64,000 nt of DNA. Origin: Capsulimonas corticalis (lineage in GTDB: Bacteria; Armatimonadota; Armatimonadia; Armatimonadales; Capsulimonadaceae). Position 1 is the first letter of the stretch, and each line of letters starts with the position of its first letter. The stretch covers positions 1,922,001 through 1,986,000 of the forward strand of contig NZ_AP025739.1 of assembly GCF_003574315.2 (NCBI RefSeq), written 5' to 3'. The position numbers and the translations under genes were made by a program. Below are positions 1-64,000 of this stretch, one piece after another. Below the pieces are notes generated by a model that saw only the letters and a list, made by a program, of their open reading frames with translations, made no database searches and was not told the DNA's origin.

Positions 1-927
1 CGGCGAATTCGGGACAGGGTAGGCGATGAGGCCGCCGTCGTGCGCACGCGCGATCAGTTTGCTGCCGCTTGCCGTGAACAGCAGGTTGGACGCCGGGGCG
101 ACGTGCGCTTGAGGCTTGGTGGGCGCGGCGACGGCGGTGGCGAACGGATCGCGCAGGAGACGCGCGCAGAGCGCGTCGGCAGGCAGATCCAGCACGACAT
201 GGGCGTCGGCCCGGCCGGCGCGGTGGACATGCGCCGAGATTTGATGGGTCTCGGGATCCAGTTCGTCCCGCACTTCCACGCCGCTGGCGCCGTCCCGTGC
301 GGCCAGCCGGGCGAGGCGGGCGCCGCCGATGGCCCAGAAATCGTCCACGTCGCTTTGGGCCGTCGCACGCTCGCGCCACTGGTGCCACATCTCGGAGGTG
401 GGCGGCTGCGATGATCGGGCCAAGAGAAGCGCCCGGATACTCGATTCCGTCAGACCGACCTCCGGCTCCATGTCGGGCCGCTGTACGATCGCCCACTCAA
501 ACCGCGCCTTCGCCGCCTCGGCGCGGCGGGCAAGGGCGATCAGCAGCGCGAGATGCGCGATGCGCGGCCCGCCGATCTGGCTCGGGCCGGCGTCGAACAA
601 GGCGAAGGAGACCCGTCCGCCGGTCCGGGTGCGGCGGGCAAGCTGTAAGAATCCGTGCTCGCCCATCGCCGCGCGGCGCAGAAACTCGTCGGGCGCGTCG
701 TCGGCGAGGAGCCATTCGGAGAGAAGAAGACGGTCGTAGGGGCCGCGCCGGCCGATGTCCGAAAAGCCGTCGGGGTCGCCCTCGTCCACGCGGTCATGCG
801 TGCGCATCGGGCCAATCGCGGCGTCGAGTCGCTGGGCGAGCGGCGCGAGCGCGGCGGCCAGATCGTCGGGAAAGAGATTCAGGTGCGGAGCCCAGGACGC
901 CAGCGCGGCGGGGAGAGCAATCGTCAT
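1..927 (-). CDS. vWA-like / beta-propeller protein of a MoxR ternary system (3' end beyond window)
   Basis: The gene reads leftward and runs off the window at base 1, so only about 309 N-terminal residues are seen. The ATG overlaps the stop of the bpX5 gene as ATGA, so the two are translationally coupled. A segment around residues 110-140 (FALFDAGPSQIGGPRIAHLA) resembles a degenerate vWA metal site followed by an amphipathic helix. The last visible residues (LLFTASGSKLIARAHDGG) read like the first blade of a beta-propeller. This order, beside MoxR and bpX5, matches the described MoxR-vWA-beta-propeller ternary systems, which are thought to be NTP-dependent conflict or chaperone-like complexes. 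The assignment is mostly from context. The vWA call is weak because the MIDAS residues are not clear. Confidence 0.6.
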   Translation of the reverse strand, partial: MTIALPAALASWAPHLNLFPDDLAAALAPLAQRLDAAIGPMRTHDRVDEGDPDGFSDIGRRGPYDRLLLSEWLLADDAPDEFLRRAAMGEHGFLQLARRTRTGGRVSFALFDAGPSQIGGPRIAHLALLIALARRAEAAKARFEWAIVQRPDMEPEVGLTESSIRALLLARSSQPPTSEMWHQWRERATAQSDVDDFWAIGGARLARLAARDGASGVEVRDELDPETHQISAHVHRAGRADAHVVLDLPADALCARLLRDPFATAVAAPTKPQAHVAPASNLLFTASGSKLIARAHDGGLIAYPVPNSP

Positions 928-1367
928 CGAGTCTCCTCATGTTGCAGCCACCGCGCCAGCGATTCCCGCGCCACCGTCCGGGCGGCGGACAGCGACGCCA
1001 GCGCCGGCCAATCCGGGATCAGCGCCATCGGCGGCTTGACGTCGGGAGCGCGCAGCGCCATCGCCCCGGCGAGCAGGGCAACCGGGATACTGGGAGCCAG
1101 CATCGTCGGAATCAGCAGCTCCGCCGCCATGGGATCACGCCCCAAATACACAACCCCGTCCGCCCACGGCAGACTCTCGGTGGGTCCCATCAGAATCAGG
1201 AACCCGTCCCCGGCCACGCCCGTCAGCGTCGCCAGCGCTTCCTCGGAAGAGGCCAGCAGACGCTGCGCAATTGCACACGCCGCCACGCCCGACGCGGCCA
1301 CGGCGACGGGCTCCAGAGGTGTGGCGCGCGAGCGCCAGGTGATGGGGAATAGAGTATTGGCGTTCAT
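924..1367 (-). CDS. bpX5-domain protein of the MoxR-vWA-beta-propeller system
   Basis: This 147-residue protein is alanine- and leucine-rich with no signal peptide. It contains the pattern WADGVVYLGRDP followed by LLIPTMLAP, as seen in the bpX5 family, which is found only with MoxR ATPases and beta-propeller/vWA partners. The ATG at 1367 was preferred over an upstream in-frame codon at 1433 because the longer version would read into an inverted-repeat element. The gene lies downstream of moxR on the same strand, separated by 209 bases that hold the repeat. Its stop overlaps the next start by four bases. No enzymatic motif is visible, so it is probably an adaptor. The family name comes from pattern recognition plus context. 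Confidence 0.65.
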   Translation of the reverse strand: MNANTLFPITWRSRATPLEPVAVAASGVAACAIAQRLLASSEEALATLTGVAGDGFLILMGPTESLPWADGVVYLGRDPMAAELLIPTMLAPSIPVALLAGAMALRAPDVKPPMALIPDWPALASLSAARTVARESLARWLQHEETR

Positions 1368-1400
1368 AGGATCGGTGTTTTGTGCTTTCAGCACATGCCT

Positions 1401-1542
1401 GGCGAATGAATTCGCGGCTAAAAGTACGGCCACCCGCCTGCGCGGGTTCAGATTTTACGCCGCAGGCGCTTATCTTATATGCCGTAGGCTCCGAAGTCCG
1501 CGAAGGCGGACGGCCGTACTTTTAGCCGCGAATTTATTCGCC
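1401..1542. repeat. 142-bp inverted-repeat (REP/BIME- or MITE-like) element
   Basis: Bases 1401-1431 and 1512-1542 are inverted copies of each other, matching at 30 of 31 positions. Between them are two more hairpins: 1433-1447 (CCCGC...GCGGG) and 1496-1511 (GTCCGC-GAAG-GCGGAC). The second abuts the right arm. No ORF or transposase is present. The element sits inside the MoxR/bpX5 gene cluster and could act as an RNA processing or attenuation structure. No second copy was seen in this window. Confidence 0.75.
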
Positions 1543-1576
1543 GGCCTTCTTACATGTCCCTCCGTCGCGCCTCGCA

Positions 1577-2764
1577 TTATTCCGCGTTCACCGTCGCGCC
1601 GCTGACTGCCGTCAGCGGCGTCGCTTCAAGAGTGGCGACGATCTCGGCGCGGACGCCGATGAGGTCGGGCGGCAGGGATTCGCGCGCGAAGCCGGCGTCG
1701 ATCTCTCGGGCGACGCCTTCGAGCGCCAGCCGGCGGCGTTCGGCGGCGCGGAGGTCGTCCGGGGCGGCGTGCTCGGCGAGGATGCGACGGCCGGCGTCGA
1801 CGAGACGCGCGGCGCGGGCGAGCGGGCCGAGGGAGGCGGCTTCGGCGGCGGTCTTTAGCGTGGCGTTCTCGGTCTTGTCCAGCAGCGCGCGCAGGGTTTG
1901 GCGCGCAATCTCTTGAGTCTCGGCGGTCGGCGTCGCCAGAACGATCGGCCAGAGGTCCGCTTCGGTCGGCTGCGTGCGGCCGGCGACCACGGCGGCGGCC
2001 GCGACGAGCTTTTGCGTCTTGACGGCGCGGCGGTCCGAAAGCGGGATCCCGGCGGCGCGCAGCAGGCGCAGGGCGTGCGCGAGGAATGGACGGATCGGCG
2101 CCATGTCCATCCGGCGAGCCGCCGCCGCCAGCGCGTCCAGGTCCCCCAGGGAAGCGGCCGTTTGCACGGTCGAGTTTCCGAGCGCCCATCCGCCTTCCAA
2201 TAGCTCCTCCAGGCGTGTGTCCGGGAGCGGCTGGAGGAAGACGCGGACGAGGAATCGGTCCGCGAAGGCGCCGAGGGTATCGTCCTCAGGCAGTCCATTG
2301 GAGGCGCCGACGCACAGGCGCAGCGGACACGCCGCCTGCGTGTGGCCGCGCCGGAAGACGCGTTCGTTCAGGATGCCAAGCAGGGTGTTGAGAATGGCGG
2401 TCGAGCCGAGAAACACTTCGTCCAGAAAGGCGATCTCGGCTTCCGGGAGCATCCCCGTCGTTTCCGTCTCCACGAACCCTTCGCGCAGGCGCCGCAGATC
2501 GACCGGTCCGAAGATCTCACTCGGCTCCGTGAAGCGCCCGAGCAGATATTCGAAGTAGTGGCCGCCGATGGCGCGGGCGATCCGGCGGACGGCTTCGCTC
2601 TTGGCGGCGCCCGGCGGGCCGATCACCAGCACGTGCTCGCCAGCGACCGCCGCCAGCGCGATGGATTCCACCAGAGCTTCGCGTTCGATCAGTCCCTGGC
2701 CGGCGTCGGCGATCGCGGCGCGCAGCGCGGAAAGGGAAGGGGTAAGGGGATTTTCGGTGATCAT
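1577..2764 (-). CDS. MoxR-family AAA+ ATPase (RavA-like)
   Basis: The protein has 395 residues. Walker A GPPGAAKS is at residues 49-56 and Walker B IAFLDE at 111-116. A sensor-type segment (CVGASNGLPEDD) and the RFTEPSEIFGP stretch are typical of MoxR/RavA ATPases. MoxR ATPases act as chaperone-like motors that insert cofactors into, or remodel, vWA-domain partners. The helical C-terminal half (about 200-395) is the usual lid plus a variable region. It is the first gene of the leftward cluster with bpX5 and the vWA/propeller protein, which makes it the motor of that ternary system. The start is the ATG at 2764. The 138 bases before the divergent msrA must hold its promoter, but no strong sigma-70 boxes were seen. 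Confidence 0.88.
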   Translation of the reverse strand: MITENPLTPSLSALRAAIADAGQGLIEREALVESIALAAVAGEHVLVIGPPGAAKSEAVRRIARAIGGHYFEYLLGRFTEPSEIFGPVDLRRLREGFVETETTGMLPEAEIAFLDEVFLGSTAILNTLLGILNERVFRRGHTQAACPLRLCVGASNGLPEDDTLGAFADRFLVRVFLQPLPDTRLEELLEGGWALGNSTVQTAASLGDLDALAAAARRMDMAPIRPFLAHALRLLRAAGIPLSDRRAVKTQKLVAAAAVVAGRTQPTEADLWPIVLATPTAETQEIARQTLRALLDKTENATLKTAAEAASLGPLARAARLVDAGRRILAEHAAPDDLRAAERRRLALEGVAREIDAGFARESLPPDLIGVRAEIVATLEATPLTAVSGATVNAE

Positions 2765-2903
2765 AAGTTAATGTTAGTATACCTGCGTGATGGAACCAAA
2801 CCAGGGGTATCAAACGTTATTACTGACGGACGGAGATCGAATTCTCACAAGCTTTCGAGATAAGCTCGGCGCGGGATCGCGCCGAACGAGAGAGAGGGAT
2901 ATC

Positions 2904-3374
2904 ATGGCGATCGCGACATTTGGAGCGGGATGTTTTTGGGGCGTCGAAGCCGCGTTCCGGCAGACGCCGGGCGTCACCGCGACGGCCGTAGGATACGAGG
3001 GGGGAGCAACGGAAAATCCCACCTACAAGGAAGTTTGCACGGACCGGACCGGGCACGCCGAAGTCGTGCAGGTGGAGTTCGATCCGGCGCAGGTCACTTA
3101 CGAAGAACTGCTCGCGGTCTTCTTCGGAAACCATAACCCGACGACGCTGAACCGGCAGGGGCCGGATGTCGGCTCGCAGTACCGCTCGGCGATTTTCTAC
3201 CACTCGCCGGAGCAGCAGCAGCAGGCCGAAGCGACAAAGGTGAAGCTGGACGCGGCGGGCGTCTTCAATAAGCCCATCGTCACGGAGATCGTTCCGGCGC
3301 AGACATTCTACATTGCCGAAGATTATCACCAGCAATATCTGGAAAAGCGCGGCCTGGCGAGCTGCCACCTGTAA
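2904..3374 (+). CDS. msrA: Peptide-methionine (S)-S-oxide reductase
   Basis: The protein is 156 residues long, the usual size for single-domain MsrA. It reduces methionine-S-sulfoxide in oxidised proteins or free methionine. The catalytic GCFWG motif is at residues 9-13, with Cys10 as nucleophile. Family blocks [16 protein letters not shown] and ALFFGNH-like FFGNHNPTT follow, and the C-terminal CHL tail carries a possible resolving cysteine. The ATG at 2904 follows AGAGAGGG at good SD spacing. The reading frame is open back to 2787, but the extra residues have no family match. A strong intrinsic terminator follows the stop, so the gene is probably monocistronic. Confidence 0.96.
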
Positions 3375-3385
3375 TCTTCTTCGCA

Positions 3386-3419
3386 AAGGGCGTTCACTCT
3401 CGGGTGAACGCCCTTTTTT
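3386..3419 (+). terminator. Rho-independent terminator of msrA
   Basis: A perfect 12-bp stem (3386-3397 with 3404-3415, AAGGGCGTTCAC) has a 6-base loop and runs into a T tract to 3419. Confidence 0.93.
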
Positions 3420-3533
3420 ATGGGAATTCCTGAAAATGTTTCCGCCATGTTTCTAAATGTGACCTTTTGCCCTGAAGATCTCTCCTGTGAATGCTGATAA
3501 TCGGGTTCAGCAATACTACCGCAGGAGAAAAGA

Positions 3534-5480
3534 ATGACCTTCTTCATCAACTTAAAGATTGCGTATAAACTCGCGGTCGGATTTGGATTCTGTTTGTTTC
3601 TCTCGGCTGTCCTCACGGTCGTCGCTGTGAAGCAGATGGCGAATCAGGAGCGGATCGCCAGCCTCATCGTCTCGGATTCCGTGGTTGGCTTGCAGCAGCT
3701 CAGCATTGTCGCGGGCGAAACACGCCAGGTTCGCATTTTGCAGTATCGTCACTTGCTGACCAAAGAAGATGCGGGTAAGCGTGACGTGGAGGCGTCGATC
3801 TCCGCCTCGGTCGAGAAAGCCAGCAGCGCCATCAAAGGGTATGTCGATACGACCATCGATCCGTTGGATCGGCGGAACGCCGAGGATTTGCAGAAAAGCT
3901 GGGATGCGTATTTGGGATACCAGGACAGGTTTCTGGCGGACAGCCGTCAGCGCCGGACCGATTCCGCCGTTCAGCTGATGAATGGGGAGATGAAGCAAAG
4001 CTTTTTGTCCATGGTGGCGGTATCCGACGCCATGGTGGTCTGGAACAAAAAGCATGGCGCGGACTATGCGAGCGCTTCGGCGGACGCATACCGAAGCGGC
4101 GCCGCGCTTATGGGGGGAATGCTGCTGCTGTCGCTGGCGCTGGGGATCGCGTTCGCGCTCGCCATCACGCGGCAGGTGACCGGGCCGCTCCACCTGGTGT
4201 CGGTGGGGTACGACAGTATGCGCAACGGCTGCATCGCAAATCTCAACAAGGCGATCGGCGCGCTGGCGTGCGGAGACCTGACCGTCCGAGTCGAGCCGAA
4301 GACAAAGCCCATCGAGGTCAAGTCTCGAGACGAGATCGGAAAAATCACCGAGACATTCAACCAGATGGTAGGCGCCGTTGAGGAAACCATCGTTTCGTTC
4401 AATCAGTCCCAGGAATCGCTGACGCGAGTGGTTGAGCAGCTCCAGTCGGCGGCGGGCCAGGTGGCGCAGACTTCCACGACCGTGGTGAATGCGGCGCAGC
4501 AGGTCGGTTCGGGCTCTGAGGAGATCAGCGCGACGATGGGCGAAGTCTCCAGCGCCAGCGAGCAGTCAGCGCGCGGCGCCAGCGAAGTGGCGCAGGGCGC
4601 GGCCAGCCAGGCCGTATCGCTCGCCAGCAGCCGGGAGCGTATCAAGAACCTGACCGGATCCATCGACAGCGTCGTTCACAGCGCCGGCGAAGCCAGCGGC
4701 GCGGCCAGCGACGCCGCCGGAGCCGCCGAGCGCGGCGCGAGCACGGTGGCGCGCTCCATCCAAAGCATCCGGTCCATCGAGCAGACCATCGACGCCAGCG
4801 CGGAGACGATGGGCATGCTCAGCGAATCGGCGCGCACGATCGGCTCGATCGTCGAGACGATCAACCAGATCGCCGAGCAGACGAACCTGCTCGCCCTGAA
4901 CGCGGCGATCGAAGCGGCGCGGGCCGGGGAATCGGGCCGTGGCTTCGCGGTGGTGGCGGAGGAAGTGCGCAAGCTGGCGGAGCGTTCTGCGGTGGCGACG
5001 CGTGAGATCACGTCGATGATCGCGACGGTTCAGGAGCGCACGCAGGCGGCGACGGCGGCGACGGCGAAGGGCCGTCAGGAAGCGGCGACGGGCGTTGGCC
5101 TGGCCGGGGAAGTAGAGACGGCTTTGGCGGAGATCGCCCGCCATGCGGCGTCCGTGGCGGAGCGGATCGCGGGGATCGACGAGGCGACTCGCCAGATGAG
5201 CGCCGAGTCCAACCGGATCAGCGCGGAGATCGACGGCGTGGCGGCGGTGGTGGAGCAGAGCTCTGCGGCGGCCGAAGAGATGTCGGCGTCGGCGGAGCAG
5301 GTGTCGGCGTCGATCCAGAGCGTTTCGGCGATGAGCGGCCAGCAGGCGCACGCCGCGGAGAGCTTGCTGCAAAGCTCCAGCGACTTGAGCAATGTCGCCG
5401 AGACGCTTTCCGAAACCGTGCGCGGCTTCAAGATCGGGGAAGGTGCGCCGGTGAAGCTGACGCTGCGGAAAGTCGCGTAA
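3534..5480 (+). CDS. Methyl-accepting chemotaxis protein
   Basis: The 648-residue chemoreceptor signals to CheA/CheW. It has a first membrane helix at about residues 12-33, then a four-helix-bundle-type periplasmic sensor (about 35-188), a second helix at 192-211, a HAMP region and a long methylation/signalling coiled coil. The highly conserved hairpin tip is visible around 443-485 ([19 protein letters not shown]). The ATG follows AGGAGAAAAG. No che genes are adjacent. The region between TM2 and the HAMP end is longer than in simple receptors. The ligand cannot be predicted. A terminator-like hairpin follows. Confidence 0.96.
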
Positions 5481-5503
5481 TCACATACTCGGCGCCGCGC
5501 CGC

Positions 5504-5540
5504 CAGGCCGCTCTCGACGATCGTCGAAAGCGGCCTGTTT
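5504..5540 (+). terminator. Terminator-like hairpin after the chemoreceptor gene
   Basis: The arms CAGGCCGCT and AGCGGCCTG enclose a second near-palindromic TCGACGA/TCGTCGA stem. The hairpin spans 5504-5537 and is followed by only three Ts, so efficiency is uncertain. Confidence 0.65.
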
Positions 5541-5627
5541 GATGCGCGGCCCGCCTGCCGTCGCCCTGCGTGGAACCCAGGAGGTTTTGGGAACGTTCTA
5601 TGAATATCGCCTCGCTTTCCGGGCGTC

Positions 5628-6338
5628 GTGAATGGACCGATCCGTCGAAAAGGAATTTCCCGCTTGCTCCAAGACTGGCTTGCGCGTTTACATCTGTCGC
5701 TTGTCGCGCTGCTGCTCGCGCTGAGCGGCCACGCTTCCGTCGCGCCGACGACGGTCAATATCAATGTGTCGCGCCCGGCGGCGCGGGCCGCCGCCTTCAC
5801 GCCGAACTACGCCGCCGCCGCCAGGATGGATCGTCTCTGGCGCTGGCCTCGTTTCCCGCTTCATGTGTTTATCGCCGGGCATAACGACGAGGAAAAACGA
5901 GAGGCCGGCGTCGCCATGGCCGGGTTTGACGAGTGGGTGACGGCGTCCCGCGACGGCGTCCGTTACCAGATCGTCAACAGTCCGTCCGAAGCGGACGTGA
6001 CGGTGCGTTTCACCACGGACGAATACCTGAACGATCGGCGGGGCGTGGTCGGAGAAACGCATGTCTCGGGCCGGGGCGGCGTGCTGTTCAAAGCCGAGAT
6101 GCGGCTGGCGACCGGCGGCGCGAGCGATTCGGATTTGCAGACGGCGGCGGCGCATGAATTCGGCCACGCGCTCGGGATCGGCGGCCACAGCAACAGCCCG
6201 AAAGATTTGATGTATCCCTCGCAAGTGCGCTACCTCCGCTGGGATCAAACGCCGATCCCGTCCGCGCCGCGCCATGTGACGCGCCGCGATCTGAATACCC
6301 TGCGTGTCTGCTACCCGGACCTCACCCCGCCGGGATAA
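5628..6338 (+). CDS. Secreted matrixin-like (M10-type) zinc metalloprotease
   Basis: The 236-residue protein has an N-terminal basic stretch and hydrophobic helix (about 20-36), consistent with a signal peptide. The metzincin zinc motif HEFGHALGIGGH is at residues 176-187, with a following Met-turn (DLMYP, Met195). The preceding VTVRFTTDEY block and the RRDLNTLRVCYP end match bacterial matrixin-like catalytic domains, so a secreted or surface endopeptidase is likely. The start shown is GTG at 5628. A TTG at 5664 has a better SD (AAAAGG) and also leaves a complete signal peptide. The last 17 bases overlap the convergent lipoprotein gene. Confidence 0.88.
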   Translation: MNGPIRRKGISRLLQDWLARLHLSLVALLLALSGHASVAPTTVNINVSRPAARAAAFTPNYAAAARMDRLWRWPRFPLHVFIAGHNDEEKREAGVAMAGFDEWVTASRDGVRYQIVNSPSEADVTVRFTTDEYLNDRRGVVGETHVSGRGGVLFKAEMRLATGGASDSDLQTAAAHEFGHALGIGGHSNSPKDLMYPSQVRYLRWDQTPIPSAPRHVTRRDLNTLRVCYPDLTPPG

Positions 6339-8043
6339 ACGAATCAGCCGCGCCGATTCGCTCCAGCGCCTGACGGTACGCAGGATTGGGCGCGATATGG
6401 TATCGCAGCGCCCCTTCGGACTGCTCCTCCTTCCACCAGAGAACCTTACGGTCCTTCCAGTAGCCGAGCGCGTACTCCAGAGTTTTGCGCGCGTTCACAT
6501 CCGTTGGCGGGATCAAGTCGAACGCCGTTCCCGTTGTGTGCGCGTTGAAGTTCGCGGGCGGTCCGCCGCCGGGCCGGATGTCCGGCTCGGGCGGAAGCAT
6601 GGCTGTTCGCGGGGAAATGGGCGCGTGCGCGGCGAGCCAATCGGCGTCCTGCACGGACAGCGTCGTGTCTCCCACAACGAGCGGACCGGGGCCGCCGGCG
6701 CTCCGGTAGGCGGACGCGATCAAAACCAGCGCCCCGCGCGCTTCGATTCGCATGACGGCGACCGGCGGGGCGAACGGACGGGGAGAGGGCGCTGTCACGG
6801 TGACGCCGGGGATGCCGGCGATGGGGATGAGCGCGCCGCTCCGCGCGGCGGCCAGAAGCGCCGCCGTGTTCGAGATCGTGGGAGACGCCCCGTACCAGAG
6901 GGCGTCCGTACCGCGCCCGGGCAGCAGCGCTTCCCATTGGCGCTGAAAGGCGGCGGGATCACGACGGTACAGCGCGATCGCCTCCTGCGCCGCGCGCAGC
7001 TTCCACCAGTAATGCCGGTGGTCGTCGCCGCGCCCATACAAATAAGAAAACGCGGCCGGATGACTTTGTGGGCTGCTCGTCAGATACACGTCCTCGAAAC
7101 TCAGCCGCCGGCCCGCGTTTCCCCGGCGGATCGCCGCCGCCGCGTCGCCGGGCCACTGAGGACCCAGATATTTGCGCAGCGTGCGCTCTACTCCGGCTTC
7201 GCCGCCATGATAAGCTTGAAAGATCCAATCCGCGCTGGGAAAGCGCGGATAAAGCTTCAGCAGATAGTTCGTCTGCGCGAAGATCGCCTGGCGCGGATCG
7301 TAACGCCGATCGATGCGTCGCCGCTGCGCCCGGAGCAGCTCAAGACGCGTCGCAAGCGCGGGGAGCTCGGCGGCGGCCTGAGCCGGCGTGAGCGCCGGTC
7401 CGATGGACACCGGGGGCGGCGCAGGCGCCGCCCCCGGCGGCTCCGCGCGCCAGTACTCCCGCCAGGCGATGCGCTGCTTGAACGCGTCGATGGGCGCCGT
7501 CAGGCGGCGGGAGGCCGGCAGATCGACGGCCAGAAGTCCGTGCCCGCCCACGCCCGGCATCCACTGCGCTACGCCAACCGCTCCGGCGCTCGAAATCGCG
7601 TCCGGGTCTCCGCCGGACTCCAGCAGAAGGTCCGCTTCCTGCAAGTGGACCCACGATGTCTGGGCCGTCTCCCGCGAAACGCCTTCCTCACGCGCCATCC
7701 GCTCCAGTATCGCCTGCGCCTCCGGCGCGCGCGCCGCCTCGGCCACAATCGGCCCAAGCTGATCCGCTACGCGCGAGACATCTCGCGTCGAAACCAGGCG
7801 TCCCATCACCGGCTTGCGCAGCCCGTCGATGATGCTGCGAATCCTCTGCTCGCGGTCGAGATGGAGCGGCAGGGCGTCGGCGCCGGGATTGGGAGGCGTG
7901 GAGGATAGTGTGGCGCCGCCCGAGATCGGCGCGGGGCGGGGGCGGCATCCCGTGAATGTGAAACCGATCAGGGCGGCGGCGCTTGTGAGGGCGAGGCCGA
8001 GGGCGATCCGGCGAACGCGGAGACTTCGGTGGTCGATAGGCAT
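6322..8043 (-). CDS. Lipoprotein with lytic-transglycosylase-like and M15-type peptidase-like domains
   Basis: The 573-residue protein has a basic N-terminus, a hydrophobic helix and a lipobox-like FTGC (Cys33), so it is probably membrane anchored outside the cytoplasm. The central part carries an SLT-like motif (LLLESGGDPDAISSAGAVG, with a candidate catalytic Glu) and a later IFQAYHGGEAG block. The C-terminal 150 residues hold AYRSAGGPG and then AHTTGTAFD, the H-x-x-G-x-A-x-D metal motif of VanY/M15-like carboxypeptidases. A two-headed peptidoglycan hydrolase is therefore inferred. The ATG at 8043 was chosen over a TTG at 8055. The 3' end overlaps the convergent protease gene by 17 bases. 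Confidence 0.75.
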   Translation of the reverse strand: MPIDHRSLRVRRIALGLALTSAAALIGFTFTGCRPRPAPISGGATLSSTPPNPGADALPLHLDREQRIRSIIDGLRKPVMGRLVSTRDVSRVADQLGPIVAEAARAPEAQAILERMAREEGVSRETAQTSWVHLQEADLLLESGGDPDAISSAGAVGVAQWMPGVGGHGLLAVDLPASRRLTAPIDAFKQRIAWREYWRAEPPGAAPAPPPVSIGPALTPAQAAAELPALATRLELLRAQRRRIDRRYDPRQAIFAQTNYLLKLYPRFPSADWIFQAYHGGEAGVERTLRKYLGPQWPGDAAAAIRRGNAGRRLSFEDVYLTSSPQSHPAAFSYLYGRGDDHRHYWWKLRAAQEAIALYRRDPAAFQRQWEALLPGRGTDALWYGASPTISNTAALLAAARSGALIPIAGIPGVTVTAPSPRPFAPPVAVMRIEARGALVLIASAYRSAGGPGPLVVGDTTLSVQDADWLAAHAPISPRTAMLPPEPDIRPGGGPPANFNAHTTGTAFDLIPPTDVNARKTLEYALGYWKDRKVLWWKEEQSEGALRYHIAPNPAYRQALERIGAADSFIPAG

Positions 8044-8085
8044 CGGTGATCCCAAATCGGCGCCGCAAAGGCCGGCATTGGAGCG

Positions 8086-8667
8086 CTACCCCAGAGCGTC
8101 CAGAATATTCTGGACGGAGCGGACACGTCCCAATCGGGGAAATACCGATTTGACCGCGAATTCGTGCGCCTCGGCGGTCATGCTCGCCATGGCGTCTTCA
8201 GCCAAAACGACCGCGTAGCCGCGTTCATAGGCGTCGCGCGCCGTGGATTCGACGCCGAAGTTCGTGACGAGTCCGCCCAGGACGATGGTTTGGACGCCGC
8301 GTCGGCGCAGCTGCAGATCCAGCCCCGTTTCATAGAACGCTCCCCACTGATGCTTGGTCACGACCAGGTCGCTCGGACGCGGGCTGAGCTCTGGGACGAA
8401 CTCATCCCAGCCGGGCGGCGGGGAGGCCGACGCCATCGATTCGTCCACCGGCGCCGTCAGCCGGTCCCGGCCGTCGGGATGAAATGAGACGTGGACGAGC
8501 GCTACCGTCGATTCCAGCTCCCGGAACCGCTCCGCCAGACGCGCGCTTTGCGCGACGACATCTTGGGAGGAGTAGGGCGCGACATCGCGGCTCACTACGC
8601 CCTTTTGCAGATCGATCAGCACTAAAGCCGTCGTCTTCGGATCGAGCGTCAGTTTTGCGTCATTCAT
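8086..8667 (-). CDS. yecD: YecD-like isochorismatase-fold hydrolase
   Basis: The 193-residue cysteine-hydrolase-fold protein closely follows E. coli YecD in sequence pattern (HQWGAFYETGLDLQLRRRG, TNFGVESTARDA, SVFPRLGRVRSVQNILDAL). Asp19 and Lys105 of the usual catalytic triad are present. The nucleophilic Cys position is Gly138 (TNFGVEST), as in YecD itself, so it may not hydrolyse like a nicotinamidase, and the substrate is unknown. It is monocistronic: the upstream neighbour is 145 bases away behind a terminator, and the lipoprotein gene begins 42 bases downstream. Confidence 0.88.
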   Translation of the reverse strand: MNDAKLTLDPKTTALVLIDLQKGVVSRDVAPYSSQDVVAQSARLAERFRELESTVALVHVSFHPDGRDRLTAPVDESMASASPPPGWDEFVPELSPRPSDLVVTKHQWGAFYETGLDLQLRRRGVQTIVLGGLVTNFGVESTARDAYERGYAVVLAEDAMASMTAEAHEFAVKSVFPRLGRVRSVQNILDALG

Positions 8668-8751
8668 CGTCTATTCTCCGTGGAAGGGATCGGCGTTGTC
8701 CAGGTTCAGTATTGCACGATCGGAGCGATCTGAAACGTGATTGGCGGCGGC

Positions 8752-8786
8752 AAAAATCCCTCCCTGCGCCACGGCGGAGGAAGGGA
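8752..8786 (-). terminator. Terminator of the first pseudopilin gene
   Basis: On the minus strand a 9-bp stem (8778-8786 with 8757-8765, one G-U pair) is followed by five Ts at 8756-8752. Confidence 0.85.
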
Positions 8787-8812
8787 CTTCCAGGGTGATT
8801 TGGAGGGCTGCC

Positions 8813-9622
8813 TTAATGCACGCTGAACGTCGCCGCGAGACCCGTGGCCGAGCAGTCGACCGATGCGGCCGTCCCCGCGAATGTTCCGCTCGTGAATGTG
8901 TTGCAGTCGCCATTCGAACCGTCTCCGCCGGTTGAAACGGACGTTGGCCGGATCCACTTCGCGTGGCCGTCGGCCATCAAGTAATTCGAGGCGTCGGTAT
9001 GGCGTCCCGTCTTGGTGTCGTACCAGCCATTGTTGCCGCCGACTTCGGAGGGACTCGCGCCCGACATAACGCCAGTCGCAAAGCGGCCGACGCCGTTGAA
9101 GCCCTCGGGATTCCCATCGGCGGCCGGCGATGTGATGTCGCCGCTGACGGCGTTCCCCACCGTCGTGATGCTCGCCGCGCTCCCGACGGTTTCAAACAGC
9201 ATGACGGATTTGGAATCGCTGACGAAGTCGGCGAGCGCGCTGCGTGTGGCTTGCAGGTTTATACCGTAAGAGATGGGATAAGTAATTGGGGCGACGTTCG
9301 AGCCGGACGTGGAATCGTCCGGGCATCGGAAAACCGCCGTACTTTTGACGTAACTGTAGATCTGCGACGCCCAGCCTTTCCCATCCTGCGTGTTGACGCC
9401 GGTAACCGCCGTTCCGCAGGGCATACGCTCGTCGCTATCCTGAGAATATTGCAAAATCGCAAGTCCTAGCTGCTTTTCATTCGAGAGACACGAGATCTGC
9501 CGCGCCTTTTCGCGGGCTTTGGCGAAGACGGGAAAGAGAATCGCGGCGAGAATCGCGATGATAGCGATGACGACGAGGAGCTCAATCAGCGTGAAGCCCT
9601 TCTTGGTCGCGTGCTGGGTCAT
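8813..9622 (-). CDS. DUF1559 pseudopilin (H-X9-DG type), copy 1
   Basis: The 269-residue protein has a 9-residue positively charged leader, then the prepilin peptidase site G|FTLIE and a hydrophobic helix ([20 protein letters not shown]). The block [22 protein letters not shown] follows. The C-terminal domain ends with [17 protein letters not shown], the H-X9-DG signature. The protein is processed and assembled or displayed like type II/IV pseudopilins, but its role is unknown in these phyla. ATG 9622 follows AAAGGCG, and the frame is open further upstream without similarity. The C-terminal 60 residues are very like the copy at 12772-13581, including paired cysteines, so the two are recent paralogues. 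Confidence 0.93.
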
Positions 9623-9836
9623 GGTGGCGCCTTTCTGGCGGAAGCGAATGCTGCTGACATCTATTGTACGGTAATAAGACCCGGAAACGATTCCTTGCCC
9701 ACAAATATGTCCGGGATTATCTGAACTCAGGAAAATATTCTCGGAAAGGTGTAAATCGTCCGATTTGTCGTTGATTTCCTGCATTGTGAGGCCGCCTGAG
9801 AGGACTTATACTGGTCTCATTGCTGCTGGTGAGGAA

Positions 9837-10703
9837 ATGACATTGAATAAAGAAAAATACGACCAATTGGCGTCCGACGGCTATTGCCGCTTTCCACAGA
9901 CGCTCTCGCTCGAAATGATCGATCGTCTTCGGGACGCGACGGACAGGCTGCTCGACGCTCAGTCAATGGAGGAACGGACCCGAGTCCGGGCGCAGGGGAG
10001 TATGATGCCGATCACCGCCGATCCGATCTTCGCCGAGCTGGTCACGCTGCCGGCGGCGCGCAACGCCTTCGCGGATCTTGGCTTCCCGGCGCCCACGTTC
10101 ACTGATGGATATATCATCAGCAAGCCGGGCGGCAGTCCCCGGCTGTTCTGGCATTACGATTGGTTCGCGTGGGAGGATAACCGAAGTTATGAGCTGCCCG
10201 CGCCGCAGCTTTTCTGCATGTACTATCTCTCGGACACGCGCCCGGAAAACGGATGCCTGCGCGTCATCCCCGGTTCGCATATTCACCATCATTCGCTCCA
10301 CGATCTGATGGACGCGCCCCATTCCGAAACGCTGGGGCAGGCGAGCGATCCGCAAAGAATCGAATTTTCCGATCAGCCGGACGAGGTCGATGTCCCGGTA
10401 CAGGCTGGCGACTTGCTGATCGGCGACGCGCGGGTGCTGCACGCCGCCCATCGCAATGACACGGACGAACGGCGGACGCTCATCACCCTCTGGTATCAGC
10501 CGGACTTCGCGTCGCTTCCCGAGCGCATGCAGGCGCAGATGGCCGCCAAAGCGCAGTCCATCCCGGGGGAGTGGCCGGAGGAGGCGCAGTCGCGTCTGAG
10601 AAGCATCATGGCGACCTATACGGGGACGGCGGCGGCGTATCCGCGCACGCTTTACCGGCGCCGGTCGCCGGTCCCCGCGGGATCTCTCGCTCACTCCGAA
10701 TAG
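9837..10703 (+). CDS. Phytanoyl-CoA dioxygenase (PhyH) family protein
   Basis: The 288-residue non-haem Fe(II)/2-oxoglutarate oxygenase has the metal triad visible as H106-x-D108 (FWHYDWF) and a distal His202 (VLHAAH), with a following Arg in RRTLITLWY for 2-oxoglutarate. The NGCLRVIPGSHIHHH block is typical of the PhyH family. It hydroxylates a small organic substrate that the sequence does not reveal. ATG 9837 follows GTGAGGA, and the frame is open 72 bases further upstream. It is divergent from pseudopilin copy 1. Its last 13 bases overlap the convergent AraC gene, so it may belong functionally with that sugar locus. Confidence 0.9.
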   Translation: MTLNKEKYDQLASDGYCRFPQTLSLEMIDRLRDATDRLLDAQSMEERTRVRAQGSMMPITADPIFAELVTLPAARNAFADLGFPAPTFTDGYIISKPGGSPRLFWHYDWFAWEDNRSYELPAPQLFCMYYLSDTRPENGCLRVIPGSHIHHHSLHDLMDAPHSETLGQASDPQRIEFSDQPDEVDVPVQAGDLLIGDARVLHAAHRNDTDERRTLITLWYQPDFASLPERMQAQMAAKAQSIPGEWPEEAQSRLRSIMATYTGTAAAYPRTLYRRRSPVPAGSLAHSE

Positions 10704-11599
10704 AGATTGTGCGCGCTCCGGACGGAGTCCCGATATCGTCCGGGCGTCGCGCCGAACGCGGATTTGAAGACTCGGATGAGATAGGTCGCGTCTTCGAAGC
10801 CGCATTCCGACGCAATGGCGTCGAGCGTCCGATCCGTGGCGGCGAGCAGCTCGCGCGCTCGCCGCAGGCGGATGTCCGTCAGCATCCGCATCGGCGTCAT
10901 CCCATATTCGGCGCGAAACAACCTGTCCAGCGAGCCGGGATGCAGGCATTCGCGCTCGGCCAGCTCGCCGCGCGACAGACGCCGATGCGCGTTCTCCATC
11001 ATAAACGCGACCGTGGCGGCGAATCGGCTGGCGCGGGCGGCCATCGATGCGGGGCGCGGGACGGCGCCGCCCTTCCTCCATTCTTCGATCAGCAGATCCA
11101 GGATCGCGGCGGTGCGGCGTGACACCGCGAGTTCGCGCTGGAATGGCGGCGAATGGACGTCCGACCACGCCGACAGCAATTCCTCGAACATTTCTGAGTA
11201 CGCGCCCGCGCAGCTTAAGGCGATGACCGGGCTGAGGGGATAGGCCTCGAAAAGAGGGATGTTCTGGCTGGTGATCGCGTCGAATACGATCCACTCATGC
11301 TGCCCCGGCCCCGGCGCGTATTCGACATAGGGAAGCCCTGGAGGGTGGACGAGCACCGAGCCGGCGGGCGCCGCAAATGCGCGGTCCGCCGTGGTCGTTC
11401 GAACATCCCCCAGGGCGACATGGCTGATGGCCCAGTGAGGATGCGTGATCGCGGCGTTGAGTGAGCGGTAGGAGGTTCGCGCCACTTGAAACACCGACAG
11501 GCGCAGACGAGCATCCACCGGGCGCGCGGCGACTTCCGTGGCTGTATCCGAGACGATGACCGACGGAGTTCGGTGGGGATCGAGCATTGGCTTCGTCAT
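10691..11599 (-). CDS. AraC-family transcriptional regulator
   Basis: The 302-residue regulator has an N-terminal cupin-like sensor (about 40-130, including APAGSVLVHPPGLPYVEY and the LHEWIVFD-like HEWIVFD block). The C-terminal double HTH (about 200-295) shows LSRGELAERECLHPGSLDRLFRAEYGMTPMRML and GFEDATYLIRVFKSAFGATPGRYR-type motifs. Its ATG directly follows the TAA of the GH43 gene with no gap, so it is in that operon. The likely role is to sense a sugar product and control the GH43 gene. Met5 (11587) is an alternative start. Confidence 0.92.
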   Translation of the reverse strand: MTKPMLDPHRTPSVIVSDTATEVAARPVDARLRLSVFQVARTSYRSLNAAITHPHWAISHVALGDVRTTTADRAFAAPAGSVLVHPPGLPYVEYAPGPGQHEWIVFDAITSQNIPLFEAYPLSPVIALSCAGAYSEMFEELLSAWSDVHSPPFQRELAVSRRTAAILDLLIEEWRKGGAVPRPASMAARASRFAATVAFMMENAHRRLSRGELAERECLHPGSLDRLFRAEYGMTPMRMLTDIRLRRARELLAATDRTLDAIASECGFEDATYLIRVFKSAFGATPGRYRDSVRSAHNLYSE

Positions 11600-12565
11600 T
11601 TAAGGACGCCCATCGAACGCCGACAGATCCCAGCGGTCACGCCACTCCACCGTCAGCGTATCGCCTGCCACGAAGAGGGGAAGCCAGACATACCGCGAGT
11701 CGCTCAGATTTCGCGGATTCCACCGATCCAGCATCAGGATCACGGCGCCGGGGCGCGCCGCAAGCGGAAGCGCGAACGTATTTTGCGATCCGAATGTCGT
11801 CTCCGCGCCGTCGCCCACGCAGGGCGAGCCTTTGACCTCCCATGGCCCGAGCGGCGACGGCGCAACGGCGTATTCCGCCGCGTTGGGCGCCCAGCCCGTG
11901 CATCCGGAACCGATAAAGAAGCAGCGGTCTCCGCTGCGAAAAACGGCGGGAGATTCGCGTCCCGTGTTGCGCTGCGGGCTCCGGAAGGCTTCCGTGTGGA
12001 TGTCGCTTACCTCCAGGTAGTCGTCCGTCAGCCGCGCGATCCGAATCACGGAATTCCAATCGGAGGAGAAAAAAAGATATGCGGCCCCGTCGGAATCTTG
12101 AAACAGGGTCATATCCCGGCTTTCAAAACCGGCCGGGCGTACGCTTCCGAGATATGTGAATGGCCCGGTGGGCGAAGCGCTGACGGCGCGACCGGCGCGC
12201 GCCTTGGTGTAGTCGGGGCTATCGACATGCAGCCAGAGCACGAATTGCCGCGTGCGAGGGTTGTAGATGACCTTGGGGCGCTCCGCGACTTGGCTTGGAT
12301 GCAGATCGTGCGCGGGATCGTCTGGAGCGGCGGGCAGCGCCAAGCCTTCATTGCGCCAGTGAATGAGGTCTTGCGAGGAGTAGCAGGATACGCCGACGAC
12401 GGCGAGGTGGCCGGTCTCCGGATCGGTGACTCCCTCTTTGTTCTCCCCATACCAATAATATGTGCCCTCGTACTCCAGAACGCCGCCGCCGTGGGCCTGA
12501 ATCGGCGCGCCGTCCGTATCCCGCCACACCTCTCCGGGTTCAAACTCTCCGCCGATACCATGCAT
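11600..12565 (-). CDS. Glycoside hydrolase family 43-like enzyme (exo-1,3-galactanase-type)
   Basis: The 321-residue five-bladed propeller hydrolase begins with VWRDTDGAPIQAHGGGVLEYEGTYYWYGENK-type sequence, characteristic of the GH43 subgroup that contains exo-beta-1,3-galactanases. Further blade motifs are HWRNEGLAL, ERPKVIYNPRT, SRDMTLFQDSDG and GRESPAVF. No signal peptide is visible, so it is cytoplasmic and probably acts on imported oligosaccharides. ATG 12565 has AGGAG at 9 bases, whereas the longer version would start at a TTG. It is co-transcribed with the AraC regulator. A LacI-type palindrome lies about 110 bases upstream. The exact substrate is inferred from subgroup resemblance only. 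Confidence 0.82.
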   Translation of the reverse strand: MHGIGGEFEPGEVWRDTDGAPIQAHGGGVLEYEGTYYWYGENKEGVTDPETGHLAVVGVSCYSSQDLIHWRNEGLALPAAPDDPAHDLHPSQVAERPKVIYNPRTRQFVLWLHVDSPDYTKARAGRAVSASPTGPFTYLGSVRPAGFESRDMTLFQDSDGAAYLFFSSDWNSVIRIARLTDDYLEVSDIHTEAFRSPQRNTGRESPAVFRSGDRCFFIGSGCTGWAPNAAEYAVAPSPLGPWEVKGSPCVGDGAETTFGSQNTFALPLAARPGAVILMLDRWNPRNLSDSRYVWLPLFVAGDTLTVEWRDRWDLSAFDGRP

Positions 12566-12671
12566 CGCCAATCGCTCCTGAAACGCCAAATGATTCGAGC
12601 CGCCGTCGCTGGGCGGCTCACGCGTCTAGAGTGATGTTGGCTGTGTGGCCGTGAATCTCCTTTGAAATTGG

Positions 12672-12683
12672 TGTAACGTTGCA
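12672..12683. promoter_or_regulatory. LacI-family-like operator upstream of the GH43/AraC operon
   Basis: TGTAACGTTGCA is palindromic with a central CG except for one pair, the usual form of LacI-family operators. It lies in the 206-base gap between the GH43 start and the pseudopilin stop. No LacI gene is adjacent. Confidence 0.45.
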
Positions 12684-12771
12684 TCAAATTTTTTTGGCGT
12701 CTGTTTTTCGGCCGCACGCATGACCCATTATTGCCATTCGCGTGCGGCCCAGACCCAGAGGCGGCGAAATC

Positions 12772-13581
12772 TCAGTGAATGCTGAAGGTCGCGGCCAGCC
12801 CCGTCGTTTCGCAGTCGCCGGAGGCGGCCAGCCCCGTCAGGGCTCCGCTGGTAAATGCGCCGCAGTCGCCGCCCGAATTGTCCGTGCCGGTCGAGACGGA
12901 TGTCGGACGCAGCCACTTCGCATGCCCATCGGCCATCAAGTAATTGGCGGCGTCGGTGTGCCGTCCCGTGGTCGTGGCGAAGTACCCGGCCGTACCGGTC
13001 CCCACCGAGGCGGCCGCGCCCGACATCACGCCCGTGGCGTACTGCCCGACTCCATTGTAACCGGCGGTATTGCCGTCGGCGGCGGGCGAGGTGCTGTCGC
13101 CCGTGGTCCCATCCCAGATTCCGGTGATCTCCGCCGGGCTGTTGACGGTCTCGAACAGCATCACGGACTTCGAAACGTTCACAAACGCCGACTGCGTGCT
13201 GTTCGCCATCAGCACGTTCATGCCGAACGATACGGGCACGGCGTGCGGCGTGGTCGTCGTCACCTCCGACGTCGCGTCGTCCGGGCATCGAAACGCGGCG
13301 GTGCTCTTCACATACGAATAGAGCTGGGACGCCCATCCGACGCCAAGCTCGGCGCTGGTCGTTCCCTGCGTTCCGCACGGGAACGCCTCATCGCTGTCCT
13401 GCGAGTACTGCAAGATCGCAAGCCCGATCTGCTTTTCGTTGGAAAGGCACGAGATCTGCCGCGCCTTCTCGCGCGCTTTGGCAAATACGGGAAACAGGAT
13501 AGCGGCGAGTATCGCAATGATTGCGATGACGACGAGAAGCTCGATCAGCGTGAAGCCTTGGGTGTGGTTGCGACGAAACAT
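12772..13581 (-). CDS. DUF1559 pseudopilin (H-X9-DG type), copy 2
   Basis: The 269-residue protein has a 9-residue leader (MFRRNHTQG), the prepilin site G|FTLIE, the conserved helix and the [22 protein letters not shown] block. The globular domain ends with [17 protein letters not shown] and a cysteine-containing tail almost the same as copy 1 (GLAATFSIH against GLAATFSVH). The product is predicted to be exported and cleaved by prepilin peptidase, then retained at the envelope. No peptidase or assembly ATPase gene is nearby. Transcription probably starts from a TATACT box about 50 bases upstream of the ATG. It sits between the copper ATPase and the GH43 operon on the same strand. Confidence 0.93.
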
Positions 13582-13709
13582 GTGATCTATGGGCCTTTCC
13601 GGGTAAGCGTGAGTTGTTTATGGAGTTAGTATAAGATATGGAGATGAAGATCAGATGAACTTGAGCAGGGAGAATTGCCGTTCCGATCACATTCTCCCTC
13701 CCTGCGCCT

Positions 13710-15920
13710 CTACCGCAGCCGCGCCGTCTTGAGGCGCAGGGAGTTGGTGACGACGGTGACGCTGCTGAAGGCCATGGCGAGGGCGGCGATCGTGGGGCTG
13801 AGCAGGCCCAGAGCGGCCATCGGGATGCCGATAATATTGAAGATGAACGCCCAGAAGAGGTTCTGGCGGATAATCTTCATTGTGGCGCGCGACAGGATGA
13901 TCGCGTCGGCGACGCCGTTTAAGTCGGCGCGCAGCAGGGTGATGTCCGCCGCCTCCATGGCGACATCGGCGGCGCGGCCCATGGCGACGCCGAGATCCGC
14001 TTGCGCGAGCGCGGGGGCGTCGTTGACGCCGTCGCCGACCATGGCGATGGCCGGGCCGTTTGCCCGCCATTCGCGCAGGGCCGCGACTTTGCCGTCGGGG
14101 CGCACGCCGGCGCGGACTTCAGTAACGCCAAGCTCCGTGGCGACGGCCTGGGCGACGCGCGGGCTGTCGCCGGTGAGCAGGGCGACCGAAATCCCCATGC
14201 CGGCAAGGCGCGCCAGCGCCGCCTTCGCGCCGGGACGCACGGTGTCCGCGACCGCGACGACGCCCGCTGCGCGCCCGTCCACGGCGACGATCATCGCCGT
14301 CTTGCCCTCGGATTCCAATCGGGCAAGATCCTGCGAGGCGGCGCTAGAGAGGGCGATCTCCCATTCTTCGCACATTCGCGCGGTTCCCACGAGAACGGCG
14401 CGGCCGTCCACCGTCGCGCGCACTCCCTGTCCGGCAAGGCTGGTAAACTCGGTCGATGTACCCGGCAACGCTTCGGCGTCCGCCTGCGCGACGATCGCGC
14501 GCGCGAGGGCGTGTTCGGAAGGCCGCTCGGCGGCGGCGGCGATTTGCAGCAATGCGCCGCGCTCCCAGCCGCCGTAAGTGACGATCTCGGTGACGACGGG
14601 GCGGCCCTCGGTGATCGTGCCGGTCTTGTCGAAGACGACGCGGCCGATCTGATGCGCGCGCTCCAGCGCCTCGCCGTTCTTGATCAGGATGCCCAGCCCC
14701 GCGCCCCGGCCAGTTCCGACCATGATCGCGGTGGGCGTCGCCAATCCCAGCGCGCAGGGGCAGGCGATGACCAGCACCGCGACCGCAGGCGCGAGCGCGC
14801 CTGCGATTCCGGCGTGCAGGGCGAAGAACCAGACGAGAAATGTGACGAGCGCGATCCCCAGCACCGCCGGTACGAAGACGGCGGAGACGGCGTCGGCAAG
14901 GCGCTGCACTGGAGCCTTGCTGCCCTGCGCCTCCTCGACCAGCCGCACCATTTGCGCCAGCACCGTCGCGTCGCCGGTCGCGGTCGCCCGGTAAAGCAAG
15001 GCGCCGCTTGTGTTGAGCGTCCCTCCGATCACGGCGTCGCCGGTCGCCTTGTCCACCGGCATGCTTTCGCCGGTCAGCATCGCCTCGTCCACGGCGGACG
15101 CGCCTTCCACGACCGTCCCGTCCACGGCGATCTTCTCGCCCGGCCGCACCCGGATCACATCGCCGGGCGAAATCTGATCGAGAGGAATCTCCCGCTCGGC
15201 GCCGTCGCTTCCGACTACCGAGGCCGTCTTCGGCGCCAGCGCCGCGAGGGAGCGGATCGCGTCGGACGCCCGCCGCCGCGCGCGTCCTTCCAGCCATCGT
15301 CCCATCAAAATCAGCGTGACGATCGTCGCGCTCGTCTCAAAGTAGGTTCTGGGGTGGGGCGATGACAACAGCTCGGCCAGGCTGTAAAAGTAGGCGGCGC
15401 CCGATCCGATCGCAACCAGCGTATCCATCGTGGACGCGCCGCCGTGTCGGAAGGCGCTCCAGGCGCCGGCAAAGAACTGCCGCCCGAAGCCAAACACGAC
15501 CAGCGCCGTCAACACGGCGAACGTCCAGAGCAGCCAGGACGTTTGTCCCATCCGGTCCATTGCGACCGATGTCATTCCCATCATGGAGAGAACGAGCACC
15601 GGCAGCGTCAGAATGGCCGCGCCGATCAGATTGACCAGCACGGCGTCGCGCCTAGGCGTTTCCTCCGCGCGCGGCTTCGCCGCCGTAACCGGCGCCGCGC
15701 CGAAGCCGGCCTTTTCCACGGCGGCGACCATCGCCGCCAGCGTCGCCTGCCCAGGATCGTAGGTGACCCGCGCGCGGTTTGTCGCCAGATTGACGTCGGC
15801 GTGATCCACGCCCGTCACCTTCCCCAGCATTCGCTCGATGCGCCCGACGCAGGAGGCGCAGTGCATCCCCTGAATCTCCAGCGTGCAGACCGCCGCGTCT
15901 TTGCGAGTAGTGCTTTCCAT
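13710..15920 (-). CDS. copA: Copper-exporting P1B-type ATPase
   Basis: The 736-residue heavy-metal ATPase has one N-terminal HMA domain with GMHCASC (Cys21, Cys24). Eight membrane helices follow, with the transmembrane CPC motif ([14 protein letters not shown]). It also has the TGES actuator loop, the DKTGTIT phosphorylation site, SEHALA (the usual SEHPLA with Pro replaced by Ala) and the hinge [14 protein letters not shown]. It exports Cu(I) from the cytoplasm. The promoter and a CsoR-like operator lie directly on the start codon, and the transcript is predicted to be leaderless. No csoR or copZ gene is adjacent. The gene is monocistronic and divergent from the GH43 arabinanase. Confidence 0.96.
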
Positions 15921-15923
15921 AAC

Positions 15924-15955
15924 ACTAATATACCCCCAAGGGGTATATTAGTCAA
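15924..15955 (-). promoter_or_regulatory. copA promoter overlapped by a CsoR-like palindrome; leaderless start
   Basis: Minus-strand -35 TTGACT (15955-15950), exactly 17 bases, and -10 TATATT (15932-15927). Only six bases then separate the -10 from the ATG at 15920, so transcription should begin at or next to the ATG. A perfect inverted repeat with 13-base arms (ACTAATATACCCC, 15924-15936 and 15940-15952) covers the spacer and -10. The form ATACCCC-N3-GGGGTAT is typical of copper-sensing CsoR operators. Confidence 0.88.
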
Positions 15956-15977
15956 GTCTGCGAGAGTCTGTGCTGTA

Positions 15978-16006
15978 ACCAAATTTATCAATTGGTGTAA
16001 TTGGTA
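15978..16006 (+). promoter_or_regulatory. Operator copy a (ACCAAA-N6-AATTGGT-N5-TGGT) upstream of the GH43 arabinanase
   Basis: ACCAAA at 15978-15983, AATTGGT at 15990-15996 and TGGT at 16002-16005. The same three-part layout is found at three pseudopilin promoters (18767, 19117, 20198). It lies just upstream of a TTGACG / TATCAT promoter at 16018-16046. Confidence 0.6.
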
Positions 16007-16017
16007 TAAAAATGGGA

Positions 16018-16046
16018 TTGACGCGCCGATCTCATCGTGATATCAT
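16018..16046 (+). promoter_or_regulatory. Sigma-70-type promoter of the GH43-lectin gene
   Basis: TTGACG (16018-16023), 17 bases, TATCAT (16041-16046). The ATG at 16053 is only six bases beyond the -10, so this transcript also looks leaderless. GAGGA is one base from the ATG, too close for a normal SD. Confidence 0.5.
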
Positions 16047-16052
16047 GAGGAC

Positions 16053-17483
16053 ATGCAAAAACGAAATGGTTGGATGAAGAGGCGGCCGGCCTTTGTCGCG
16101 GCGGTCTTGATGGCGTCCGCGGCGGCTCGAGCGTCCGCGGCGCAGCTGTCCGGGGATTTTGGCGCGCACGATCCCTCGCGGGCGATCCGCTGCGACGGCA
16201 AGTACTATTTTTACTGCACCGGGCCAAACTGCCCGGCGCGCGTCTCCACGGACCTGCGTCACTGGACGGACGCGCCGCCGGTGCTGCGCGGCGTCCCGCA
16301 GTGGGCGCATCAGCTGGTCCCGCAGGCCAAGAAGGACGACACGTGGATCTGGGCGCCCGACGTCATTTCCGTCGGCGGCCTGTACTATCTCTACTATTCG
16401 TTTTCGACCTTTGGCAGCAAGACGTCGGTGATCGGCCTGGTGACGAGCCCGACGCTTGACGCCCATAGCCCGCGCTGCCGCTGGACGGATCGCGGCCTGG
16501 TAGTCGCATCGAACGGCGACTCGAACTTCAACGCCATCGACCCCGCGCCCGCCTTCGACGCTCAGGGAAACCTGTGGCTGACCTATGGATCGTGGAACGC
16601 CGGCGGGATCCAATTGGTCCCATTGGATAAGAAGACGGGAAAGCCGGCGTCCAAAAGCTATTTTCTGGCCGGCGGGCAGGCGGCGGGGCCGGAAGCGCCT
16701 TATCTCCACTACCGCAAGCCGTTCTATTATCTCTTTGAGAATGAGGGCGTGTGCTGCCAGGGCGTCAAGAGCACCTATCGGATCATGATGGGACGATCGC
16801 GCTCCATCACCGGTCCCTATCTGGATAAGAACGGCCGCGATCTCGCGCGGGGCGGCGGCTCGCTGTTCGCCGGCGCCCACGGGAATGAAGTGGGACCGGG
16901 CCATATGGGGATTGTCGCCAAAGACGGGCAGGATTGGTTTACCTACCACTATTACGACGCCCGGCAAAACGGCCGCCCAATGCTGGGGCTGGACCTGCTT
17001 GCCTGGACCGCCGACGGCTGGCCCAAGGCGCCGTTTACGACATCCCAATACGCGCTCGCCGAGGGCGTCTACGTCATCGTGTCCAAGGCCAGCGGCCTGG
17101 CGCTGTCCGTAGGGGGCGACTCGGCCGACGGCGCGTCACTCACGCAGGCGGTCTACGCCAAGGGCAAATCGCAGCAATGGCGCGTGACCCACGCCGGCGA
17201 CGGCCTTTGTCGAATCACATCGATCGGCTCCGGCAAGGTGATGGACCTGTGGCGGTGCAACGGCGCCGACGGAACGAAGATCGACCAGTACCGCTGGCTG
17301 GACAACCCCTGCCAGCATTGGAAGATCGAAAAGGCGGCGGGCGGCTTCCGCATGGTCTCGCTCGGCGGCGGCGGCGCGGTCAGCGTCGCCGGCGGCGCGA
17401 AGACGCCCGGCGCGGCGATTCAAGAGTTCCAGTTCCGTGGCGGCGATCATCAGATCTGGCGATTTCAGCGATTGGGGAATTAG
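16053..17483 (+). CDS. Secreted GH43 arabinan hydrolase with C-terminal ricin-type lectin domain
   Basis: The 476-residue protein starts with a basic N-terminus and a signal peptide ending near residue 30 (ASAAARASAAQ). The five-bladed catalytic domain spans about 35-335. GH43 acids are visible: Asp40 (AHDPSRAI) as base, Asp163 (NAIDPAPAF) as pKa modulator and Glu214 (GPEAPYL) as general acid. The blocks GSWNAGGIQL and GPGHMGIV match endo-1,5-alpha-L-arabinanases. A beta-trefoil ricin-B-type domain (about 340-476) shows the repeated Q-x-W signature (QQWRV, QHWKI, QIWRF). It probably cleaves plant arabinan outside the cell. The GH51 enzymes and ABC importer downstream support this. A strong terminator follows. 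Confidence 0.9.
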   Translation: MQKRNGWMKRRPAFVAAVLMASAAARASAAQLSGDFGAHDPSRAIRCDGKYYFYCTGPNCPARVSTDLRHWTDAPPVLRGVPQWAHQLVPQAKKDDTWIWAPDVISVGGLYYLYYSFSTFGSKTSVIGLVTSPTLDAHSPRCRWTDRGLVVASNGDSNFNAIDPAPAFDAQGNLWLTYGSWNAGGIQLVPLDKKTGKPASKSYFLAGGQAAGPEAPYLHYRKPFYYLFENEGVCCQGVKSTYRIMMGRSRSITGPYLDKNGRDLARGGGSLFAGAHGNEVGPGHMGIVAKDGQDWFTYHYYDARQNGRPMLGLDLLAWTADGWPKAPFTTSQYALAEGVYVIVSKASGLALSVGGDSADGASLTQAVYAKGKSQQWRVTHAGDGLCRITSIGSGKVMDLWRCNGADGTKIDQYRWLDNPCQHWKIEKAAGGFRMVSLGGGGAVSVAGGAKTPGAAIQEFQFRGGDHQIWRFQRLGN

Positions 17484-17505
17484 GGAAGAATCGGTAAATC
17501 GCTCA

Positions 17506-17559
17506 AAAATGCAAACGGCCCCGGCTCCCAATCATGGAAGTCGAGGCCGTTTGTATTTT
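17506..17559. terminator. Bidirectional terminator after the arabinanase gene
   Basis: CAAACGGCC (17512-17520) pairs with GGCCGTTTG (17545-17553). The stem is flanked by AAAAT on the left and TATTTT on the right, so it can serve both the plus-strand GH43 gene and the minus-strand lipoprotein gene. Confidence 0.8.
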
Positions 17560-17582
17560 CGAGCGGCGCAAACAAGCGCCGG

Positions 17583-17780
17583 CTATTTGTTGGAGGAAGG
17601 TCCGCCGGGGACTCCGCTGCCGGGAGGGCCTCCGGGGGCGGCGGGGGCTTGTGCGGAGGGGTTTGCCTTGGTGTAAGTCGTGCTTTCGGGTTGATGCCCA
17701 CAGCCGGCCATGGCGGCGAGCAGTCCCCCGGCGAGCAGAGCCGCGCCCATCGCGCGGGCGTATATTCGAAACGTATTCAA
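17583..17780 (-). CDS. Small proline/glycine-rich lipoprotein
   Basis: The 65-residue product has a signal peptide, a lipobox (AAMAGC) and a short acid- and proline/glycine-rich tail (APGGPPGSGVPGGP), so a surface lipoprotein is likely. TTG at 17780 is the best start because AGAGGA lies six bases before it. An ATG at 17813 is in frame but immediately follows the T tract of a terminator and has no SD. The gene is downstream of pseudopilin copy 3 on the same strand. Small lipoproteins next to DUF1559 genes are common in such genomes. The function is unknown, perhaps anchoring or piloting the pseudopilin. Confidence 0.7.
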   Translation of the reverse strand: MNTFRIYARAMGAALLAGGLLAAMAGCGHQPESTTYTKANPSAQAPAAPGGPPGSGVPGGPSSNK

Positions 17781-17815
17781 TCGATTTCCTCTTGGCTTGT
17801 CTTCAGCGCTCATGC

Positions 17816-17853
17816 AAAAAGGACACTGGGCCCGGAAGAGCCGCAGTGTCCTT
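17816..17853 (-). terminator. Terminator between pseudopilin copy 3 and the small lipoprotein gene
   Basis: Minus-strand stem AAGGACACTG (17853-17844) with CAGTGTCCTT (17828-17819), followed by TTTTT. It precedes the lipoprotein start, so the lipoprotein is expressed by read-through or from its own promoter. Confidence 0.88.
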
Positions 17854-17876
17854 GAGGCCGTACGGATGCGTCGTCG

Positions 17877-18728
17877 TTATTTGTAATGCGCTTGCAGCTT
17901 CTGCATTCCCTGGAAGATGGAAGGCTCCGATCGGTCGCAGTTGATGGAGACATCGGCGCAGACTCCGGGCGGGTTGCTCTGCGGCAGGCTGGTGGGGTTA
18001 TTGGTCGCGTTGGCGGTGCCGCCCCACATGTTGAACTGGCTCGCAATGGGCAGGTTCGGATCGCTGATTGTTTGCGTGGGCCGCATGGCCTTCACGTGGC
18101 CATCGCAGAACACCAGGTTCATCAGTCCGGTGTGCCCGGCGAACAAGGCCGGCTGACCGAATGTCTCGGCGGCTCCGGTGTTGCCGAGATAGTCTGGATC
18201 GGCGTTGTACCAGACGACATCCGGCCACAGCGCATTGGACTCGGCGATGATGATCTTGGAGGCGGGCGTGTCGACAGACCCGATGCTGACCGCGCCGGCG
18301 CCGGCGGCGTCGAAGCCGTTGATCTCGCCGAGGCGTGGGTTCATGCCGTAGGAGATGGTGTACGGCGAATCGCTGGCGTCGCCGCTGTTAAATCGGATCT
18401 TCTCCTTCAAGGAGTTCGAGGGACATTTGAAGACGTCAAGGCTCTTCAGATACGGCGTGATATAGTCAAACCAATAGGTGGCGTATGGTTTGGGCGGATC
18501 CAGACGGCGCAGCGCGGGATACTTCTCGTCGTAATCCTGGACGTATTGCAAAAATCCCAATCCGATCTGTCGCTCGTTGGAGGCGCAGGAGATCTGCCGG
18601 GCCTTTTCGCGGGCTTTGGCGAAGACGGGGAACAGGATCGCCGCGAGAATCGCAATGATAGCGATGACAACGAGAAGCTCGATCAAAGTGAAACCTTTGA
18701 GGCGAGACTGATTGACTTGAAGTGCCAT
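17877..18728 (-). CDS. DUF1559 pseudopilin (H-X9-DG type), copy 3
   Basis: The 283-residue protein has a 12-residue leader ([12 protein letters not shown]), then the prepilin site and helix and the [22 protein letters not shown] block. The C-terminal signature is [18 protein letters not shown] 18728 was chosen because GTGGAG upstream serves as its SD; the longer frame would begin with that GTG. The promoter TTGACA-N17-TACAAT (18831-18803) is followed immediately by an operator of the arabinan type. A terminator and a small lipoprotein gene lie downstream. Expression is therefore probably sugar-controlled. Confidence 0.94.
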
Positions 18729-18766
18729 GATTTTCTCCACTAAGACTCGGCGATTAAGAATTTTAT

Positions 18767-18795
18767 TACCAATATAACCAATTGTTGCAATTAGT
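18767..18795 (-). promoter_or_regulatory. Operator copy b at the start of the copy 3 transcript
   Basis: On the minus strand ACTAAT-N6-AATTGGT-N5-TGGTAA runs from 18795 to 18767. It begins eight bases after the -10 box, so it covers the transcription start. The layout matches sites at 15978, 19117 and 20198. Confidence 0.7.
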
Positions 18796-18802
18796 TTCTC
18801 CC

Positions 18803-18831
18803 ATTGTATGACTTTAGCCGTGATCTGTCAA
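18803..18831 (-). promoter_or_regulatory. Sigma-70 promoter of pseudopilin copy 3
   Basis: Minus strand TTGACA (18831-18826), 17-base spacer, TACAAT (18808-18803). Confidence 0.85.
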
Positions 18832-19080
18832 GAAGAAATTATCCCGCGTTAAGAATTTATTTTCTCGCTCAACAAAATAATTGGTTTTAAATTGGTCTAG
18901 TTCTGGCTCCGGGCGGCGGAACAACGGGTACTTTCGACAGCTATTGGCGCGGAGCGGGAATGCTGATAATGAACGCTGGGGCGGGTGGGGTTGGAAATTG
19001 GACGCTCGTGGGCAATAGGACCAATGCGGAACCGGTTTTCTGATACGCGCAATAAAACCCAGCCCGTTTTCAGAATCGGC
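18832..19080. other. Central part of a 450-base divergent intergenic region, no gene
   Basis: No convincing ORF or RNA is seen. It holds another pair of directly repeated TTGGT elements at 18881-18896 (TTGGTTTTAAATTGGT) with different spacing from the four main operators. The rest is featureless sequence between two divergent pseudopilin promoters. Confidence 0.6.
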
Positions 19081-19146
19081 TTGACAGCAGCAGATCCAGC
19101 GCTTATAATAGTCATAACCAATACGGTTTAATTGGTAAAAATGGTA
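19081..19146 (+). promoter_or_regulatory. Promoter and operator copy c of pseudopilin copy 4
   Basis: TTGACA (19081-19086), 17 bases, TATAAT (19104-19109). The operator follows: ACCAAT (19117-19122), seven bases, AATTGGT (19130-19136), five bases, TGGT (19142-19145). The operator starts at the expected +1. Confidence 0.85.
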
Positions 19147-19182
19147 ATTTCTGCTGTTTGCGTTAAGCATCGGAGGAGGCCT

Positions 19183-20001
19183 ATGGAAAGCCAGTCAAAG
19201 ACGTATCGTGATTCGGGGTTCACATTGATTGAACTCCTCGTTGTTATTGCTATCATTGCAATATTAGCCGCCATTCTCTTTCCCGTGTTCGCGCAGGCCC
19301 GCGAAAAGGCCCGCGCGATTTCGTGTCTCTCCAATTTGAAACAGATCGGTCTGGGGCTGATCCAGTACTCGCAGGACGTGGACGAGCAGCTGCCGCCCGC
19401 CTGGATCGGCTATTCGACCGATCCTTCGATTAGCGTCGGTTTTCCCGGCAAGGCGCGCTGGATGGATGTCGTTCAGCCCTATGTGAAGAGCACCGCGATC
19501 TTTACCTGCCCGGACTCGAACACCAAGTATGTTCCCGTTCCCTCGGGAAGTAAAGTCAACGATGTTGACCCCGTCAGCGGCGTCAAGTATGAGTTTGAGA
19601 ACGGCGGCTACGCCATGAACACCACATACTTTTCCGCCGATGACGCCGCGCAGCCGCCGACGCCCATTCCGGATGTCCCCAGCGAATCCTCCAAGAACCT
19701 CGCCAGCATTCCGGACCCGGCCGGCACGCTCTATGTCTTTGACTTCATCAACGCCGACTGCTCGTTCCAGTGCGTGTGGGGCGGCATCACGATTGGTTGG
19801 GCGCAGCCGACGATCGACACGGCGGCCCACCCGCGAACGCTGGGAGTGGGCGGACTGCTGAGCGAACTGCACCAGGGCCGCGTCAACTCCCTCTTCTGCG
19901 ATGGTCACGCCAAAGCCGTCACACTGGACTATATGACGGAAAAAGCGACCAGCGGCCCGACCGCCGGCGCTTACAAGCACTTTACGATCAACGACGATTA
20001 A
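19183..20001 (+). CDS. DUF1559 pseudopilin (H-X9-DG type), copy 4
   Basis: The 272-residue protein has a 12-residue leader ([12 protein letters not shown]) and the prepilin site and helix, here followed by the variant [22 protein letters not shown]. The C-terminal signature is [18 protein letters not shown] 19183 follows a strong GGAGGAGG. It has its own promoter, the shared arabinan-type operator and its own perfect terminator, so it is a single-gene unit. It is predicted to be cleaved by prepilin peptidase and displayed at the envelope. The partner structure is unknown. Confidence 0.95.
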
Positions 20002-20031
20002 TTTGGCCTTCGTTCCAACGCGCGTCCCGCC

Positions 20032-20072
20032 GGCCCTTCGCTTCTGATGATCAGAAGCGAAGGGCCTTTGTT
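20032..20072 (+). terminator. Terminator of pseudopilin copy 4
   Basis: A perfect 16-bp stem (20032-20047 with 20051-20066), TGA loop, then TTTGTT. Confidence 0.92.
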
Positions 20073-20162
20073 ATGTGATCCGCCGAAGAAATGACTTGAA
20101 CCAATTTAAACCAATTTTTCCGGTATGTTTGCTAAAATAATTATTTTAGATTCCGAATCCGC

Positions 20163-20226
20163 TTGACAGAAGCGAAATTTCCCTATATAATAACTAAACC
20201 AATAGAAACAATTGGTTTAAATGGTA
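20163..20226 (+). promoter_or_regulatory. Promoter and operator copy d of pseudopilin copy 5
   Basis: TTGACA (20163-20168), 17 bases, TATAAT (20186-20191). The operator ACCAAT (20198-20203), six bases, AATTGGT (20210-20216), five bases, TGGTA (20222-20226) begins seven bases after the -10. Confidence 0.87.
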
Positions 20227-20265
20227 ACGAAAGATTTTTATTCCTGATCGGCACCGGAGAAAATT

Positions 20266-21033
20266 ATGGCAATTCGAACCCAAGGGCCTCGTCAAAAAGG
20301 CTTCACGTTGATTGAGCTCCTCGTTGTGATCGCAATCATTGCGATTCTCGCGGCAATCCTGTTCCCCGTCTTCGCTAAAGCCCGCGAGAAGGCTCGGCAA
20401 ACATCCTGCGCTTCCAATCTCAAGCAAATCGGTCTGGGAATGCTGCAATACGTTCAGGACAACGACGAGACGCTGGCTCCGCAATTTTTAGGCGGCTATG
20501 TTCCTTCTAATCCCGCCACCGGGTCGTACAAATGGATGGACATGATCTATCCTTACGAGAAGAACACGCAAATTTTTAGCTGCAATGATAAAACTTCGAA
20601 CCAGTTTATCTATTATAAGAACGAGACTCCGGCGGAAGCGGCGACTTGGGACTGGATGGGGAGCTATGCGCTCAACGTATCCTACTGGGGCAGCAAAAAT
20701 AGCGTCAACAAGCACCATCCCACCTACGATTCCGACAGCGTAAACCCGGATCAAGGCGCAAATACCCTGGCGAACCTCCCCGTCCCGGCGCAGACCATTT
20801 GGGTCACGGATGGAAACTGGTTTACCACGGGATGGTATGACGTGCCCCAGAATCCCGTCGGCCCGTGGACGGAAGCCAATAACGGATTTGACGCCTCCGC
20901 GGCTCGCCACACCAATCGTGTCAACGTTCTGTGGTGTGATGGTCATGTCACGTCGCCGACTCGCGATTATCTGGCGACCCCGGCAAACGACAACTCGGGC
21001 GCCTACAAGTATTGGACTACCGAAGACGATTAG
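20266..21033 (+). CDS. DUF1559 pseudopilin (H-X9-DG type), copy 5
   Basis: The 255-residue protein has a 12-residue leader ([12 protein letters not shown]), the prepilin site and helix and [22 protein letters not shown]. The globular domain is rich in Trp and Tyr ([25 protein letters not shown]), as expected for a carbohydrate-contacting surface. It ends with [15 protein letters not shown]. The SD is a weak GGAGAAA before ATG 20266. It is controlled by operator copy d. The DUF1573 gene begins 42 bases downstream without an intervening terminator, so the two are probably co-transcribed. Confidence 0.94.
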
Positions 21034-21075
21034 TTCCTGCGGGATCGGCTGCCTTTGGGATAAAAACGGGTCAAT

Positions 21076-21585
21076 ATGATGCGTATTCAGAAGGTTGTGA
21101 TCTTTGTCCTGCTCGCGGCGCCGTTCTTCGGCGCCGCGCAGCTTGCGGCGAGCGCATCGCCGAGCGCTCTCTCCGCCAAGCTCTCGCCGATTCCACAGGC
21201 CGGCCTGGTGGTTGCGCCCGTCGGCGGCGTTCACGCGCTGGCGGCGAATGTGGGAAGCGTCGATGTGGGGACGGTGGGCGCGCAAGAGGCCGCTGTCACG
21301 CGCGATTTTGTATTGAAGAACGCCGGGAGCCTGCCGCTGACGATCACCGAGCTTCAGCCGTCCTGCGACTGTACGAGCGCGGTGTTCGACCCTGCTCCGC
21401 TCGGGCGCGACGCTCGGGAGACGCTGCTGCCCGGCGGGCGGGTGACGGTCAAGATGACGGTTCGTCTTTCCGGGCGCGGGCCGGGAGAGTTTACCCATTC
21501 GATTTTTGTCTGCGTAAAAGATCGGCCGCAGAATGTCGCCATGCTTCAGATTGTCGGCATCCTCAAGACGGCGTCGAAGCCGTGA
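21076..21585 (+). CDS. Secreted DUF1573-domain protein
   Basis: The 169-residue protein has a signal peptide (about residues 1-27). A DUF1573 immunoglobulin-like fold follows, recognisable by VGTVGAQEAAVTRDFVLKNAGSLPLTITELQPSCDCT and the later LLPGGRVTVKMTV segment. The SCDCT cysteines are typical. DUF1573 proteins are extracytoplasmic and frequently sit beside carbohydrate or pilin genes in Planctomycetes-like genomes, and their biochemical role is not established. It follows pseudopilin copy 5 in the same direction, so it may assist its folding or surface assembly. Confidence 0.85.
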   Translation: MMRIQKVVIFVLLAAPFFGAAQLAASASPSALSAKLSPIPQAGLVVAPVGGVHALAANVGSVDVGTVGAQEAAVTRDFVLKNAGSLPLTITELQPSCDCTSAVFDPAPLGRDARETLLPGGRVTVKMTVRLSGRGPGEFTHSIFVCVKDRPQNVAMLQIVGILKTASKP

Positions 21586-21669
21586 ATATTGGGGGCCATA
21601 ATATTTGGGAATGATGAGACTTCTCCGGATCGGCCGGAACCATTGTCTCATTGAGGAGCCTGGACATTT

Positions 21670-23175
21670 ATGTCGCGATCATCGGTAGTAGTTTGTACGG
21701 ACGAAGTTCTCGGAACGATCTCTCCCCTGCTCTACGGGCACTTCGCCGAACATCTGGGGCGCTGCTGTTACGACGGCCTCTGGGTCGGTCCCCAGTCGCC
21801 GATCCCGAACAAAGGCGGATTTCGGGTCGATGTGCTGGATGCGCTGAAGCGACTGGGCGTCCCCCAGCTGCGCTGGCCGGGCGGGTGCTTCGCGGACAGC
21901 TACCATTGGCGCGAGGGGATTGGGCCGCCTGAGCGGCGTCCGCGCACCCTGGCGGAGAGCTGCGGGCATCAATCCGTGGAGACCAATCAGATCGGGACGC
22001 ACGAGTTCATGGCGCTCTGCCGCGAGATCGGCGCGGAGCCGTATCTCGCGGGCAATGTGGGATCCGGATCGCCGCAGGAGCTGATGGAGTGGGTGCAGTA
22101 CTGCAACGCGACAGCCGACACGACCCTGGTGCGCGAGCGCGCCGCCAACGGGCATCCCGAGCCGATGAACGTGCGCTATTGGGGCGTCGGCAACGAGAGC
22201 TGGGCGTGCGGCGGCAACTACGACGCGCTGGATTACGCCAAGGAGTTCAAACGCTACGCGACATTTATCAAGCAGGTCGACCATGGCGTGCAGCTGGTCG
22301 CCTGCGGCGATCATAGCCCGGAATGGAACGCCAAGGTCGTGGAGGCCAATTGCCGCCATCTGCACCTGATGGACCACCTCTCGATCCATCGCTACTGGGC
22401 CGGCGGCCACTCGACGGATTTCAGCGAGGCCGAGTACTACCAGCTCCAGCGCGGTCCCGATGTGGTGGACGGCGATATTCGGGCCGCCGACGCCATGCTG
22501 ACCTATTTCGAGAGGCCGGGCCACAGGATCGGCATCGCCTTCGACGAGTGGGGCGTCTGGCATCCCGACGCGACGATCGCCTCGGACTTCGAAGCGCCCA
22601 GCACCCTGAGCGCCGCCGTGACGGCGGCGGGCGTGTTCGACGTCTTCCACCGATGGAGCGGCCGGCTGACCATGGCCAACATCGCGCAGATCGTCAACGT
22701 CCTTCAGGCGCTGATCCAAACGCAGGGCGAGCACATGTGGCTGACGCCGACCTACCATGTCTTTGCGATGTACGCGGCGCATCGCGGGGCGCGGGCCGTT
22801 CGTACGGAGATTACGGGCGCCGACATGCGGGCCATGCCGGCGGTGCGCCAGCCGTTCCCTGTGCCGCAAATGGAACCGGGAACGCTCAGCATGCTCTCGG
22901 CGTCCGCATCCATCACTGACGGCGGGGTCGCGATCAGCCTCAGCAACCGGCATATGACGCAAACGCAGGAAGTCGAGATCGAATTGCGCGGCCGGACGGC
23001 GACGCGCGCGGTGGCCTCGATTCTGTCCGGAGACGGCCCAAACGCGTGCAACTCCGCGGCGCAGCCCAGCCGAGTCGGGCCGAGCGAACACGTGATTTCG
23101 GTCACGGAAGGCAAGATCATTATGGCGCTGGCGCCCTGCTCCGTGCAGACCGTGATGGTGAGCGATCGTGGTTGA
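21670..23175 (+). CDS. GH51 alpha-L-arabinofuranosidase
   Basis: The 501-residue TIM-barrel enzyme of clan GH-A has no signal peptide. The N-terminal block SPLLYGHFAEHLGRCCYDG and RWPGGCFADSYHWREGIGP are GH51 hallmarks. The acid/base is Glu176 (WGVGNESW) and the nucleophile is Glu293 (FDEWGVW). A C-terminal beta-sandwich of about 120 residues ends the chain. It releases L-arabinose from arabinan or arabinoxylan oligosaccharides in the cytoplasm. ATG 21670 has GAGGAG about 11 bases upstream. A second, more divergent GH51 gene lies downstream with its own promoter. Confidence 0.95.
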   Translation: MSRSSVVVCTDEVLGTISPLLYGHFAEHLGRCCYDGLWVGPQSPIPNKGGFRVDVLDALKRLGVPQLRWPGGCFADSYHWREGIGPPERRPRTLAESCGHQSVETNQIGTHEFMALCREIGAEPYLAGNVGSGSPQELMEWVQYCNATADTTLVRERAANGHPEPMNVRYWGVGNESWACGGNYDALDYAKEFKRYATFIKQVDHGVQLVACGDHSPEWNAKVVEANCRHLHLMDHLSIHRYWAGGHSTDFSEAEYYQLQRGPDVVDGDIRAADAMLTYFERPGHRIGIAFDEWGVWHPDATIASDFEAPSTLSAAVTAAGVFDVFHRWSGRLTMANIAQIVNVLQALIQTQGEHMWLTPTYHVFAMYAAHRGARAVRTEITGADMRAMPAVRQPFPVPQMEPGTLSMLSASASITDGGVAISLSNRHMTQTQEVEIELRGRTATRAVASILSGDGPNACNSAAQPSRVGPSEHVISVTEGKIIMALAPCSVQTVMVSDRG

Positions 23176-23176
23176 T

Positions 23177-24810
<1,634 letters not shown>

Positions 24811-24815
24811 GGGAA

Positions 24816-24958
24816 GAGGCCCTCACCCGGCCCTTCGCCAACTCTCTTCATTCGGGGAGAGGGTTAGGAGTAAGATTTGGATCAAAGATCCAAACAAAAA
24901 ATCCCTCTGACTCCCCCTCTCCCAAAATTGGGAGAGGGGGCCGGGGGGTGAGGGCCTC
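24816..24958. repeat. 143-bp palindromic intergenic repeat (MITE-like)
   Basis: The terminal inverted repeats are 13 bp and perfect (GAGGCCCTCACCC at 24816-24828, complement at 24946-24958). An internal perfect 13-bp hairpin lies at 24913-24940 (CCCCCTCTCCCAA / TTGGGAGAGGGGG, AA loop). The pyrimidine-rich CCCTCACCC / GGGAGAGGG composition is a type often seen as multi-copy intergenic elements. It separates the GH51 gene from the convergent regulator gene. Confidence 0.7.
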
Positions 24959-24963
24959 CCCTC

Positions 24964-26031
24964 CTACGCCGCGCCTATCTCCGCTCCGTCTCCCGTGGCC
25001 GGCGCGCTGGTATTGTCGCTGAACCACGCCAGCGGGTAGCGGACCAGGCGGCCGACGGAGATGGGGGAGCTTCCCAGATTGCGCAGCTCGGCGACGGCGT
25101 CGCGGGCCATCGCCTGGATGGGGATGGCGAGCGAGTGGATGTCGAGCGCCTTGTCCGCGACGATCGGGAGTCCGTCGAAGCTGACGATCATCAGGGATTC
25201 GGAATCGCGGGAGGAGTGCTGGCGCAGGCCGGCCCGGAAGCCGACCGCGAGCCAGTCGTTGGTCACGATCACTCCGGTTTGCTCGCCGGTCTCCGGCAGG
25301 CTCCACTCCAGGCCAAGCTTCAAGCCCGCCGCATAGCTCAGGTGGCTGTCCACAAACGACAGCGCGATCTCCGCGCCCGCGCAGAACTCCTGGCAGCCGC
25401 TCCAGCGATCCTGAGACGAGGGAATGTCGTGACGGCCCACATAGACGATCCGGCGGCAGCCGCGGCGCGCCAGGAACTCGGCGGCGTCGGCGCCGGCCTG
25501 CTTGTCCTCCAGCATGAAGATGCTGGCCCGGCGGCGGGGACGCATGTCCGGACTCATCAGAAGGCCGACGACCGGTGGATCGCTCGGGCGCAGATCGTCC
25601 ACGATCTTCTGCCCCGCCAGTCCCAGGGTGATGGCGCCGTCCTCCAGGCGATACGGTCCGCCGCCCGCCCCGACGCGCTCGATCATGCAGCGCGCGCCTT
25701 CGGATTGCAGATTGTCCTGGAGACATTCGAAGAGATACGAGACAAAGGGGTCGCTGCCAAGCTTGAGCCGCTCGTCGATCAGCACCGCGACGCGATGCAG
25801 CTGCGTCTTATCCGGCGACAGCGCATACGTGCCGCTGCCGATCTTCTGCTCGATCAATCCTTCGGCGCGCAGGCTCGCCAGAATCGTGCGCAGCCGGGGA
25901 CGGGAGATCTGAAGCTGCTCCGCGAGGTCTCGCTCGCTGGGAAGCCGCTGGCCGGACATTTGCAGGACAAGGCCGCGCACCTTTTCCTCGACGATTTTAT
26001 CGATACTGGCTTTCGATGACTGGTTATTCAT
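24964..26031 (-). CDS. GntR-LacI hybrid (AraR-like) sugar-responsive repressor
   Basis: The 355-residue protein has an N-terminal GntR winged HTH (about 8-70; RLPSERDLAEQLQISRPRLRTIL and LRAEGLIEQKIGSGTYAL). A LacI/periplasmic-binding-type sensor (about 80-340) follows. This is the AraR architecture, in which arabinose releases the repressor. The gene is divergent from the ABC importer and convergent with the GH51 gene. It is the best local candidate to bind the TTGGT/ACCAAT operators found at the arabinanase, pseudopilin and importer promoters. No clear SD precedes ATG 26031. A near-palindrome CGGATACGTATTCG at 26041-26054 may be its own operator. Confidence 0.88.
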   Translation of the reverse strand: MNNQSSKASIDKIVEEKVRGLVLQMSGQRLPSERDLAEQLQISRPRLRTILASLRAEGLIEQKIGSGTYALSPDKTQLHRVAVLIDERLKLGSDPFVSYLFECLQDNLQSEGARCMIERVGAGGGPYRLEDGAITLGLAGQKIVDDLRPSDPPVVGLLMSPDMRPRRRASIFMLEDKQAGADAAEFLARRGCRRIVYVGRHDIPSSQDRWSGCQEFCAGAEIALSFVDSHLSYAAGLKLGLEWSLPETGEQTGVIVTNDWLAVGFRAGLRQHSSRDSESLMIVSFDGLPIVADKALDIHSLAIPIQAMARDAVAELRNLGSSPISVGRLVRYPLAWFSDNTSAPATGDGAEIGAA

Positions 26032-26183
26032 GAAATACAACGGATACGTATTCGGAAACACGTTTTCTTATTCGGCGGGGATCGCACAATTCTCGCGTTG
26101 CGCGTGGTATCTTATACGGTGACAATCCGGATTGTACCATTTTTTTCGCCGAAGCGTATCGCCTCTCTGAAGAGAATTGGTAG

Positions 26184-26253
26184 CCCAATAATTAGAATTG
26201 GGCGAATTTATCGCATATTGGTTGTTGACACGGCAAAGTCCGTGTGCTATGAT
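26184..26253 (+). promoter_or_regulatory. ABC importer promoter with variant operator
   Basis: CCCAAT-N6-AATTGGG (26184-26202) has the same arm spacing as the pseudopilin operators. The promoter TTGACA (26225-26230), 17 bases, TATGAT (26248-26253) lies downstream, with an ATTGGT element (26217-26222) touching the -35. Confidence 0.75.
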
Positions 26254-26319
26254 GGGGAACAATCGGAAGGGTGGGTGCGCAGCCGTCGTCCCAATCAAGG
26301 CCGGCTCAAACGCGTCGCT

Positions 26320-27612
26320 ATGTATCAACGTCTTTTTCGCTGCTGTATCAATGCGACTGTTACCATTCTGCTGGCTGCGACGCTGAGCGGGTGCCGCCCG
26401 GCGGGAAACGCCACGCCCGAAGCCGGCGGCAAAACGGTGATCAATTTCTGGAATGGTTTTACCGGTCCGGACGGCAAGACCATGGGCAAAATGGTCGCCC
26501 AGTTCGAACAGGAAAATCCCGATGTCCAGGTCAACATGCAGCTGATCCCCTGGGGGACCTATTACGATAAGCTGACGCTGTCGCTGGCCTACGGGGGCGC
26601 GCCGGACGTCTTTATCATGCAGGCGGCGCGCTTTTCGGAGTACGCCTCGTTCCACACGCTCAAGCCGCTCTCCGGCCAATACCAGTCCGACAAGACGCCG
26701 CTCGGCGCTCAGGACTTCGCGCCGGTGCCGTGGCGTGAAAGCTACTACCAGGGCGTGCAGTACGCGCTGCCGCTCGACATCCATCCGATCGGGCTTTACT
26801 ATAATACAAAGCTGTTTCGGGATGCGGGGATCGTGGATGAGCACGGCGACGCGAAGCCGCCCGCGACGCTGGACGAGTTTCTTGCCGACGCGAAGAAGCT
26901 CACGAAAGATACGACCGGCAATGGGCGCACCGATCAGTGGGGATTCGTCATTACCAATGAGCACTCCAACTGGCTGACTTTCGCGCACCAGTTCGGCGGC
27001 GATATCGTGACGCCGGACGGCAAGCACGGCGCGATGTCGTCGCCCGAGGCGCTCCAGGCGACCCATCTGATGTGCGACTTGATCTATAAAGACAAAGTCG
27101 CGCCGAAACCCGAAGGCGTCGACGCCTGGCTGGCGCTGCGCCAGGGCAAGGCGGCGATGGCGATGGAGGGCATCTATATGGTGCAGTCTCTGGAAGAGCA
27201 AAAGAGCCTCCAGTTCGCCGGCGCTCCCATTCCCCAGTTTGGGCCGAAGCAAGGCGTCTGGGGCGGAACGCATCTTCTCTGCCAGCCGGCGGACATCTCG
27301 CCGGCGCAGTCCAAGGCGGCGTGGCGATTAATGCGATATATCTCCGATCACAGCCTGGAGTGGGGCAAGGCCGGGCAGATCCCCGCGCGCGTCGCCGTCG
27401 AGCGGTCGACGGCGTTCCAGGCGCTTCCCGTACAGGCCCAGTTCGGCAAACAAGTGGACTATGTCGTCTATGACCCACAGATCCCGCGGGCGAACGCCCT
27501 GAACCAATTCGCCGATCCCGCCATTGAGGCCGCGCTGCTGCAATTGCAAACGCCGGAAGACGCCATGCGCGACGCGGATCGCCGCATCGACCAGCTCCTG
27601 AAACGACCATGA
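26320..27612 (+). CDS. ABC-type sugar-binding lipoprotein
   Basis: The 430-residue extracellular solute-binding protein of the family 1 (MalE/UgpB-like) type has its lipobox at ATLSGC (Cys25). Family blocks include INFWNGFTGPDGKTMGKMV, QFEQENPDVQVN, GGAPDVFIMQ, ALPLDIHPIGLYYNTKLF and GKAAMAMEGIYM. It captures an oligosaccharide, plausibly arabino-oligosaccharides given the neighbours, and delivers it to the two permeases. ATG 26320 was chosen because the longer frame would include the promoter. Its stop overlaps the first permease ATG by four bases. No ATPase gene is in the operon, so a shared MsmK-like ATPase elsewhere is likely. Confidence 0.94.
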   Translation: MYQRLFRCCINATVTILLAATLSGCRPAGNATPEAGGKTVINFWNGFTGPDGKTMGKMVAQFEQENPDVQVNMQLIPWGTYYDKLTLSLAYGGAPDVFIMQAARFSEYASFHTLKPLSGQYQSDKTPLGAQDFAPVPWRESYYQGVQYALPLDIHPIGLYYNTKLFRDAGIVDEHGDAKPPATLDEFLADAKKLTKDTTGNGRTDQWGFVITNEHSNWLTFAHQFGGDIVTPDGKHGAMSSPEALQATHLMCDLIYKDKVAPKPEGVDAWLALRQGKAAMAMEGIYMVQSLEEQKSLQFAGAPIPQFGPKQGVWGGTHLLCQPADISPAQSKAAWRLMRYISDHSLEWGKAGQIPARVAVERSTAFQALPVQAQFGKQVDYVVYDPQIPRANALNQFADPAIEAALLQLQTPEDAMRDADRRIDQLLKRP

Positions 27613-28604
27613 GCATCACCATCAAATCCACATCGCTCAGCTCGGCCAAGCCGGCGGCCGTCTCTCGCGCCGCCGCGCCGGCGGCCGCTCCTCGCCGCGA
27701 CGACCGCTGGAGCGGCTGGCTCTTCGCCCTGCCGCACTTCCTGCTGTTTCTCGTGTTCCTGCTCGCGCCGACCCTTTTTGGTCTGTACCTGTCGCTGCAC
27801 AACTGGCACGTGCTGGCGAAGCATCATCCCTTTGTCGGACTTGCGAACTATCAATCGGCGCTTTCCGACGATATCTTCTGGCTGGCGCTGCGCAACACGG
27901 CCTACTTCGTCATTCTGGCTGTGCCGGCCGGCAATCTGGTCTCGCTGCTGCTGGCGCTCGGGCTTGCCGGGGTGAAACGCTTCGCCACATTCTATAAAGT
28001 GGCGTTCTATCTGCCGGTCGTCATCTCCATCGCCGTCGTCGCGGTGCTCTGGCAGTGGCTGTTCAACACCCAGGTCGGCCTGCTCAACCTTTATCTGGAC
28101 GCCGCCGTGACCGGCCTGCGTCATCTTGGCTTGCCGCTAGCGCCGTTCGAGCCGATCCCCTGGCTTTCCAACCCGCACATGGCGATGCCGTCGATCGCCT
28201 TGATGTCGATCTGGTGGGGCGCCGGCGGTAATATGATCCTGTACCTCGCCGGCATCAACAACATCGCCCCGGATTACTATGAGGCGGCGACCATCGACGG
28301 CGCGAACGGCTGGCAGCGCTTCTGGGCGATCACCTGGCCGCTGCTGAAGCCGACGACCTTGTTCTGCCTGGTCTTCTCCGTGCTCGGGGCCTTCCAGGTC
28401 TTCGGCCAGTCTTATGTGCTCTATGGCGGCGCTTCCGGCCCAGGCCGCGCGGCGCTGACCATGGTGCTCTATATGTACCAGCAGGGCTTCAGCCAGTACG
28501 AGATCGGCTACGGCGCCGCGATTGCGTACCTGCTGTTCGCGGTCGTCCTGATGCTCACGGGCATCCAATTCTGGCTGTTCTCCGGCCGGAAGGCGAAAGA
28601 CTGA
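27609..28604 (+). CDS. Sugar ABC transporter permease (MalF-like)
   Basis: The 331-residue protein has a proline/alanine-rich cytoplasmic N-terminus followed by six predicted membrane helices. The EAA loop that contacts the ATPase is visible as EAATIDGANGWQRFWAITWP. The ATG overlaps the binding-protein stop (ATGA), showing translational coupling. With the next gene it forms the heterodimeric channel of a carbohydrate uptake (CUT1) importer in the inner membrane. Confidence 0.95.
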   Translation: MSITIKSTSLSSAKPAAVSRAAAPAAAPRRDDRWSGWLFALPHFLLFLVFLLAPTLFGLYLSLHNWHVLAKHHPFVGLANYQSALSDDIFWLALRNTAYFVILAVPAGNLVSLLLALGLAGVKRFATFYKVAFYLPVVISIAVVAVLWQWLFNTQVGLLNLYLDAAVTGLRHLGLPLAPFEPIPWLSNPHMAMPSIALMSIWWGAGGNMILYLAGINNIAPDYYEAATIDGANGWQRFWAITWPLLKPTTLFCLVFSVLGAFQVFGQSYVLYGGASGPGRAALTMVLYMYQQGFSQYEIGYGAAIAYLLFAVVLMLTGIQFWLFSGRKAKD

Positions 28605-28618
28605 GGAATTTCAAGTTT

Positions 28619-29464
28619 ATGGCGAGATTTTTAGGCCAAACGCAGATCGTGCTTCACGCGATCCTCCTGCTGATCGCCTTCCTGTTTGTCGCTCCGCTGA
28701 TCTGGATGGTGACGACATCGCTGAAGGCCCCCGAAGATATCATCAACGGCTTGGGCGCGATGCGCTGGCTTCCGCATCCGGCGACGCTGGCGAACTTCCA
28801 CCAGGTTCTGACGAACGTGCAGGAGTTTCCCGTTTGGCGCTGGACCGGCAATAGCCTGTTCATCTCGCTCGCGACGACGCTGCTGATCGTCGTGGTCGAT
28901 TCGCTCGCCGCCTTCTCCTACTCGCGCCTCTCCTGGAAAGGGCGAGATAAGATCTTCGCGATGCTGGTCGCGACGATGATGGTCCCGGGCCAGGTCCTTC
29001 TGATCCCGACCTATCTGCTGATCCGCAACCTGCAATGGTTCGACACCTACTGGGCGCTGATCATCCCCGCCGCCAGCAGCGCCTTCGGCGTCTTTCTGCT
29101 GCGCCAATTCTTTATGACGATCCCGAAAGAGCTGGAAGAAGCCGCGCGTCTCGACGGCTGCGGCCCGCTCGGCGTCTTCCGGCACGTGATCTTGCCGCTC
29201 TCCAAGCCCGCGATCGCCACCCTCGCCATCTTCACCTTCATGGGGACCTGGAACGCCTTCGAAGGCCCGCTGATCTTCACGAACAGCCAGGAGATGCGCA
29301 CGCTGCCGATCGGCATCACCATCTTCCAGGGCCACTACAACGCCGAATACGGCCCGCTGATGGCCGCCGCCACCCTGGCCGCGATCCCGATCCTGATCGC
29401 CTTCTTGATGTTCCAGAAGCACATCATCAAGGGGATTTCCCTGACGGGGCTCGCGGGGCGGTAA
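28619..29464 (+). CDS. Sugar ABC transporter permease (MalG-like)
   Basis: The 281-residue protein has six predicted membrane helices. The EAA loop is EEAARLDGCGPLGVFRHVILP. The N-terminal APLIWMVTTSLKAPEDI segment is a MalG-family hallmark. GAGGAA precedes ATG 28619. It is the third gene of the importer operon. The convergent regulator gene ends 13 bases downstream, and no terminator is evident between them. An ATPase subunit is missing from the locus. Confidence 0.95.
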   Translation: MARFLGQTQIVLHAILLLIAFLFVAPLIWMVTTSLKAPEDIINGLGAMRWLPHPATLANFHQVLTNVQEFPVWRWTGNSLFISLATTLLIVVVDSLAAFSYSRLSWKGRDKIFAMLVATMMVPGQVLLIPTYLLIRNLQWFDTYWALIIPAASSAFGVFLLRQFFMTIPKELEEAARLDGCGPLGVFRHVILPLSKPAIATLAIFTFMGTWNAFEGPLIFTNSQEMRTLPIGITIFQGHYNAEYGPLMAAATLAAIPILIAFLMFQKHIIKGISLTGLAGR

Positions 29465-29477
29465 AATCGGCGGGCGC

Positions 29478-32400
29478 TCAGTCTGTGGGAAACGCGCCCG
29501 CCTGCTCCCATCCCATCGCCTGCCCTTCGGCCCAGGCGGCGGCAAAACGCTCCTCGCCAAACGCGGACCGCGCTTGCTCGACCTCGCGGGAGTAATCCTC
29601 CTGCTGGCGAGTGGGCAAGGGCGCATGAACACTTTCTCGCAACTGCTGCGCTGCTCCCCACATACGCGCGGCTTCTGAAAAGTCGCACTCCCTCTGCATG
29701 AGGGAAGCCATTCCCTCCAGCCCCGTCGCCAGGCCTGCCTGATCTCCCAACTCTCTGCGCAGGAGAATCTCCTGCTCCTGAAACGCCCGCGCCAAAGAGT
29801 AATCTTCCTGCTTCTTATAGACAAGAAACAAACACCGGTAAGAACGAGCCATCCACCACTTATCATCCAATTCGCAAGAAATGGCGAGGCCTTCTTCATA
29901 GTATGCCCGGGCCGCATCGTATTCGCCTTGATTATAAGCCAGCACGCCCAGGCTGTTGAGCTCCATGGCAATCCCCGTCTTGGCGTTGATCTCTCGATAG
30001 AGGATGAGACTCTGCTCGTAGTACTTCTGGGCCGAGACATAATCGCCTTGAAGATGAAACATCGTTGCCATGCCGTTGAGCTGCATCGCGCTTCTGCTCT
30101 TATCGCCCAACGCCTGATAGATGAGCAGGGATTCTTCAAATAACGCCCGCGCCTCATCAATATCCTGCCGCACGACTCTGCCATGATCGTGATTGTAGAT
30201 CAGCATCGCCAGAGCCCTGAGTTCTCCCGCGATTTCCGCGGGATCGCCTGTCTCCCGAGCAATGTTCAGGCTTTGTGCAAAATACGCCCGCGCTTCCTCG
30301 TAGTATGTCTGCGCTGCGGCTGCGTCGCCTTGCAAATGAGCCACATCATTCAGATAGTCGAGCGCTCTGCTCGCGTCCTTTCTGTCGTTCAACGCGCGAA
30401 AAACGATCAGACTCTGCTCGTGATGCGTTCTCGCTGAGACGTAATCCGATTGACGGACAGCGAGAATCCCTGCGCCTTTGAGCGCCACTCCTCGCGCCTT
30501 CGTCATGCTGGGAACGCTCTCGCGTGATAGCGCTCGATGCAGAAACGCTCTTCCCTCCCGATAGAAGTGGCGATTAGACCAGAAACGCCAGAGCGCTCCC
30601 GCCAGACGCAGGCCGGCCTGCGTCCCCTTTGCATCCTGTTCATACCCCGCGAGCGCCGACCGCAAGTTGTCGTAGTCTCCCTCCAGGCGCCGCAGGGCTT
30701 GCTCCAATTCGGCCCCCTCAACCGTCGGCAGATCGGCCTCTTCCGCAATCTTCAGAAACCAATTTCGATGTCTGCCGCGAACGATATTCTCTCGCCCGCT
30801 TTCCGCAAGCCGTGAAGCCGCATACTGGCGCACCATCTCCAGCAGGCGAAAGCGGCCGCAGTCTGCCTGCGTGGCGTCGAAGACCACCAATGATTTGTCG
30901 ACCAGCGATGTCAGCAGGTCCAGAATCTGACTGGCCGGTGTATTCTTATCCGAACAGACGCCCTCCGCCGCCTCCAAACTCCAGCCGCCGGAGAAGACAG
31001 AAACGCACGCCAGCAAACGCTGCTCTGCGGGACTGAGCAGCGCATAAGACCAGTCGAGCGTCGCTCGCAACGTCTGCTGACGAGAATGAGCCGCCCGATT
31101 TCCGCCAGTCAGAAGCCCCATCTGATCATCCAAGCGCGCCGAGATTTGCTGAACCGTCAGCGATCGGGCGCGGGCGGCGGCAAGTTCGATCGCGAGCGGA
31201 ATGCCCTCCATGCGGGCGCAGAGATGAGCCACCGCTTGCGCATTGTCCGGGGTCAGGGCGCGCTCCTTCTGCTGGCTCCAGGCTCGGTCCACAAAAAGCT
31301 GCACGCTCTCGTAGCCCGCCAGAACACGCACGAGTGTTGAGGGAACTGTCGGCAGATGCGCGGGATCCGGTGTGGAAAGGGCAGGCGTCACCCACACTGC
31401 CTCCCCAGTCACTCCCAGCGCCTCACGACTGGTTGTTAAGAGGCGCAGCCCCGCGCACTCTTGGAGAAGGGCTCCCGCTGTCTGCGCGCTCGCATCCAGC
31501 AGGTGTTCGCAGTTGTCCAGCACCAGCAACAACTGCTTATGACGGATGTGGCGGATTACGGTATCCAGATAGAGCTCGTTGGTTTCTTCTTTCAGACCAA
31601 AGACTGCCGCGATCTGACGCGACAGCATCGTTTTATCCGTCAAAGCATCAAGGCCGACCAGCCATACGCCATCGGGATGCTCGGGCGCCGCGTGCTTGGC
31701 CGCCTCAATCGCCAGCCGCGTCTTGCCAATGCCGCCGGATCCGGTAATCGTCACCAGTCGAGAGCGGCGCAGCAGTGCGGCGAGCTCCTCTCGCTCGTCC
31801 TCGCGTCCGATGATGTTCGTGAGAGGGTGGGGCAGATATCCCGTCACTCTCGCGCCGGTCGCTTCCGGGCCAGCTGCTTTCGAATTGGATGCGGCTTTGG
31901 CGGCTGGCGCGGCGGTTTGGGAAGCGCGCTTTTGCGCCTCGGCCCGCAGTGATGTATAGAGTGTGATGGTTTCTTTGTCGGGAGCCGCCTGTGGATCGTC
32001 CCTGCGCAGAAGACGCAGAAAAGATCGGTAGACATCCATGGCGGCGTTGCCGTCTCCGCTCTGCGAAAGCGCCTGCATCAATCCTCGCTGGGCGGCCTCC
32101 CATTGGGGGCTAATGCGTGTCGCTCGTCGGAAATAATCGGCCGCGCCGCCATAATTCCCCGCCGTCAGCGCCATCTGCGCCAGGGTTTGCAGCGCCCGCA
32201 GACAATCCTGCTCCCGCGCATTTCGTTCCTGGGACGCCCATTCCTCCAGACAGCCCTCCAGCAACGGGCCTGTGTAGAGGGACACTGCTCGCTCCAGCGA
32301 CCCTGGTTTTTGGCTGATCAGCGCCGCATCGAACTCCACCAAATCTACGACTGCCCCTTCAAGATCCAGGCGGAGGGTGTGGCGGCTTGGCGTTTGCAGG

Positions 32401-32675
32401 CGCCGGGCCTCGACTCCCAGCGTCCGGCGCAGATCGCTTAGGATGGGATTGAGGTTGACGGCGGCCTGATCTGGATAGGCGTCCGGCCAGAGCGCCTCGG
32501 TCAGCCAGGCGCGCTCGACGGCGCAGTCGCGCCGCAGCGCCAACAACGCCAGCACCCACAGTGTCTTGCGGGAGCGCTGCGGCGGCAGAAGGCGTCCCTC
32601 CACAAGCACCTGCATCGGACCGAAAAATGTCAGGGTCAGCGGAGTCGTGTCGGTCTCCAGCGCGTTCATAGCCAT
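29478..32675 (-). CDS. SARP/BTAD-NB-ARC-TPR transcriptional regulator
   Basis: The 1065-residue regulator has an N-terminal OmpR-like DNA-binding segment and BTAD domain (about 12-250; FFGPMQVLVEGR, LTEALWPDAYPDQAAVNLN). An NB-ARC/AAA-type ATPase follows, with Walker A TGSGGIGKT at 311-319, LLVLDNCEHLL as Walker B and LTTSREALGV. The C-terminal half is made of tetratricopeptide repeats (YYEQSLILYREI and similar). It resembles AfsR-type regulators. ATG 32675 has GGAG nine bases upstream, and a longer frame reaches 32819. It is divergent from the hydrolase operon across a 25-bp palindrome and probably controls that operon. Confidence 0.9.
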   Translation of the reverse strand: MAMNALETDTTPLTLTFFGPMQVLVEGRLLPPQRSRKTLWVLALLALRRDCAVERAWLTEALWPDAYPDQAAVNLNPILSDLRRTLGVEARRLQTPSRHTLRLDLEGAVVDLVEFDAALISQKPGSLERAVSLYTGPLLEGCLEEWASQERNAREQDCLRALQTLAQMALTAGNYGGAADYFRRATRISPQWEAAQRGLMQALSQSGDGNAAMDVYRSFLRLLRRDDPQAAPDKETITLYTSLRAEAQKRASQTAAPAAKAASNSKAAGPEATGARVTGYLPHPLTNIIGREDEREELAALLRRSRLVTITGSGGIGKTRLAIEAAKHAAPEHPDGVWLVGLDALTDKTMLSRQIAAVFGLKEETNELYLDTVIRHIRHKQLLLVLDNCEHLLDASAQTAGALLQECAGLRLLTTSREALGVTGEAVWVTPALSTPDPAHLPTVPSTLVRVLAGYESVQLFVDRAWSQQKERALTPDNAQAVAHLCARMEGIPLAIELAAARARSLTVQQISARLDDQMGLLTGGNRAAHSRQQTLRATLDWSYALLSPAEQRLLACVSVFSGGWSLEAAEGVCSDKNTPASQILDLLTSLVDKSLVVFDATQADCGRFRLLEMVRQYAASRLAESGRENIVRGRHRNWFLKIAEEADLPTVEGAELEQALRRLEGDYDNLRSALAGYEQDAKGTQAGLRLAGALWRFWSNRHFYREGRAFLHRALSRESVPSMTKARGVALKGAGILAVRQSDYVSARTHHEQSLIVFRALNDRKDASRALDYLNDVAHLQGDAAAAQTYYEEARAYFAQSLNIARETGDPAEIAGELRALAMLIYNHDHGRVVRQDIDEARALFEESLLIYQALGDKSRSAMQLNGMATMFHLQGDYVSAQKYYEQSLILYREINAKTGIAMELNSLGVLAYNQGEYDAARAYYEEGLAISCELDDKWWMARSYRCLFLVYKKQEDYSLARAFQEQEILLRRELGDQAGLATGLEGMASLMQRECDFSEAARMWGAAQQLRESVHAPLPTRQQEDYSREVEQARSAFGEERFAAAWAEGQAMGWEQAGAFPTD

Positions 32676-32722
32676 GAGACTTTTCTCCATCCTTGCGATA
32701 TCGACATTGGGTGCGGCGAGAG

Positions 32723-32747
32723 GCAGTTTTGGTCTGACCAAAACTGC
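32723..32747. promoter_or_regulatory. 25-bp perfect palindrome in a divergent promoter region
   Basis: GCAGTTTTGGTC-T-GACCAAAACTGC has two perfect 12-base arms around one central T. It lies between the SARP regulator and the alpha/beta hydrolase operon. There is no T tract, so it is an operator candidate and not a terminator. Confidence 0.75.
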
Positions 32748-32895
32748 GCCCCAAGAATAGTTTACCAAGGAATCGATTTTGAAGAATGGAGTTCGAGCGC
32801 CCGGAACGTTTTTTCTCACGAACCGGACGCTTGCGGGAACGTCGGGCGGAGATAATCAACCCATGCGATTGATGCTGATAAGGAGAACAACGATC

Positions 32896-33906
32896 ATGAA
32901 CGATAGCGCAAACATCCACTCGGAGCCTGCCGCCCTCAACGCTCCGATCTCCCGCCGCAACGCACTGATCATGGGCGCCGGAGCGGTGGCCGCCGTGACG
33001 ATCCTGCCCGCGCTCGGCCTGGGCGCCCACAACACATCGGCCGCGAATGCGGCCTCTTATCCCGCACGCAAAGGAGCACATGATATGGACACGATCACGA
33101 TGAAAGACGGCGCGAAGATCTACTACAAAGACTGGGGAACGGGCCGCCCCGTCGTCTTTTGCCACGGCTGGCCTTTGAGCGCCGACGCTTGGGACGCCCA
33201 GATGCTGTTTCTCGCGAACCACGGTTATCGGGTCATCGCCCACGATCGGCGCGGTCATGGGCGCTCCAGCCAGACATTTACCGGCAATGACATGGATACA
33301 TACGCCGATGATCTTTCCACACTGATCGAAACGCTCGATCTGAAGGACATCACGCTGGTCGGCCACTCCACCGGCGGCGGGGAGGTGGCGCGCTATGTCG
33401 GCCGCCACGCCTCGCCGCGCATTGCCAAAGCCGTTTTGATCTCCGCAGTCACCCCGATGATGCTTAAGACCGACGACAATCCGGAAGGCGCGCCGCGGGA
33501 AATATTCGACGGAATCCGCGCCGGGGTGCTGGCCGACCGGGCGCAGTTTTACCATGACTTCAGCATGCCGTTCTATGGCTACAACAAGCCGGACGCTAAG
33601 ATTTCGCAAGGCGTCCGCGACTCGTTCTGGCAACAGGGAATGATGGGGTCGCTCGCCAGCCAATATCAGTGCATCAAGGCGTTCTCCGAGACCGACTTCC
33701 GGGGAGATCTGGCGAAGTTCACCTTTCCCACGCTCGTCATGCAGGGCGATGGCGACCAGATCGTTCCGATCACGGTGGGATCCCTGCGGACGGCGAAGCT
33801 TGTGAAGGGCGCAACCCTCAAGGTTTTCCCGGGCGCGCCGCATGGCCTGTGCACCACGCTGGCCGATCAAGTCAACGCCGAGCTTCTGGCGTTTATCCAG
33901 GCCTGA
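32896..33906 (+). CDS. Alpha/beta hydrolase (non-haem chloroperoxidase/arylesterase type) with Tat-like leader
   Basis: The 336-residue protein starts from ATG 32896 (AGGAG upstream). An [16 protein letters not shown] segment (residues 19-34) resembles a twin-arginine signal. The catalytic domain follows: [25 protein letters not shown], nucleophile elbow GHSTGGG (Ser158), later GDGDQIVP and APHGLC with the acid and histidine. This matches the esterase/perhydrolase (Bpo/chloroperoxidase) subfamily. An internal ATG at 33085 has a perfect AAGGAG eight bases upstream and would give a complete cytoplasmic enzyme. It is the first gene of a four-gene operon. Confidence 0.9.
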
Positions 33907-33930
33907 CGAGATTCCGAGAGGATCGAAGAC

Positions 33931-34800
33931 ATGGACCGTAAACCTTCCTTCACTGAGCATTTTATTCCCCGGGAACAGGGAAGAGTCTATGCACGCGAGT
34001 ACAAAGGCGCTGGCCCCGCCTTTGTGCTCATGCACGGCTTTCCCGACAATTTACACATCTACGACGATCTGATTCCCTATCTCGCCGCCGCCGGGCGGCG
34101 CGTTGTCGTGTTCGATTTTCTGGGCTTCGGCGCTTCCGACAAGCTTCCCGGCGCCGTTTACAGCTTTCCGCAACAGCTTGGCGACCTCGAAGCGGTGGCT
34201 GAGGCGCTGGACCTTGACCGATGCATCCCGGTCGCCCACGACTCGTCCGGGCTGGCGGCAATCAACTTTACTCTCGCTCATCCAGAGCGCGTCGAGGCGC
34301 TGCACATTCTCAATTCCGGTTATGACGATGCGTTTCCCATTCTCTGGCCGGAGATGGTGACGCTCTTTGCGACCAAAAGCCTGAATGCGCTGAGCGGCGC
34401 CATCGCGCAAAGCCCCGCGCAGTTCGGATGGCTGCTCGGATGGCAAAAGAATCTGTTTCGGTACGCGCTTCCGGAGAGCCAGCAGGCGCATTTCGACGAA
34501 GGCGTCGGGGCGCTCATTGCCGACAACTTCATTCAGGCGCCAAGCTCCGGCCCCGCCTTCGTGCAGTTGGCGTCTCAGTTTTTCGAAGAACTTGCGCGAA
34601 ACACCCAGCGCCTGCCTGAACTAAAGGCGCTCGACATCCCAGTCAAGGTGATCTGGGGAGAGTTCGATCCTTACATCACTGCGGACGTCGCCCGGGACCG
34701 CGCGTCCCACTTTTCACACGCCTCACTGCGCCTATTGCCGGCGGGGCACTGGCTGCAATCAGATATGCCGGAAGAAGTCGCTAAGGAGATGCTTTCATGA
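33931..34800 (+). CDS. Alpha/beta hydrolase with aspartate-type nucleophile (epoxide hydrolase/dehalogenase-like)
   Basis: The 289-residue cytoplasmic protein has the oxyanion motif HGFPDN and FDFLGFGASDK. The nucleophile elbow is AHDSSG, which puts Asp104 at the nucleophile position after His103, as in epoxide hydrolases and haloalkane dehalogenases. GEFDPY and GHWLQSDMPEEV supply the acid and histidine. The substrate is unknown. GAGAGGAT precedes the ATG, and the stop overlaps the SDR gene by four bases (ATGA). Together with the neighbouring hydrolase and SDR it suggests detoxification or breakdown of a small organic compound. Confidence 0.88.
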   Translation: MDRKPSFTEHFIPREQGRVYAREYKGAGPAFVLMHGFPDNLHIYDDLIPYLAAAGRRVVVFDFLGFGASDKLPGAVYSFPQQLGDLEAVAEALDLDRCIPVAHDSSGLAAINFTLAHPERVEALHILNSGYDDAFPILWPEMVTLFATKSLNALSGAIAQSPAQFGWLLGWQKNLFRYALPESQQAHFDEGVGALIADNFIQAPSSGPAFVQLASQFFEELARNTQRLPELKALDIPVKVIWGEFDPYITADVARDRASHFSHASLRLLPAGHWLQSDMPEEVAKEMLS

Positions 34801-35555
34801 ATATCCACGGATCTGTTGCGCTTGTCACCGGCGCCCACGGCGGCATCGGGCGCGCTTTTGTCGCCGAACTGCTGAAGCGGGGCGCGGCGAAAGTCTACAT
34901 TACGGCGCGCGACCCCGCCTCGCTCTCGGCTTTGCTGGAGAGCGGGGACCATCGTCTAGTGCCGCTGACGCTGGATGTGACCGATCCCGCGCAAGTCGCC
35001 GCCGCAGCTGTCGCCGCGTCGGATGTGACGCTTCTCATCAACAACGCCGGCTACGCCGCCTTCGAAGGCGCGATCTCGGCGCCCGACCTGACATACGCGC
35101 GCCAGGAGATGGAGGTCAACTACTTCGGCCCCCTCGCGATGACGCGCGCTTTCGCCCCGGTCCTCGCGGCGTCGGGCGGCGGCGCCATCCTCAACATGCT
35201 CTCGATGGTGTCCCTGGTGAGCCTGCCCGTGGCGGCGACGTATTCTGCATCCAAGGCGGCGTTTCTGTCCGTCACACGGAGCATCCGGGCCGAACTGACG
35301 GCGCAGGGAACGCCGGTTGTCGGCATCCTGGCGGTTCAAACGGAAACGGAGATGGGCGCAAAACTGCCCGAGCCTCGCCTCACACCGGAGGAAGTCGTCT
35401 CCGACGCCCTGGATGCAGTCCAGGCCGGCGCCAACGAAGAGATCGCCGCCGGCGCTCTCTCCCGCAACGCCTACAATGCCTTCACGGCGGACCCCAAGGC
35501 GCTTCAAGCCAAGATGTCCACCCGCCTGCCCCAGGCAGTCCGACCCGCAAAATAA
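34797..35555 (+). CDS. Short-chain dehydrogenase/reductase
   Basis: The 252-residue classical SDR has the nucleotide motif TGAHGGIG at residues 11-18, LDVTD, NNAG at 82-85 and the catalytic Ser136, Tyr149 and Lys153 (YSASK). The TGxxxGxG form with a following Arg (ITARD) suggests NADP(H) preference. It is translationally coupled to the preceding hydrolase. The substrate cannot be predicted. The gene probably acts with the two hydrolases under the SARP regulator. Confidence 0.93.
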   Translation: MNIHGSVALVTGAHGGIGRAFVAELLKRGAAKVYITARDPASLSALLESGDHRLVPLTLDVTDPAQVAAAAVAASDVTLLINNAGYAAFEGAISAPDLTYARQEMEVNYFGPLAMTRAFAPVLAASGGGAILNMLSMVSLVSLPVAATYSASKAAFLSVTRSIRAELTAQGTPVVGILAVQTETEMGAKLPEPRLTPEEVVSDALDAVQAGANEEIAAGALSRNAYNAFTADPKALQAKMSTRLPQAVRPAK

Positions 35556-35585
35556 CTCGCGAATATTCGCAAGAGGAGAATCACA

Positions 35586-35945
35586 ATGTCCGAATCAATC
35601 CAGCGCGGCGCGAATGTAGAAACACTGCCGGAACTCGCCGCCGTCACCGTGCCAACGACCAAAATCCTGGCGATCGGCAACGTCACCGCCAAAGGGATGC
35701 CCGCCGATATCGCTCCCATCCTCCCGTTTGAAGTCCGCGACACGGTCCGTCTCCATCTGTCCGGCGTCATCGAGCAGTGGTTCTTCCAGACGGAATCGAA
35801 CGGCGTCGTCTTCCTCCTGAATGTGACGACCGCCGCCGAAGCGCACGAAATCCTCGAAAAGCTCCCTCTCGGCGTAGCCGGCATGATGGAATTTGAGCTG
35901 ATCCCGCTTGGCCCGCTCAAGCCGCTGGGGATGTTGCTGGGCTAG
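35586..35945 (+). CDS. Small muconolactone-isomerase-like protein of unknown function
   Basis: The 119-residue protein is predicted to form a ferredoxin-like alpha/beta dimer. The WFFQTESNGVVFLLNVTTAAEAHEIL-type core and the C-terminal FELIPLGPLKPLG resemble the muconolactone delta-isomerase/YCII superfamily. AGAGGAGA precedes the ATG. It is the last gene of the hydrolase-SDR operon, 30 bases after the SDR. The function is not assigned. The resemblance is by pattern, without a catalytic signature. Confidence 0.65.
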   Translation: MSESIQRGANVETLPELAAVTVPTTKILAIGNVTAKGMPADIAPILPFEVRDTVRLHLSGVIEQWFFQTESNGVVFLLNVTTAAEAHEILEKLPLGVAGMMEFELIPLGPLKPLGMLLG

Positions 35946-36016
35946 CTAGCCGCCTCCAGACACGTAGTATGGATACGGCAACAGCCTGGAGTTGCTGTAT
36001 CCAGCATCGCGAGTTG
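35946..36016 (-). pseudogene. Decayed 3' end of an aldo/keto reductase gene
   Basis: Read on the minus strand this segment encodes QLAMLDTAT, then after a one-base shift LLPYPYYVSGG and a stop. The intact AKR gene at 37701-38729 ends QVAILDAAS...LPYPYYVTAG, and the nucleotides match in the same orientation (for example TACTACGTG). No upstream part of the gene remains. It lies between the hydrolase operon and the toxin-antitoxin pair. Confidence 0.75.
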
Positions 36017-36045
36017 TTTCGCCCGACGAATTCCTCCCAACAGAC

Positions 36046-36099
36046 TTGACATAACATCACGGGATCGAGTAGCATGAAATCAGCATGATTATCGCATGA
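36046..36099 (+). promoter_or_regulatory. Toxin-antitoxin promoter with three phased GCATGA repeats
   Basis: TTGACA (36046-36051), 18 bases, TAGCAT (36070-36075). GCATGA occurs at 36072, 36083 and 36094, spaced exactly 11 bases (one helical turn). It is a likely antitoxin operator. Confidence 0.6.
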
Positions 36100-36111
36100 A
36101 GGGAGTCTTCC

Positions 36112-36393
36112 ATGGCGAACCTGGTTAACTCATATTCCCTGACGGACTTTCAGCGCCACGCTCGAACGTATATCGAAAATATTAATGAGACCCACGAACC
36201 CATGCTCCTTACCGTCAACGGCAAGGTGCAGGCGGTATTGGTGGATCCTGTGACGTATCAGGAGACTGAGGCGAAACTGGAGCAAGCCCGGTTCATTGCC
36301 GCAATCCGCGCGGGTGAGCAGGCCATTCAGGAAGGCCGAACGCGTTCCGCAGAAGAAGTGTTCGCCGATCTGAAGGCCAAATATGACTTTTAG
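36112..36393 (+). CDS. Phd/YefM-family antitoxin
   Basis: The 93-residue protein has an N-terminal dimerisation and DNA-binding half with the typical pattern YSLTDFQRHARTYIENINETHEPMLLTVNGKVQAVLVDP, followed by a charged helical C-terminus that would wrap the toxin. GAAGGGAG precedes ATG 36112. The coding region overlaps the toxin gene by 11 bases. It should repress its own promoter, where three phased repeats lie, and neutralise the ParE/RelE-type partner. Confidence 0.93.
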   Translation: MANLVNSYSLTDFQRHARTYIENINETHEPMLLTVNGKVQAVLVDPVTYQETEAKLEQARFIAAIRAGEQAIQEGRTRSAEEVFADLKAKYDF

Positions 36394-36703
36394 TGTCGAG
36401 ATTACCGCTTCGGCCAGCGACGATATCGCTGACGTGGCGACGTTTATTGCCCAGGACTCCGAGCCGTCCGCCGCGAAGTGGCTTGCCGGCCTGCAAACCC
36501 TCATCTTCTCTCTGCAAGACAACCCCGGCAGATTTGCGGTTATTCCCGAAGCGGTAGAACTTCAAATAGATTATCGCTTCGTCCTTCACCACTCCCATCG
36601 CATCGTGTTTCGGATCGATGATGCAAACCGCATCGTATACGTTGTTCGTGTTTATCATGGCGCGCGAAACCCGCTTACGAATGAGGATGTTTCTCGCGAA
36701 TAA
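36383..36703 (+). CDS. RelE/ParE-family toxin
   Basis: The 106-residue toxin begins SVEITASASDDIADVATFIAQD and continues with NPGRFAVIPEA and the strand LHHSHRIVFRIDDANRIVYVVRVYHGARNP, the RelE/ParE fold. Whether it is a ribosome-dependent RNase or a gyrase poison cannot be decided. The final strand with Arg and His is typical of the ParE-like YafQ/RelE mix. It overlaps the antitoxin gene by 11 bases in a different frame. Base composition here is less GC-rich than in the flanking genes, consistent with acquisition. Confidence 0.92.
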   Translation: MTFSVEITASASDDIADVATFIAQDSEPSAAKWLAGLQTLIFSLQDNPGRFAVIPEAVELQIDYRFVLHHSHRIVFRIDDANRIVYVVRVYHGARNPLTNEDVSRE

Positions 36704-36717
36704 AAGAAAACTTGTTG

Positions 36718-37614
36718 TCAGCCCTCCAAATAGTTCGCGTTGTACCAGTCGGCGATCTCGCTTCCTGTTGCCAGCCACACGTCGGCGTGGGAAGCGATGT
36801 GGGCGAGCGCTTTGGCGAAGTGCTTGCTGCGGTGAGGGTGGCCGATTAAAAAGGGGTGGAGGCAGATGGACATCACTCGCCCTGTTTTTGCGCCGTCTTC
36901 ATAGAGAATGTCGAACTGATCGCGGATCGTTTGTGCGAATTCTTCGCCGGTTTGTCCTTGTTCCAGAAAGGCCGCGAAGTCGTTGATCTCGACGGAGTAG
37001 GGGAGCGACAGCAGGGAGCCTGTCTTGACGCGCATGGGGTAGGGTTGCTCGTCGTTGACCCAATTGGCGACATATTGGATGCCGGCCTCGGCCAGCAGAT
37101 CCAGTGTGTGATGGGTTTCGGTCAATGCGGGGCTGAGCCAGCCGCGCGGACGCGTTCCGGTGCTTTACTCAATCGCGCTGACGCCGGTTTGTATGATTGA
37201 GCGCTCTTCATCCTCCGGTTGGCTGTTGATGACCGTGGAGTTGTTGGCGCCGTGGCCCATCCACTCCCAGCCGAGCGTCTTTCCGGCTTCAATGATGCGT
37301 GGGTAGTATTCGCAGACATCCGAGTTGAGCGCCACTGTGCCTTTGACCCCGTACTTCTCCATCACTTCCATCAGCCGCCAGATTCCGACGCGCACTCCGT
37401 AGTCACGCCAGGAATAGTTCAGCACGTCGGGGACGAAGCCTGTGGTCCATTGGATGATGGAGCTGGAGGGTCGGTCGAATAAGAAGTGTTCGATATTGGG
37501 AATGACCCACACCGCGATTCTTGCGCCGTTCGGCCAGCGCAACGGAGGGCGGTCGATGATGGGGGAATATGGAAAACGATCGTGCTGCAGCGGCGCTGCT
37601 GATGTTTGCGGCAT
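36718..37614 (-). pseudogene. Polysaccharide deacetylase-like gene interrupted by an in-frame TAA
   Basis: From ATG 37614 the frame encodes 149 residues of a PuuE/allantoinase-like NodB-fold protein (PPLRWPNGARIAVWVIPNIEHF, SDVCEYYPRIIEAG, EWMGHGANNS) and then stops at TAA 37167-37165. The same frame continues without a shift through STGTRPRGWLSPALTETHHTLDLL to the normal C-terminus (LHPFLIGHPHRSKHF...GSEIADWY) at 36718. Only one codon is damaged. It follows the AKR gene in the same operon. It is either a recent pseudogene, a read-through gene or a sequencing error. Confidence 0.85.
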
Positions 37615-37651
37615 TTTCTCTTTCTCCTGGACTTTTTCTCCTCTACAGAGT

Positions 37652-37687
37652 GGTCCATTCCAGATTGCGTCAATGCCGGAATGGACC
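37652..37687. promoter_or_regulatory. Stem-loop between AKR and deacetylase genes
   Basis: GGTCCATTCC (37652-37661) pairs perfectly with GGAATGGACC (37678-37687). No T tract follows on either strand, so it is not a classical terminator. It may be an operator or an mRNA processing hairpin. Confidence 0.4.
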
Positions 37688-37700
37688 GTGGGGGCCGTTC

Positions 37701-38729
37701 TTACTTCACGAGCTTCGGGTTGCGCTCCTCGAAGCCAGCGGTCACGTAGTACGGATATGGCAACGGCTTGGCGCTGGCGGCGTCTAATATCGCGACTTGC
37801 TCCAGCGTCAGATTCCAGCCAACCGCGCCGAGGTTCTGCTTGAGCTGTTCTTCGTTGCGCGCTCCGATCACCACGTTGGCGACCGTCGGGCGCTGGAGCA
37901 GCCAGTTGAGCGCGACTTGCGGGATCGTTTTTCCCGTCTCGTGAGCGACGATCTCCAGCGCGTCCACCACGGTATACAGATATTCTTCGTCGACTTCCGG
38001 GCCGCCCGCCGCGCCGCCGCTGGCCATTCTTCCTTCGGTGACCGGCTGGCCTCGGCGGATCTTGCCGGTGAGGCGTCCCCATCCAAGCGGGCTCCAGACC
38101 ATCAGGCCGACGCCCTGGTCCGCGCCCAGCGGCATCAATTCCCATTCGTACTCGCGCCCGATGAGCGAGTAGTAGCCCTGATACGCGACGTAGCGCGCCA
38201 GGCCGTTCTTCTCCGATGTCGCCAGGGATTTCATGACCTGCCAGCCCGAGAAGTTCGAGGCGCCGATGTAGCGGATTTTGCCGCTTTGAATGAGGTTGTC
38301 CAGCGCGCTCAGCGTTTCCTCAACGGGGGTAAGGCCATCGAAGGCGTGCATAAAGTACAGATCGATGTGGTCCGCGCCAAGTCGCTTCAGGCTCTCTTCC
38401 ACGGAGCGAATGATGTGATAGCGCGAAGATCCCTGATCGTTCGGGCCGTCGCCCATCGTGAATGTGCTCTTGGTGGCGATCAGCGCCTGGTCGCGCTTGC
38501 CGCGCAGCGCTTTGCCCAGGATCTCCTCGGAAGCGCCGTGCGAGTAGACATTCGCGGTGTCGAAGAAGTTGACGCCGGCTTCCAGGCAGATGTCGATCAA
38601 GCGGCTCGCCTGCGCGACGTCCGTATCGCCCCATTTGGAAAAGAACTCGCCTACGCCGCCGAAAGTCGCCGTGCCGAAACTGAGGGCGGGGACCTTCAGG
38701 CCCGAGCGTCCAAGCTGTCGATATTCCAT
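37701..38729 (-). CDS. Aldo/keto reductase
   Basis: The 342-residue NADP(H)-dependent (alpha/beta)8-barrel oxidoreductase has catalytic residues Asp57 and Tyr62 (FFDTANVYSHG), Lys87 (ATKSTF) and His128 (LYFMHAFD). The IGASNFSGWQVMK and LNWLLQRPTVANVVIGARNEEQL motifs place it near the YajO/Tas-like AKR group. AAGGAG lies seven bases before ATG 38729. It is the third gene of the ArsR-MFS-AKR-deacetylase operon. The substrate is unknown. A decayed copy of its 3' end sits 1.7 kb away. Confidence 0.95.
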   Translation of the reverse strand: MEYRQLGRSGLKVPALSFGTATFGGVGEFFSKWGDTDVAQASRLIDICLEAGVNFFDTANVYSHGASEEILGKALRGKRDQALIATKSTFTMGDGPNDQGSSRYHIIRSVEESLKRLGADHIDLYFMHAFDGLTPVEETLSALDNLIQSGKIRYIGASNFSGWQVMKSLATSEKNGLARYVAYQGYYSLIGREYEWELMPLGADQGVGLMVWSPLGWGRLTGKIRRGQPVTEGRMASGGAAGGPEVDEEYLYTVVDALEIVAHETGKTIPQVALNWLLQRPTVANVVIGARNEEQLKQNLGAVGWNLTLEQVAILDAASAKPLPYPYYVTAGFEERNPKLVK

Positions 38730-38738
38730 ATTTTCTCC

Positions 38739-39938
38739 TTATGCGCTGATGATGGTTTCGTATTCGCTTGCTGGAATTGCCTCCGCGACGGCTGGTTTGG
38801 GCTTGGCTGTCCACACGAATGCGCCGGTGACGACCAGGCCGACGATGGAGATCGCGACGCCGGAGAGCGGGACGCCGTGCAGACCCAGCGTGGAGGCGAC
38901 CGCCAGTCCGCCGATCCAGGCGCCCAGGGCGTTGCCGAGGTTAAATGCGCCGATATTCATGGTGGCGATCAGGCTTGGCGCGGCGCTCCCGACGGTCATG
39001 GCGTTCAATTGCAGGGCCGACGCCGAGGCGAAGCAGACCGCGCCCCAGACGAACAGCGTGAGCTCAGTGGGAATCACGGAGGCGCTGACCCAGTAGAAGA
39101 CCATCAGCAGGACGCCGATGACGGCGGTGGCGCCCAGGAGCGTCGCGCTGAGCCTTCGGTCCGCGAGCTTGCCGCCGACGAAGTTGCCGACGGTCATGCC
39201 CACGCCGATCAGCAGCAGCGTCAGGCTGACGCCGTGGGGCGAAACGTGGGTGATGCCCTGAAGAATGGGCGCGATGTAGGTGAAGAGCGCGAACATGGAG
39301 GCGCTGAACAGCACGGTCATCGCCAGCGCCGTCCAGACACGGACGGAGCGGATCGCCCGAAGCTCTCGCGCCAGATTGGCGGGTTCAGCGTGGAGGTTGG
39401 CGGGCAGCAGGAACAGCAGGGCGAGAAACGCGACTACGCCGATGCCGGAGACGGCCCAGAACGTTGCGCGCCAGCCCTCGGCCTGTCCCAGCGCGGTTCC
39501 CATCGGAACGCCGAGCACGTTGGCGAGGGTGAGGCCAGCGAACATCATCGCGACCGCCGACGCCTTCTTGCCTTCCGGGGCGAGGTCCGCCGCCGTGACG
39601 GAGCCGATGCCGAAGAAGGCGCCGTGGCAGAGCGCTGTAATAATTCGGGCGCCCATCAGAAGCGCGTAGTTTCCGGAGACCGCGCACAGGAAGTTTCCGA
39701 GGACAAAGATGCCCATCAGGATCAGCAGCGCCCGTTTGCGCGGCAGCCGCGAGGTCAGCATCGCCATGATCGGCGCGCCAATCGCGACGCCCAGCGCATA
39801 ACCGGCCACGAGGAGGCCCGCTGTGGGGATAGAAACGCACAGGTCGTGCGCGACGTCGGGCAGCAGCCCCATAATGACGAACTCAGTCGTCCCGATTCCA
39901 AAGGCCGCGATGGCGAGCGCGAGCAGTGCGAAATTCAT
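38739..39938 (-). CDS. MFS efflux transporter (AraJ/Cml-like)
   Basis: The 399-residue protein has twelve predicted membrane helices. The N-terminal FGIGTTEFVIMGLLPDVAHDL block is diagnostic of the AraJ/YdhP/drug:H+ antiporter group, and the loop after helix 2 has TSRLPRKRALL. It probably exports a small molecule or drug across the inner membrane. The ATG overlaps the stop of the ArsR gene (ATGA), so the regulator and pump are coupled. AKR follows by nine bases. There is no recognisable SD, in keeping with coupling. Confidence 0.93.
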   Translation of the reverse strand: MNFALLALAIAAFGIGTTEFVIMGLLPDVAHDLCVSIPTAGLLVAGYALGVAIGAPIMAMLTSRLPRKRALLILMGIFVLGNFLCAVSGNYALLMGARIITALCHGAFFGIGSVTAADLAPEGKKASAVAMMFAGLTLANVLGVPMGTALGQAEGWRATFWAVSGIGVVAFLALLFLLPANLHAEPANLARELRAIRSVRVWTALAMTVLFSASMFALFTYIAPILQGITHVSPHGVSLTLLLIGVGMTVGNFVGGKLADRRLSATLLGATAVIGVLLMVFYWVSASVIPTELTLFVWGAVCFASASALQLNAMTVGSAAPSLIATMNIGAFNLGNALGAWIGGLAVASTLGLHGVPLSGVAISIVGLVVTGAFVWTAKPKPAVAEAIPASEYETIISA

Positions 39939-40252
39939 TCTTGGTGTTTCCTGTGATGCTGAAAGATGCTGTGCAGCAGGCCGGGGAAGTGCTCGTCGAT
40001 CTCCGCTTTGCGCGCGGTGTTGACGACCTGCACCCCCTTCTTTTCCGAGTGGATCAGGCCCGCCTCGCGCAGAATCTTGTAGTGAAACGAGACTGTTGAC
40101 GGCGGCAAGTGCTCGCAGGACTGGCCGCAGTTCATGCCGTCGCATCCCATCAAATTGAAAAGGATGTCGCGGCGCGATGGGTCGGACAGCGCGTACAGAA
40201 TGCCGTCGATCGTGATATCCTCGGCGGCCGGGTGGTGAAAAGGTCTGGCCAT
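39935..40252 (-). CDS. ArsR-family repressor of the MFS-AKR operon
   Basis: The 105-residue winged-helix regulator has a core ALSDPSRRDILFNLM and recognition helix PPSTVSFHYKILREAGLIHSEKKG. The cysteines in GCDGMNCGQSCEHL could form a thiol or metal sensor, and this loop is unusual for simple ArsR proteins. ATG 40252 was preferred to a codon at 40288. The promoter TTGACA-N18-TACAAT reads 40322-40293 on the minus strand. The gene probably represses the transporter operon that it heads. Confidence 0.9.
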   Translation of the reverse strand: MARPFHHPAAEDITIDGILYALSDPSRRDILFNLMGCDGMNCGQSCEHLPPSTVSFHYKILREAGLIHSEKKGVQVVNTARKAEIDEHFPGLLHSIFQHHRKHQE

Positions 40253-40292
40253 GGAATTGCTCCGTACTTCGTTAATTCCGTATTTCAATATT

Positions 40293-40373
40293 ATTGTACT
40301 ATTGCAGATTAGAATTTGTCAAGGCAAAGAATAATTTGACAACTCTTACAATATAGTGGTATATCTATATTGT
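40293..40373. promoter_or_regulatory. Divergent ArsR promoters and inverted-repeat operator
   Basis: Leftward: TTGACA 40322-40317, 18 bases, TACAAT 40298-40293. Rightward: TTGACA 40336-40341 with TATATC at 40360-40365. ACAATATAG (40348-40356) and CTATATTGT (40365-40373) form a perfect 9-bp inverted repeat that covers the rightward spacer and -10, fitting ArsR autoregulation. Confidence 0.75.
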
Positions 40374-40374
40374 T

Positions 40375-40692
40375 ATGGAGAGCAAAGCGCCGTCGCAAGA
40401 ATTGATCGATATGGAGACGCTGGAGCGGGTTGCTCCAATCATTCGCAATGCGGCGCATCCCACTCGCCTGCGGATACTGGATTTCCTGCGGCTTGCAGGC
40501 CAGCCCTGCACCGTGACGCAGATTACGGAAGCGGCGGGCGTTGGACAGGCGCTGGTAAGCCAGCAGCTACGTATTCTCAAGGATCAGGGCATCTTGCTGT
40601 CGCGGCGCGAAGGCAACTATATGCTGTACGACATCGCGGACCGCAGCGTGCTGCTGCTGCTCGACTGCATTCGCGAACACCAAATTCGGTAA
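40375..40692 (+). CDS. ArsR-family sulfide/redox sensor (YgaV/BigR-like)
   Basis: The 105-residue winged-helix repressor has PIIRNAAHPTRLRILDFLRLAGQPCTVTQITEAAGVGQALVSQQLRILKD-type sequence. Two cysteines, Cys45 and Cys98, sit where BigR, SqrR and YgaV carry the pair that responds to sulfide or persulfide. The gene starts two bases after its inverted-repeat operator and precedes a YgaP-like rhodanese gene, the same pairing as ygaV-ygaP of E. coli. No SD is visible, so initiation may be leaderless. Confidence 0.88.
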   Translation: MESKAPSQELIDMETLERVAPIIRNAAHPTRLRILDFLRLAGQPCTVTQITEAAGVGQALVSQQLRILKDQGILLSRREGNYMLYDIADRSVLLLLDCIREHQIR

Positions 40693-40759
40693 CATATTTT
40701 CATATGGTTGATATATAGTGATATAGATATGTTTATATGTGAAATAGAAAGATAATCTC

Positions 40760-41305
40760 ATGACTCTCGATCCAACGCGGCGCACTCCAGCAACGGTGAC
40801 GCCGGAGGACGCCTGCGCAAGCATCGCGCATGACGGCGCATACCTACTGGATGTGCGCGGTTTCGACGAATTCGCATCTGGACATGCGTCCTGGGCCGTC
40901 TGCATCCCGCTGGCGGATCTGGAGCGCCGCGCCAGCGAGATTCCGTCCGATCGTCCGGTTATGCTGATGTGCCAGAGCGGGAGACGCAGCGCCATGGCGG
41001 CGGAGCGCTTGCGCGCTCTTGGCATGGACAATATCGTTGATGTCGCGGGCGGATTTGCCGCCTGGGAGCGCGCGGGGCTTCCCGCCATCAAACAGCGTGG
41101 CGTCATCCCACTCGAACGGCAGGTGCGTATCGCGGCGGGGCTTCTGGTGTTTGGCTTCTCGATTCTTGGATTTACGGTGCATACCGGCTTTTTCGCCGTG
41201 AGCGCCGCCGTCGGATTGATGCTCGCGCTGACCGGAGCTCTGGGGATTTGCCCAATGATGTCGTTTCTGAAGCTGCTTTCCTGGAATCGCCCCATGAAAA
41301 ACTAG
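40760..41305 (+). CDS. Rhodanese-like protein with DUF2892 membrane tail (YgaP-like)
   Basis: The 181-residue protein has an N-terminal rhodanese domain (about 12-110) with active-site Cys71 in MCQSGRRSAMAA and the preceding LLDVRGFDEFASGH. A C-terminal pair of membrane helices (about 122-168) follows, with ICPMM as in DUF2892. YgaP of E. coli has this same architecture. It should carry sulfane sulfur at the inner face of the membrane. ATATAGTG occurs both here (40713) and in the upstream operator (40351), suggesting that the same ArsR repressor also binds before this gene. Confidence 0.92.
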   Translation: MTLDPTRRTPATVTPEDACASIAHDGAYLLDVRGFDEFASGHASWAVCIPLADLERRASEIPSDRPVMLMCQSGRRSAMAAERLRALGMDNIVDVAGGFAAWERAGLPAIKQRGVIPLERQVRIAAGLLVFGFSILGFTVHTGFFAVSAAVGLMLALTGALGICPMMSFLKLLSWNRPMKN

Positions 41306-41335
41306 ACGAAAAGCGAATACAAAGGAACAATGACA

Positions 41336-41686
41336 ATGACCACAAACTATCCGGAATATCGAGCGCATCTTCAGGGCCTGATCGGACGCCTGCGCGTCCG
41401 CATCCCCGGAGTAATGAAGGGCTTTGGCCAGCTTCATCAAGAAAGCATGAAGGCGGGGGCGCTGAGTGAAAAGCACAAAGAGCTGATGGCTTTGGGAATT
41501 GGGATCGCCTCTCGGTGCGACGGCTGCATTGCGTTCCATACGCATGAAGCGCTGGCGCACGGAGCAAGCGCGGATGAGATTGGTGAGACTATCGGCCTCG
41601 CAATCTCCATGGGCGGCGGCCCCGCGCTGATGTACGCGGCCCACGCGCTGGAAGCCTTGGAGCAGTTCGAGAGGTCGCTCGCCTGA
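41336..41686 (+). CDS. AhpD/carboxymuconolactone-decarboxylase-like protein
   Basis: The 116-residue helical protein has the AhpD-type active site C61-DG-C64 followed by IAFHTHEAL, with His three residues beyond (CxxCxxxH). It probably acts as a disulfide reductase or peroxidase partner and not as a decarboxylase. AAAGGA fits ATG 41336 at nine bases, and ATG 41330 is an alternative. It follows the rhodanese gene by about 30 bases, so sulfur stress and thiol redox functions appear to be in one operon. Confidence 0.9.
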   Translation: MTTNYPEYRAHLQGLIGRLRVRIPGVMKGFGQLHQESMKAGALSEKHKELMALGIGIASRCDGCIAFHTHEALAHGASADEIGETIGLAISMGGGPALMYAAHALEALEQFERSLA

Positions 41687-41806
41687 CTGTCCGCTGAGTT
41701 CCAGGCAGAAAAGCGCAAATGAGAATTTCTTAACGTTTTGAAACCTCCTCTTATTGGGACATTGAAAAGTCAATCCAATGGGATCGACACAGGGAGGCGC
41801 GTGCCG

Positions 41807-42250
41807 ATGAACGTTTTGATGCTCATGATGGTGGCGATCGCGGGCGGCGGGGTTTCGGTTCAGATCGCCGCGAACAATCGCCTGCGGGAAGCGGTGCAGT
41901 CGCCCGCGCTGGGAATCACGCTGGCGTTCGCGGTGGGGACCGTCGGCATGGCGCTGCTGACGCTGTCCGGCGTGCTGGGGCGCGGGCATCTGGCCGGGGC
42001 CGCGTCGGCGCCCTGGTGGGCGTGGATCGGCGGCCTGCTGAGCGCTTTCGCCGTCATCATCACGCTGCTGAGCGCGCAGAAGGACGGGGAGGAAGCCACG
42101 GTGGCGACGTTTATCTTCGGACAGCTAATCGTCGCGGCGCTGCTGGACCACTTCGGCTGGCTGGGAGTCAAGCAGTCGCCGCTGAACGCCTGGAAGATCG
42201 GCGGGGCGCTCGTGGTGTTTGTCGGCGTGCTGATCATGCAGAAAAAGTAA
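41807..42250 (+). CDS. DMT-superfamily (YdcZ/DUF606) membrane protein
   Basis: The 147-residue protein has four to five predicted membrane helices. The opening VAIAGGGVSVQIAANNRLREAVQSPALG and the DHFGWLGVKQSPLNAWKIGGALVVFVGV segment are DUF606/YdcZ signatures. Half-size DMT proteins dimerise to form transporters, and no substrate is known. AGGGAGG precedes ATG 41807. The gene stands alone, and the convergent DUF1003 gene ends seven bases after its stop. Confidence 0.9.
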   Translation: MNVLMLMMVAIAGGGVSVQIAANNRLREAVQSPALGITLAFAVGTVGMALLTLSGVLGRGHLAGAASAPWWAWIGGLLSAFAVIITLLSAQKDGEEATVATFIFGQLIVAALLDHFGWLGVKQSPLNAWKIGGALVVFVGVLIMQKK

Positions 42251-42256
42251 GGCGCG

Positions 42257-42901
42257 CTATTCGCCCTTTTCTTGTTTTGCCTGGATCACCCGCTGTTCCG
42301 TTTCGATGGCCGCTTCGTCGATCTCGTCGGTGACGATTTGCGCGGCGGCGGTCGTCTCCATCGTTTCTTCGAGCTTGATTTCCAATGCGGCGAGCACTTC
42401 CTGAGGATCGACGGTTTTGATCAGCGCCTGGGCTTCGAGATCGACTCGGTTGTGGACGGTCGGCATGTCCCGGCGCAGTTCTTCCAGCAGATCGATGATC
42501 TTCGCGGTCCGCTGCTCGGTAAGCAGACTCATTTGCAGGTCGAGCTGCTCGCGGCGTTCGGCGAGCTTGCCCTGGCGATTCTGCGTGATGAGAACCACGG
42601 TCGTCATCAGCAGCGCGCAGAGTCCGACAATGCCCTGGAGCCAGAAGAAGGGCGGCTCGTCGCGCTCGCGCAGGCCCAATCGAAAAGCAAACGTGTTGAA
42701 GATCATCCAGACGCTGACGCCGACCAGGATCCCGTAGAAGAACTGCGGCCGGCCCAGCCACGAAGTCAGCGATTCGACGCCGCGCTGGTGAGGATCGACC
42801 TGCTGCTCCGCCAGCGCGTGCATCGCGACGACGGCGTCGATATTCTGACTGATGGGATCGGCGGTCTGCGCGGCCGAGGTAGAGTTTTGTGAAACGGGCA
42901 T
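42257..42901 (-). CDS. DUF1003 membrane protein
   Basis: The 214-residue protein has two predicted membrane helices (about 55-75 and 83-106) separated by a short loop. The signature WMIFNTFAF...PFFWLQGIVGLCALLMTTVVLITQNRQGKLAERREQLDLQ matches DUF1003. A long charged C-terminal coiled coil (about 110-214) lies in the cytoplasm. The function is not established in any organism. It is longer than many family members because of the coiled-coil tail. Confidence 0.88.
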   Translation of the reverse strand: MPVSQNSTSAAQTADPISQNIDAVVAMHALAEQQVDPHQRGVESLTSWLGRPQFFYGILVGVSVWMIFNTFAFRLGLRERDEPPFFWLQGIVGLCALLMTTVVLITQNRQGKLAERREQLDLQMSLLTEQRTAKIIDLLEELRRDMPTVHNRVDLEAQALIKTVDPQEVLAALEIKLEETMETTAAAQIVTDEIDEAAIETEQRVIQAKQEKGE

Positions 42902-42956
42902 GGCGTCGGGATTCCTTGGGGTCTATCGGATTCAGTTTATCCCGTCCCGCCCCAAT

Positions 42957-43559
42957 TCAACCGCCGCCGCTCCGGGATGCGCCGAAGGCGTGGTGGGCGG
43001 CGGCGTAGGCTTCCGAAAGGCGACGAAGATCGACCGGACTGCACTCGATGAACGACGAGGCGGAAAGATGCGCGAGCGTCGCCAGCAGATCGCCCGCGCC
43101 CGCCGCGTGCTTTAAATCCTCCGGGCTGGTTTGCAGCGCCTGCTCCAGCGTCGGGCGGACGCCGGGGTGGACGGAGCTGAGCAGGAGCAGCTTGCAGACA
43201 TTGCTGCAGTTCCACTTCAAAAAATCGTATTCGGTCTTCTTGAGCTTCGCCCAGAGATGGACGATCGTGTCTTCCTCCAGTCCCTCAAAGACATCCACAT
43301 ATTCGGCCTCGCGCTGCATGTACGCCCCGGCGGGGTCGATCTCCGTGGCGTAGCTGTCCGGATAGCGCGTCGGTCGGTGCTTCCAGATGCCGGTAATCCG
43401 TCCGATCAGTGAATCCCGCTCCGGCCAGAAGCTCGCGTAGGCGCGCGTCGCCCCGTCCGCGCCGATGACCTCCAGCGCGGAGTGCCCGACATCCGGCGCC
43501 ACGGTGTGCTCCAGCACTGTCGCCGGAGTTGTTGGGCTCCATGTATAAAGTTTGACCAT
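42957..43559 (-). CDS. Putative permuted papain-fold (NlpC/P60-like) cysteine hydrolase
   Basis: The 200-residue protein has no signal peptide. Near the N-terminus it has VAPDVGHSALEV and ASFWPERDS, and further on YDFLKWNCSNVCKLLL. A GH-x-S/A-LE followed by a W-P block and a later NCS is the pattern of circularly permuted papain-like enzymes, giving a His (GHSALEV) and Cys (WNCSNV) dyad. The substrate may be a peptide, amide or ester bond. No partner or immunity gene is obvious next to it. The assignment is from motif pattern only. Confidence 0.5.
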   Translation of the reverse strand: MVKLYTWSPTTPATVLEHTVAPDVGHSALEVIGADGATRAYASFWPERDSLIGRITGIWKHRPTRYPDSYATEIDPAGAYMQREAEYVDVFEGLEEDTIVHLWAKLKKTEYDFLKWNCSNVCKLLLLSSVHPGVRPTLEQALQTSPEDLKHAAGAGDLLATLAHLSASSFIECSPVDLRRLSEAYAAAHHAFGASRSGGG

Positions 43560-43682
43560 CCATTCGTTCCCGTCTCATCTCGTGATCGATCAACGCTTGC
43601 TTCAGCGCTCGTAATAAAGAGTGTATTCCCTTTTTCCTCGATTTGTCTTCGGCGATCGCGCAAAGATGTTCGTTCAATCGTA

Positions 43683-43711
43683 TGAACGCCTCTTTCGGGA
43701 ACTGGTATAAT
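43683..43711 (+). promoter_or_regulatory. Candidate promoter of the second GntR-LacI regulator gene
   Basis: TGGTATAAT gives an extended -10 (TATAAT 43706-43711), with a poor -35 near 43683. CGTTCA (43671-43676) and TGAACG (43683-43688) form an inverted repeat that may be an autoregulatory site. Confidence 0.45.
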
Positions 43712-43793
43712 GGAAAGACGCGCAAACTTGTCTAGGGCAAATGTCTTGCGAAAAGTTTGAGTTAACGCCATTCGGAAAGAGCCGTTTCGCTTT

Positions 43794-44933
43794 ATGAAAG
43801 AAAAACGCTGGGTCGCCATCGCTTCGTCCATCAAAGCCGCCATTCGTGGAGGCGAGCTGTCGCCCGGGGCGCGTATCCCTTCGGAAAGCGATATGGCGAT
43901 GCAGTGGAATGTCAGCCGCATGACGGTCCACCAGGCGCTCTCCGAACTTCAGCGCGAAGGCTGGGTCGTGCGCAAGCCCAAGATCGGCACCGTGGTCGCG
44001 GACCGCTCGGCGCAGCCCGACACCAAGATCGGCCTGGTCTTTACGGGGTTCATCGAGCTGCCGCAGGGCGGATATCTGGCGGGGATCGAATCGAGCCTTA
44101 CCGACGGATATCAGTTCATCCACTACAACACCAACGCCGACACGCAGGAAGAGGCGAAGTGCCTGGTGGCGGCGGCGTCGGAATGCAGCGCGATCATCTG
44201 CTACCCGATCTCCGCGCCGGAAAACACGCCGCTGCTGAAGAAGATCGCCGCGTCGATGCCGCTGATCTTCGTGGACCGGATCCCGCAGGGGATCGACGCC
44301 GATGTGGTGATGTCCGATAACTTCGGGTCCATGGTCATGGGACTCCGTCACCTGCACGCGCTGGGCCATGGCCGCATCGCATTCTTTATGGAAGACCAGA
44401 CCACGCTTTCCTCCGTCACCGACCGGTACGCGGGCTATCAGCAGTTTATGCGTCAGGAAGCGGGCGTGCCCGACCCCGAGCGCTGGGTGCGGCGCATTGC
44501 GTGGGACGTGCCGTGGGAAAGATATTACGAGCAGGTCGAGGCGAATTTGATCGACTTACTGAGCGCGCCGGAGCGCGGCCGCGTGACGGCGATCGCCTGC
44601 CAGCAGTACGCGCTTCTGGCGATGGTGCTGGAAGTGTGCGTCAACCTCGGCGTCTCCGTCCCCGGCGAGCTCGCCCTGCTCAGCTTCTACGACCTGGACG
44701 CGCGCGTCCAGCCCCTGGCGCGCAATACCCATCGCCTGATCCAGCGCTCCGTGGAGATGGGCGCCATCGCGGCGGACCGGATCCGCCGGCGTCTGATCGA
44801 GGGCGAGCTGACCGCGCAGTCCGTCTGCCTGACTGCGGAGCTGATCCCCGCCGACGTGCGCCACCACAGCCCCGCCGCGCAGGAGTTCATCGCGGCGCGG
44901 CTTTCCAGCGCCGCAAAATCATCCATTTCCTGA
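43794..44933 (+). CDS. GntR-LacI hybrid transcriptional regulator
   Basis: The 379-residue protein has an N-terminal GntR winged HTH (about 3-70; RIPSESDMAMQWNVSRMTVHQALSELQREGWVV) and a C-terminal LacI-type sugar sensor (about 78-360). The GLVFTGFIELP start and the SVEMGAIAADRI dimer region are visible. The sensor half is not closely like the regulator at 24964. It lies 218 bases upstream of pseudopilin copy 6, whose promoter spacer holds a perfect 12-bp palindrome, so local control of that gene is likely. The start lacks a clear SD. Confidence 0.9.
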   Translation: MKEKRWVAIASSIKAAIRGGELSPGARIPSESDMAMQWNVSRMTVHQALSELQREGWVVRKPKIGTVVADRSAQPDTKIGLVFTGFIELPQGGYLAGIESSLTDGYQFIHYNTNADTQEEAKCLVAAASECSAIICYPISAPENTPLLKKIAASMPLIFVDRIPQGIDADVVMSDNFGSMVMGLRHLHALGHGRIAFFMEDQTTLSSVTDRYAGYQQFMRQEAGVPDPERWVRRIAWDVPWERYYEQVEANLIDLLSAPERGRVTAIACQQYALLAMVLEVCVNLGVSVPGELALLSFYDLDARVQPLARNTHRLIQRSVEMGAIAADRIRRRLIEGELTAQSVCLTAELIPADVRHHSPAAQEFIAARLSSAAKSSIS

Positions 44934-45024
44934 TCGGCCTGATCGTCGCGCGTGTTTGGAATCGGCCTTCATCCCGCAATGAAGGCGAGGCGGGGTCGCT
45001 CCAGACGCAAGACGAAAATAGTCC

Positions 45025-45053
45025 TTGACACATTTATTACACTAGTGTATAAT
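45025..45053 (+). promoter_or_regulatory. Pseudopilin copy 6 promoter with palindromic operator in the spacer
   Basis: TTGACA (45025-45030), 17 bases, TATAAT (45048-45053). TACACTAGTGTA (45038-45049), a perfect palindrome, fills the spacer and the first two bases of the -10. It differs from the ACCAAT-type operators. Confidence 0.85.
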
Positions 45054-45151
45054 TCTTTCAGCGGCGATTGCGATTTCAAATTCGCCATTTCCCTAGACAT
45101 ATTATATCACTATTGATGGAGCTCGCTCCATATTTCTTGAAGGAGACAGTA

Positions 45152-45880
45152 ATGCTGACATCCCGCCAAATCGTTCGCAAACAGAATGTCCAGACAGGTT
45201 TTACTTTAATCGAATTGCTAGTTGTTATCGCAATAATCGCAATTCTTGCGGCGATTCTCTTCCCGGTCTTCGCGAAGGCGCGCGAAAAGGCGCGGCAGAC
45301 CAGCTGCGCCAGCAATATGAAGCAGATCGGCCTCGCCGCCATGCAGTACGAGCAGGACAATGACGAGCGGACCGTGCCGTTCTTCTTCCCCGCCGGCGTC
45401 ACCGACTGGGGCGTCGCCCAGAGCGCGTCTCAGATCACCTGGTGGCCGGCGCTCTATCCGTACATCAAGAGCGACCAGCTGCTCGGATGCCCCTCGGAAA
45501 ACGCGCAGTCCAAGATCGGCCAGAACGATCATCAGAGCTATGTGATCAACGCCGACCTTGTGCGCACCGACCAGGTTTGGGGCGGGACATGGAACGCGGG
45601 AAGCCGCATGAGCGCGATCGCCGCGCCGTCCAGCTGCATTTACTTCCTGGAGTGGGCCGCCCAGGACACGCCGCGCGAAGTCTCGGCCGGGGATTACGAT
45701 TACGGCATCACCCATCCCGACATCCAGCTCAAGGCTCTCCAGCGGCACACCGACGGATCCAACTACTCGTTTGCCGACGGCCATGTCAAATGGCTGAAGT
45801 ACGATTCCGTCTCCCGCAACGACGATCCCAATACGGCGGATGGCCGGAAATCCTGGTTCGCGCCGCAGCGTCAGAACTAG
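45152..45880 (+). CDS. DUF1559 pseudopilin (H-X9-DG type), copy 6
   Basis: The 242-residue protein has a 16-residue leader ([16 protein letters not shown]), the prepilin site and helix and [22 protein letters not shown]. The globular domain has aromatic patches ([13 protein letters not shown]) and ends [23 protein letters not shown] precedes ATG 45152, and an upstream in-frame ATG lies in the leader region of the transcript. It is a monocistronic unit controlled by a palindromic operator, next to its own GntR-LacI regulator and bounded by a hairpin. This is a second sugar-regulated pseudopilin module, distinct from the arabinan one. Confidence 0.95.
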
Positions 45881-45919
45881 AAACGGATTCTCACCTCTCT
45901 CAAAGATCCGAATATCAGC

Positions 45920-45957
45920 GATTCGAGCCCAGGACATGTGCGTCCTGGGCTCGAATC
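45920..45957. terminator. Long perfect hairpin after pseudopilin copy 6
   Basis: The 16-bp arms (45920-45935, 45942-45957) are perfect with a 6-base loop, followed only by TTG. It lies between convergent genes and probably limits read-through from both. Confidence 0.7.
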
Positions 45958-45983
45958 TTGTCGCTGCCTGCCCGATATCTGCG

Positions 45984-48900
45984 TCAAGTCCGTTTCATCA
46001 CGCGTCGTATCTTCACATGCCCGTCGGCGAACGCTTCGCAGACCCAGTCGTTTCCGTCGATGACGCTGGGCGTGGGCGTATCGCTGAGCATCAGCGCACC
46101 ATGCGGATCGTCGATTTTCACGAGGGACGCATGGGAAAGCGCCGCGGACGGGCGGTAAGGCTTTCCGGAAAGGGGACTGATGAATATGTCGCCGCCTTCC
46201 GCATGGTTTAGCGTTCCGGTTTTGAGGTCGATCTGTTTCTCCTGGAACGCGATGTAAGGCGCCAGGTCCTTGCGCAGCGCGGCGAGGGATGTCATCGCCG
46301 GCAGAGTATTGTCGTTGTCCTGGATGTACTCCATGAGGGCCAGTCCCAGCAGCTTCATGTTGTGGACCGTCATGTCTTTACGTTTCGCCCAGGCGAGCTG
46401 CTGGTTTCGGATCGCGATTTGCTGGGGCGTGAAGGGCTTCGAGATGACGCCGCCGAGCGGCTGGAGCTGGATATTACGGAACTCGACGATCTCGTACGGA
46501 CGCGTTTGCAGGCGGAACTCTTTGATCTGCGCGAGATCGACGCCGGGGTTATATCTGCGCAGCTCCGATGTCTTCGAGAATGTCAGCCAGCAGTAATCGG
46601 CGCCATGGCCTGCTTCCGCGGTGACTTCCAGGGGAATGACCCGGTCGCTCTGATCCACGGCGACGATGCGGCGCGCAACATTGCCAAGGGCGCGTTCCCT
46701 CCCCAGAAAATACTCCACGCGCCAATTCCCATGAGCGTCAAAATACGCCAGCGCTGGTTTGTCGTTGAACAGGAGCGTGACATCCGCGTCCATGTCCATA
46801 CGCCCCGGCTGCGGGGGCGACGCCGGGTGATAGATCTTATCCGGCGTGAACCCCGCAGGAAGGATCGCCTCCGTCTTCCAGGGAGTGGTGGACACGCCGA
46901 TACGCATGGAGAACGATTTGGCGCTCCGGGGGAAGAAATAGACGCCGCCGGCGCCGGACACTGCTCGGTTGGAGCGAAAGAGGGATTTTTCGGGATCGTC
47001 GTCGGACACTCCGAAGACTTGAGTGAACTGGCTCGAATCGCCGGAGGGATCTCCAAAACTGCAATTCACGGCGTAGGGAGGAAGCCCCCCGTACGAGGCG
47101 ATCGGCCAGCGGGAATAGCGCGGATTGCTGAACGACGCCGGCGCCGGGGCGGGCGAGCCGTCGGGCAGCCACCAGGCGCCATGCATCGTCCACCAGCCGC
47201 CTTCGGGGATCGCCCGTGTGACGTTTTCGATCTCGACGGTGCGTCCATTGGACAGCGTCGCCTGGTACCCATCGGCGACACGGACATTGCCCCCCGTATC
47301 GCTGCGCATCTCGATGATTTCTTTGCCGTCCGCGGAAACGGACCGGTAAAGATTGCGCGAGATTGTCTCAGTCGCCACCGGAGCGTTGAGACGACTGGCA
47401 ACCGTTTCGGCCTCCGCCAGGTCCCGGAAGCCGCCGATCATCTCAATGCCGTTGCTCTGGATCACGTCATTGACGACCGACGCGGAAAATGCCTTATCGC
47501 CCAGGAATATGCCCAGAACCTCGCGCCGGTGTGCGGCCGAAAATTTGGCAAGCTTCTGGACTCCTTCCGGGGTGAAGATCAAATTCACGCTGGGAGACGC
47601 GGGGATCTCAGAGCTCATCCTCGCCTTCGCGTTGACCACATCGGAATCCGTGAGGATGATCGGGGAGTTTTCAATCATGCGTGTCCAGGCGGCCTGTTCC
47701 TGAATCAGCTCGCGAGTCTTTCGCTGCTGCTCGGCTGTGAAGTAAACGGGCCGGGACGGAACGCCGGGGAGCGTCAGCTGCGGGATCACAAACGCCGTGG
47801 CGCCGGCCCTCCGCTCATATCCTTGCTCCAGAACCTTCTGGAACTTCGACTGGATCGTGAAGGCGTCGGGATATGCTTGCTTCGTTCTTCGATCCCAGAA
47901 ATGCACGGTCTCACTGTGGTCCGCGTTAAGCTCCAAGGTTTGCCTGATGGGGCGCTGCGGGGCCGCCGGGCAGGCGACATCCTTCAAATAGAGAAATTGC
48001 AGAATGCCGCGCTCCTGGCGATGCTGCGCCGGAGGTTCTCCCGACTCCGGCGACGCTGCCGGGGATGCCTGAGCCCGAACCATGGGGCGCAGGATCGATA
48101 CCGGGATTAGCAGCGCCAGCCCCGCGCCGGCGGCGGCGATGAGTTTCTTGCGGCCCAATTGCCGGCGGTTGACGCCGGGCGCCAGCATCGCTTGGATCCG
48201 CCCCTCGGTCTCGCGCGGCAGCGCCATCGCGATCGCCACGGTGCGCGGGTTCGCGCCTTCGGGCAGCGAGCGCAGCACGTCCAGTAGTCGCTGGGCGTAG
48301 TCGCTCGGGCGAACGCCGGCATGCAGAACGCAGTCGTCGCAGGCCAGCTCGCTGGTCTCGCGCGCCTGGCGCGCCGCTATCCAGACCATCGGATGGAACC
48401 AGTAGAGAGCGCCGGCGAGGCGCGCGGCGGTCTGCGTCACCCAATCTCCCCGCCGCACATGCGCGAACTCGTGCAGCAGGGCCGCGCGCCGGCACTCCGC
48501 CGACCAGTTTCCCGACTGCGGCGGCAGTAAAACCACGGGATGAAGCGCCCCCCATGTGATCGGCACAACCACGCCGCTCTCCTCAGACGCTTGCCGCGCC
48601 GCCACGCGCCGCCGAACGCGCATCGCCTGCCGCGCGCTGTCGGCGATCTCCTGAGTCTCTGGATCCAGAGGCCGACTGCCGCGCCACGCGCGGTTCACCC
48701 GGCGCATCCCCATCGCGATCCGGCCAAGAGCCAGCGCAAAGCCGGCCATCCAGACGGCCGTGATGAGGAGCGCCCACGGAATAGAAAACCCATGGCGCGC
48801 GGCCGGCGCCACGGCGACTGGTTCGGGCGCTGCGGATGCGGCGGCGATCGGCGCGCTGCTCTGATCCACCGCGCTGGACGCAGCTTCCGGAGACGGCGGC

Positions 48901-49175
48901 CGTTTCGTCGCCGTCTCCGGCGCGCTGTCCCGAACGGCCTGAACGCTTACCGCAGGCGCAGTCGCGTGTCGCCGCGCCACGGCGACATTCCAGGACGGCA
49001 GCGTCAGGGACAAAATGGGGAGAACGAGCACGCCGGCGACCGCCGCCGCCCAAACCACGTGCCGCGTGGACGCGGAGGCGCGGCGAAGCGCCCGGTGGAC
49101 CGCCATCGCGGCCGCCAGCAGAAGAGTGCTTTTGAACAGCAGCAGCGGCAAAGCATGAAAGATAAATGCAGTCAC
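45984..49175 (-). CDS. BlaR1-like M56 protease fused to a SecD P1-head-like and a DUF1559-like region
   Basis: The 1063-residue protein starts at GTG 49175, eight bases after AGAGGA. Residues 1-370 form the M56 integral-membrane sensor protease: several helices, HEFAH at 235-239 and a third ligand region ETSELACDD. After the last helix (about 345-363) comes an extracytoplasmic part. Residues 505-600 (ILTDSDVVNAK, NLIFTPEGVQKLAKFS, FLGDKAFSASVVNDVI, GGFRDLAEAE) follow the SecD P1-head pattern. Residues 600-925 are unassigned beta-rich sequence. Residues 938-1060 (HNMKLLGLALMEYIQDNDNTLPA to AFADGHVK) resemble a DUF1559 domain without its prepilin helix. It is paired with BlaI, which it presumably inactivates on sensing a signal. 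Confidence 0.88.
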   Translation of the reverse strand: MTAFIFHALPLLLFKSTLLLAAAMAVHRALRRASASTRHVVWAAAVAGVLVLPILSLTLPSWNVAVARRHATAPAVSVQAVRDSAPETATKRPPSPEAASSAVDQSSAPIAAASAAPEPVAVAPAARHGFSIPWALLITAVWMAGFALALGRIAMGMRRVNRAWRGSRPLDPETQEIADSARQAMRVRRRVAARQASEESGVVVPITWGALHPVVLLPPQSGNWSAECRRAALLHEFAHVRRGDWVTQTAARLAGALYWFHPMVWIAARQARETSELACDDCVLHAGVRPSDYAQRLLDVLRSLPEGANPRTVAIAMALPRETEGRIQAMLAPGVNRRQLGRKKLIAAAGAGLALLIPVSILRPMVRAQASPAASPESGEPPAQHRQERGILQFLYLKDVACPAAPQRPIRQTLELNADHSETVHFWDRRTKQAYPDAFTIQSKFQKVLEQGYERRAGATAFVIPQLTLPGVPSRPVYFTAEQQRKTRELIQEQAAWTRMIENSPIILTDSDVVNAKARMSSEIPASPSVNLIFTPEGVQKLAKFSAAHRREVLGIFLGDKAFSASVVNDVIQSNGIEMIGGFRDLAEAETVASRLNAPVATETISRNLYRSVSADGKEIIEMRSDTGGNVRVADGYQATLSNGRTVEIENVTRAIPEGGWWTMHGAWWLPDGSPAPAPASFSNPRYSRWPIASYGGLPPYAVNCSFGDPSGDSSQFTQVFGVSDDDPEKSLFRSNRAVSGAGGVYFFPRSAKSFSMRIGVSTTPWKTEAILPAGFTPDKIYHPASPPQPGRMDMDADVTLLFNDKPALAYFDAHGNWRVEYFLGRERALGNVARRIVAVDQSDRVIPLEVTAEAGHGADYCWLTFSKTSELRRYNPGVDLAQIKEFRLQTRPYEIVEFRNIQLQPLGGVISKPFTPQQIAIRNQQLAWAKRKDMTVHNMKLLGLALMEYIQDNDNTLPAMTSLAALRKDLAPYIAFQEKQIDLKTGTLNHAEGGDIFISPLSGKPYRPSAALSHASLVKIDDPHGALMLSDTPTPSVIDGNDWVCEAFADGHVKIRRVMKRT

Positions 49176-49267
49176 TTGTCCATTCCTCTCGTGCGCTAAC
49201 ATCGATCTCGTTCACGTAAGAAGTCAGAAAGACCGGCGGTTTTCATCGCCCGCGCCTCATCGGACGG

Positions 49268-49678
49268 CTAACCACGATCGTCGTGTTCGCCTTGCTCCGC
49301 CGCCCGCGCCTGCTGGATCATCTCTTCTAACCGCCCAAGTTCTTCCTCGGTGGGCCGCGTCTGCTGGTTGGCGAGCAGCGTCGCCACGGCCTGCTCGACG
49401 CTGCCGCCGAAGAATGTCTGCACCACCTGCTCGATCGCGCTCTTGGCGACCGCTGTCCAGCTCTCCATAGGCGAGTACACATACTTGGTCCCCACCAGAG
49501 TATGCTTGATCTGGCCCTTGTCCTCTAAAATCCGCATAAAAGCGCGCACCGCCGAATAACTGGGAGCGTCCGGCATGGCGTCCCGAACGTCGGTCACGGA
49601 CGACGCGCCGCGCTGGTAAAGAATGTCCATGATTTGACGCTCACGCCGGCTCAGCCGGTGCGGTAACAGCTTGTTCAT
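49268..49678 (-). CDS. BlaI/MecI-family repressor
   Basis: The 136-residue protein has an N-terminal winged helix (about 5-80): LSRRERQIMDILYQRGASSVTDVRDAM and YSAVRAFMRILEDKGQIKH. A C-terminal dimerisation helix contains the region normally cleaved by the BlaR1 protease. It lies 92 bases upstream of the M56 gene on the same strand. Two tandem palindromic operators overlap its promoter, consistent with autorepression relieved by the M56 protease. No beta-lactamase gene is nearby, so the regulated output is unknown. Confidence 0.94.
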   Translation of the reverse strand: MNKLLPHRLSRRERQIMDILYQRGASSVTDVRDAMPDAPSYSAVRAFMRILEDKGQIKHTLVGTKYVYSPMESWTAVAKSAIEQVVQTFFGGSVEQAVATLLANQQTRPTEEELGRLEEMIQQARAAEQGEHDDRG

Positions 49679-49695
49679 TCCTGAGACTCCGTAAG

Positions 49696-49755
49696 TGCTA
49701 ATAAAATCAGCAGGTAGATGCTAATCATATTAGCACTACCCCGCGAGTTTGTCAA
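49696..49755 (-). promoter_or_regulatory. blaI-type promoter with two tandem operators
   Basis: Minus strand -35 TTGACA (49755-49750), 17 bases, -10 TAATAT (49732-49727). TGCTAAT-CAT-ATTAGCA (49719-49735) overlaps the -10, and TGCTAAT-AAA-ATCAGCA (49696-49712) lies 23 bases downstream with one mismatch. Confidence 0.9.
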
Positions 49756-49899
49756 GCCGAAGTGTTCGATTTCTTAGCAGGGAATATAGAGTTATTATTT
49801 GACAGGGTTATGACGCCGTGATATTCTAAGCCAAACCAAAGCGCTGCCGCGCTCTGCGAACCGATCGCCACTCGTCGTCAATATGCTAAGGTAGGGATT

Positions 49900-51072
49900 A
49901 TGGAACCTTCATTGCCGATGGCCGCACGGAAATGTCTCGGCGCGCTCTGCGCGGCGCTGCTGATTTTATCCGCCGGCGCACACGCCTTTTCCGCGCCCGT
50001 GACGCTCATGCGCACGCCGAACGGCGGTATTCAGCCGCAGGCGGCCGTAGACAATCATGGCGTTCTCCACGTGATCTATTATCTGGGTGATCCCGCGCAT
50101 GGGAATCTCTTTTACGTCCGCAAGAAGCTGGGCGCGGATGCGCCGTTTTCCCATCCGGTGCGGGTGAACAGCGTGGCGGACAGCGCTATCGCGCTGGGGA
50201 CGATACGCGGAGCGCAGATGGCGATTGGGAAGGACGACAGTATCCATGTCGTCTGGAACGGTTCCGAGAAAGCTCCCAAAGGCTCTGGCGGAACCCCGAT
50301 GCTGTATGCGCGTTTGGCGTCCGCCTCCTCCGCCTTTACCCCGGAGCGCAGCTTAATCACCTGGGCCGGAGGTCTGGATGGCGGCGGTTCGGTTGCCGCC
50401 GATCCGCGCGGTAACGTTTATGTCGTCTGGCACGCCTCAGCCCCGGGTAAGGATGAAGCGTCGGGCGGGGTTTATTTGGCGCGCTCTGGCGATGATGGAC
50501 GGACATTTGCACGGGAAACCAAAATCAACACGCGTCCCACCGGACAATGCGGCTGCTGCAGCATGCGCGCCTTCGTGGATAGCGCGGGGACGCTGTATAT
50601 TCTTTATCGCTCCGCCGGAGGGAATTTCGACCGCGACACCACGCTGCTGGCGTCACGCGACGGCGGAGCGAGCTTCGCATCTTCGATGCTCAGTCCATGG
50701 CGGCTCGGCGCTTGCCCCATGAGCAGCTTTTCCCTGGCTGAAGGCCCCGGCGGCGTAATCGGCGCCTGGGAGACGGCGGATCAGGTTTACCGCGCGCCAC
50801 TGAGCCGGTCCGCCGTAATGATACAGGCCGCGACGGCTCCCGCCGGTTCCGGAAAGCGCAAATATCCGACTCTGGTCTCGAATAAAAAGGGAAAGAGTAT
50901 GCTCGCCTGGGTGGAAGGCGCGGGGTGGGAGCGTGGCGGCGCGCTTGCGTGGCAGGTTTACGGGCCGGCCGGGCAGCCGGAAGGCCCCGCCGGTCGCGCG
51001 AATGGTGTTCCTGTCTGGAGCTTCGTCACCGCCGTCGCGCGAGACGACGGATCATTTTTGCTGATTTACTGA
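49900..51072 (+). CDS. Secreted sialidase-fold (BNR-type) beta-propeller protein
   Basis: The 390-residue protein has a signal peptide ending near residue 32. Repeated blades carry S-x-D-x-G-x-T-like motifs (SGDDGRTFARETKI, SRDGGASFASSML) and alternating GTLYILYR, GNVYVVWH and DSIHVVW strands, as in sialidase-type six-bladed propellers. A CGCCSM cluster near residue 215 is seen in a subset of uncharacterised bacterial homologues. Catalytic sialidase residues (Arg triad, Tyr/Glu pair) are not evident, so an enzymatic role is uncertain. The gene stands alone, divergent from blaI. Confidence 0.78.
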   Translation: MEPSLPMAARKCLGALCAALLILSAGAHAFSAPVTLMRTPNGGIQPQAAVDNHGVLHVIYYLGDPAHGNLFYVRKKLGADAPFSHPVRVNSVADSAIALGTIRGAQMAIGKDDSIHVVWNGSEKAPKGSGGTPMLYARLASASSAFTPERSLITWAGGLDGGGSVAADPRGNVYVVWHASAPGKDEASGGVYLARSGDDGRTFARETKINTRPTGQCGCCSMRAFVDSAGTLYILYRSAGGNFDRDTTLLASRDGGASFASSMLSPWRLGACPMSSFSLAEGPGGVIGAWETADQVYRAPLSRSAVMIQAATAPAGSGKRKYPTLVSNKKGKSMLAWVEGAGWERGGALAWQVYGPAGQPEGPAGRANGVPVWSFVTAVARDDGSFLLIY

Positions 51073-51202
51073 GAGCGCGAAAACGGGGAGCGTCGCAGGG
51101 TATTCGCATGAGGCGGGAACATTCGGCGTGCGGTGTAGTCCATATCCTTGTAACTGCGAGGGGAAATCGCTTCTCTCCCAGCTCTACAGGGAGAATACAT
51201 CA

Positions 51203-51625
51203 ATGAAGATTTCAACCTCGAAGATTATTGCGCTCGGCGGCCTCTGCGCACTGTTCGTCAGCGGCGGCTCCGCCGCCTTCGCGCAGGGCGATCATCAATA
51301 TCAGAACAACGATCAAAGCCAGTCTCGCCAGGATAACAGACGGCATGACCATGGCCAGAACGATCAAACCTGGCAAGACGGACAGAACCAGTCTCGCCAC
51401 GATCAAAATAACGGCGGTCAGTATCATCACGAACAGACTGACCATAACCGCTATCAGAATGGCGGACAGGATTACTCGTTTTCGCGGAGCAATCAGTATC
51501 GCCACGCGAAGCATAAGAACAGCCGGCGCTTCGGGCATTGGCGCAATTATGGCGATAATGCCGCTGGGAACCGGAACCGATACGACGATTCGCAGGGGAA
51601 CTCCCAGCATCGCCACAATCATTAG
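51203..51625 (+). CDS. Small secreted His/Gln/Asn-rich low-complexity protein
   Basis: The 140-residue product has a clear signal peptide (MKISTSKIIALGGLCALFVS, cleavage near AFAQ). The mature part is dominated by His, Gln, Asn, Asp, Arg and Tyr, with repeated HDQN/QNGGQ-like words and no hydrophobic core, so it is likely disordered and possibly metal-binding. AGGGAGA precedes ATG 51203, and the frame is open 75 bases upstream. No family was recognised. It follows the sialidase-fold gene by 130 bases but has its own leader region. Confidence 0.75.
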   Translation: MKISTSKIIALGGLCALFVSGGSAAFAQGDHQYQNNDQSQSRQDNRRHDHGQNDQTWQDGQNQSRHDQNNGGQYHHEQTDHNRYQNGGQDYSFSRSNQYRHAKHKNSRRFGHWRNYGDNAAGNRNRYDDSQGNSQHRHNH

Positions 51626-51648
51626 ACACGTACTGCTTTAAAAACATA

Positions 51649-51681
51649 CAGCCAGGCGAAGGTTAATCCCTTGCCTGGCTG
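51649..51681. terminator. Possible terminator between convergent genes
   Basis: CAGCCAGGC (51649-51657) pairs with GCCTGGCTG (51673-51681), and AAGG/CCTT extends the stem inside. The T-rich tail (TATGTTTTT) is on the minus-strand side only. Confidence 0.5.
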
Positions 51682-51818
51682 CCGCTCTTTCTCACTTCCG
51701 CCAAACTGGCTCCTCCGTCACGCAGTCCTGCTCCAGAAACGCCGTCGCGTTGGTGAGAAGATTAACGCGGTCCACCGTTTGCGGCGTCGGCCAGAATCCG
51801 CGCCCGAGCGTTCCCCCA

Positions 51819-54752
51819 TTACTGGCGGCGTGCGAGCAGGACAGCCACATCGTCACGGAACGCGCCGTTGGCGTAAGCGCTGGCGTCCGCGACGATCGTC
51901 TCCGCTTGATGCTGAACGTTGGCGTCCACCTGCGTCTTCGTCAGCAGCCCCATCAGTCCATCGGTCCCCAGCAGATCGCGGCGGCTGGGGCCTGACTCGC
52001 TGATCCCGTCCGTGTACAGCAAGAGCGCGTCCCCGGACGCGAGCATGAAGGCGCGGTCCCGATACTCCGCGTTGTCCGCGACTCCGAGCGGCGGGCTTGC
52101 CGTTCTTAGCGCCTCGACGTCGCCATTCGCCTTTCGGATCAGCGCGGGCTCATGGCCGCAGGAGCAAAAGCGGATCTCTCCCGTCGCGGCGTCGTAGACT
52201 CCGATCCAGGCGGTCACGAAGCCAACGAGGAGATCGTGGGCGGTGACAATGGCGTTGAGCGCGGCGGCGGCCTGGGCGGGAGCGCGGTAAAGGTAGAGGG
52301 TGGTGCGCAATGTGTTTCGGATGAGCGCCAACTGCTGCGCCGCCGCCAGCCCCTTGCCAGACACATCCCCCATGACGATTGCGTACTGCTCTTTGTCCAG
52401 AACGAACACATCCATGAAGTCTCCGCCGACCGACGCTTCATCCAGGGCGGGCTGGGTGAAGCTGCCAAGAGAGAGACCCGGGATGTGCTTGGGGACGGTC
52501 GGCTGCAGCGCTTCTTGCAGCTGCTGGACGATGGCGCGTTCCTTGACGCTGACGCGGGCCGTCTCCAGCGCCGTTCGCGTGAGGGTCGCGGCTTGTTCGA
52601 TCAGCGCGATCTCGTGCGCTGTCCAGATACGCGGCTCATCCATGGAAGCCCACAGCGCGGCCACCAGCTGCCCGCCGTCGAAGAACGGCACCGCCAGCAG
52701 CGCGCGATTCTGGGAAGAAAGCATCCCCTGGGCGATGGCTGGAGACAGCGATGCGTGTACATCGACAATGACCGCCGTTCCGCCGCTCGCGAACAGCTCC
52801 GTAAGCATCTCGGCGAAATCCGAGAGACGGTAGTCGCCGGCGAGAGAGGCAAGATCGCCTCGGTGGTAATCACGACCCGCATGGGCGGCGTCACGAGACG
52901 CATCGTAGGTGAGATAGAAGCAGCGGGATACGTTCAGCGCTTCCCCGACCAGCGCCGCCGCCTCTTCCTGAATCGCATCGGGGTCCAGTTCGCTGCGGAT
53001 AGCTACGCCGATCCGCCCGATCAGCGCTTCCTCTTTCAGGCGCGCTTGCTGCGCGGCCAGCAAGCGCGCCGTTTCCACGGCGGAGCGGGTTTGAGCGGCG
53101 ACGGCCTCCACGAGTCGCACCTCGTCGTCCGTCCAATCGCGCGGCTTATCCGCCATCGCCACGGACAGCGTCGCCACCCGCCGCTCACCCTCGAAAATGC
53201 GAACGGAGATGGCCGAGCGCAGCCGGAGCTTGCGCAGGGCAGAGAGCAGGACCTCGGGCAGCGACCACCGATCCTCCATTGCATCGGGAATAATCAGGGT
53301 GCGCTCGTTTGGGTAGAAGTCCTCGGGGTTGACCTGGAACTCCGAGATCCGGTAATGGCCGGCGAGTGAGGGAAGGTCCGAACGGTGGAAGTCCTGACCG
53401 ACCCAATGGGAGTCGGCCGCGAGGTCGTTGAACGAGAAATAGCAGCGGTCGGCTTTGAGCGCTTCGCCCAGCGCGCGCACCGCCACCTGCTGGATCTCCT
53501 CCGGGTCCGTGGTGGCGCGGATCGCTTCGCCCACGCGGTTGAGCAGCGCCTCCCGCTCGGCGCGCGCCCTGGCTTCGCCCAGCAGGCGCTCCTGCTCGAT
53601 CTCCAGCCGCTTTCGCTCGGTCAGGTCAATGCCGTGCACAAGGATGCCGGAGACCTGCTTTTCCTTGTCGTAGAGAGGCTGGTAAGCGAAATCCAGGAAC
53701 CGCTCGTCCAGGGGGCCATGGGGCGTCACCCGGAGCAGGAGGCGCATATCCTTGCCGATGAACGGCTTGCCAGTTTGATAGACCTGATCCAGTATTTGGA
53801 CGAATCCCTGATCCACTACTTCGGGGAGCGCGACGGTAACGGGCTTGCCTAAGATGTCGCTGCGTCCGACCAGCTGGTAGTAGGGCGGATTCGCCATCTC
53901 GAACACATGCTGTGGCCCGCGCAGCGTCGCCATAAACGCGGGCGCCTGCATGAAGATGGCTTGGAGCCGAGCGCGCTCCTGCTCCTCGCGGCGCTTGCGT
54001 TCGGTGATGTCCAGGACATAGGAGAAGCCTTCGGCGCCCGATTCCTCGAAACGCGTGCCACCGATGAGAATGGGGACCCGCGACCCGTCCTTGCGGAAAT
54101 ATTCCTTCTCGTACGTGGCGGCGGAGCCTTCCGCGCGAATAGCCGCCACGCCTTGCTCGTTTCTGTCCGTCCACTCCGCCGGGGTCATTTTGCGAAAATC
54201 GAGCAGGCCCGCCGCGAGGTCGTCGCGCGTGTAGCCGACCATTGCGAGGAAAGTGTCGTTCGCGTCGGTGATCAGGCTCGTGTCCAGGTTCCAGAAGATC
54301 ACCCCCACGACCTGAGAGTCAAACAGCCGGCGTAAGCGGCCCTCGGCGCGCTCACGCTCGGCGATATCATAGCTGAGAAGCGACAGCGCCGCCTCCCGCG
54401 CGGCTTGCGCGTAGTGCTCGTGCGTGATATCCCGGGCGAAGACGATCAGTCCGCCGCCCAGCTCCGGGACACAGCGCACATGGTCCCAGCGCTCCAGCCC
54501 GGGGGAATGCGCCTCGAACTCGACGACTGCGCGCTCCTGCATCGCTCGCCGAAAGTTGTCATGGTAAACCGCGCCCTCCAGATACGGGGCGGCCTCCCAG
54601 ATCGTGCGTCCCAGGAGATGCTCACGCGAGACTCCGGCGAGGCGTTCGGCTTGCGGGTTGACATAGAGAAAGCGGTACTCTGCGTCGAACGCAAAGATCA
54701 AACTGCCGCTATCCTCGCCCAACTGTCGGAAATCTATCGCAAACTGCTCCAT
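51819..54752 (-). CDS. PAS/GAF-sensor PP2C-type serine phosphatase (RsbU/SpoIIE-like)
   Basis: The 977-residue cytoplasmic sensor has three PAS domains in the first 420 residues, recognisable by YRFLYVNPQAERLAG, FARDITHE, SYVLDITERKR and LVHGIDLTERKR. Two GAF domains follow (about 420-570 and 580-730), each ending with WTDDEVRLVEAVAAQTRSAVETARLL-like text. The C-terminal PP2C/SpoIIE phosphatase has metal-binding acids in GGDFMDVF and MGDVSGKGLAAA and a final FRDDVAVLLARR. It probably dephosphorylates an anti-sigma antagonist in a partner-switching pathway; the partner genes are not nearby. ATG 54752 was chosen over TTG 54788. Confidence 0.93.
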   Translation of the reverse strand: MEQFAIDFRQLGEDSGSLIFAFDAEYRFLYVNPQAERLAGVSREHLLGRTIWEAAPYLEGAVYHDNFRRAMQERAVVEFEAHSPGLERWDHVRCVPELGGGLIVFARDITHEHYAQAAREAALSLLSYDIAERERAEGRLRRLFDSQVVGVIFWNLDTSLITDANDTFLAMVGYTRDDLAAGLLDFRKMTPAEWTDRNEQGVAAIRAEGSAATYEKEYFRKDGSRVPILIGGTRFEESGAEGFSYVLDITERKRREEQERARLQAIFMQAPAFMATLRGPQHVFEMANPPYYQLVGRSDILGKPVTVALPEVVDQGFVQILDQVYQTGKPFIGKDMRLLLRVTPHGPLDERFLDFAYQPLYDKEKQVSGILVHGIDLTERKRLEIEQERLLGEARARAEREALLNRVGEAIRATTDPEEIQQVAVRALGEALKADRCYFSFNDLAADSHWVGQDFHRSDLPSLAGHYRISEFQVNPEDFYPNERTLIIPDAMEDRWSLPEVLLSALRKLRLRSAISVRIFEGERRVATLSVAMADKPRDWTDDEVRLVEAVAAQTRSAVETARLLAAQQARLKEEALIGRIGVAIRSELDPDAIQEEAAALVGEALNVSRCFYLTYDASRDAAHAGRDYHRGDLASLAGDYRLSDFAEMLTELFASGGTAVIVDVHASLSPAIAQGMLSSQNRALLAVPFFDGGQLVAALWASMDEPRIWTAHEIALIEQAATLTRTALETARVSVKERAIVQQLQEALQPTVPKHIPGLSLGSFTQPALDEASVGGDFMDVFVLDKEQYAIVMGDVSGKGLAAAQQLALIRNTLRTTLYLYRAPAQAAAALNAIVTAHDLLVGFVTAWIGVYDAATGEIRFCSCGHEPALIRKANGDVEALRTASPPLGVADNAEYRDRAFMLASGDALLLYTDGISESGPSRRDLLGTDGLMGLLTKTQVDANVQHQAETIVADASAYANGAFRDDVAVLLARRQ

Positions 54753-54963
54753 AATGCGAGGCCGCCTCGTTCTCGTCGTTAGGCTCAAACATCAAGTCGT
54801 CAATCCAAAACTCTCGCTCAAAGTATAGCATAGGCGGCGAAGTAATGGTCCGATGTCTGCGGAGGCCGGGCGTCAGGTCGAATCTCTGGAAAGCTCGCAG
54901 TTTGAACGAAGGCCAAATCCGGTTGACGCAGGTTTCACGGCAGAGCAAGGCGAACACTCAGCC

Positions 54964-55857
54964 ATGAAAATCAGACGCCGCCTTGCGGACCTTTCCCCAC
55001 AAGACTTGGACGATTACTCCATCTGGATTTCCATCATGGACGACTATGATGAAGATGAAGACGAAGAGCTGGACACCGACAGCCGCTGGACGCTTACTCC
55101 GTATATGCGACCTTACGATCCAAATAAGCCAGTGAGGATGGACCTGGTCTGTGTCGTCGCGGCGGATTTCTTGCTGGCCGATGGCGACAAATTCACGGGC
55201 TATCTCAAGTACAAGGGCGCGGGTATGGACAGCATCGAGCACGTCCAGCCGGCGATCGTGTCTGAGCATGGCCAAATCGACTTCTATTCCGGCGTGTTCC
55301 AGCCAAGCGTGGAGCAGCAAGACGCAGCATGTTCCGTGATTGGCAAAAGGCGCGCCGAAATCTTTCCGGTAACATTCGAAAGTCGCGTAGAAATTGCCGG
55401 ACACGAGACAGTTGGGTATGTTGACGACTTTTACTTCTATGAGGACACGAAAAATAGCGGGGGAAACGTTCAATCCGTTAACGCTCCCGAGCGGAGCGGA
55501 TCAGAGGCCGTGGAGTCCGAAGGCTTCATCGACAGCATTGAGGCGCTGGGGTGGCTGGAGCAGGCGGATAATAAAGAGCGCACCATCAGTGAGGATGGAT
55601 CGACGCGTCTTTCCGTGGAATACTCCCTGAACTTGGTGCGTGAGCTTTACGCGGGAGGCGCCGCGCAGGTGCTGGCGTTGGGTATTGTCGTCGAGGACGA
55701 CGCCGAGGAGGCCAGCAGCCTGAAGGTCATACTTCCGAAGGATCTGAAATCACGGGCGACGCTGTTCGCCATTGAAGCTCGCGCCCTCCGTGAGATGGAC
55801 ACTCCATTTGATCCTGCGGGAGAGCGAGGGCAAGACTCATTTACGCTTGGCTGGTAG
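54964..55857 (+). CDS. Uncharacterised acidic protein, two-part
   Basis: The 297-residue protein has no signal peptide or membrane helix. An acidic stretch (DDYDEDEDEELDTD) near the N-terminus is followed by an alpha/beta region with RMDLVCVVAADFLLADGDKFTGYLKY. After a low-complexity linker (about 180-200) comes a second compact region with RTISEDGSTRLSVEYSLNLVRELYAGGA. No family was recognised. The frame is open back to ATG 54853, but the extra residues look non-coding, so ATG 54964 is preferred. Two more uncommon genes follow in the same direction; the three may form one unit. Confidence 0.6.
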   Translation: MKIRRRLADLSPQDLDDYSIWISIMDDYDEDEDEELDTDSRWTLTPYMRPYDPNKPVRMDLVCVVAADFLLADGDKFTGYLKYKGAGMDSIEHVQPAIVSEHGQIDFYSGVFQPSVEQQDAACSVIGKRRAEIFPVTFESRVEIAGHETVGYVDDFYFYEDTKNSGGNVQSVNAPERSGSEAVESEGFIDSIEALGWLEQADNKERTISEDGSTRLSVEYSLNLVRELYAGGAAQVLALGIVVEDDAEEASSLKVILPKDLKSRATLFAIEARALREMDTPFDPAGERGQDSFTLGW

Positions 55858-55935
55858 ACGAGGGGAAAATCTGATTTCTGCACCGCGGCGAGCGGGGCAG
55901 CATTAGGACGCTTGTAATTCGGAAAGTTGGAAGTC

Positions 55936-56628
55936 ATGCCGACCCTAGTCACGCCAGCACGAGAAGACGAAGAGCGAGACGCCGTTGTCGCGGCCTGGGT
56001 GGGCCGGGGATGGAGCGTCCGCCGCCTGGATCGGTTCTGGGAGCCGCCCATTTTGGAGCGTGCGGATGTCAGACTCTATGGCGACATGACCTTCTGCCTA
56101 TTTCTCGCGGAGCGTCTCGGTCTTGAGCTGATCTCACCGCCGGATGATCTGCTCTTGCGTGTGGACGCCCGATGGCTGGGGCGTGATATCCAAGGCGTGC
56201 TGCTGGCCGACGCGCTCCAGCAGTCCTATCCCATCTTCGTCAAATCCGCTGTTCCGAAACTTTTTCGCGCGGCCGTCTATGACGCCCCCAGCGACCTGGA
56301 GCAAGAAACCATCGGTCTGGCGGAAGATACCCTCGTGCTTGTGTCGAACCACATCAAGTTTACCTGCGAGGTTCGCTGCCTGATCCGCCGCGACAAGGTC
56401 GTATCCGCAGCCGTATATGAAGGCGAAGCGAATGTTGACGAGGCAAAAGTGTTCGCGGAGGATTTCGTTAGAAGCCACGCCGTCGCCGTCACCTATATCC
56501 TCGACGTGGGGTGGATCGAGGGGCATGGCTGGGCGGTGATTGAGGCCAACGCCATTTGGGGCGGAGGCTTGAACGGCTGCGACCCCGAGATAATGGCGGA
56601 CTGCTTGGCCCTCGCCACGATTGAGTAA
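55936..56628 (+). CDS. ATP-grasp-type (DUF4343-like) protein
   Basis: The 230-residue protein shows a likely ATP-grasp core: FVKSAVPKLFRAAVYDAPSDL (Lys on the nucleotide strand), LVSNHIKFTCEVRCLIRRDKVVSAAVY, and the C-terminal WAVIEANAIWGGGLNGCDP with an E-x-N metal motif. This order resembles small DUF4343 ATP-grasp proteins, which ligate unknown substrates. ATG 55936 follows GGAAG, and a TTG at 55927 is in frame. The gene lies 78 bases after the acidic protein gene and five bases before the next gene. Confidence 0.65.
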   Translation: MPTLVTPAREDEERDAVVAAWVGRGWSVRRLDRFWEPPILERADVRLYGDMTFCLFLAERLGLELISPPDDLLLRVDARWLGRDIQGVLLADALQQSYPIFVKSAVPKLFRAAVYDAPSDLEQETIGLAEDTLVLVSNHIKFTCEVRCLIRRDKVVSAAVYEGEANVDEAKVFAEDFVRSHAVAVTYILDVGWIEGHGWAVIEANAIWGGGLNGCDPEIMADCLALATIE

Positions 56629-56633
56629 AACCT

Positions 56634-57410
56634 ATGGGAATCTATAACTGTCTCCACACGGAAGTCCAGTGCCCGCGCTGCGGGGCGCGGACAGAAGCGA
56701 TCATCGATCTCTATTTTGGCTTCAAAAATCTTCTGGAATATCACCTTGGAGATATATATCAGTGGCGTGAGCGCAAACAGCCACAGAACGGCGGCAGGCC
56801 CGATGGAGGGAATGTCGATGGTGAGGGCTATACAGAATGCGCTATCTGCCGGAAAGCCTCTTTTTGGATCGTTGAGGTCAGATCAGACATTCTCCAAAGC
56901 GTTCGGCCCGATCCAAATAAACAGCCATATGACACTCTCATCGAACGCCGAGAACATCGTCCCTACGCCTCGCATCATCAATTTTACATCGAAGACGCCA
57001 ATGAATCTGGTGACACTAGTGATCTGTCATTCTGGACGGACCAGACGACGCGCGACAAGCTGGCGCTCGTACCTGGGACGATGGGCGTCAATACCGCCAC
57101 CTATGGTCATGTCGTGGTCTACTCTGAACTGCACGACGCCGAACCGCCGCTCAACCTCGCGGAATGGGATCATGTGACCGAGGCCAGCCTGGAGATCAAG
57201 AGCGGCGTGCTGCATGTGATCGGATGCCTGGATGACACGGGCGAAGTTTTTAACGTACAGTCATGTCCATATCGCGTAAGGTGCTGCCACGCCAATCTTG
57301 CTGGCGGCAATGATGCCGGGGACGGCGACGACTGGTATCTGGTGCAGTTTTGGCCTGCGCCGATGGACGTGCCAGTGGTATTGAAGCGGTGGGAAGAAGG
57401 CGTGGCGTAA
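56634..57410 (+). CDS. Uncharacterised zinc-ribbon-containing protein
   Basis: The 258-residue protein begins with a knuckle-type motif C13PRCG and a later C-x-x-C (AICRKASF at about residue 70), consistent with one split zinc ribbon. The remainder is rich in Trp, Tyr, Asp and Glu and contains SELHDAEPPLNLAEWDHVTEASLEI and WYLVQFWPAPMDVPVVLKRW, a beta-sandwich-like layout. No family was recognised. It starts five bases after the ATP-grasp gene, so the two are certainly co-transcribed. The pairing could be a modification enzyme with its substrate or an immunity-type protein. Confidence 0.55.
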   Translation: MGIYNCLHTEVQCPRCGARTEAIIDLYFGFKNLLEYHLGDIYQWRERKQPQNGGRPDGGNVDGEGYTECAICRKASFWIVEVRSDILQSVRPDPNKQPYDTLIERREHRPYASHHQFYIEDANESGDTSDLSFWTDQTTRDKLALVPGTMGVNTATYGHVVVYSELHDAEPPLNLAEWDHVTEASLEIKSGVLHVIGCLDDTGEVFNVQSCPYRVRCCHANLAGGNDAGDGDDWYLVQFWPAPMDVPVVLKRWEEGVA

Positions 57411-57615
57411 GAGACTGGAAAAGAGCTATTCATCCTCATAGTCGTGCTCATACAGTCCATCAATAGACGCCGAAAAACTGGGAGCCAGCGGAATGACATC
57501 AAGCTCTGGATTGGTATCTACATACCTGAGCATGAGACGTGGTCACCGGCGCGGTCTGAGATCCTGGTGTTCGCCAAAATTCGGGGTATGAGTTTTGATC
57601 TCTTCCCGAAAACGC

Positions 57616-57650
57616 AAAAACGGGGTCAGAGCATGTTGCTCTGACCCCCG
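57616..57650 (-). terminator. Terminator of the tRNA gene
   Basis: On the minus strand CGGGGGTCAGAGCA (57650-57637) pairs with TGCTCTGACCCCG (57633-57621) around an ACA loop, followed by TTTTT (57620-57616). Confidence 0.85.
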
Positions 57651-57661
57651 TTTTGTCTCTT

Positions 57662-57738
57662 TGGTAGCGAAGAAGAGACTCGAACTCTTGACATTTCGGG
57701 TATGAACCGAACGCTCTAACCAACTGAGCTACTTCGCC
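57662..57738 (-). tRNA. tRNA-Met (CAT anticodon)
   Basis: The 77-base gene folds completely: acceptor GGCGAAG with CTTCGCT (first pair G-U), D stem GCTC/GAGC, anticodon stem TTCGG/CCGAA with loop TTCATAC (anticodon CAT), T stem AAGAG/CTCTT with loop TTCGAGT, discriminator A and encoded CCA. The GGCG..TAGCTCAGTTGGTTAGAGC body looks like elongator Met. A lysidine-modified Ile-CAU tRNA is not excluded. A strong terminator follows. Confidence 0.95.
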
Positions 57739-57814
57739 GTATTGCGATAAGTGTACCCTGGGAGCGTTGGAATGTCAAGAACTTCGATGCGATGGCGGTA
57801 AAAATATCGTCCTG

Positions 57815-58984
57815 TTATGCGCTGGGCAGGCGGCCGAGCTCGGCGAGTTTTGCCGAGGCTTCTTGTGGCAGGGGCGCCGTCAGAAGCTTCTTAGTGGCTT
57901 TGTCGACGACGTTTGTCACTTCAATGAGCGATGCGCGGCAGGCGGGGCAGCGTTTGACCACGACGTCGCAGTGCATCTTTTCCGTGCCGGGGGCGGAGCC
58001 CGGCAGCGCGGCGGCGCCGTTCCAGTCCTGCGTTTTGATGCAATGGAGCATGGCGGCGCTGCGGCTGGGGTGGACGCGGAAGATCTTGTGGCTGGTGTAC
58101 CACTTCTCACAGGTTTCGCAGAAGAGCGCGCTCGACGCGCCGGCCGCCACGGCGGCGGCGGCGCCCGCCATCAGAATCGCCTCGAATACCTCCAGCGCGT
58201 AGTAAAAACCGCCCTGGATCGGCGTGCCGCCGCTATGCGAATAATCGTGCGTGCTGGTGATGGAGACGCCGCTCTCCGCCTTGATTTCGGAAGCGACCCG
58301 GATCTCACGAATTGGGTCTAGCCGGCGGTCGATTTTGGCGCGCACTTGCGCGACGGGGAGATGGTAGTGGTCGGCGATATCCTGGCTGACCCCGTTCACG
58401 ATGGTGGAGCGCATGGCGAGGCAGTCGCCGATATAGTTGGCTCCCGCGCAGAGCAGTCCGGCGGCGATACCCGCCGTGATCGCGGCGAGCGGACTGCGGA
58501 TATTGATCTTTTTGATCACGAGGTACAGGGCGCCGCCGACCACGAGGCCGATCAGGATCGGCGAGATCAGAAAGATGTTGAAGTATCCGGAGACTTTATC
58601 GTAGATGAGGCCGGCGATGGGGCCGGCGATCAGCGCGGTCAGCCAGAGCAGCGCAACGCCGCCGGGACCGCTGCGTCCGCTGGGCTTGTATGGAGCCGCC
58701 TCTTGAAGCGGCTCCAGAGACGCCGCCGCATAGGGCGCCGCAGGGACATCCATGACGGCGGATCCGCCGGGCGAGTAGGCGTTCGCCGGCGGAGGAAAGG
58801 AGTACCCCGACGAGGGCGGGGGGAACGCGGGGGCCGGATTTGTGTATGCAGGGACTGGGTTGGTGGCGGCCTCCGCGCTGGCGGGCGCCGGCGGCGAAGG
58901 ATAATCGGTGGTCGGGATACGTCCGCAGGCGACGCATGGCCGGTTCTCACTGGGCGTTTCCGCTCCGCATTGCATGCAGATCAT
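57815..58984 (-). CDS. Zinc-ribbon membrane protein of unknown function
   Basis: The 389-residue protein has an N-terminal zinc ribbon (C3-x2-C6 ... C17-x2-C20, MQCGAETPSENRPCVACG). A proline/alanine-rich linker (about 25-100) and four predicted membrane helices (about 110-195) follow, including LIAGPIAGLIYDKVSGYFNIFLISPILIGLVVGGALYLVI. Near the C-terminus is a second cysteine cluster (FCETCEKWYTS, HC, RCPACRAS). Such zinc-ribbon plus membrane proteins are common in soil bacteria and uncharacterised. It is followed by the M48 protease gene upstream on the same strand, 72 bases apart. Confidence 0.75.
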   Translation of the reverse strand: MICMQCGAETPSENRPCVACGRIPTTDYPSPPAPASAEAATNPVPAYTNPAPAFPPPSSGYSFPPPANAYSPGGSAVMDVPAAPYAAASLEPLQEAAPYKPSGRSGPGGVALLWLTALIAGPIAGLIYDKVSGYFNIFLISPILIGLVVGGALYLVIKKINIRSPLAAITAGIAAGLLCAGANYIGDCLAMRSTIVNGVSQDIADHYHLPVAQVRAKIDRRLDPIREIRVASEIKAESGVSITSTHDYSHSGGTPIQGGFYYALEVFEAILMAGAAAAVAAGASSALFCETCEKWYTSHKIFRVHPSRSAAMLHCIKTQDWNGAAALPGSAPGTEKMHCDVVVKRCPACRASLIEVTNVVDKATKKLLTAPLPQEASAKLAELGRLPSA

Positions 58985-59056
58985 GAAGAATGGCCTTTCT
59001 GATCGCTGAGGCGATCGGTAATAATCCTCTGTCAGTGTTTATTGTGATTAAAGCGA

Positions 59057-61714
59057 TCAAAATACGCGGCTGCCATGAATTCCGGGCGCGCTTGGGCCGG
59101 ACGGCTGGTTCTTTTCCTCGGAGGGACGCCATGTCGATTTGCGTTCGTCCCACTGCTGGCCGGGAAACAGCGTGCTGTAAAGGCCGGCGGCGATCGCCTT
59201 GGCGGCGTCGAGGTTTTCGGCGACGATCAGGAGCTGCAGCCGCTTTTCGGGGCCGGGGTTCGCCGCGATATCCAGGCTCGCGGTCCAGGCGCCGCATCCA
59301 GGGCGCGGCGTTTCCAGGGTATTGCGCAGGCGCATGGCCGCTTGCAGCATGGCGATCGGGCCGCGCGCGCCCTCCGCGAGCGGGCGCGTGAGATTGAGCG
59401 CCAGGCCGATCCGGACGCGCGCGGCGTCGGCGCTGCCCGCGCGCGCGTCCAGCGCCGCCATCGCCAGCAGCGCTTCGGGGCGGAACCCCAGCGCGGACAG
59501 CTTCTCCAGTATGGCGCGGGAGCCGGCCGAATCCCCGGCGTCGTCATGCCAGCCGCTCAGTTTCCACAAAGTCCGCCATCCCGGATCGATTTCCTGGATC
59601 GCGATGGACTGGGCCTGCGCGCCGTCGCAATCGCCTTCCAGCAGCGCGATGGTCAGGGCGATCCCGCGCGCCTCCAGGTCGCCGCGCAGCGCCGCCGCCC
59701 TGGCGAGCGATTCTTTGGCCGCGCTCAGCCGGCCCAGGTCCAGCAGGACTTGCGCCAGAAACAGCGAGTGGCGCGGCTCGTCCGGTTCGTACTGATGCGC
59801 CTTGCGGGCTGCGTCTAGCGCGCAGTGGAGCTTGCCGCGCCGGTGCTGAGCGCGTCCGAGCACCGCCCAGACCGTCGCCGATTGCGGATGGCGCGCGGCG
59901 GCGTCCAGCAGGAACGGCTCGGCGTCCCGCACGCCGCCCAGTTGATAAATGCCCCAGCCCATCGCCCAGCTGATCGACGCCCCCAGGCCAAACTTGGAGA
60001 ATGCCTTGAAAAGCGCGTCCCGCACCATCGACTGCTGCCCAAAGTACACCGCGCCGATCCCCTGGGCCAGCAGCGCTTCGCAGGCGCCGCTGCTCAGGCC
60101 GCCGTAAATCCGTCCCGCGACCCATGCGCGGGGGCAATCGGCGGCGGCCAGGGATTGCCGGCACTGGTCGCGCCAATACTCCTTGCGCGCTTTGGCGCCG
60201 CCGGCGGGCTCGCCGGCGCGCAGCTGGGATTCCAGGGCCTGCTGCCAGCCGCCGTCGAGCTTGGCGTCTTCCGCCTCCTGCGCGGCGCGCCAATCGGCGA
60301 AGCGCGGGAGGGGAATCTCCGCGAACGTGCGTCGCGTGCTCGCGACGATCAAATAGACTCCCAGAAGCGTGAACCCGCCCATCAGGGCGATGCTGAACAG
60401 ATCTCGACTCTGGGCGAATGCGCCGCCGCCGATCCAGAACGCCAGGGAGAAGCCGCCGAACATCAGCACGCAGACGACCCCCAGAATGCACATGCTGGCC
60501 GACTGCGAGCGGAACTTCTGCCGCCTTAGCTGCTTCAGAACGCTTCGGCTGTCCTCGTCCTGCGCGTTCGCCTCCGCCTGCTCCAGACGCGCGATCAGCC
60601 GGCGCGCCCAGTCGTCCGGACTGTCCAGAAGCTGAACGGCGGAATCGCCGCCGATCGCGGGCGCGGCGGCGTATGATGTCTCCGTCCCCAGGGCCGCGAG
60701 ACGATCGGCGAGCGCCGGATGCGAGCTGTAATCGTCGTGCGCGCTTTCCTCCAGCGCCTTGGCCTCCAGCTTTGCGCGTTCGGCGTCGTCCTCCGGCCGC
60801 AGGCGTTGGGTCAGCCAGCTCGCATACGATCCGGGGCGCTCCATCTGAAGGATGCGATCGCGCTGCGCGAGGTTCTGGCCCTTATAGTCCGAGACATGGG
60901 TCCGCATCAGCGCATCGCGCGTCATCTCCGCGCCGCAGGCCTGGGCGGCGAGGCGGTCCGCCTCAAATTCGTCCTGACGGGAGCGCGCGCCCAGCAGGCG
61001 GGATCCATGGCGGGTGAAGAAACGCGCGATCTGGAGCAGCAGGCGCGCCGGCCGGTGCTGCGTGCGCGAGCCGCCTTCAAACTCCTCCAAAAACTCGTCC
61101 AAACCGCAGCGCAGCCGATCCATGCGGCGCACCGACGCCGCGAGCAGCCCTTTATAACCGCGCTGGACGCACTTGGCGTGCGCCATCTCATGCGCCAGCA
61201 CGGACGCGAACTGGGGCTCCGTCAGGCTCGCCAGCAGATCGTAGCCCAGCCGCAGCGTCGTGCGTCCCGCCGCGCGCCGGTAGCCGCGCAGCCGAACTGA
61301 AGCGTTGTTCATCATCTCCAGCTGCACCCGGTCCGGCGGCGCGGTCCCCACGGCGTCGGCTATCTCACGGATCAGCCGGTGCAGCCGGGGCGCGTCCTCG
61401 CGCGACAGGTCCAGCGCGTAGTCCGTTTCCGGCGCGGGCGCCAGGAGACGCAGAAACACCATCGTCAGATCGGAAACGGCGCGGTATCCTTCCAGATACA
61501 GCCCGCCGTCCGAGCGCACGACCGACAACGATTCGCAGACGGTGACAAAGAACAGCAGGAGAAGCAGGGGCGCCGCAAGCAGCAAAAAGAGCATGAAGCC
61601 GACGACCAGAAGAATCGACTGAAGGATGAGCGCAGCCGACCGGGCCGGCGCATTCGGCGTCGCTACGGCATGCCCCGTGTGGGATTCGGGTCGTAGGCGG
61701 GAAGTGTGATTCAC
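59057..61714 (-). CDS. M48-family membrane metalloprotease with TPR region
   Basis: The 885-residue protein starts at GTG 61714, placed downstream of a strong promoter that lies inside the longer open frame (open to 61801). Two hydrophobic segments (about 28-58) precede the M48 domain with HEMAH at 175-179 and the third ligand in DEFEADRLAAQ. Two more membrane helices lie near 395-445. The C-terminal 350 residues are tetratricopeptide-like repeats (FLLDAAARHPQSATVWAVLGRAQHRRGKL). It is a membrane-quality-control or HtpX/BepA-like protease. The substrate is unknown. Confidence 0.85.
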   Translation of the reverse strand: MNHTSRLRPESHTGHAVATPNAPARSAALILQSILLVVGFMLFLLLAAPLLLLLFFVTVCESLSVVRSDGGLYLEGYRAVSDLTMVFLRLLAPAPETDYALDLSREDAPRLHRLIREIADAVGTAPPDRVQLEMMNNASVRLRGYRRAAGRTTLRLGYDLLASLTEPQFASVLAHEMAHAKCVQRGYKGLLAASVRRMDRLRCGLDEFLEEFEGGSRTQHRPARLLLQIARFFTRHGSRLLGARSRQDEFEADRLAAQACGAEMTRDALMRTHVSDYKGQNLAQRDRILQMERPGSYASWLTQRLRPEDDAERAKLEAKALEESAHDDYSSHPALADRLAALGTETSYAAAPAIGGDSAVQLLDSPDDWARRLIARLEQAEANAQDEDSRSVLKQLRRQKFRSQSASMCILGVVCVLMFGGFSLAFWIGGGAFAQSRDLFSIALMGGFTLLGVYLIVASTRRTFAEIPLPRFADWRAAQEAEDAKLDGGWQQALESQLRAGEPAGGAKARKEYWRDQCRQSLAAADCPRAWVAGRIYGGLSSGACEALLAQGIGAVYFGQQSMVRDALFKAFSKFGLGASISWAMGWGIYQLGGVRDAEPFLLDAAARHPQSATVWAVLGRAQHRRGKLHCALDAARKAHQYEPDEPRHSLFLAQVLLDLGRLSAAKESLARAAALRGDLEARGIALTIALLEGDCDGAQAQSIAIQEIDPGWRTLWKLSGWHDDAGDSAGSRAILEKLSALGFRPEALLAMAALDARAGSADAARVRIGLALNLTRPLAEGARGPIAMLQAAMRLRNTLETPRPGCGAWTASLDIAANPGPEKRLQLLIVAENLDAAKAIAAGLYSTLFPGQQWDERKSTWRPSEEKNQPSGPSAPGIHGSRVF

Positions 61715-61772
61715 GTTATCGTCCAAACAGCAGTAGTCGCGGGAGCTTAACGCGCAATGCTCGCCTACGGAC

Positions 61773-61801
61773 ATTATACGGCTGATTGGGGATTTGGGCA
61801 A
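61773..61801 (-). promoter_or_regulatory. Sigma-70 promoter of the M48-TPR gene
   Basis: Minus strand TTGCCC (61801-61796), 17 bases, TATAAT (61778-61773). Its position rules out the upstream candidate start codons at 61801 and 61774. Confidence 0.8.
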
Positions 61802-61957
61802 GGGCTAATTGACTCGGGCTGACGGACGCACATGATGTTCGCCATGGCGAGCGCATGACGCCGCGATCACCAGCCGTCTGGAGAGCCTTGCGGGTCAAGG
61901 GTTGTCTGTGGTCGTAAATGACATCCGAAAGTCTTCTGGGGCAATGAGAACCCGAGT

Positions 61958-62500
61958 TTACCCGCCCGTCGAAGCGATCTTGCGCAGTTCGGCGAGGATG
62001 GCGTAGTTGCCGGGGTAGGCGCGGGCGGTGTAGCGGACCTTGCCGGCGCGGTCGACGATCACGACGGTGGGGACGTGGGCGATGTGATACTGGGCGGAGA
62101 CCTGTTTTTGGTCGTCCAGCAGGACGGGGAAGGGGACGCCGCCGTGGGCGCTTCGCTGAAACTCGGGGAGGCGCGCTCCATCGACGCTGACGGCGACCAG
62201 GCGGAATCCGAGCTCGTCCTGCCGCGGAGCGAGCTCGCGGAGCTGGGGCGTCTCGGCCTTCCAGGTGTCGCACCAGAAAGCCCAGAAGTTCAGGACGAGG
62301 ATCTGGCCGCGATAATCGGCGCTGGAGACATGTTTGCCCTGCGTGTCGGCCAGCGTAAAGCCGGGCGCCTGGCTGCCGATGGCGGGCCCGTCGGCGGGAA
62401 CGAGCGCGGCCGGAGCGGCGGCCCGGGCCGGGAGGACGCCGAAGGCGTAAAGCGCGGCGGCGACCGCCGCGAAGCGACGGGGCGAAAGAACGTGGTTCAT
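61958..62500 (-). CDS. TlpA-like extracytoplasmic thioredoxin-fold protein lacking the second active-site Cys
   Basis: The 180-residue protein has a signal peptide (about 1-28). The AhpC/TSA-redoxin fold shows IGSQAPGFTLADTQGKHVSSADYRGQILVLNFWAFWC and later VPTVVIVDRAGKVRY with the cis-Pro. The usual W-C-x-x-C is W-C77-D-T-W80, so only the first cysteine remains. It cannot be a classical thiol-disulfide reductase, but a one-Cys peroxidase or chaperone role is possible. Its ATG overlaps the stop of the alpha-2-macroglobulin gene (ATGA), a coupled pair. Confidence 0.88.
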   Translation of the reverse strand: MNHVLSPRRFAAVAAALYAFGVLPARAAAPAALVPADGPAIGSQAPGFTLADTQGKHVSSADYRGQILVLNFWAFWCDTWKAETPQLRELAPRQDELGFRLVAVSVDGARLPEFQRSAHGGVPFPVLLDDQKQVSAQYHIAHVPTVVIVDRAGKVRYTARAYPGNYAILAELRKIASTGG

Positions 62501-64000
62501 GGGGCTTCTCCAATCTGGACCGTCGCCAGGCCGCTGTTGCCGCGCACTTCGGGGAAGTACGTCAGGGAAGCGATGTCGGGCAGGATCCGGTAGCGGCCCG
62601 GCGTTTCGGCGTCGAGACGATACGTCAGGCGCGTGCGCCCCTTGGGCAGGTTGTCGAAGAAGAAGACGACTTTGCTGTCGCGAATCTCCTGGCGCACATA
62701 GCCGGCGTTTCCGCCTTCGCAGAAATCGACGGGGTAGGACTGCCGGCCGTCGCCCCCGCCGCTCTCGATCTGGCAGCCTGCCGGCACGGGATCCTCGATC
62801 ACGACATAGCGATAGTCGGCGTCGGCGTTGATCTCCACCTCCACATCGATCACCTCGCCGGAGGCGATGCTGGCCGCCTGCGAGGGATCTTCCATGGCGA
62901 ATCGGAACCGGCGGAGGACGGAGATCCCGTGCGCCTCGGCCTTCGCTTTGTCGGGCGGAGTCAGCGAAGCGACGACGCGCGAGAGATAAAGGACGCCGGC
63001 GCCCTGCTTGTCCACGGTCAGGGTCGTGTGATTCTGAAGGCGCTCGGGAGTGAGCGTCACGGTCAGCGGGGCGCCGAAGACGCTCGCCGGCGTTGCGGTC
63101 AGCTGCTGGACAAGATCGCCGTCCAGCAGCACATGCGCCGTGTAGTTCGGCGTCAGCTCCCGAGTCTGTCCCATAAACTGCGCGAGGGCGAGCAGCGCCT
63201 CGGCGCTGCTGCGGGTCGATCCCCAGGCGGCGCCGTTGCGGCTCGCCATCAGCCATCGAACGGCGCCGGGGATGCGCTCGTCGTGGGGACGAGCCGTCAG
63301 CAGGGCGCGCAGGACATGCGCGGTGACGGTCACATTATCGTTGCGCCAACTGTATCCGCCTTCGCCCGCCGTCCAGTAGGCGCTCCGCCCTCGGACGGTC
63401 GCCTTTTCGTCCAGCTCGGCCGCGATGGCGAGGGCCATGGCGCGCGAGGACGGATCGTCTATCCGGGCGAGGGCGAGGCAGAGCGAAGCCAGGCCGTAGG
63501 TATCCAGATGATCGCGCAGCGGGAAGAGGGCGGCGAGCGGTTTGGCCGCGTCGCCGGGCCGGGCCTCGGCGAGCGCCGCCAGCCAGTCGGCGCGGGTGGA
63601 GATATCCTGCTGCGTGCCGAGAAGGTGGATCAGCGCATCGGTCCCGCGCAGGATCCGCTGATTGTCCACGGTATATCCCGCCGTCTTCGCCCGAACCAGC
63701 GCCGAAAGGACATAGGCCGTCATATCGCCGTCGGTCTGGTCGAACTCCCACCAGTTCCAGCCGCCGTCGGGATGCTGGTAGCGGTAGACCTTCTGCAATC
63801 CCAGGCTGACATCGCGCATGACGCTGCTTGGGACCGCGCGCCCCGCCGGGAGCGAGCGCAGCGCCTGCGTGATGGCGATATCCGGGATCAGCGCGCTCGC
63901 CGTCTGCTCCGTGTCGCCGTACGGGTATGTCTTCAAGTATTCGAGGGCGTCCAGGGCGGCGGACGCGAGGGACGGCGACAGGGTCAGCGTGACCGTCGCG
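62497..64000 (-). CDS. Alpha-2-macroglobulin family protein, 3' part (5' end beyond window)
   Basis: About 501 C-terminal residues are seen, and the frame continues past base 64000 (LTLSPSLASAALDALEYLK before the repeat region). The motif YPYGDTEQT corresponds to the YPYGC-x-EQ thioester site of bacterial alpha-2-macroglobulins, but Cys is replaced by Asp, so no thioester can form. The helical toroid (thioester domain) follows with HPDGGWNWWEFDQTDGDMTAYVLSAL. The receptor-binding-like beta domain ends the chain (VVFFFDNLPKGRTRLTYRLDAETPGRY). It is probably a periplasmic or lipid-anchored protease-trapping or structural protein, coupled to the TlpA-like gene. Confidence 0.88.
   Translation of the reverse strand, partial: ATVTLTLSPSLASAALDALEYLKTYPYGDTEQTASALIPDIAITQALRSLPAGRAVPSSVMRDVSLGLQKVYRYQHPDGGWNWWEFDQTDGDMTAYVLSALVRAKTAGYTVDNQRILRGTDALIHLLGTQQDISTRADWLAALAEARPGDAAKPLAALFPLRDHLDTYGLASLCLALARIDDPSSRAMALAIAAELDEKATVRGRSAYWTAGEGGYSWRNDNVTVTAHVLRALLTARPHDERIPGAVRWLMASRNGAAWGSTRSSAEALLALAQFMGQTRELTPNYTAHVLLDGDLVQQLTATPASVFGAPLTVTLTPERLQNHTTLTVDKQGAGVLYLSRVVASLTPPDKAKAEAHGISVLRRFRFAMEDPSQAASIASGEVIDVEVEINADADYRYVVIEDPVPAGCQIESGGGDGRQSYPVDFCEGGNAGYVRQEIRDSKVVFFFDNLPKGRTRLTYRLDAETPGRYRILPDIASLTYFPEVRGNSGLATVQIGEAP

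Follow-up and report, generated by a model that had tools for sequence, protein, structure and literature searches.

A BlaI-linked M56 protease with a SecD P1 segment and a pseudopilin-type head in Capsulimonas corticalis

Results

The window analyzed here, a stretch of 64,000 nucleotides of the Capsulimonas corticalis genome, encodes a fusion protein that consists of four parts: an M56 protease of the BlaR1 type, a SecD P1 segment, a beta-rich middle domain, and a pilin head. We propose, with a probability of about 0.45, that its BlaI/M56 switch is gated by the binding of exported polypeptides to P1 and not by antibiotics. Pfam, fold, and profile–profile evidence bore out the three-part anatomy (M56 protease, SecD P1, and pilin-like tail) given in a preliminary description, which had overlooked the fourth part at residues 626–920.

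The open reading frame (45984..49202, minus strand) has 1072 codons when counted from ATG. An in-frame GTG at 49175 would result in a protein of 1063 amino acids. Since this GTG has an AGGA ribosome-binding-like stretch, a better context than that of the ATG, and aligns with the Met of the paralog, it is probably the real start of the gene.

Protease and BlaI Partner

The protease domain (residues 25–337; 48192..49130, minus strand) matched PF05569 in Pfam with E=1.3e-29. Both the HExxH and the ExxxD motif were intact (HEFAH at residue 244, 48459-48473, minus strand; ELACD at residue 285), in agreement with the M56 protease described earlier. Four hydrophobic helices were predicted (residues 12–30, 49–67, 141–159, and 353–371) and none after P1. 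The gene for a BlaI-family repressor (49268..49678, minus strand; Penicillinase_R in Pfam, E=2.6e-22) lies directly upstream of the M56 gene as the first gene of the pair, so that the adjacent BlaI was also confirmed. This BlaI is 73%–78% identical to the BlaI proteins of two other fusion loci.

BlaR1 proteins ordinarily have a penicillin-binding sensor, and the sensor of MecR1/BlaR1 is class-D-like. The presence of an M56 and BlaI pair would fit an ordinary beta-lactam receptor. However, no penicillin-binding or transpeptidase-type domain was present in the fusion protein in Pfam at E≤1, as had been stated before, and the NCBIfam model blaR1_generic remained at 67 bits, the cut-off being 400, which makes such a receptor very improbable. 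PADLOC returned only a weak HTH match of BlaI for the locus.

Identity and Fold of the SecD P1 Segment

Residues 400–625 (47328..48005, minus strand) are a true SecD P1 segment, as supported by Pfam, BLASTP, fold, and tree. The match to PF22599 (SecDF_P1_head) covered residues 511–607 (47382-47672, minus strand) with E=9.1e-10 and 38.9 bits, the gathering score being 27. The NCBIfam model secD matched residues 503–625 (E=2e-7), and two Thermus SecDF sequences were the only matches below E=0.01 in a sequence search of the PDB. BLASTP against the SecDF protein of the same genome resulted in E=4e-26 and 32% identity. The homology begins at about residue 400 with the LxFxYLKDV strand, the first strand in the second half of the base, and thus extends beyond the SecD P1-head-like domain that was noticed first. 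The first half of the base (SecD_1st, PF21760) had no match in the fusion protein, and the six-helix RND-type transmembrane motor of SecD is absent, only the four M56 helices being predicted.

Structures were predicted from two smaller alignments, as large mixed alignments misplaced fragments. The AlphaFold2 model of the P1 part (30 aligned sequences) showed a confident fold, with ten-residue block means of mostly 89–98. The nine best Foldseek matches of this model were all SecDF or SecD chains (E 1.8e-7 to 0.058), and VIA aligned 133 residues to 5yhf with Z=14.7 and 2.6 A. The genome contains exactly three P1 heads, which belong to SecDF, the fusion protein of the window, and a paralog. At 23 of the 35 strongly conserved SecDF columns the residues were identical in both fusions of genome G000.

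Origin of P1 and Captures Elsewhere

In a maximum likelihood tree of 45 P1 segments, in which some rows, including L026 and L073, form long branches, the three fusion copies formed one group (99/96). This group joined the SecDF proteins of the same family (99/96, 7 rows). A stretch of about 65 residues (441–505) was filled at 61–65 of 65 positions in SecDF proteins of the same order and at 65, 36, and 45 positions in the three fusions, but only at 5–18 positions in SecDF proteins of other families. Since the tree grouping and this shared order-specific stretch agree, P1 is shown, on the level of sequence, to have been captured from the SecDF of its own lineage. In the SecDF protein of the genome (L010:3170-6271, minus strand), part of this order-specific stretch appears to be present twice, as one part of the query gave two matches there that overlap.

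P1 was also present in other proteins of the phylum. The ECF sigma factor encoded by L081:1495-2865 (plus strand; G244, C37:46994-48364) has Sigma70_r2 and Sigma70_r4 domains and a single membrane helix, and a C-terminal P1 head (PF22599 with E=1.6e-14) is its sole extracytoplasmic domain. This combination is known from one genome. L087 is a secreted proline-rich protein that carries P1. In both proteins P1 begins at the same strand as in the M56 fusion, and three lipoproteins (L082, L083, and L085) have P1 with more of its base. The lipoprotein copy at L085:4120-5325 (minus strand) adjoins a complete SecDF gene (L085:2-2914, minus strand), its source by duplication. In the tree, the P1 of the sigma factor was placed inside the SecDF proteins of its own family (100/100, ten-row set) and that of L087 with the SecDF proteins of its own family (96/93). 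Because of these separate placements, the tree argues for at least three independent captures of P1, two of them into regulators. The capture by the ECF sigma factor, with its single membrane helix, suggests a sensory use of P1.

We also sampled Verrucomicrobiota, with 289 genomes searched by protein and 106 by PF22599. About 14 extra P1 frames were found; 12 loci were examined and 11 of them had a P1 match (none in L131). All 11 proteins were secreted, lipoprotein-like, or TPR-linked, and the examined loci contained no M56–P1 or sigma–P1 fusion. One secreted protein (L125:688-2379, minus strand) has at least two repeats that resemble the SecD P1 head.

Middle Domain

The beta-rich middle domain (residues 626–920; 46443..47327, minus strand) was delimited by the model and by profile matches in other M56 proteins. 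It contains the motifs WWxPDG, GPWxT, ARRxVAxD, and EFxLQTRPYxWxEF, and its profile matched L011, L028, L030, L032, L041, L052, L059, L064, and L006. Many M56 proteins of the phylum carry this domain behind the protease, sometimes twice. This recurrence suggests that it is the older periplasmic part, in front of which P1 was inserted, between membrane and domain. The claim that the sensor had been replaced thus held insofar as a penicillin-binding domain is missing, but not as a plain replacement, since the phylum-common domain was kept and P1 was apparently inserted before it. Foldseek with a model of middle domain and tail did not return a match below E=0.001. With the middle domain only, VIA ranked YcdA of B. 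subtilis first (Z 7.5, 107 residues), a value below the trustworthy level of this tool.

The occurrence of the middle domain in M56 proteins without P1 would fit an alternative in which sensing is done by the middle domain, and P1 only docks the protease to the translocon or to chaperones of the SurA/PpiD kind. The position of SecD P1 close to PpiD and its predicted contact to SurA (PMC7793623, PMC9987972) favor this as well. In the ECF sigma factor, however, P1 is the only extracytoplasmic domain, and we consider a mere docking role unlikely.

Pilin Head

The last approximately 130 residues (930–1072; 45987..46415, minus strand), which end with AFADGHVK, are by profile–profile comparison the globular head of a DUF1559-type pseudopilin without its N-terminal helix. 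The comparison of the nine-row tail family with eight true pseudopilins of the same genome by hhalign resulted in a probability of 99.6% (E=7.9e-24, 85 columns), while the profile of the middle domain, used as a negative control, reached 0.2%. The earlier assignment of a DUF1559-like tail was supported by this result, although the Pfam model for DUF1559 (SBP_bac_10) did not score on the tail. The model of the tail showed a long helix and strands at good confidence, the structure comparison covering the middle domain only.

The preliminary description had suggested that the switch monitors secretion or pseudopilin assembly at the envelope; in the narrower version, pseudopilin production or assembly would be sensed through this head. 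The homology of the head is true, and several pseudopilin genes are present in the window, one of them as convergent neighbor. However, the N-terminal methylation/assembly helix was missing in all rows of the tail family, a fusion protein from the same genus (L026) lacks the head, and pilin-like heads also occur in the unrelated L012, L065, and L091. Without the GFTLIELL helix the head would have no pilin export or assembly route. A pseudopilin monitor is therefore quite unlikely, and because of the missing helix and the headless L026 protein, pseudopilin assembly is the weakest part of the earlier interpretation.

Helix-less heads were also seen elsewhere. Two neighboring genes of the same genome (L012:1767-3773 and 3804-5774, minus strand; approximately 6788000-6792000) encode secreted proteins, each with three tandem helix-less pilin-like heads and with a C-terminal part that is long and may be propeller-like; L065 contains the module once. 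The protein encoded by L091:2480-3292 (plus strand; same genome, approximately 7508953) combines a zinc ribbon, a pilin-like membrane helix, and a related pilin head.

Operators and Neighboring Genes

Upstream of blaI we found a sigma-70-like promoter by consensus match only (TTGACA-17-TAATAT; 49727..49755, minus strand). It is overlapped by a putative BlaI operator, TGCTAATCATATTAGCA at 49719..49735, which forms an exact dyad over the -10 box; the dyad search returned a second operator with one mismatch at 49696..49712. When the 17-base dyad was searched in the 7.65 Mb genome with at most one mismatch, two sites were found here, two before the blaI gene of the paralog, and no others. The reversed control pattern occurred 22 times. 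The other BlaI genes of the genome have operators with 4-base spacing, and a search for these returned the sites of the other BlaI genes and one site elsewhere at 5509662. As the dyad is confined to the two fusion promoters, each of the two systems probably controls both its own expression and that of the other.

The whole-genome dyad search showed no BlaI operator at a secretion or pilus gene, and the divergently oriented gene of the window lacks one of its own. The downstream gene varies, being a convergent pilin gene here and an AraC gene after the paralog. In genome G014, a same-strand gene downstream of the fusion was not found. The AraC-family gene (L009:3856-4779, minus strand) is a possible output of the paralogous copy.

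Distribution and Other M56 Proteins

The paralog of the same genome (L009) is full length, has the same four parts, and is 39% identical. In the relative from the same genus (L026), P1 is degenerate (PF22599 E=0.019) and the pilin head is absent. The fusion was thus found again within the genus, but no M56–P1 fusion was present outside it among 291 genomes of the phylum Armatimonadota. A contig scan with the full protein by six peptide patterns, which reach close relatives only, returned M56-like relatives only. The earlier statement that no three-part protein of this kind has been described agreed with our search of open-access literature, in which no description of BlaR1/M56–SecD/SecDF or SecDF P1-head fusions was found; this is weak evidence of absence.

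The genome encodes at least 12 M56 proteins, most of them with a neighboring BlaI. Besides the middle domain, their C-terminal parts comprise TPR, WD40, DUF3466, and STN/secretin pieces. An M56 scaffold with exchangeable sensors is thus already known and heavily used here, while the version with SecD P1 and pilin head is new. The BlaI-linked M56 protein at L137:1234-3663 (plus strand; same genome, approximately 2155281) carries STN (E=5e-10) and a GspD N0 domain. It also has weak secretin matches and may represent a second secretion-derived sensor on the M56 scaffold.

Such unrelated C-terminal parts, together with the degenerate P1 in L026, would be expected if recombination had brought P1 and the pilin head into a rapidly evolving sensor region, where both are for the most part neutral spacers. 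This explanation is doubtful. The paralogs are only 39% identical overall, yet both retain P1 and pilin head, and the P1 segment has kept its conserved residues and a confident fold.

Discussion

The P1 head is the substrate-binding site of SecD and lies close to PpiD (PMC7793623), and for SecD P1 both polypeptide binding and a contact to SurA, the latter by prediction, were reported (PMC9987972). The translocating chain is bound by the SecD P1 head (PMC7793623, PMC9987972, PMC6028853). BlaR1 directly cleaves BlaI, and extracellular events gate its cytoplasmic protease (PMC9834060). In the proposed switch, the M56 protein would be embedded in the membrane, its zinc site pointing to the cytoplasm, and the membrane-near P1 would bind unfolded or emerging exported chains, by analogy to SecD P1. 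Binding or loss of binding would be relayed through the middle domain and the last helix to the protease, which would cleave BlaI and thereby derepress the blaI–m56 pair and, through the shared operator, the paralogous pair. As to the pilin head, it may serve as an internal client or as a docking site for the numerous pseudopilins. We infer ligand binding by P1, the direction of the signal, the function of the pilin head, and any output other than autoregulation; gating of BlaI cleavage by P1 occupancy would combine, by analogy, the literature on SecD P1 and on BlaR1.

The conserved fold and sequence of P1, its origin from the own SecDF, the intact HExxH and ExxxD motifs, and the operator over the blaI promoter count in favor of the switch. 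Against it count the fast evolution of P1, its degeneration in L026, and a capture that left the first half of the base behind. Furthermore, the operator is present only at the two fusion promoters, and the gene downstream varies between the loci; the main weakness of the switch reading is that no secretion-stress regulon is visible.

In a more specific version, which we regard as rather improbable, P1 would be a recurrently captured extracytoplasmic sensor that ties regulators to the load of translocating chains, and the pilin head would act as a tethered client mimic that fills P1 and gives way to real clients. The L026 protein, which lacks the pilin head and also has a degenerate P1, can be cited for such a mimic. 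The sensor loop of BlaR1 is displaced by beta-lactams, and the proposed mimic would likewise be displaced by real clients.

If the switch operates as proposed, gene expression would be coupled to export load through a domain copied from the own SecDF. The BlaR1 scaffold would then be a general membrane signaling frame, for which a sensor can be built from parts of the secretion machine.

Comparison with Known Systems

With BlaR1/MecR1–BlaI the fusion system shares the membrane zinc protease with HExxH and ExxxD, the four hydrophobic helices, the neighboring BlaI gene, and a dyad operator at the promoter. It differs in having SecD P1, the middle domain, and the pilin head instead of a penicillin-binding sensor. 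With SecD/SecDF it has in common the second half of the base and the head of P1, their fold (Z 14.7 to 5yhf), and the order-specific stretch shared with the own SecDF. Unlike SecD, it lacks the first half of the base and the transmembrane motor, and P1 is attached to a protease. With the DUF1559/H-X9-DG pseudopilins it shares the globular head, from the SCASNxKQIGLAxxQYxQDxDE region to FADGHVK, but the head has no GFTLIELL methylation helix and is located C-terminally on a protease.

How the state of export is read from outside the membrane is partly understood through translation-arrest monitors, such as VemP. VemP–SecD2F2 and SecM monitor Sec activity by arresting the translation of a nascent chain. 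The proposed purpose, feedback on protein export, would be the same, and this likeness is an analogy only and not homology. While translation arrest is used there, a membrane protease and a repressor are present in the fusion system. A protease–repressor switch that carries the substrate-binding domain of the export motor would, if the proposal is true, be a solution different from that of the translation-arrest monitors.
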